In this document: one piece after another, positions 1 to 23,368 of the stretch
How the letters are laid out: every line of letters starts with the position of its first letter
Position numbering within the stretch: position 1 is the first letter of the stretch
Virus record (IMG/VR): IMGVR_UViG_3300006810_000402
Span: 1-23,368 of that record
DNA: 23,368 nucleotides
From: a virus
Reading direction: 5' to 3' (one strand)
Made by a program: the position numbers and the translations under genes
Notes under the pieces: model-generated
Seen by the model: the letters and a program-made list of their open reading frames with translations, nothing else
What the model was told of the DNA's origin: nothing
The model's database searches: none

Positions 1-321
1 CTGAGCATGGATCTGCTCGAAGAAGCTAAATGCCCGGGCCATACTCAGGATCTCCGGCTTCTTGAACAACTTACACACCGTATCTCCCCAATACTCGGAG
101 ATCCCCATTTCAGCAACCGTAAACCCTCGTAACACCCCAGCGATCAAATCTTTCTCGCTCTGCGACAGATTATGGTGCCAGTCATTGACATCAGAAGCCA
201 TCGCAACCTCTTCCGGCCTCCACACAGACGCCACAGCGCTTTGGTAGTATTCGAAGAATTCTGGATACTCATAGCCCGACTTCGCCTTGTACAGCATCGG
301 GACATGGGAAAGGATGGACAT
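1..321 (-). CDS. nrdB: Ribonucleotide reductase class I beta subunit (R2), N-terminal part, runs off the left edge
   Basis: This is the radical-generating small subunit of ribonucleotide reductase, which with NrdA makes deoxynucleotides for phage replication in the cytoplasm. The 107 codons present read YPEFFEYYQSAV, then WRPEEV and DVNDWHHNLSQSEKD, then a helix ending VAEMGISEYW, then FSFFEQIHAQ at the edge. These match the R2 family in order: the Trp-Arg-Pro-Glu-Glu segment, the first metal ligand (Glu in VAE, in the place of E. coli Asp84), and the Glu and His ligands of E-x-x-H. The radical Tyr position, four residues after that His, lies outside the window, so the cofactor subclass cannot be told. 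The ATG at 321 is the only start; the in-frame stop upstream is the stop of the preceding gene, 18 bp away. Cyanophages often carry nrdA and nrdB; which gene follows cannot be seen. Confidence 0.87.
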   Translation of the reverse strand, partial: MSILSHVPMLYKAKSGYEYPEFFEYYQSAVASVWRPEEVAMASDVNDWHHNLSQSEKDLIAGVLRGFTVAEMGISEYWGDTVCKLFKKPEILSMARAFSFFEQIHAQ

Positions 322-339
322 AACTCTGTGCGATATGTG

Positions 340-522
340 TTAGTATAGCACGGAATCCTTGACTCCGCACTGGTCAAAAGCTCTGTACGAGTTGCCACGA
401 TAGACTAGCCATCGCCTCGCATCGCAGTGGATCTGATTCCACCACGACACATAGTTATCTTTTTGTTCGTCCGTATCGTATTTTACGCCTCGATACGTGG
501 CAATATGTTCTTGATTAGACAT
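340..522 (-). CDS. Small DUF4278-like protein (cyanobacterial YRGV repeat)
   Basis: A 60-residue protein with two copies of a Tyr-Arg-Gly motif: ATYRGVKYDT near the N-terminus and LVYRGNSYRAFD near the C-terminus. The YRGV-x-Y core is characteristic of DUF4278, a family of short proteins found mostly in cyanobacteria and their phages; its function is not known. Its start codon overlaps the stop of the 183-aa gene by 8 bases (ATGTCTAA), so the two are probably translationally coupled, and nrdB starts 18 bp downstream. No signal peptide or membrane segment is visible. The family call rests on the short motif only. Confidence 0.7.
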   Translation of the reverse strand: MSNQEHIATYRGVKYDTDEQKDNYVSWWNQIHCDARRWLVYRGNSYRAFDQCGVKDSVLY

Positions 523-1066
523 TTGGAAGAGCAGGGGTTTCAGGGAATCTCTCTCTAAGTTGAGCGAGAGAGGAGTCAGGGAGAGAGGCAGCTAGGACGC
601 GATAAGCATCGCTGAGAGCAGAGGTCCGGTCCGATTTCATCGGCGATTTATACTGCTCACCTTCTTTATAGTTCGGCACGACGGTATAGAACTTCTCCGT
701 CTTGATATCTTGCACCAGGTAATAGTTTTGTCCCGATGCCATGCCATTCTCTACGACAATATGACCGGTGGGGAGGTCGAGAGTTCCGGTGTCACCCGGC
801 TCTTTAGAGCCGGCTTCTGGCCGGTAATCATCTGTGTTACCGTAGCTAGATTTCTCGCCACCTCCCGTCTTCGCAACTCCTGAGGAGTCGGGACTAACAT
901 CGACACTGTGATATTCATCTTCTTGACTTTTTCCATCAGTGCCGGTTTCGTTAGCCGGAATATCGTTCGGACCAGTACCGAATCTGGCTTCGCCGAATTC
1001 GTAACTAACCTCTTCGGGGTCCAGAGATTTCCAGCCATAGGGCGGTGAAATTTGGTTATCAGACAT
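515..1066 (-). CDS. Hypothetical protein with disordered N-terminal half
   Basis: The 183-residue product is not recognised. Roughly residues 15-95 are rich in Gly, Ser, Asp, Glu, Thr and Pro with almost no hydrophobic clusters, and look disordered. A compact domain seems to follow from about residue 98, starting near GHIVVENGMASGQNYYLV, with alternating beta-type segments (KFYTVVPNY) and then a helix (ALSDAYRVLAASL). The gene follows an intrinsic terminator and a copy of the GTTGAAAGC motif 20 bp before its ATG, so it probably begins its own transcript, which then runs into the DUF4278 gene and nrdB. Its place in a DNA-metabolism group hints at, but does not show, a role in replication or host takeover. 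The frame is supported by neat coupling to the next gene. Confidence 0.72.
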   Translation of the reverse strand: MSDNQISPPYGWKSLDPEEVSYEFGEARFGTGPNDIPANETGTDGKSQEDEYHSVDVSPDSSGVAKTGGGEKSSYGNTDDYRPEAGSKEPGDTGTLDLPTGHIVVENGMASGQNYYLVQDIKTEKFYTVVPNYKEGEQYKSPMKSDRTSALSDAYRVLAASLPDSSLAQLRERFPETPALPNV

Positions 1067-1086
1067 GGAGTTATCTTATCTACTAA

Positions 1087-1096
1087 GCTTTCAACG
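1087..1096 (-). promoter_or_regulatory. GTTGAAAGC motif, copy 1 (upstream of the 183-aa gene)
   Basis: On the minus strand the sequence is CGTTGAAAGC followed by TTAGTAGATAAG, ending 20 bp before the ATG at 1066. It sits directly after a terminator hairpin, where a new transcript would be expected to start. The same 9-mer recurs at 9001-9009 and twice inside 9565-9582, each time pointing at a gene. Promoter function is inference; an operator or a leader RNA element is also possible. Confidence 0.5.
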
Positions 1097-1126
1097 AAAA
1101 GAAAGAGGGAGGTAAAGATACCTCCC
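1097..1126 (-). terminator. Intrinsic terminator after the SSB-like gene
   Basis: Read on the minus strand, an 8-bp perfect stem GGGAGGTA / TACCTCCC with a 4-base loop (TCTT) is followed at once by TCTTTCTTTT. It begins 11 bp after the stop codon of the gene at 1137-2072. Stem GC content, tight loop and the T-rich tail fit a Rho-independent terminator. It separates the SSB-like gene from the downstream group. Confidence 0.75.
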
Positions 1127-1136
1127 CCCAGAGCGA

Positions 1137-2072
1137 TCAGAAGTTGAGGTCGAGGCTGTCGTCAGCCACCTCTTCCTGAGCACTCAGGATCATCGAACAC
1201 CGGATCCGGGTCTTACCGCTATCAAGGATAGTCTTATCTTTGATAGTTACAGTGGCCGGCTTCTCCTCAGAGATCTCGGGCTGGGTCGAGAGCAGAGGAC
1301 GCAGTGATGCGTGTGCCCAGCACTCGGCCGTTTTACCCTCCTCAAGGTAGTCCTTGATCATGATACGGTAAGAAGTACCGTATTGAGTGTTAACACCGCG
1401 ATAGCTGATGACCTCGTAGTTAACATTCTCCTGGAGTTCACGAAAATCAATTTCGCGATCAGCACGAGGACGTGATTGGCCACGAGGGGCGACTTGCTGA
1501 ATCAGGCTGAGGATATCGGCCTCCTTGCCCTTCTTCATCAACGCGTTAAGCGCTTTGACTTCGGGCGGATTCTCCCAGTCAATGAAACGGATGGATACGG
1601 GGAGTACGACCTGCCCGTTACCATCTTCCTCGTCGACCGAGATCATGAAGGAGATGTCTTCACCGCGTCCGCTGAAGTTGAATTCAGAGAATTCGGCTTC
1701 CAGGGTACCGGAATCAGTGACGACGCCTTCTTTGGTCAGGGATACCGGGATGAAACGGTTACCCCATTGGATGTAGGCGCTACCGGTCTTTGTATCCTCT
1801 ACCCCGTCGTTTCCTGCCTTGAGGACAGGACCGAAGAGACGGGTGTAGACACCGTCCTCTGCTTTGATGAGGAAGGTGTTCTCTTCAAGGGGGAGCTCCT
1901 CGCCTGTAAGGGCAGAGAAGACCTTGTCGAGATCCCGACGCATTGCCTTCGGCATATTAGCGTTAGGCAGAGCAGTGTACTGACTGCTGTACTCGCGCCC
2001 TGCTAGCGGGGCGAGATCGGGGGATCCTGTACCCACCTGGATGGTGTTAACTGTGAAAGTGGCTGCTGCCAT
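1137..2072 (-). CDS. Putative single-stranded-DNA-binding protein (OB-fold-like, acidic C-terminal tail)
   Basis: This 311-residue protein probably coats single-stranded DNA during phage replication. Two features suggest it. The C-terminus is acidic and ends in an aromatic residue (EEVADDSLDLNF), as in bacterial SSB and T7 gp2.5, where the tail recruits partner enzymes. Residues about 218-262 have a beta-rich pattern, YEVISYRGVNTQYGTSYRI followed by AECWAHASLRPLL, resembling OB-fold DNA-binding domains with an NT-x-YG-x-SY strand and a Trp-Ala-x-Ser-x-Leu segment. The N-terminal 200 residues are not recognised and may hold another beta domain. The start is the ATG at 2072, with GAGAA a few bases upstream. 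The gene ends at an intrinsic terminator, and nrdB lies downstream. Overall similarity to gp32 is not evident, so the function is inferred. Confidence 0.55.
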   Translation of the reverse strand: MAAATFTVNTIQVGTGSPDLAPLAGREYSSQYTALPNANMPKAMRRDLDKVFSALTGEELPLEENTFLIKAEDGVYTRLFGPVLKAGNDGVEDTKTGSAYIQWGNRFIPVSLTKEGVVTDSGTLEAEFSEFNFSGRGEDISFMISVDEEDGNGQVVLPVSIRFIDWENPPEVKALNALMKKGKEADILSLIQQVAPRGQSRPRADREIDFRELQENVNYEVISYRGVNTQYGTSYRIMIKDYLEEGKTAECWAHASLRPLLSTQPEISEEKPATVTIKDKTILDSGKTRIRCSMILSAQEEVADDSLDLNF

Positions 2073-2149
2073 GGGTTGTTCTCACTGAGATATGGAGGAG
2101 CCAGATGCCCCTCTGCAGATACTGTAACATGAGATGCGGTGGTTTAGGA

Positions 2150-2434
2150 TTATTTAAGATTTGCCAGGTACTCCTGAGCCTGAAGTCTTATCCGGTAGAG
2201 TTGAGTACTCAGGGGGTTGAGGGGACACAGGGGGGGTATGTATAAGATCAAGATGCCCCGGATCCTGACCTCCCTCTCAAAAGGGCATTTGGCCGGGATG
2301 GCTTTGATCCACTTCTGAGCGAGTTCCGGCGTCCAGTGCTTAGGCTCGAGGAAGGTCAAGGAGAACTTCGGTAAAGCCTCTACTGCCTTGCCCCACCATA
2401 CCGGTGGTTTAACCCTGCGTGATTTATCGGACAT
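2150..2434 (-). CDS. Mo-nitro_C ("Mo-dependent nitrogenase C-terminal") domain protein
   Basis: A 94-residue protein whose C-terminal half closely follows the cyanobacterial family named Mo-dependent nitrogenase, C-terminal: IPAKCPFEREVRIRGILIL, then YIPPLCPLNPLSTQLYRIRL, then QAQEYLANL. The signature is IPAxCPFER followed by IPPLCxLNP and an amphipathic helix ending in YLA. The family name is misleading: these are small stand-alone cyanobacterial proteins of unknown function, and nothing here points to nitrogen fixation. Residues 1-45 are basic and Trp-rich (PPVWWGKAVEALPKF) and not recognised. The gene starts 3 bp after the DUF218 stop, so it belongs to the same transcript as the upstream glycosyltransferase and DUF218 genes. 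Two conserved cysteines are retained. Confidence 0.68.
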   Translation of the reverse strand: MSDKSRRVKPPVWWGKAVEALPKFSLTFLEPKHWTPELAQKWIKAIPAKCPFEREVRIRGILILYIPPLCPLNPLSTQLYRIRLQAQEYLANLK

Positions 2435-2437
2435 GGT

Positions 2438-2896
2438 TTACTCAATTCTTAGTAATTTTAGTTTTGGTTGACGAACCACAACAAACTTAGTAATTTTCCA
2501 AACTATTGCTCTGGTCCAATCAACCAAACAATACAAAAAGCTTTCCTTCTCCACTCCTCCTTCGATCCCCTCAGAAGCCGGAATAACCTCGGTTCTTCTC
2601 CCCCAAACTAGTTTTGCTAGTCCCAAGGAGCGGAAGAGATGTCTTGAGTCGGTAACTAAAAATACCTTGGAAGAAGAAACCCATCTTCGTGTATGAATAA
2701 AGTTCCCCAAAGTATCGAGGGCTTCAACATCTATTTTAATAGGCAGTACTTCACCATCAATTATTTCTAAAGTCTGTTTAAGTTCAAGATCTGCCAATCC
2801 TGTGAGTACCACCTCATCGATATCATATTTATCAAGAAGCTCTCGGGTTTTAAGAGAGCGATGAGGATTGCCACCTAATTGAACAATAATAGTCAT
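2438..2896 (-). CDS. DUF218 / YdcF-like protein
   Basis: The 152-residue protein has the hallmarks of the DUF218 (YdcF/ElyC/SanA) fold: an N-terminal beta strand with a Gly-rich turn (MTIIVQLGGNPHRSLKTREL), a central IDVEALDTLGNF segment standing for the usual E-x-x-S-x-x-T-x-x-N motif, and VFLVTDSRHLFRSLGLAKLVW for the usual iilVTs-x-x-HmxRA strand-turn-helix. Family members are linked to envelope or polysaccharide metabolism in bacteria; the exact reaction is not established. Its ATG overlaps the glycosyltransferase stop (ATGA), so the pair is translationally coupled and may act on the same glycan or nucleotide-sugar process. Base composition is clearly AT-richer than in the SSB-like gene. 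A hydrophobic stretch near VDWTRAIVWKITKFVVV is not clearly a membrane segment. Confidence 0.65.
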   Translation of the reverse strand: MTIIVQLGGNPHRSLKTRELLDKYDIDEVVLTGLADLELKQTLEIIDGEVLPIKIDVEALDTLGNFIHTRRWVSSSKVFLVTDSRHLFRSLGLAKLVWGRRTEVIPASEGIEGGVEKESFLYCLVDWTRAIVWKITKFVVVRQPKLKLLRIE

Positions 2897-3627
2897 AAGA
2901 TTCCAATCTTTTCATGGCCTACTTTTACTCCGGGATGTAGCCAAATATCCACCCCGGCTTCCTTTAAATTAAGTTGGAACGAAATGTCTTCCGATAAACA
3001 ATCCACATGGCTATCAGAAATTCTAACATTCCTGGGGGCAAACCATGGATAATGGATTTTTTCCATCACTCCTTTTTTCATTAATACCCAGCCCATTCCG
3101 CACCAACCCACCCTATAAGGCTCGATTTTTTCTTCCACTGAGTCATCAAAACTGAATGAGTAAACGTTATCTTTATCGTAGATAGGGTGATTGGAGACCA
3201 GGTCTGTCTTTTTTTGTTTAATTTTTTTGTAAGTTTTGTCAAAAAACCCGCAAGATGGGTTTCCTGACTCGTCGGTATACCAACCAGCAACGATATCTTT
3301 ATCTACTTTTACAAGATTAATGAAATCCTGATTTGTGAAAAACACATCAGAATCGATCCATAAAATGTAGTCATAATCGATATTGCTTCTTTTAAACGGA
3401 GTTTGCAAAAGCCCATCTAAAGCAGTTCCACCTCCACAGACGTTTCTCAACCTGTGAATACATGAAGACTCATTTTGAGACATATATATTGAACATCTAT
3501 TTACAGTCAGTGAGGTGGTCAAATTAGTTAAATTAACCAAAAATCTCCCGGAATATGTTCTACCGGGAAGGCAAAAAATAATTTTTTTGAATGAAATTAG
3601 GCTTTGAGCTTCGGAGTCTGAGAGCAT
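2893..3627 (-). CDS. Glycosyltransferase, GT-A fold
   Basis: A 244-residue sugar transferase, expected to use a nucleotide sugar and a divalent metal in the cytoplasm. Residues 14-30 (KKIIFCLPGRTYSGRFL) form the first strand and nucleotide-binding loop. The acidic metal site is DYILWIDSDVFF (Asp-Ser-Asp at 92-94). An acceptor-side region follows with GWCGMGWVLMKKGVMEKI (174-191), then SEDISF (212-217) and a closing VGHEK with His238, a layout usual for Anp1/GT2-like enzymes. It is encoded just after the tail fibre gene and coupled to a DUF218 gene. The pair could decorate a virion protein or alter host surface sugars to block superinfection; both are guesses. The region is AT-rich (20 of 60 bases are G or C at 3181-3240 by hand count), unlike the fibre gene around 7141-7200 (35 of 60). 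Confidence 0.75.
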   Translation of the reverse strand: MLSDSEAQSLISFKKIIFCLPGRTYSGRFLVNLTNLTTSLTVNRCSIYMSQNESSCIHRLRNVCGGGTALDGLLQTPFKRSNIDYDYILWIDSDVFFTNQDFINLVKVDKDIVAGWYTDESGNPSCGFFDKTYKKIKQKKTDLVSNHPIYDKDNVYSFSFDDSVEEKIEPYRVGWCGMGWVLMKKGVMEKIHYPWFAPRNVRISDSHVDCLSEDISFQLNLKEAGVDIWLHPGVKVGHEKIGIL

Positions 3628-3669
3628 TTGTGGGTAGGTTGTAGTTAACTCATCATTATTCTACCATAG

Positions 3670-6600
3670 TTAGGAAACCCTCATAATATAAGCTAAAGCG
3701 TACCAAGATGGCTCAATTACATTTGCTTGAGTAATTGTATGAGAGTGCCCAGGAATGTTAAAGTTATGAGTATGACTAGGAACGGAGAATGTATGACTAT
3801 GAGACCCAATTGAGTGACTATGGGACTCTCCATTAAGGCTGTTTAAGCCCCCTGAATCACATGTCCCTCCCCTCACGCAGTCTCCGCCGGCTCCGGTAAA
3901 CCCATTTCCTGAGAATTGAACAATATTTTGATATACAGGACCGTCACTCCCCCCATTAATAGTAATCCTAGCTGCTGTGTTTGGAATGGCGGCGTGAGAG
4001 TGACGTGGTGTTTGACGGATGGTAAGGGCATGTCCTTGAGTCGTTAAAGAAACCTGATTGGTAGAACTGCTCACATTCCCGCCTGACGTGGTTGCTCCTA
4101 TCTCACTACTGATAGAGTCGGTAATTGCATCGATGGTCGGGCCTCCAGTCTTGGGATCAGAGTCAGACGATAAACCTTTAATAAATCTGTTTATTAAGTT
4201 TGGAGTAGTACGGCCATCTATTGTCTGGCCGTTGCAAAGCGCCCAATTTTGTGGTATTTCGGTAATAAGCCCCGACCACATAATAATTCCACCAATCGGA
4301 GTAAAACCTCCATAAGTGGGGTCTACCGACAGAGTGTATTGCAGGATGTCGTCATCAGGATCGGCCGGATCGCCATCTGGAGGGTTAATTAACTGCTGAG
4401 TTACTACTATACCAGTACCTTGGGCAAAAGCATTTTCAAACCGGATATTTAATTCTTCCGCAAGATCTTGGGCAGTAACTGCCACCTTATCGCTAACTCC
4501 GGCACTTCCCCGGCCCAGAGCACCTCTGATAACAGAGGAATCGGCTAATTGTACCAGTCCAGCTTTTTCCCTGCTGGCATATACTTCCGGAGGAGAGTTG
4601 GAAGCAACGATATCCCCGGTGGTAAGAGACTTGAATTGAGTATCGTTACTAAAGAAGATAGTTGTTCCCCGACCCATGACAAAACTTGAATTGTCTTGCA
4701 TGAGTAGGGTAGTATTGATGATGACATTATTAAGAACCTGGTTGGTGACGTTACCTGGTTCTGAATCGGCTTTGAGCGGGATTGCAAACTGCTCACCAGA
4801 GCGGAGGTCGAATACTGTCGTACCAATATAATAGCTCCCCTCCTCATTCATGCCCGTGGCATATACCCGGCCCCCATCTTCCTCGACAATGATCTTACCT
4901 AGAGCAAAGTCCTGCTCCAGCGGATCGCCTTGGAAAGTTGGGAAGGCCGTATCGTAGTTAAGATATCCTGTCCATTCCCATGTATGACCAGATGCTCTAA
5001 TAACCGAGGGACGGCGCAGACTCACCCTGATGCCCTGAGTTGTGGCACTAGAGGTAGTCTTAAGTTCAATAGGAGTTACGGATGGGGCAAGGGAATCACT
5101 GAAAAATACCCCGGGTCTTTCCTTAAAATTAACCAGGGCCTCCCGAGTAATAGATTCACTCGGATCTTCAGTTAGTTCTGGTTCATCGGCATCTTTTCTT
5201 GGGAAAATATCACCCGAAAATACACCACGGGCTGCTGAACCGAGAGTCAGGTAAGTGACAAATTTACCTGGAAACCTAATATCTGTCGATCCCGGCCTCA
5301 CCTGGTCGTCAAATGTTTTGACTTGGGTAATGGTAAGTGGATCCTTACCTAAAGTATTTCCCGCATTGAGGGGGAAGCCGGCTGTCCCAACCTGCTTCTC
5401 CATGATGTAGTACGGCTGAGGTCGACGAATTCCCTTTTCTTTGTTATAGCCGTCAAGGACAAGCTTATAGACTCTTTGGTCATCGGTTCTGTTGTCAGTA
5501 GCTCTGATAATTTTAACCGCGCTTCTGTCAAAAATAAAATCAAGAGTGGAGAACACCTCCGAAGTCCCACCAACTCCAGGTCTTAACTTAAATCTAAATG
5601 CGTAATAAAATTTCTTAAGCAGATATCCGTCATTGTCAATATCGCCAGTTCCCGGACGGGGTAAACCGGTGGCAGAATCAATCACTTCGGGATTTTCTTC
5701 AGTAATGTCGGTAGTAGATAGATTTACATACCACAGATTAAGAACATCATCCCAGACAAAAATTTTAGACCGATCGTCCAATTCAGCAAATCCTGGTGAT
5801 GATTCATTTGGAATTTGAATATCTCCGGAGTACAAGATTGAGTTGCCCACCTCATCAAACCCGGTAACATACAGCCTTCTTCTGTTTTCTCTTACTTGCC
5901 CGCCTGCATGGACATAAACCCCTGTTTCTAGTTTCTTGGTGTAAGAGTACTGCCCAAAGGCAATATCAGATGCCGATGGGGGAAAATTAAATGTATAAGG
6001 CGTAGCGGTATTTGAGTTTTGGATATAGAGCCGAATATTTGGAGTCTGAGGCTGGCCGGAATAAGTATTTACAATATACTCTAAAGTTTCTGTGTAACGA
6101 ATAACGCATCCTGTGTTGATTTCAATATCCGACAGAGTTGGTCGGGACCCGTCTGATAGAGTAGAATAACTAAGAGGGAGTGGCGGGATAATCTGTAATG
6201 CCTTGGTACCTGGGTACCCGGCGTCTGGGATGCCCTCATCTTGGCTGAAAGCTTCCGCTTTGTAACCAATTCCTCTCAGGGAAATGTCACCAAAGTCGGA
6301 GCAGGAGTTCGTAATTGAAAGGTCGGCTCCAGACTCAGAAACGAAGTGGTCGCTGTTGCCGATAACGAACACGGAGACGATTTGGATCGTCGCATCGTTG
6401 CTGCCCCGCGTACCGAAATGGCGGTACTTAAACGGGTCGTTGGTCGACGTTTTGTACTGCTTACCAGTGCCACTGCTCTTGTTGGTCGGAGGATCTTCGA
6501 AATAGGTGGTCGGAGTGAAACAGTTGGGGTCGGTTTGGAGACTAACTTGAGTGAAGTTAGCGGTAACCATCGATTTGAAGCCGGCTACTCGGCTTCCTTC

Positions 6601-8973
6601 TGCCCAGAGACCGTTGAGACCGAAGATGGAGCGGACTGAACAATTGAAGACGTAAGGCGAACTCGATCTCGTCGAGTTGATATCGGGGAGAGGAAGGATA
6701 GATCCGTCGGTGTCACGGATCCTGGTAGCACCGGGATAAGATATAGGAGCATTGTCTCTTCCGTCACCACCGTTTACTCTAAGTCCGGTCTGATTCTCCT
6801 CTAGGTCCCTATCCCTATTCGTTTTGCTATCGGCGATAGGTGCTACGATTGTTGTTTCGGCAGGAAGTGCTTCTAAGCCGTCAGCACCCCAGCCATCTAG
6901 GTCTTTAAATAACGTGTTGATCCTACCATAATACGGGGTTTCCGTGCCAGTTCCATTAATCTCTGCTTGTGACGCAAACGCTACTGACGTTACGGTATTG
7001 TGAGTACGAGGATACTGCGGGTTATCAGTGAAGGTTAGAAGAGATACGTACGTACCGCCTGTAACTTTTAGCATTGCAGTTCTTTCTGACTGCGGATCGT
7101 TTTTGACCGGAGTAAGTTCGGGAACATACATAGGGCGGAGACGAACTTTCCTCAGGTCGGTTCCGTCTACCGAAATACCCCGGGGGACGATAAGACCGCC
7201 GGTCTGCGGGTTTACTACGGACAAGTTATCGTAGTAGATTTTGTCGTTAATATTGAATCCGCCTCTTACATACTCCAGAGTGACGACCCAGTTGGAGTTG
7301 GAAGGGGAGATTTTCTCAATCCTGGCGATATTACCTACCCCGCCCGACTCGCTGTAAAGTACGCGGCCTAGGTTCAACGCTCTGGGAGGCTGATTACTAA
7401 CCGAGTCTCCTACGTCGACAGTAATATGGACTACTCTATCCCCTACCGATACGCTACCAACTTCGTACCCCGAGTCAGTCCTCTGTATGAGGCCGGTGTC
7501 ATCTGTAACCGCTAGGGGGGCTAAGGATCCAGGGGCATTATCAATGTAGTAGTCCCCGGGGGCTAGCTCGATCATGACTCTGTCGTAACGGTCATTGGCC
7601 TGACCACTACGCCGGGATTCCCTCACCGCTTCGATAAGGGCGCGTTCTAGAGTACGGAAAGGACGTCCTGCTTCAGAGCCAGCATTACCTATGGAGTCAT
7701 CACCGATGCTAGGGTCGACGAAGATGGTATTACGCGAAGTAGAAATCGCGCTCGCCGTCCCCTCTCTGTCACACCGGGGGGCGTTGGCGATGCTGATAAG
7801 ACCGCCTGTACCGTTAGCATACAGCGCGACGGTGTTGTCATATACCCGATAACATTTACCCAGAGTCGGATCGCTCTGGGAAGGTTCGAAGCTATATACT
7901 CCTGCACTGGGTTCGGGATATCTAGTGGGAAGAGCCGCTCCGTCCGGACACTCTACTGCAGTGCGATCACCGATGAATTCTCGGCCACCGCAGGATAGGA
8001 AGTTACCCAGGACCGGATTGCACTCGGTTCCTGGGGCTTCTTCGAATTTCCACTGCCCGGTAGCGGAATGGTAAAACAATTCTAAGTGGGCGTCACGGAT
8101 ATTAACGATCCAATCATCGCTGGAACTATTAAGCAGCTCAAGGGATACAGGGTTTTGGCGGATAATCAGAGGGAACCGGTCAAATGTACCGGAAATATCA
8201 ACCACCGCGATTCGATCGGAATCAGAAGGGAATTCTGGTAGAGTCAGGATGACACTACCGCTGCTGGTATCGATGATAACTCGGTCCCAAATATCGGCTG
8301 TATAATCAGCACTTTGTACCGCAGTGTTGGTGAGGTTTTGAGGATAAGTGTTGAGATTTCCTACAAACGTATTGGGCCGAAGATCGATATATCCCGTGCC
8401 GACAACTTCGTTTGTCTGAGGATCTGTGGCAAGACCGTCTCCGGTACTATTAAGGACTAGTTTCGCAAGAGGTATATGAGCTTTAGTTACACTGGGCAGA
8501 CTGTTGCCCATCGACACCGACAAGGGGTCGGATCCGTCATCGAGGACGTAGAGGTACGAGACGCTATCCGCACCGCCCAGGATCTGGACAGTTTGTCTAG
8601 GCCAGGAGACGGGATTTCCATCTCTGCCGACAAAACTACCAGCTTCAACGGTGACACCGATGCCGCCGGCACCTACGGGCCGGGTGCTAGGCGTTCCGGG
8701 AACTACGACGGATTCGGCTACGCTATCCCAACCTAAGACGATGCCGTCATGAGCGGATCGGCCCAGGGCGGATTCCTGATCTACCCGGGGATCGGCGATT
8801 TCCCAATCCTTGATGCCATCTCTCTGGCCAATCTCCCACCCCGCTTCATCTCCGGCCGTGGGGTCGGCATAGTAGTCTGTCCGACTATTGCCGGTAAACT
8901 TATCACCTTTCTGTACCTCATTGAGGTACTGGCTGCTAACAGCCTTTCCGTTCTGAAATACGATACGATCCAC
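3670..8973 (-). CDS. Giant tail fibre / tail collar protein (1767 aa)
   Basis: Likely a long virion fibre that binds the host surface. The start is the GTG at 8973, giving MDRIVFQNGKAVSSQYLNEV; no ATG lies between it and the in-frame TAG upstream. Residues about 1-150 look like a baseplate-attachment region. Residues 411-475 (IFVDPSIGDD, then GRPFRTLERAL and APGDYYID) have the look of a right-handed beta-helix, as in pectate-lyase-like fibres. Long beta-rich repeats of no clear period follow. Residues about 1553-1600 match a tail collar domain (PIGGIIMWSG, WALCNGQTIDGRTTPNL). The C-terminus has one HSH near 1657 and four closely spaced HxH pairs at about 1717-1745, like the iron-binding needles of T4 gp37, then WYALAYIMRV. 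A GTTGAAAGC motif lies 27 bp before the start. The distal third is visibly AT-richer. Confidence 0.85.
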   Translation of the reverse strand: MDRIVFQNGKAVSSQYLNEVQKGDKFTGNSRTDYYADPTAGDEAGWEIGQRDGIKDWEIADPRVDQESALGRSAHDGIVLGWDSVAESVVVPGTPSTRPVGAGGIGVTVEAGSFVGRDGNPVSWPRQTVQILGGADSVSYLYVLDDGSDPLSVSMGNSLPSVTKAHIPLAKLVLNSTGDGLATDPQTNEVVGTGYIDLRPNTFVGNLNTYPQNLTNTAVQSADYTADIWDRVIIDTSSGSVILTLPEFPSDSDRIAVVDISGTFDRFPLIIRQNPVSLELLNSSSDDWIVNIRDAHLELFYHSATGQWKFEEAPGTECNPVLGNFLSCGGREFIGDRTAVECPDGAALPTRYPEPSAGVYSFEPSQSDPTLGKCYRVYDNTVALYANGTGGLISIANAPRCDREGTASAISTSRNTIFVDPSIGDDSIGNAGSEAGRPFRTLERALIEAVRESRRSGQANDRYDRVMIELAPGDYYIDNAPGSLAPLAVTDDTGLIQRTDSGYEVGSVSVGDRVVHITVDVGDSVSNQPPRALNLGRVLYSESGGVGNIARIEKISPSNSNWVVTLEYVRGGFNINDKIYYDNLSVVNPQTGGLIVPRGISVDGTDLRKVRLRPMYVPELTPVKNDPQSERTAMLKVTGGTYVSLLTFTDNPQYPRTHNTVTSVAFASQAEINGTGTETPYYGRINTLFKDLDGWGADGLEALPAETTIVAPIADSKTNRDRDLEENQTGLRVNGGDGRDNAPISYPGATRIRDTDGSILPLPDINSTRSSSPYVFNCSVRSIFGLNGLWAEGSRVAGFKSMVTANFTQVSLQTDPNCFTPTTYFEDPPTNKSSGTGKQYKTSTNDPFKYRHFGTRGSNDATIQIVSVFVIGNSDHFVSESGADLSITNSCSDFGDISLRGIGYKAEAFSQDEGIPDAGYPGTKALQIIPPLPLSYSTLSDGSRPTLSDIEINTGCVIRYTETLEYIVNTYSGQPQTPNIRLYIQNSNTATPYTFNFPPSASDIAFGQYSYTKKLETGVYVHAGGQVRENRRRLYVTGFDEVGNSILYSGDIQIPNESSPGFAELDDRSKIFVWDDVLNLWYVNLSTTDITEENPEVIDSATGLPRPGTGDIDNDGYLLKKFYYAFRFKLRPGVGGTSEVFSTLDFIFDRSAVKIIRATDNRTDDQRVYKLVLDGYNKEKGIRRPQPYYIMEKQVGTAGFPLNAGNTLGKDPLTITQVKTFDDQVRPGSTDIRFPGKFVTYLTLGSAARGVFSGDIFPRKDADEPELTEDPSESITREALVNFKERPGVFFSDSLAPSVTPIELKTTSSATTQGIRVSLRRPSVIRASGHTWEWTGYLNYDTAFPTFQGDPLEQDFALGKIIVEEDGGRVYATGMNEEGSYYIGTTVFDLRSGEQFAIPLKADSEPGNVTNQVLNNVIINTTLLMQDNSSFVMGRGTTIFFSNDTQFKSLTTGDIVASNSPPEVYASREKAGLVQLADSSVIRGALGRGSAGVSDKVAVTAQDLAEELNIRFENAFAQGTGIVVTQQLINPPDGDPADPDDDILQYTLSVDPTYGGFTPIGGIIMWSGLITEIPQNWALCNGQTIDGRTTPNLINRFIKGLSSDSDPKTGGPTIDAITDSISSEIGATTSGGNVSSSTNQVSLTTQGHALTIRQTPRHSHAAIPNTAARITINGGSDGPVYQNIVQFSGNGFTGAGGDCVRGGTCDSGGLNSLNGESHSHSIGSHSHTFSVPSHTHNFNIPGHSHTITQANVIEPSWYALAYIMRVS

Positions 8974-9000
8974 AGTCGAACAATAAATACTTTCTAACTA

Positions 9001-9009
9001 GCTTTCAAC
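9001..9009 (-). promoter_or_regulatory. GTTGAAAGC motif, copy 2 (upstream of the tail fibre gene)
   Basis: On the minus strand GTTGAAAGC follows the TGA of the 175-aa gene with no gap, and lies 27 bp before the GTG of the tail fibre gene. The bases after it are TAGTTAGAAAG, similar to the TTAGTAG and AGAGTAGG seen after other copies. It may give the fibre gene its own transcript start. Confidence 0.5.
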
Positions 9010-9537
9010 TCATTTCGCCCATAGTAGTCTTGCTCTCCAGGCAGGAGAAGGACCGAAGCAGCTAAGTTCGATCATGGCTACGGAACCGGACTTTGCGTAG
9101 AAATCGAGAGGAGACGGGTACTGCTGGCTATTTAGACCGCCCCAAGTCTCTTGACTAGCTGACCAGAAGGAAGGGTCGCCCCAATCGACGTCGTAGTCGA
9201 AGTAGGTTGTCAAAGTCTCTAAGGGGTTGCCAACAAAGCGGAGAAGAATGCGTAGTTCTCTGTAAAACCCCGGCGGGACGTTATTCGGATCGGGGACGGG
9301 GATAGGCATGTTATCCGGATTGGTAACATCGAGGTCGAGGTAGTTCCCGGAGAATAAGTTACCATTAATCGGCTTATTAATACACGATCCACCTAGCTCG
9401 ATTGGATTGCCGGAGACATTGCCTATCCACAACCTGCCATCGGAAGAATTGGCGATGAGTTCGGACTCCTCAGCATCTCCGATGAACGGCTCTTCTCCTG
9501 GCAACGGTGTACTTAAAATCTGTACGGTAGCTTCCAT
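9010..9537 (-). CDS. Hypothetical small virion-type protein next to the tail fibre
   Basis: The 175-residue product is probably a structural protein associated with the tail fibre, judging from position and composition. Residues 25-50 contain ELIANSSDGRLWIGNVSGN, which resembles the short GRL-W/Y-I beta-hairpin repeats common in phage fibre proteins. The rest is beta-rich with many aromatic residues and few charged helices, such as FYRELRILLRFVGNPLE and DYDVDWGDPSFW. No enzyme motif, signal peptide or membrane segment is seen. It is the first gene of the leftward transcript, starting 27 bp from one half of the 18-bp palindrome, and is followed by the fibre gene. A role as adapter between baseplate and fibre is possible but unproven. 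Confidence 0.65.
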   Translation of the reverse strand: MEATVQILSTPLPGEEPFIGDAEESELIANSSDGRLWIGNVSGNPIELGGSCINKPINGNLFSGNYLDLDVTNPDNMPIPVPDPNNVPPGFYRELRILLRFVGNPLETLTTYFDYDVDWGDPSFWSASQETWGGLNSQQYPSPLDFYAKSGSVAMIELSCFGPSPAWRARLLWAK

Positions 9538-9564
9538 AGCTTACTTAATTCACATTCCTACTCT

Positions 9565-9582
9565 GCTTTCAACGTTGAAAGC
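9565..9582. promoter_or_regulatory. Perfect 18-bp palindrome carrying GTTGAAAGC copies 3 and 4 in the divergent region
   Basis: GCTTTCAACGTTGAAAGC is a perfect inverted repeat in the 68-bp gap between the leftward 175-aa gene and the rightward 336-aa gene. Each half, read outward, is the same 9-mer found at 1087 and 9001. It lies 27 bp from the leftward ATG (9537) and 23 bp from the rightward GTG (9606). A back-to-back promoter pair or an operator for a dimeric regulator would both fit. No convincing sigma70 -10 box is seen nearby on either strand. Confidence 0.6.
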
Positions 9583-9605
9583 ATGGTAGTGGGATAAGTA
9601 TCGCT

Positions 9606-10616
9606 GTGGCAACCTATTTAACAGATTCCTGGTCTACAATATCTAATCTCGCCGCAGTGGCATATGGTTTTGCAGACAGGTATCCTGAAGTAGCAAATCA
9701 GGTGAGATCGAAGAGTCCGATTAGGGTTCTTGGCGCTGCAGCACCGTCTGAGATTGTAAAAAACGGCATAGAACTTTCCGATCTCATATCGACTCTTACT
9801 CAGGAGTATAATGAAGGAGGAGAATTCTCCCGATACGTCGATAGTCAGTACAAGTCTGTGAGCGATATAGCCAATGACCTTTACGAATCTGTCTCTCAAT
9901 CTTATAACGAATCTTCAAGCTACGAGTATTCATTAACCGATGCAATGGACTATGTCGGTATACCCTTAGACAGCCAGAGAGTAAAGACTAGTCTCGAGTC
10001 TTTAAACCCTGACCTCAATCTTTTTTCCCGCCTCGCCTCGTCTATGGCGCACAATAAGCTGGATAAGTTGCCAGAGGGCAGTCGAATACAGCTTGATGAC
10101 AGCATCGATATGGCCGCTGACTACCGAGGGATATCTTTCGACACGGGATATCTAACACCCGATCAGTACTTTTCTAACATAGCCTACCCCGGCCTCAGTA
10201 ATACTTCTATCGATATACCGCAGACACTAGCAAAGTCGGTTCAGGACGGATATGTAGGATATTCTACTACCGAGCCTTTAGAATCACTAAGTAGGCCGGA
10301 CATCGTAGATACAATCTCCCCCTCCGATATCTCCGATCTAAGTAAAGTCTACCGCCCCCTCTCCGGCCTGGGCACCATCAACACACTGAAAGACTTGAGC
10401 GGTTTCGGAGCCCTTAGCGAAGCGGATCAGGCTATGTACAATGTGAACATTTCAGAACTAGTGGTCGATATCAACGGATATACCATCTACGATCCGGCTA
10501 CCGATTCTAACGGTGATTTTATCGATACCAGTTTAGTGCCCGACTATGAATCTGACAACGCTGATACCGGGCTACCTTATTCTTCTCGGACTAGATCGAC
10601 AACTTTTGAGAGTTAA
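9606..10616 (+). CDS. Hypothetical protein, first gene of the baseplate operon
   Basis: A 336-residue protein that I do not recognise. It begins with GTG (MATYLTDSWSTISNLAAV) 23 bp after the palindrome; the preceding ATG at 9583 reaches a stop after four codons. The protein is acidic and Ser-, Tyr- and Asp-rich, with a helical first half (LSDLISTLTQEYNEGGEF, SVSDIANDLYESVSQSYN) and a more extended second half ending in a Ser/Thr-rich tail. No signal peptide, membrane segment or enzyme motif is visible. Its stop lies 2 bp before the baseplate J-like gene, so it is the first gene of the baseplate-terminase operon and may be a baseplate or tail assembly protein. This role is inferred from position only. 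Confidence 0.7.
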   Translation: MATYLTDSWSTISNLAAVAYGFADRYPEVANQVRSKSPIRVLGAAAPSEIVKNGIELSDLISTLTQEYNEGGEFSRYVDSQYKSVSDIANDLYESVSQSYNESSSYEYSLTDAMDYVGIPLDSQRVKTSLESLNPDLNLFSRLASSMAHNKLDKLPEGSRIQLDDSIDMAADYRGISFDTGYLTPDQYFSNIAYPGLSNTSIDIPQTLAKSVQDGYVGYSTTEPLESLSRPDIVDTISPSDISDLSKVYRPLSGLGTINTLKDLSGFGALSEADQAMYNVNISELVVDINGYTIYDPATDSNGDFIDTSLVPDYESDNADTGLPYSSRTRSTTFES

Positions 10617-10618
10617 AT

Positions 10619-11911
10619 ATGGCAACTGAAATCTACGGACCACTATTACCGCTTCAGATAGACAGTCGTAACACCAACGATATTGTCAGGGCTATACAGA
10701 CTCGGATGTTTGTAGAGTCGGGCGGTCAGTTGACCGATTTTACTCCGGCTTCACCTCTGGCCGCTATTAGCGAGGGGCAAGGATTCGCTCAGGCAGAACT
10801 GCTCTACTATCTTAACTCTATGCCCGAGGCAGTTAGTATTCAATGGCTGAGGAATTTTGGCATTCAGAGGCGAATCGGTTCCCGTGCCCTGGTAGATATC
10901 ACTCTGTTCCGTGTTCCCGGCTACAGTAGGCCTGTCACCATACCTCCGGGGACGAAAGTCTATGCCGATGGCGGCCAAGTCTATACCCTCCTCGACCAGG
11001 TTAGGATGACCGAAGACTCTGCCGTAGTTACCGCTCAGTCCGAGAAATGGGGCGAAGTATATAACGTGCCCTCAGGTTCTATCAATCGGATAGAAAGGAA
11101 TTTCCTCGGCCTCGACTCTATCACTAATAATTCTCCTGCCACAGGAGGCCAAGACCTGGAGACTGTGGATGAGATGAAGACCAGGGCTTTTCAGCTCATG
11201 GGCAGGAGAAATCTCACCTCACGTAGTGATCTGGAGCAAGAAGTAGCTCTGGTAGCTCCTGAGGCAGAAATTATCAAAGTAATGACCTATGAGGAGAGGT
11301 TTGGCAACGACTCTAGAGGAGTATTTATCATAGCGGGTGGCGAGGATGGCAGCGAATTGTCAACACCCACGCAATCCCTCCTGCTCACCTCTTTGAGAGG
11401 TCGCGTACCTCTCGATGTGAATGTCTACCTGTCTTCTCCGTCTATATTGCCAGTAGAATCTGTCATAAGTGTTTCTTGGAATCCCCAAGAGACTACTACT
11501 TTTACCGACACCTTGGCTAGTCAGATTCAATCTCTGTTAGTAGATTACATCAGTCCGGCACAGATCGGTTTAGGTAACAACCTTTCCGCATCAGCGGTGC
11601 TAAGGGAGATCCTTGATCTAGATTTTGTACAAGACGTCAGGACTTTAGATATAAAAGAAATGCTGTTAGACCCCACTATAATCGGTGCTACTGATGGGAT
11701 TTGTGGAAGATTCCTAGGCACCGAGTCTGCTGACGGCACGGTGTGTACCTATTCATATGGGCGGGCTGTATCCAAAACATCCACCGACCCACTTGTAGTG
11801 GCTAACTCTACCTCGGGATTTAGGCTTTACCGGTCGATAGTTTCTCTGGTCTCAGTAATCGACTATAGCGTATTAACTTACACCTACGATAATTTGTACG
11901 ATGTTGTCTAA
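10619..11911 (+). CDS. Baseplate J / gp6-like wedge protein
   Basis: A 430-residue baseplate wedge subunit, part of the contractile tail baseplate. The N-terminal region has the Baseplate_J layout: TDFTPASPLAAISEGQGFAQ near residue 40, the repeated-strand segment YSRPVTIPPGTKVYADGGQVYT at about 101-122 with the typical Ile-Pro-x-Gly-Thr, then GEVYNVPSGSINRI near 148. The helical part TGGQDLETVDEMKTRAFQLM at about 175-194, followed by SRSDLEQEVALV, is the family signature. The C-terminal part (TDTLASQIQSLLVDYISP) is also usual. The final 80 residues hold a Cys pair (ICGRFLGTESADGTVC) that seems an addition. The start lies 2 bp after the preceding stop and the stop overlaps the next start by 11 bp. 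Confidence 0.85.
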   Translation: MATEIYGPLLPLQIDSRNTNDIVRAIQTRMFVESGGQLTDFTPASPLAAISEGQGFAQAELLYYLNSMPEAVSIQWLRNFGIQRRIGSRALVDITLFRVPGYSRPVTIPPGTKVYADGGQVYTLLDQVRMTEDSAVVTAQSEKWGEVYNVPSGSINRIERNFLGLDSITNNSPATGGQDLETVDEMKTRAFQLMGRRNLTSRSDLEQEVALVAPEAEIIKVMTYEERFGNDSRGVFIIAGGEDGSELSTPTQSLLLTSLRGRVPLDVNVYLSSPSILPVESVISVSWNPQETTTFTDTLASQIQSLLVDYISPAQIGLGNNLSASAVLREILDLDFVQDVRTLDIKEMLLDPTIIGATDGICGRFLGTESADGTVCTYSYGRAVSKTSTDPLVVANSTSGFRLYRSIVSLVSVIDYSVLTYTYDNLYDVV

Positions 11912-13805
11912 TAGCGTTTGGGATAGGGAGAAAGGGAAGAAGTATAGGTCACCGGCTTTCAGTGTAGGGTCGGGAAAAGTTACCTATGAATTTAGGAATC
12001 GCCGATCAAGTAAGATCTTCCAAAACAAGATAGGTAATATCAACTTTCTCTCCACCCCTATAGTAGAAACCAGAAACGACGTTATCGACTCGGCTTATGG
12101 CGAGAAGGGTGTAGACGGATATAGGTATAAATCTGTATCTCATAGTCATATTCTACCGACTCTGCTCGATAGCAACTCGACAGTCCTTGGTCATGGATTT
12201 CCGGTAAAAGGAGGATACGAGAACTGCACGATGATAGGGACGACTTGTTCCGAAGGAACAGATGTCAAGTGTGAAGTTGGGAAATGCCGCATAGGCACCC
12301 TGAGCAGGATTAGTGAGGAGAAGTGGAGATACGACTCTCTGACAGTGTCCGGCTTATACTACTTCGTATTTGGCAGGGAATCCGTAGAGCTTCAGAGTAT
12401 TACGAAGGGAATTTACAAACTCCCCGCTGGAGCGGGGGAGATTAATGTGGATAGAGTGGCTAGCATATCCTCTACTGTATATCTGCCGCCAAACACCTAC
12501 ACCTCAGAGTCTTTTATACGCCGAGCCATACTCCGGTCGTATGGAAATCTAGAAGTTCGCGCTATTACCGATAGTGTGGATGACTTTATCCGATCGATTA
12601 TAGGACAAAATTTCCTAGAAGTTAGAGTTGAACCGGAGATTAAAGACAGACTGCTGGGTTACTTGAAAGGCGAAGTAGACCCTGTGTGGTATGAATTTAT
12701 CGAGAAAGAAATCAATGCGGTGTGGCTTGATAGGTTTTTGATTAACAACAGAGAATTCTTGATATCCTGCTATAACTCCCTCTCCACACTGTACTCTTGC
12801 TGCGTACAAATAGCTAGGAGCAGAATGAGGCATGCCAGGGTATCGGAAGATGCCGATATCTCACGTCCCGTGTATAATAGGCTCCCTGGAGTCGAAGGAG
12901 CGTATAACAGGGAAGGTGAAGATACGGTGGCTAAGTGGCTAACTTCTGGTACCGATGATCTACTCTCCGGGTCAAAACTAAGTATCGATAGGTTTTATCG
13001 AAATACTCTTAATCCGGATACTTGTTATCCCTTGAACCTGGACTGGTTAGCTCAGCATTTCGGGTTTATTGGTGGGCTGTGGAATATAGAATGGCCTAGT
13101 GGGGTGAAAAGAAAGATATTAAAAAATGCCCATGTAAACATGCTAGAGGAAGACTCTCTATGGACTAAAGATCCTGATACTGACACCCTCAGGTTGATAG
13201 ATAAATCTTTCATCGAGCAGCTTAGTGTGGATCAGAGTACTGGAGAAGTTACCACGGCCTACAGATACATCTCCAAGGGGTATGATTCGGACACAGAGCT
13301 GACTTCGCTGTCGCAGTTTAATTCGCTAAAGGTCGATGTTTCCCAATGGCCCGGACTATTGCCGTCTCGGGGTAGCCTGATATCCCTCCTGTTCATGTTC
13401 TGGGTACTTAATATCAAAGCCCCTAGTCCGGAAGAGATGGTATACCACATCGACGATGGTACTTTCAGCGTCAAAAGCGGCCTGAGGGCTAATGAGTCCA
13501 CCGCTCCAGTGAATTTACCTTACACCACTGATGTTCTTAGAGTGGGCGATAACTCTGACTCCGAGGTTAATAATTTCCCCAACCAGCTTATAGCTGACAT
13601 ATCAACATCTCAAGACGAAAAATCAGCTAACACTGTTGTTATTCGTATGCCTTTTTACTATAATAGAAATGGACGTACGTGGGACGCCACTGTTAGCGTT
13701 CTAGAGAATTACGTACCATGTACTTCTATAAAACGCGTCCAGTACGCCTACTCGGCAGCAGATCTTTTAGTAGCTGACGACATATTTTTTGAACCAAATG
13801 GTTGA
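11901..13805 (+). CDS. Baseplate wedge protein with tail-protein-I (gp7-like) region
   Basis: A 634-residue protein encoded directly after the J-like wedge protein, in the position of gp7/tail protein I in contractile tails. Residues about 375-412 fit the phage tail protein I pattern: CYPLNLDWLAQHFGFIGGL, then WPSGVKRKILKNA, where a Leu-x-x-Leu-Ala-x-x-Phe-Gly block is followed by a Trp-x-x-x-x-Lys-Arg helix. Around residues 107-128 there is a Cys cluster (CTMIGTTCSEGTDVKCEVGKC) with four cysteines, perhaps a small disulphide or metal-bound knob. The rest is not recognised. The ATG overlaps the upstream gene by 11 bp and the stop overlaps the next gene's ATG by 8 bp (ATGGTTGA), so coupling is likely. 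Confidence 0.72.
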   Translation: MLSNSVWDREKGKKYRSPAFSVGSGKVTYEFRNRRSSKIFQNKIGNINFLSTPIVETRNDVIDSAYGEKGVDGYRYKSVSHSHILPTLLDSNSTVLGHGFPVKGGYENCTMIGTTCSEGTDVKCEVGKCRIGTLSRISEEKWRYDSLTVSGLYYFVFGRESVELQSITKGIYKLPAGAGEINVDRVASISSTVYLPPNTYTSESFIRRAILRSYGNLEVRAITDSVDDFIRSIIGQNFLEVRVEPEIKDRLLGYLKGEVDPVWYEFIEKEINAVWLDRFLINNREFLISCYNSLSTLYSCCVQIARSRMRHARVSEDADISRPVYNRLPGVEGAYNREGEDTVAKWLTSGTDDLLSGSKLSIDRFYRNTLNPDTCYPLNLDWLAQHFGFIGGLWNIEWPSGVKRKILKNAHVNMLEEDSLWTKDPDTDTLRLIDKSFIEQLSVDQSTGEVTTAYRYISKGYDSDTELTSLSQFNSLKVDVSQWPGLLPSRGSLISLLFMFWVLNIKAPSPEEMVYHIDDGTFSVKSGLRANESTAPVNLPYTTDVLRVGDNSDSEVNNFPNQLIADISTSQDEKSANTVVIRMPFYYNRNGRTWDATVSVLENYVPCTSIKRVQYAYSAADLLVADDIFFEPNG

Positions 13806-16746
13806 AAATCCTTTCAAGCCTCTGGCAAATATGGCCAGAGCTCAGACTAGAATTATTGAAACTCTGGGAGTTCCCTACGCCGATCCCTTCAACGAAGAGG
13901 CAGTCATCTCCGATGTTAATGACCCGCTGAAGCTAGGTCGGGTGAAGGTTACCACTGAGGATGGGATTGTCTCTCAGTGGATACCTGTGTCCGGATCCAA
14001 TAAGGGGGTACTGAGTGCGAGATATATTGGTTCAAAAGTTTTGGTTGGTAAAACCAACGGAAGATCGGAAAATATGTATGTCGTAGGGGTTATAAGAAAC
14101 GACCCGGACATCGGGGTTTCAGGAAATCCTTTACAACTACCTATCATTGATGAAAGTACTGGAGTCTGGAATGAGACTACGGACTCTGGTATGAAGTGTA
14201 ATGAAGGTAATGAAGGACGTATGTACGTCCTCAGTAATGAGATGAATCAGGATGTGGTCGTATGCCTTAGACGCACAAGCAATCAGGTGGGAAGTAAACC
14301 CGCCTGGTCTTGGAAATCGATTACAAGTGGGCTTTGGGTAGAGAAAGGAATTAACCCGGGAAACGAAACTACCCCTGCTATTACTCAGGCTCAGGAGAGA
14401 AACCCGGGAATACCTGAATGCAATGAGTCGTTGCTGGGAGAAGTTCATGAATTCACTGAAGACAGAGGATTCCGTACCACTTCTATGGTATGTAGGAGGG
14501 ATGAGAATAAAAACTTCTCTTGGTTACCCCTAAGCGCTCCGCCGGTATTCTTTCGTACCACGCTGCCTAAATGCAGTGAGAAGGTTCATGGCATAGAGGC
14601 TGTGCTGGACGACGGCAATAACTCGGAGTTCTTAGTCTGTCAGAGATATCAGGGATTACTGCGCTGGGTAAGGCATGGGAGGCGTATACCTCATCAGTTT
14701 TTTAGCAAAGAACCCCCTCTTACAAGGATCCAATTCACAACAGGATTTAACCCTATTGAAACTTTGTCTGAAAGCCCCATGTCTGCGGATGACTGGGCTA
14801 AAGAACCAGAGATAGCAGAAGTCGCCTTCGACACCGCCATAGCGGATATTGATATTACCGGGACAGATCCGAGGCTCAAAGAGCTGTTACGTCTCGCAGG
14901 TCTCGTGCCCGCTACCGCCTTCGACGGAGCCCAGACAATGAGAAGGGTCGCTAATGAAGCGTTGAGAAAAAAGACAGGCATTCCTGTGGAGACAATAACT
15001 AAGTTGATAAGAGAAGATCTGGACCGAGATGGATCGTTGACCCCTGCTACGGCACAGGCACTTACCGGTGTTGGAAGTGCGGCAGACGCACTCGTTAACG
15101 GGGTGACTGGGGGAGACCTGGATTCCGCCCTCTTATCGATCGGACAGAGTACTCTGCGAAATGCGATGTTGTCGATTAACCCCCAGGCAGCGTCGGTGAT
15201 GACCGGACTAATGAGCGGAGGAATAATGGGAGCTGTGGACAGCGCAGTTGCCATAGGTCTGGATCAATTACCCCCTGAAGTAAACAAATACGTGTCGCCT
15301 GTGGTGGGGATAGCTAAAGACCTGCTGACCTCCGCTTATCCCAGCTCGCTTGGAAATATCCTCAACTCGGCTTCTGGCGGCGGCCTCCTTGCCGCAGTGA
15401 ATGGGACTATTAATAGTGCGATAGGGAACAATGTTGTGACTCCGCAACTGTTGTCGACATTAGCGACGGGCCTCTCTTCGGGCTCTCTGGGTGAAATACC
15501 CAAGCTGTTCGGATCAATGGGTAACCTGGACCAGATTTCGAAGCTCCCAGCACCCGCTAATGCAATACCTGCCCTAGCTACCACTGCTCTGGGAGTGTCT
15601 GGCCTGGCCAGTGTTGCTCAGGACCTCCTTGGGAAGGGGGGCATAGGTCTAAATAACCTCGACAAGGTTATTGGAGGTGGATTCAGCGCGGCTAAGACGA
15701 TAATATCTGGGGTCAAGGGTCTAACAGGGTTGTTTGGCTCGTCGGGGTCCCTGGGCTGCCCCTGTGATCCTAAGTGCAGAAAGACCGAGCATGGAGAAGA
15801 TAGTGATGGGAATAATTTACTAGAAAAATGTGGGTCTATGACATCAAATAACGCGAATTCTTATGCCGCTAAAGGTAATCCTTTGGAGAATAATTCTGGC
15901 CCAATAGCAGAGGAACAGAGGTTGTCTTTTACCAGCGTAGGAGAAGAGCTGTTGCCGGGCAACATTAGAAACCTAAGCGCATCGATTAGGGGGATCTCTA
16001 GGGTGGGTGAAATGGCCGAGAAGTATTTCGCATCGAAATACGCTGACCAAGTTGATAAAGAATCCGAACTAGCTTATACCTTTGAAGCAGTAGAAAAATC
16101 TCTTAAGGTGGCGGATAATAACATCACTAGAATAGAGTCTATTGAGAAAAAATTAATAGACGGGCTTTATAGATTCTTGAGAGCTATTGCTTACGAAGAA
16201 GAGTATGAGAGAGAGTTTGCCATTCTACCCCTCTTGATACGTGATGTTAGAGAGAACTCTCAAGCTATAAGAGATATCTACAAATTCACTAAACGTCTCG
16301 ATCAGGTTAAAGACGGCCCCAGAGTGGGTGTTAATGTAACCACTCCAATTTCCAGAGCGTTTCGAAATATACCAGATCTAGCCAGGCTGCTAAGGATAAA
16401 TAAAGAGTTAGCAAAAAATATCCTGGAGGGGTCTGTTAAACCGGCTTACGAAGAATGGAAAACCCTGGACCCCGATGTAAATTCTGATACTGCCCTAGGG
16501 GTATATAGTGAAACTATTCCTGATCCATTTGACCAAGAGCGTACTCTTTTCGATAAAGACAGAGTACTATCTATAAGTTTAGAATCTAAGCTAGGAGATA
16601 ATTCTTCTCCAACAGAAAGTACAGTACTAGATTCAACACTATCCCCTGATCAACTAAATCGGCTCAAATCAGTGTCTCCTGATTTAGTTGAAAGATCATT
16701 ATACGACCAAATAGTTGACAGGAAGGGTAAGACTAGTTGTGAATAA
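13798..16746 (+). CDS. Baseplate hub / spike protein with gp5-VgrG-type OB fold
   Basis: A 982-residue protein (numbering from the ATG at 13798; a TTG 9 bp upstream is less likely). Residues about 33-100 match the N-terminal OB fold of gp5/VgrG spikes: AVISDVNDPLKLGRVKV, SQWIPVSG, GSKVLVGKTNGRSENMYVVG. Three tandem Cys-bracketed units follow (C134-C156-W172, C208-C232-W242, C259-C281-W290). Residues about 420-650 are Gly-, Ala-, Leu- and Ser-rich and weakly hydrophobic. A CPCDPKCRKTEHGEDSDGN segment at about 653-671 may bind metal. Residues about 740-900 are charged, heptad-like helices, probably coiled coil. No lysozyme domain is present, unlike T4 gp5; lytic activity is in the separate gene at the right edge. 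The stop overlaps the terminase start. Confidence 0.75.
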   Translation: MVENPFKPLANMARAQTRIIETLGVPYADPFNEEAVISDVNDPLKLGRVKVTTEDGIVSQWIPVSGSNKGVLSARYIGSKVLVGKTNGRSENMYVVGVIRNDPDIGVSGNPLQLPIIDESTGVWNETTDSGMKCNEGNEGRMYVLSNEMNQDVVVCLRRTSNQVGSKPAWSWKSITSGLWVEKGINPGNETTPAITQAQERNPGIPECNESLLGEVHEFTEDRGFRTTSMVCRRDENKNFSWLPLSAPPVFFRTTLPKCSEKVHGIEAVLDDGNNSEFLVCQRYQGLLRWVRHGRRIPHQFFSKEPPLTRIQFTTGFNPIETLSESPMSADDWAKEPEIAEVAFDTAIADIDITGTDPRLKELLRLAGLVPATAFDGAQTMRRVANEALRKKTGIPVETITKLIREDLDRDGSLTPATAQALTGVGSAADALVNGVTGGDLDSALLSIGQSTLRNAMLSINPQAASVMTGLMSGGIMGAVDSAVAIGLDQLPPEVNKYVSPVVGIAKDLLTSAYPSSLGNILNSASGGGLLAAVNGTINSAIGNNVVTPQLLSTLATGLSSGSLGEIPKLFGSMGNLDQISKLPAPANAIPALATTALGVSGLASVAQDLLGKGGIGLNNLDKVIGGGFSAAKTIISGVKGLTGLFGSSGSLGCPCDPKCRKTEHGEDSDGNNLLEKCGSMTSNNANSYAAKGNPLENNSGPIAEEQRLSFTSVGEELLPGNIRNLSASIRGISRVGEMAEKYFASKYADQVDKESELAYTFEAVEKSLKVADNNITRIESIEKKLIDGLYRFLRAIAYEEEYEREFAILPLLIRDVRENSQAIRDIYKFTKRLDQVKDGPRVGVNVTTPISRAFRNIPDLARLLRINKELAKNILEGSVKPAYEEWKTLDPDVNSDTALGVYSETIPDPFDQERTLFDKDRVLSISLESKLGDNSSPTESTVLDSTLSPDQLNRLKSVSPDLVERSLYDQIVDRKGKTSCE
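16687..16695 (+). promoter_or_regulatory. Degenerate GTTGAAAG copy upstream of the terminase gene
   Basis: GTTGAAAGA differs from the 9-mer at the last base, points at the terminase gene and lies 43 bp before its probable GTG start (19 bp before an alternative TTG). It is inside the coding sequence of the hub protein, so codon constraint could explain it. Confidence 0.2.
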
Positions 16747-18319
16747 AATCCAAAGGGACAAAGAAAAACAACTAGTCATAGAGATGTCAAAAAATATTGC
16801 ACATCTCTCTCTTGAAGATAGGAAAGAACTACTCAGGCTTCGATGCCGTACGGAATTTACTACCTTTGCAAAATACATAACTAGGGAAGTAGGGATTAAT
16901 GGCATTTTTAAACCCTATAGAGTTCATTCTTTGATATGTGAATATGTACAAGGAATTTGTGATGGAGACCCGGTATATAGAAGAACGGTGATATCCCTCC
17001 CTCCCAGAACTGGAAAATCTCTCCTAATTAGTAAACTTATGCCTACTTGGCAGTTAGGGAGAAGTCCTACCGCGACTTTTATCCTAGCTTCATACGCTTT
17101 AAAACTCAGTTCCGACGCCAACCGCTCTATCCTTTCTTACGCAACTAGCGAGGCGTTTCACTGGGTATTCCCTGAATGTGAAGTATTAGAGAAAAATTCC
17201 AACTTAAAAACTGTTAGATCTGAACAAGGCGGGTACATAATGTCAGCAAGTACGGGAGGAGGGGTTACAGGGTTCGGATACGGAGTTATCAGTGATGATG
17301 ATTTACCAGGAATCGGTATAATGGATGACTTGCTTGAAGATGGCAATTCACCTCAAGTACTCGATAGCGCCGCTAGTTGGTGTATGACTCAGTTCATGAC
17401 TAGGGGTCTACCCAACAACTGCGTAGCATCTGTAGGTACAAGATTCCACAAGGAAGATATATCGGGACGATTAATTGCAAGTGATCCGGATCTCTGGCTA
17501 CAGCTCAATGTTCCGGCCCTTTGTACCGATGAAGACACTGATCCGCTGGGCAGAAAACTTAATGAGTCTCACTGGCCCGAATTCTTCCCTACCTCTGCCT
17601 TAGAGAGTATTAAAAAACAGGACCCTAAGACCTTCGAAGTCCTGTATCAGGGTCGTCCTAGTGGCGAGAGCGGGGCGATATTTAAGGATTTCTGGTTCGA
17701 GTATCATGATAAGAACAAAGAGAACTATGAATATGTCTATGCGGCTGCCGATACAGCGCTTAAGAAGGGCGAGATGAACGACTCATCGGTGATATGCATC
17801 TTTGGTGTGGTCAGAAAGACTAGAAAACTCCATCTTCTGCATGTGTACAAAGAGAAGATGGAGTTCCCTGAACTACTTAAGGCCATGCCGCTTTGGTTGA
17901 AGACTTGGCGAGTAAGGACCCTGTACATCGAGGCGAGAGCTTCGGGTCTACCTTTGATACAAATGTTACGCAAGGAGCTGCAGATACCGGTCCGAGAAGT
18001 AATCCCGACAAAAGACAAGATTGCTCGGTCCAATGAGATTGCTCCGATCACCGAAGAGGGCAGGGTCTCAGTTTATTCCGAGATTCCGAATCTCGGCGAA
18101 CTGATGTCCGAGCTGACAGCTTTTCCGTTCACGAAACATGATGACTTCGTGGATAGTTTTGTCCTCGGGGTTACGGTCTTCCGCGATGAGATTATGGGTT
18201 CGGCCAAAGCGGCTCATGGGGGTAGCAGAATACACTTGCCTCAGGTTAATAATCACGTAGGATTGCAGAGAGCGACAAGTCGTCTAGGGCGAGGATCACT
18301 TAATACTAGCTATTTATGA
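16739..18319 (+). CDS. terL: Terminase large subunit (TerL)
   Basis: The packaging motor: an ATPase that drives DNA into the prohead and a nuclease that cuts the concatemer. I chose GTG at 16739 (526 aa) because it gives the 8-bp start/stop overlap (GTGAATAA) usual in this region, with GGAAGG upstream; TTG at 16715 and ATG at 16784 are alternatives. Walker A is SLPPRTGKSLLISK near residue 86. The Walker B region is GIGIMDDLLED at about 194-204, after an unusual acidic SDDDLP. The coupling motif region is ASVGTRFHKEDISGRL. The RNase H-like nuclease has AAADTALKKGEMNDSS at about 334, YIEARASGL at about 396 and KHDDFVDSF at about 466, supplying the acidic residues. Its place after the baseplate genes rather than before a portal gene is notable. 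Confidence 0.92.
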   Translation: MNKIQRDKEKQLVIEMSKNIAHLSLEDRKELLRLRCRTEFTTFAKYITREVGINGIFKPYRVHSLICEYVQGICDGDPVYRRTVISLPPRTGKSLLISKLMPTWQLGRSPTATFILASYALKLSSDANRSILSYATSEAFHWVFPECEVLEKNSNLKTVRSEQGGYIMSASTGGGVTGFGYGVISDDDLPGIGIMDDLLEDGNSPQVLDSAASWCMTQFMTRGLPNNCVASVGTRFHKEDISGRLIASDPDLWLQLNVPALCTDEDTDPLGRKLNESHWPEFFPTSALESIKKQDPKTFEVLYQGRPSGESGAIFKDFWFEYHDKNKENYEYVYAAADTALKKGEMNDSSVICIFGVVRKTRKLHLLHVYKEKMEFPELLKAMPLWLKTWRVRTLYIEARASGLPLIQMLRKELQIPVREVIPTKDKIARSNEIAPITEEGRVSVYSEIPNLGELMSELTAFPFTKHDDFVDSFVLGVTVFRDEIMGSAKAAHGGSRIHLPQVNNHVGLQRATSRLGRGSLNTSYL

Positions 18320-18351
18320 TACGTATGGTATCATACATATATACTATTTTT
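18316..18351 (+). terminator. Possible hairpin terminator after terL
   Basis: ATGATAC and GTATCAT form a 7-bp stem with a 5-base loop starting at the terL stop codon. A run of T (ATTTTTC) follows only after 11 further bases, and the stem is AT-rich, so this may be a weak terminator or a processing hairpin. Confidence 0.3.
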
Positions 18352-18356
18352 CGGAT

Positions 18357-19202
18357 ATGAGCAGAAAAAAATCACTTAATAACACTGTAGTTTACCAATG
18401 GCTCAGAAAAAATGGTACCCCATATTATATAGGGATAGGAAATCCAAGAAGACCCTACTATGACAGAAGAACATGTGGAGCTCCTCCACCGAGAGACAGA
18501 ATAGTAATTCTGCATGAAAATCTTAGTTGGGAGGAGGCTTGTAAAATTGAAATAGAGTTAATAGCCCACTACGGGAGAAAAGACATTGGTACAGGAATAT
18601 TACGCAATATGACCGATGGTGGAGAAGGTGCTAATGGATCTTGTAAACCGAAATACAAAGAAAACTGGTATCATGTTAATTACGGAGTTATCAAAAATAA
18701 ATCTGTCAGGGAGCTTAGTGACATGTTTCCGGATCAAAAATTGTGTCAATCTATGCTAAATAAGGTCAGAAAAGGTCAGAGAGATCATCATAAACTTTGG
18801 ACACTAGAGTCCACCCCTGAAAAGTCCAGATTACTTCATGAGGAAAGAATAGAGTACAACTGGTATCATAAAGATCACGGATATTATTGCTTATCTCAAG
18901 CAGAATTAGCTAGAAAATTTAATATGTGTCCTTCTCATCTTCCTCAAGTAGTCAGTAAAAAACTAGATCATTTTATGGGATGGACCTTAGCAGATACACC
19001 TGAGCTATCAAACTATAAAAATTTGAGGACTAGTAAAATTACTTGGATTCACCATATTTATGGGGTTGTGATCTGCTCTCAAGTAGAGCTCAGAAAAAAA
19101 TTTTCAGAGATGAATTTGTCTTCTTCGGCTCTTTCCTGTGTATGCAGTGGTAAAAGAAATCAGCATAAGGGGTGGAGACTACTAAACCCCGTCATGACAT
19201 AA
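18357..19202 (+). CDS. GIY-YIG homing endonuclease with three tandem C-terminal repeats
   Basis: A 281-residue free-standing endonuclease. The GIY-YIG domain covers about residues 10-93: VVYQWLRKNGTPYYIGIGNP holds the two strands (VVY and YIG), Arg residues follow at 31-38, and LSWEEACKIEIELIAHYGR carries the metal-binding Glu. IGTGILRNMTDGGEGA closes the domain as in phage homing enzymes. Residues 102-150, 168-211 and 229-275 form three repeats with W-x-H near the start, a central Ser-x-x-Glu-Leu-x-x-x-Phe and a final H-x-x-x-W-x-L, probably DNA-binding units. The gene is inserted between terL and the thioredoxin operon and is AT-rich (20 of 60 bases G or C at 18661-18720 by hand count), which fits a mobile gene. 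A TATACT at 18340 may drive it. Its recognition site cannot be told. Confidence 0.82.
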   Translation: MSRKKSLNNTVVYQWLRKNGTPYYIGIGNPRRPYYDRRTCGAPPPRDRIVILHENLSWEEACKIEIELIAHYGRKDIGTGILRNMTDGGEGANGSCKPKYKENWYHVNYGVIKNKSVRELSDMFPDQKLCQSMLNKVRKGQRDHHKLWTLESTPEKSRLLHEERIEYNWYHKDHGYYCLSQAELARKFNMCPSHLPQVVSKKLDHFMGWTLADTPELSNYKNLRTSKITWIHHIYGVVICSQVELRKKFSEMNLSSSALSCVCSGKRNQHKGWRLLNPVMT

Positions 19203-19223
19203 TTCCCTATTTTATGTTATAAT
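19194..19223 (+). promoter_or_regulatory. Sigma70-type promoter with extended -10, for trx-sigma-DUF3223
   Basis: ATGACA at 19194-19199 (one mismatch to TTGACA), an 18-bp spacer, and TATAAT at 19218-19223 preceded by TG one base upstream (TGTTATAAT). Transcription would begin about 20 bases before the thioredoxin ATG at 19250. The -35 box overlaps the end of the endonuclease gene. This is the best host-type promoter seen in the window and suggests expression by unmodified host RNA polymerase. Confidence 0.68.
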
Positions 19224-19249
19224 TAATAGGAAAACTCTACTAATTTAGT

Positions 19250-19564
19250 ATGGAAGACTTTAAAACTAGGGTGGTATTTTTTACACAACCAGGTTGCCCC
19301 GCCTGCGACGCAATGAAACCTATTTTCGCCCGAGTTGCAGGCGAAATAGCAGAAGAATACCCTGAGCTCAGGGTTGGCTGGGGCGAATTTAACGTCCTTG
19401 ATGACAACTGGGAATTCCTAGAGTCCCTGGTACCTGGCGAATCGGGCAACGGGACCCCAGAGTTCGCCATCTTCGACGAAGAATGCAACTTGATCGCCTT
19501 TAACGGTGAAGGCATTATGTCTGCTACTCAAATGAGAGATTTTGTACTAAAGAATAGTAAATGA
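19250..19564 (+). CDS. Thioredoxin-like protein
   Basis: A 104-residue thioredoxin-fold protein that reduces disulphides through a dithiol site. VVFFTQPGCPACDAMKPIF gives the first strand and the CPAC active site (Cys16, Cys19), in place of the usual CGPC. GNGTPEFAIF carries the cis-Pro (about residue 70) opposite the site, and the final helix is MRDFVLKN. The length is normal for the family. In a cyanophage it could supply electrons to the ribonucleotide reductase encoded at the left edge, or act as a DNA polymerase processivity factor as in T7; the sequence does not decide. Its stop overlaps the sigma factor start (ATGA), so the two are coupled. Transcription probably starts from the extended -10 promoter just upstream. 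No strong Shine-Dalgarno is seen. Confidence 0.85.
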   Translation: MEDFKTRVVFFTQPGCPACDAMKPIFARVAGEIAEEYPELRVGWGEFNVLDDNWEFLESLVPGESGNGTPEFAIFDEECNLIAFNGEGIMSATQMRDFVLKNSK

Positions 19565-20274
19565 GACCGGTAGAATTAGAAAACCTCAAGGGGGTTAGAC
19601 GATCAGAATATGAGAGAACCAGAGAAATGCATATTAGAGAAAATATGTGGAAGGCTTCTCATGCAGCGAGAAAGGTTTCTGGCTTTAGCGGACTCCCATT
19701 CGAAGAATTAAGATCAGTGGCTCTGGAAGCTATGGTAAAATTATACGATAAATGGGATCCTGAGAAGGCAAATTTTAGCACCTGGTTAAATAGATCGCTT
19801 ACTTTTCAGCTCCTAAACTATCTCAGAGACAGCTCTAGAATTATTAAAGTTCCTCGAACTTATGCCGATACTTACATAAAGATACGAAAAATTATCGGAA
19901 CTAACCCCGAGATTACTGACCACGAAGTGGCCGATATGACTGGATTAAAGGAGTCTCTGATAAGGGAAACTCGGAGAGCTTATCAGGTCACGTATCAGGA
20001 GATAAACGAGGATACAGAGTTACCCTTCGAAGATAAGACCCCTCAAGAAGATTGTATTGATACGATGCTATCGGGCTATTCTGAGATTTTGATAAGGTTG
20101 GCGGATCTTCCTGAAAAAGAATACCAGTTTCTTAGTGACGTATATGTTAACAAACGGGCCAATTCTACTATATTTAGAAAATATCCAGGGATTAATAGCC
20201 AACACCATATTAAAGAAGAAACCCAGAGAATTCTTAGCAAAGTTTTAGAAAATCCATGTCTATCAGATACGTAA
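19561..20274 (+). CDS. Phage sigma factor, sigma70 family
   Basis: A 237-residue protein expected to redirect host RNA polymerase to phage promoters. Region 2 spans about residues 30-92: LPFEELRSVALEAMVKLYDK with the WDPEKANFSTWLNRS core and helix LTFQLLNYLRD. KVPRTYADTY then TNPEITDHEVADMTGL (115-129) is the region 3 helical part. The C-terminal part, LIRLADLPEKEYQFL to about residue 230, keeps the spacing of region 4 (Leu-Pro-x-x-Glu, then helix-turn-helix) but is degenerate. The size and domain layout fit cyanophage late sigma factors related to T4 gp55, though gp55 itself lacks region 4. It is coupled to thioredoxin by ATGA and overlaps the next gene by 19 bp. The GTTGAAAGC motif is a possible target. 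Confidence 0.8.
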   Translation: MRPVELENLKGVRRSEYERTREMHIRENMWKASHAARKVSGFSGLPFEELRSVALEAMVKLYDKWDPEKANFSTWLNRSLTFQLLNYLRDSSRIIKVPRTYADTYIKIRKIIGTNPEITDHEVADMTGLKESLIRETRRAYQVTYQEINEDTELPFEDKTPQEDCIDTMLSGYSEILIRLADLPEKEYQFLSDVYVNKRANSTIFRKYPGINSQHHIKEETQRILSKVLENPCLSDT

Positions 20275-20951
20275 AAGTTCTTGGTCAACAGTACAATAAA
20301 AAGCAGTTTTCTGCTAAATGGTCAGAGATAGTTGCCGGCTATGAATCTGGGCTCAGTGTATCTAAGTTAGATTATTCTTTTCTCTCAGATATCTTAATAA
20401 GGATACCCAGATTTTCCAGGATTATGTCTAGAGGGAGGGTAGACTACAAAGTAGTCAAGAAGATGTTTAACGGAAAACCAGTCAAAGGGATTGTTCTTGT
20501 AACCCCTAACTCAGGTCACGAAGTCTGGGTGGGGAAAAAGTATGTCATGGACTCAATTTTTCCTAAATTAACTGCTCCCGACCCAGCTAAGGAAAATAGA
20601 AAAAACGCTATCAAAGCGTTGAGAGGTGTTATTGAGCCTCAGATACGGGAGTACAGGAATAGGTTCAGGGGTCAGAGGCTCATTAAATCGTCTCTCAGTG
20701 GTAAACCTATCCTCGGTCCTTATCACGTCGACCACGTCTACCCCTTTATCAGGTTAGTTGAAGAATGGTGTAGAGAGAATCAGTACGATCTCGAGACTAT
20801 TCCAGTTAAATGTCGAGGAGCCACCTGTAAACTTCAGTCTGTCGATATGGCAGAGAGCTGGTTTGACTACCACTCCTCACATGCCGAATTTCAGATTCTG
20901 GATGCGTCTGAAAACATATCTAAGGGGTCAAAGTACTTTGGGAAAAACTAG
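20256..20951 (+). CDS. DUF3223-like protein with HVDH motif (HNH-like)
   Basis: A 231-residue protein. Its C-terminal half resembles DUF3223 (DCL-like) phage proteins, which share features with HNH nucleases: a helix AIKALRGVIEPQIREYRNRF (119-138), the motif GPYHVDHVYPFIRLVEEW (154-171) and a late WFDYHSSHAEFQIL followed by Asn (202-220). HVDH and the final His/Asn would be metal ligands if it is a nuclease. The usual extra Cys pair of HNH zinc sites is only partly present (Cys186, Cys191). The N-terminal 110 residues are basic and not recognised. It overlaps the sigma gene by 19 bp and the convergent 173-aa gene by 24 bp at its end. A role in DNA processing or recombination is inferred from the motif. 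Confidence 0.6.
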   Translation: MSIRYVKVLGQQYNKKQFSAKWSEIVAGYESGLSVSKLDYSFLSDILIRIPRFSRIMSRGRVDYKVVKKMFNGKPVKGIVLVTPNSGHEVWVGKKYVMDSIFPKLTAPDPAKENRKNAIKALRGVIEPQIREYRNRFRGQRLIKSSLSGKPILGPYHVDHVYPFIRLVEEWCRENQYDLETIPVKCRGATCKLQSVDMAESWFDYHSSHAEFQILDASENISKGSKYFGKN

Positions 20952-21449
20952 ATCGAAGACTCTGGACGCCTCTTCGGCTAGGATTTCTGTCACCTTGGGG
21001 GATTCCTCAAGAATTCTGTTGAGCCAGGGCTGGTCGGGAAAAGATCGAGGATCGTATCCCGATACCATTGAGTAGACTGGCTGACTCTCTCTCCCCACGA
21101 GAGTGGCGGATTCCTCGCCATACCTCCGCTGCAGGTATTGCACCACCGGAGATTCTGGTCCCTGGCTTTCTAGCTCAACCTCCAGAGCCTGCAGAGAAGT
21201 TTGAAGTGCAGAAAGTAAGCGTTCTCCTGAATTATCACTACTTATTTCGACGCTGACAGCGCCCAGGGAGCGGACGTATTGACCGATGTTATGGGTTAGC
21301 TCTTTGGTATACCCCTCAGTGACAGCACGCAGGAACTCTACCCTTACGGAGTCCGAGAGCTGTCTTGTAGTCTGCTCTTTGACTATCTTTTTAGCAGACT
21401 CCTGCAGGATTTCTCGAAAAAACAACCCTAGAAGTACTCTCGCTATCAT
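20928..21449 (-). CDS. Hypothetical protein coupled to the tail lysin
   Basis: The 173-residue product is not recognised. It begins MIARVLLGLFFREILQESAK, a short amphipathic or mildly hydrophobic helix that is not a typical signal peptide because Arg and Glu interrupt it. The first 120 residues look helical, with regular charged positions (SVRVEFLRAVTEGYTKEL, RLLSALQTSLQALEVELE) that could form a coiled coil. Its ATG overlaps the lysin stop (ATGA), so the two are co-translated and their products may work together, for example as an assembly factor or a structural partner of the lysin. The end overlaps the convergent DUF3223 gene by 24 bp. This is a real frame by coupling and length, without known function. 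Confidence 0.62.
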   Translation of the reverse strand: MIARVLLGLFFREILQESAKKIVKEQTTRQLSDSVRVEFLRAVTEGYTKELTHNIGQYVRSLGAVSVEISSDNSGERLLSALQTSLQALEVELESQGPESPVVQYLQRRYGEESATLVGRESQPVYSMVSGYDPRSFPDQPWLNRILEESPKVTEILAEEASRVFDLVFPKVL

Positions 21450-23368
21450 TCCGCTACACAGCCCATTTCGCTAAAGATCTCTATGGCATAGTTTTGCCTC
21501 GGACCTTCTCCTTGGCCGGGAGCTCTCTCATATGCCGCATTAAACAATGCAGCGGCTTCTTCTGGACTTTTGGCAGAGTTCATAGCTTGGGCAAGATTCC
21601 CGCCGGGGGCTGCTGCATCTGAAGTAGAATCGTAATAAGGGCTGTTCGGGTCCAGTTCTGCTACAAAAAATGACATTTGAGTACTAAAATCAGACGCTGA
21701 TCTTCCGGATTCTCTAGCAAATTTCTCGAGATTTGCCCTTCTACTGTCTTTCCACTGGAAAATTCCGAAGGCACCGCTGTTTTGTGTGTTTTCTATAGCC
21801 GGATCGAGATTTGTAGTAGACTCCGCCAGTGCGTTTCCAACGACTCCGGCATAGCCCGCCTTCGTATTTATCCCCGCCTGCTTCGCAGCGTTTATAATCG
21901 CATTCACCTTATCCGGAGGATACTTAGTTCCTCTATATTGGCAGTTTGCCGGAGGAAACTGACTATTAACACTCGTTTTACTCCCCGATCTTCCCGCTTT
22001 GAGGAAATTCTCAATTTTCTGAGCTTCGGAACAGAAAACTTCGCAGGAGGTTTTCCCGTCCTTAAGTTTCCAGCACAAATCTCCTACCGATCTTATATAC
22101 CCGTAGTAATCTTTCGCGACATTAAAGTCTCCGGAGGACATATAATCTTCAAACGAAGGGACTAATATCCTCGCTGTAGTATTCCCCCAATCTGTAATTC
22201 CTGTTATCGATACTCTAAGGTCTCCTTTACCCCACTGATAGCGGGCACTTTTAACAAACCACTTAGAAAACCTCTCTGCTATCCATATTTCCGGATCGAT
22301 TGTACTCGGCCTCCCTTGCTCTACCCACTCATCGTAGTTGGTAATCAGCGATAAGATAGTTCTTCCTGGTACGATTCTTAGGGCACGGGGAACACCTTTA
22401 AACTCCGTTGATATCTCCGCACCGTTCACAGCAGGAGCGCCTTGAACTCCGGTGCCGTACTTCGACCCGACACTGGAGCTGGTCCCCTGGACACCTTTAG
22501 TCGACTCGTCTGCCAAATGAGCTAGAAGAATTTTTCCTTTAGGGGTATCTATTACCACATAATTTCCAAAACCACTATCAAAACCAGTAGCTATCACTTT
22601 GCCATTGAGCAGAGTTATAGGCTGATTATTTATATCTATTGAATCCCCCGCCAAATCTACCCCTTTGTGGGGTCTAGATCTGAATTCTTCTTGAGCCCCA
22701 TATCCAGACGTTTCTCTCCAAAACGAAGGTGGTCTACCTCCAATCTCTATAATCCCCTCAAGGTCTTCTTTAATTATTGGTTTGGTATTAGGTTCGTATT
22801 CAGCGTGTAAATGAGGACCGGTGCTACGCCCAGTACTTCCTACCCTTCCAATAACAGAACCCTGACCCGAATTACTTACCGGTCCCGAAGGCTTATCCCC
22901 CCTGAGGTCGATATCTTTCTTCTCCTGGTCAGTTAACGGTTTAACTGGTACGGCGTATTTCCACACCAAAGCAGGGGACAAAGTTATCTTATCCGAAGAA
23001 CTAATAGCGGAAATATAGAATCGAGTAAACTCGGGCTTCTCACTAGTCGCAGTCCCCACCTGCTCATTCATCTCCACAGGGGCGCCAACTTTTCTCAACC
23101 TCTCCTCTATACTGGATAGATTGACAGTCTCCTGCATGATAACACTATTCCTACACTTCTTGTTCTCATCGCAGTAGCGCAGGAAGTAATTCGTCGCTAT
23201 GATGACTAGTCCTCCATCCTTGGCAACAGATGCCACTATGCCGTCCAAAAACGATATGGGAGCGTCACCGTTGATACCGATGCCATAGAAGTTAGTCTTT
23301 TTCTTCTTTTCAGTCGTCACCTGCGGGCCTGCAGAATTCCACACGTATCCGCTGCCTGTCTGGTTATC
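21446..23368 (-). CDS. Tail-associated lysin: permuted M23 peptidase plus phage tail lysozyme, 5' end outside the window
   Basis: A virion enzyme that probably opens peptidoglycan during DNA entry. The frame is open to the right edge, so the true N-terminus is missing; numbering here is from the GTG at 23344. Residues 163-183 hold GSVIGRVGSTGRSTGPHLH, the C-terminal HxH motif of M23 metallopeptidases. The zinc-site motif RPHKGVDLAG (His226, Asp230) and the catalytic LLAHLAD (His276) come after it, the reverse of normal order. Residues about 478-628 match the phage tail lysozyme family: AGYAGVVGNALAEST (Glu508 likely catalytic), GAFGIFQWKDSRRANLEKF, STQMSFFVAEL and AAYERAPGQG. Between them lies an unrecognised beta-rich part. 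The two domains would cut peptide and glycan bonds. It is coupled to the downstream 173-aa gene. Confidence 0.82.
   Translation of the reverse strand, partial: DNQTGSGYVWNSAGPQVTTEKKKKTNFYGIGINGDAPISFLDGIVASVAKDGGLVIIATNYFLRYCDENKKCRNSVIMQETVNLSSIEERLRKVGAPVEMNEQVGTATSEKPEFTRFYISAISSSDKITLSPALVWKYAVPVKPLTDQEKKDIDLRGDKPSGPVSNSGQGSVIGRVGSTGRSTGPHLHAEYEPNTKPIIKEDLEGIIEIGGRPPSFWRETSGYGAQEEFRSRPHKGVDLAGDSIDINNQPITLLNGKVIATGFDSGFGNYVVIDTPKGKILLAHLADESTKGVQGTSSSVGSKYGTGVQGAPAVNGAEISTEFKGVPRALRIVPGRTILSLITNYDEWVEQGRPSTIDPEIWIAERFSKWFVKSARYQWGKGDLRVSITGITDWGNTTARILVPSFEDYMSSGDFNVAKDYYGYIRSVGDLCWKLKDGKTSCEVFCSEAQKIENFLKAGRSGSKTSVNSQFPPANCQYRGTKYPPDKVNAIINAAKQAGINTKAGYAGVVGNALAESTTNLDPAIENTQNSGAFGIFQWKDSRRANLEKFARESGRSASDFSTQMSFFVAELDPNSPYYDSTSDAAAPGGNLAQAMNSAKSPEEAAALFNAAYERAPGQGEGPRQNYAIEIFSEMGCVAE

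Follow-up and report, generated by a model that had tools for sequence, protein, structure and literature searches.

A candidate late promoter element of S-TIM5-like cyanophages and its likely recognition by a phage sigma factor

Between two divergent genes of a viral DNA stretch of 23,368 nt (the window, which is the whole stretch analysed) lies a perfect palindrome of 18 bp. Each of its arms is a copy of the nonamer GTTGAAAGC, and the question that this locus raises is whether the palindrome serves as an operator for a dimeric regulator or represents two promoters placed back to back. The original prediction left open "promoter or operator" and favored a late promoter read by the phage sigma factor.

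Judged by its sequence, the window is part of the genome of a virus related to cyanophage S-TIM5 (Aurunvirus). TerL and the product of gene 1137-2072 are 54% and 57% identical to the S-TIM5 proteins, respectively, and the gene order agrees with that of S-TIM5. A megablast comparison of the window with deposited phage records gave no match at the DNA level. As the window contains four sites only, the case rests on related genomes, of which about 30 contigs were found. The features of the window are as follows:

1077-1095, minus strand: putative late promoter copy 1; GTTGAAAGC at 1095-1087, TAG at +4 to +6, 20 bp upstream of the ATG at 1066 (gene 515-1066)
1104-1129, minus strand: intrinsic terminator-like hairpin that has a T-rich tail and stops at promoter copy 1
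8991-9009, minus strand: putative late promoter copy 2; GTTGAAAGC at 9001-9009, 27 bp upstream of the GTG at 8973 (tail-fibre gene 3670-8973)
9555-9573, minus strand: putative late promoter copy 3, left arm of the palindrome; GTTGAAAGC at 9565-9573, 27 bp upstream of the ATG at 9537 (gene 9010-9537)
9565-9582, no strand: perfect 18-bp palindrome, two putative back-to-back promoters with 0 bp between them
9574-9592, plus strand: putative late promoter copy 4, right arm of the palindrome; GTTGAAAGC at 9574-9582, 23 bp upstream of the GTG at 9606 (gene 9606-10616)
19194-19223, plus strand: extended -10 sigma-70-type promoter, ATGACA-18-TATAAT (11 of 12 matches), upstream of the thioredoxin-like/sigma gene pair
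19561-20274, plus strand: phage sigma factor (SigB/F/G-type sigma-70, by profile, alignment and model), the proposed reader

The palindrome and the four element copies

All four exact copies of GTTGAAAGC are intergenic and each is oriented toward a gene. The positions and the gaps to the start codons given in the original prediction were reproduced, and a scan of both strands confirmed its statement that the window holds no further exact copy. The excess over chance that it had claimed is also borne out, as 0.13 copies are expected on both strands under an order-3 Markov model. The bases downstream of the copies had been said to agree loosely; this agreement is real, with TAG at the fixed offset of +4 to +6 in all four sites. 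One copy had been described as directly following an intrinsic terminator, and the hairpin at 1129-1104 indeed precedes the copy at 1087. Such terminator-like upstream sequence is not a regular neighbor of the element, being found at 4 of the 97 sites described below.

Some of the genes downstream of these copies carry the element, or its variant, in related genomes as well. The orthologues of the tail-fibre gene have it at distances of 34 (contig G006) and 27 (contig G005). Gp099, the S-TIM5 orthologue of gene 9010-9537, is preceded by the variant GTTTAAAG 30 bp upstream of its start. Gene 9606-10616, which opens the run of genes from the baseplate to TerL, is the orthologue of an S-TIM5 virion protein whose start has GTTTAAAG 27 bp upstream. 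At this same divergent gene pair S-TIM5 thus carries GTTTAAAG followed by CTATATTAG.

An operator, in which the GCTTTCAACGTTGAAAGC palindrome is occupied by a dimeric repressor or activator, would account for the recurrence of the perfect zero-spaced 18-bp palindrome in 18 distinct sequence contexts, some of them orthologous. Most copies of the element, however, are single half-sites followed by the same TAG, and the spacing of the back-to-back pairs is not fixed. In the clade of the window it is 0 bp in these 18 contexts, 1 bp in three and 9 bp in one, while the S-TIM5 pairs are separated by 5, 11 and 17 bp; there are no face-to-face pairs within 40 bp. The variable spacing shows that the dyad itself is not fixed and argues that the palindrome is two promoters and no operator, the latter being very improbable. 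Of the original alternative, the promoter is therefore favored over the operator, single copies being the norm. One idea suggested by the abutting arrangement is that zero-spaced copies fire in a mutually exclusive fashion.

Anatomy, spread and gene classes of the element

Alignment of 97 non-redundant sites gives the consensus (C)GTTGAAAGC-W-A-D-R-T-A-G-A-R-R, a contiguous element of about 20 bp. It retains the idea of an extended motif put forward in the original prediction and replaces its 16-letter consensus. No column outside the element, between -49 and +59 of the 97 aligned sites, carries appreciable information. Specifically, these sites have no strongly conserved column upstream that could represent a -35 element, and no host -10 or -35 box at a fixed distance. 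The architecture of host sigma-70 promoters, in which -35 and -10 hexamers are 16-18 bp apart, is absent, since there is no second conserved box. The possibility that GTTGAAAGC or GTTTAAAG is itself a -35 box with normal spacing was considered and rejected: the distance to the start codon is frequently just 20-27 bp, and such a role is very unlikely because no -10 box lies downstream of the element.

The commonest placement of GTTGAAAGC is 19-30 bp upstream of the start of a gene on the same strand, and 125 of 166 copies are found 16-40 bp upstream of such a start. In six contigs, 75 of 101 exact copies lie 15-45 bp upstream of starts, compared to 13 of 128 single-mismatch nonamers and a positional background of 1.4%, which indicates strong constraint on the sites. 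Scanning the relatives for the motif and tabulating the distances to start codons had been suggested as a check, and the copies indeed precede same-strand genes within a narrow range of distances. The pattern that was named as contrary to a promoter, copies scattered inside genes genome-wide with no orientation bias, was looked for and was not seen.

Seven of the 13 single-mismatch copies near starts are GGTGAAAGC. Four of these seven are 43 bp upstream of a gene start (that of TerL in G006 and G005) and, as they are inside conserved coding sequence, GGTGAAAGC may be a chance occurrence or a degenerate site. The window has a one-mismatch copy, GTTGAAAGA, at 16687-16695 on the plus strand, inside the gene upstream of TerL, and the GGTGAAAGC of the relatives, 43 bp upstream of TerL, is near the matching position. 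These sequences are either a degenerate terL late promoter or the result of coding conservation.

Of 21 related records, 19 contain the nonamer, whereas the reversed GTTGAAAGC, used as a control, occurs 0-1 times. Under the order-3 Markov model, 34 copies were observed compared to 1.14 expected in a contig of 127 kb, 21 compared to 0.70 in one of 91 kb, and 19 compared to 0.62 and 16 compared to 0.65 in two contigs of 70 kb. Among all nonamers of the four largest contigs, GTTGAAAGC ranks first in three; in the remaining one, only a local repeat ranks higher. Distant relatives identified by TerL have 0-4 copies. A repeat of another kind was noticed at the gene-poor end of the 91-kb contig G005, where TTGGGCCGTTA is repeated at least 21 times within positions 78872-88008; the copies are in both orientations, and some of them adjoin GC-rich hairpins.

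Orthologous genes that carry GTTGAAAGC in the clade of the window carry GTTTAAAG in S-TIM5. The latter is the most over-represented octamer of the S-TIM5 genome (36 copies, 11 expected). Twenty-six copies are intergenic, 25 of these within 100 bp of a start, whereas four near variants of GTTTAAAG have no intergenic copies in S-TIM5. Where S-TIM5 sites have TAG, it is mostly shifted one base downstream compared to the clade of the window. The corresponding region of S-TIM54 agrees with the S-TIM5 variant.

The element is strongly associated with one class of genes. In S-TIM5, it is found within 60 bp upstream of 17 of 47 structural and packaging genes compared to 8 of 165 others (p=1.6e-7), and in relatives G006 and G005 it precedes 25 of 52 structural orthologues but none of the 25 named non-structural ones. 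The few non-structural S-TIM5 genes with the element are aGT and hypotheticals. Some structural genes are without it, many of them inside apparent operons. Of the 92 S-TIM5 genes that start no more than 10 bp behind another gene of the same direction, none carries the element, and it is therefore a mark of transcription units. This distribution also bears on the possibility that the motif acts in the RNA, as a translation or mRNA stability signal in the 5' leader. Such a signal would be expected on the sense strand near start codons, where the element is found, but the element is concentrated at the starts of transcription units, and nothing is conserved between it and the start codon, so that a role in the RNA is the most remote of the readings considered here.

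These sequence comparisons strongly support the identification of GTTGAAAGC-N4-TAGARR as a late (virion-gene) promoter of S-TIM5-like cyanophages. The late-promoter proposal of the original prediction is upheld, in that the element marks virion genes in the clade of the window and, as a variant, in S-TIM5.

Replication and metabolic genes of S-TIM5 have promoters of another type. A scan for sigma-70 promoters that match the consensus in at least 11 of 12 positions found 17, 13 of them near starts, compared to 7-10 in shuffled sequence; the genes for DNA polymerase, primase, thyX, dCMP deaminase and hli, and also psbA, are among those preceded by such a promoter. The psbA gene has GTTTAAAG 201 bp upstream and, in addition, a sigma-70 promoter close to the consensus at a distance of 158 bp (L040 8047-8100), which suggests that it is expressed both early and late. 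A dual early and late promoter upstream of psbA has been described in the T4-like cyanophage S-PM2d (PMC5931967). The S-TIM5 gene is alike in combining a sigma-70 promoter with a late element, but the late site of S-PM2d is of the Gp55 type (PMC5931967) and that of S-TIM5 is GTTTAAAG.

The phage sigma factor and other candidate readers

The phage sigma factor aligns over its full length with Staphylococcus SigB and also aligns with other three-domain sigma factors. Its match to the Pfam sigma region 2 profile passes. TIGR02980, the profile of SigB/SigF/SigG-type sigma factors, matches residues 19-228 at a score below the curated cut-off. The AlphaFold model has modest confidence (pLDDT 67, pTM 0.35), with pLDDT values of 75-90 in the C-terminal helical domain; together with the TIGR02980 match it indicates a predicted sigma-4-like domain. 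In the alignment with cyanobacterial SigA, the region 2.4 residues WWIRQAIT are replaced in the phage protein. TATAAT is thus an unlikely target, and a specificity for another sequence is plausible. Between the clades, S79, T81 and Q83 are changed to C, Q and H in S-TIM5.

The sigma factor was found in every related lineage examined across that region, and was not found in the distant TerL relatives, where GTTGAAAGC is absent or rare. The Cylindrospermopsis phage Cr-LKS4, with a sigma factor 29% identical, has no excess of GTTGAAAGC (2 copies, 2 of the reversed control); its count of GTTTAAAG is 14 versus 4. In the first 80 kb of Cr-LKS4, TAGCACCTA / TAGGTGCTA is strongly over-represented (17 copies, 1.4 expected) and could be a regulatory element of that phage's own.

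The sigma gene itself appears to be under different control. Nearly all related lineages have a TGn-TATAAT-like sequence (TGTGYTATAATACA-like) upstream of the thioredoxin-like/sigma pair, at the position that the extended -10 promoter has in the window; GTTGAAAGC was not found there in either the window or the related lineages. The extended -10 promoter probably represents the early or middle promoter class of the clade. The position of the sigma gene behind a promoter of the host type fits a cascade, in which this promoter gives rise to the phage sigma factor and the sigma factor to activity of the late promoters. Between TerL and the thioredoxin-like gene, the window has an ORF (18357-19202, plus strand) that, by its sequence, is possibly a GIY-YIG-type homing endonuclease. 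It is absent in several relatives, in which the promoter of the sigma pair is directly downstream of TerL.

The absence of a conserved -35 box despite the sigma-4-like domain implies that the usual geometry of sigma-70 promoters does not account for the element. This combination is odd for a stand-alone sigma factor and would be in line with a late promoter whose specificity comes from another phage factor, an activator or an RNA-polymerase-binding protein, acting with the host sigma factor; a good many of the phage proteins are hypothetical. However, an activator that cooperates with the sigma factor of the host would require host -10 or -35 boxes at a fixed distance, and none is conserved. 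Moreover, the sigma factor alone is recognized as a specificity factor, and its occurrence follows that of the motif from lineage to lineage. Another phage factor is thus rather unlikely, though it deserves more weight than a phage RNA polymerase of the single-subunit T7 type. The latter would explain a compact contiguous motif of about 20 bp that ends in TA-G followed by purines, features shared with T7-type promoters, but no such polymerase appears to be encoded: PF00940 has no match in the complete S-TIM5 genome and related contigs (T7 control, E=1e-109), which makes this reader highly improbable. Recognition by the phage sigma factor on host RNA polymerase, as judged from the sequences, is likely.

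Proposed course of late transcription and its relation to known systems

The following course of events can be proposed. In the early phase of infection, the RNA polymerase of the host, carrying a host sigma factor, would use sigma-70-type promoters, including that of the thioredoxin-like/sigma pair. The phage sigma factor would then join the host core polymerase and lead this enzyme to GTTGAAAGC. This contiguous element would take the part of an extended -10 box and span about -14 to -6, the zone read by sigma region 2. The start of transcription would coincide with the TAG or be close to it (T at -1, A at +1), so that virion genes would have a 5' leader of about 15-22 nt, and no separate -35 element would be used. 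At the palindrome, the abutting promoters would fire divergently, probably one at a time. We infer from the comparisons above the start site, the sigma factor as reader, the late timing and the mutual exclusion. Taken as a whole, a late promoter with a contiguous core and no -35 element, used by the phage sigma factor with host polymerase, is with good probability the best explanation of the data. A fuller combination can be offered tentatively: a three-domain SigB/F-type sigma factor with a region-4-like domain would read contiguous GTTKAAAG...TAG without a -35 contact, the switch of the fourth base between G and T, together with the region 2.4 changes, would be a natural specificity switch between lineages, and the zero-spaced pairs would be mutually exclusive divergent late promoters.

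The element would belong with late promoters of phage sigma factors in general, in that a sigma-70-family protein is encoded and the element precedes virion transcription units. It resembles the T4 late promoters (gp55) in its single short -10-type element, the lack of a -35 box, the association with virion genes, and the assignment to a phage-encoded sigma factor while other genes have host-type promoters. The distance from element to transcription start in T4 is similar to that presumed here. The T4 late octamer TATAAATA, however, differs from GTTGAAAGC and GTTTAAAG, and the T4 sigma factor is reduced and devoid of region 4, whereas the present one is predicted to have regions 2, 3 and 4. 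In S-TIM5, TATAAATA occurs 16 times (12 times reversed), with two copies near starts, and is not placed upstream of genes. A gp45 clamp was not found with PF02916, for which the T4 control was positive, although a divergent clamp could escape the profile. A gp55/gp33/gp45 system of the T4 type was rejected on these grounds, namely the unused octamer and the failure to find gp45. SigB has GTTTAA-like -35 boxes, similar to the S-TIM5 element, but the element does not behave as a normal -35 box of a SigB-type promoter, as there is no conservation downstream at the distance expected of a -10 box.

No description of the element was found in the open-licence literature, where matches to the motif text were unrelated; the original description of S-TIM5, reportedly in PNAS in 2012 and outside that scope, may note the motif. 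The element apparently defines the late regulon of S-TIM5-like cyanophages, a cultured marine member included, with an element sequence and a type of sigma factor that differ from those of T4-like cyanophages. It gives a rule by which late transcription units can be annotated directly in contigs from the environment. As each sigma lineage is tied to its own element, the specificity of sigma factor for promoter can be tested with the matched pair GTTGAAAGC and GTTTAAAG.
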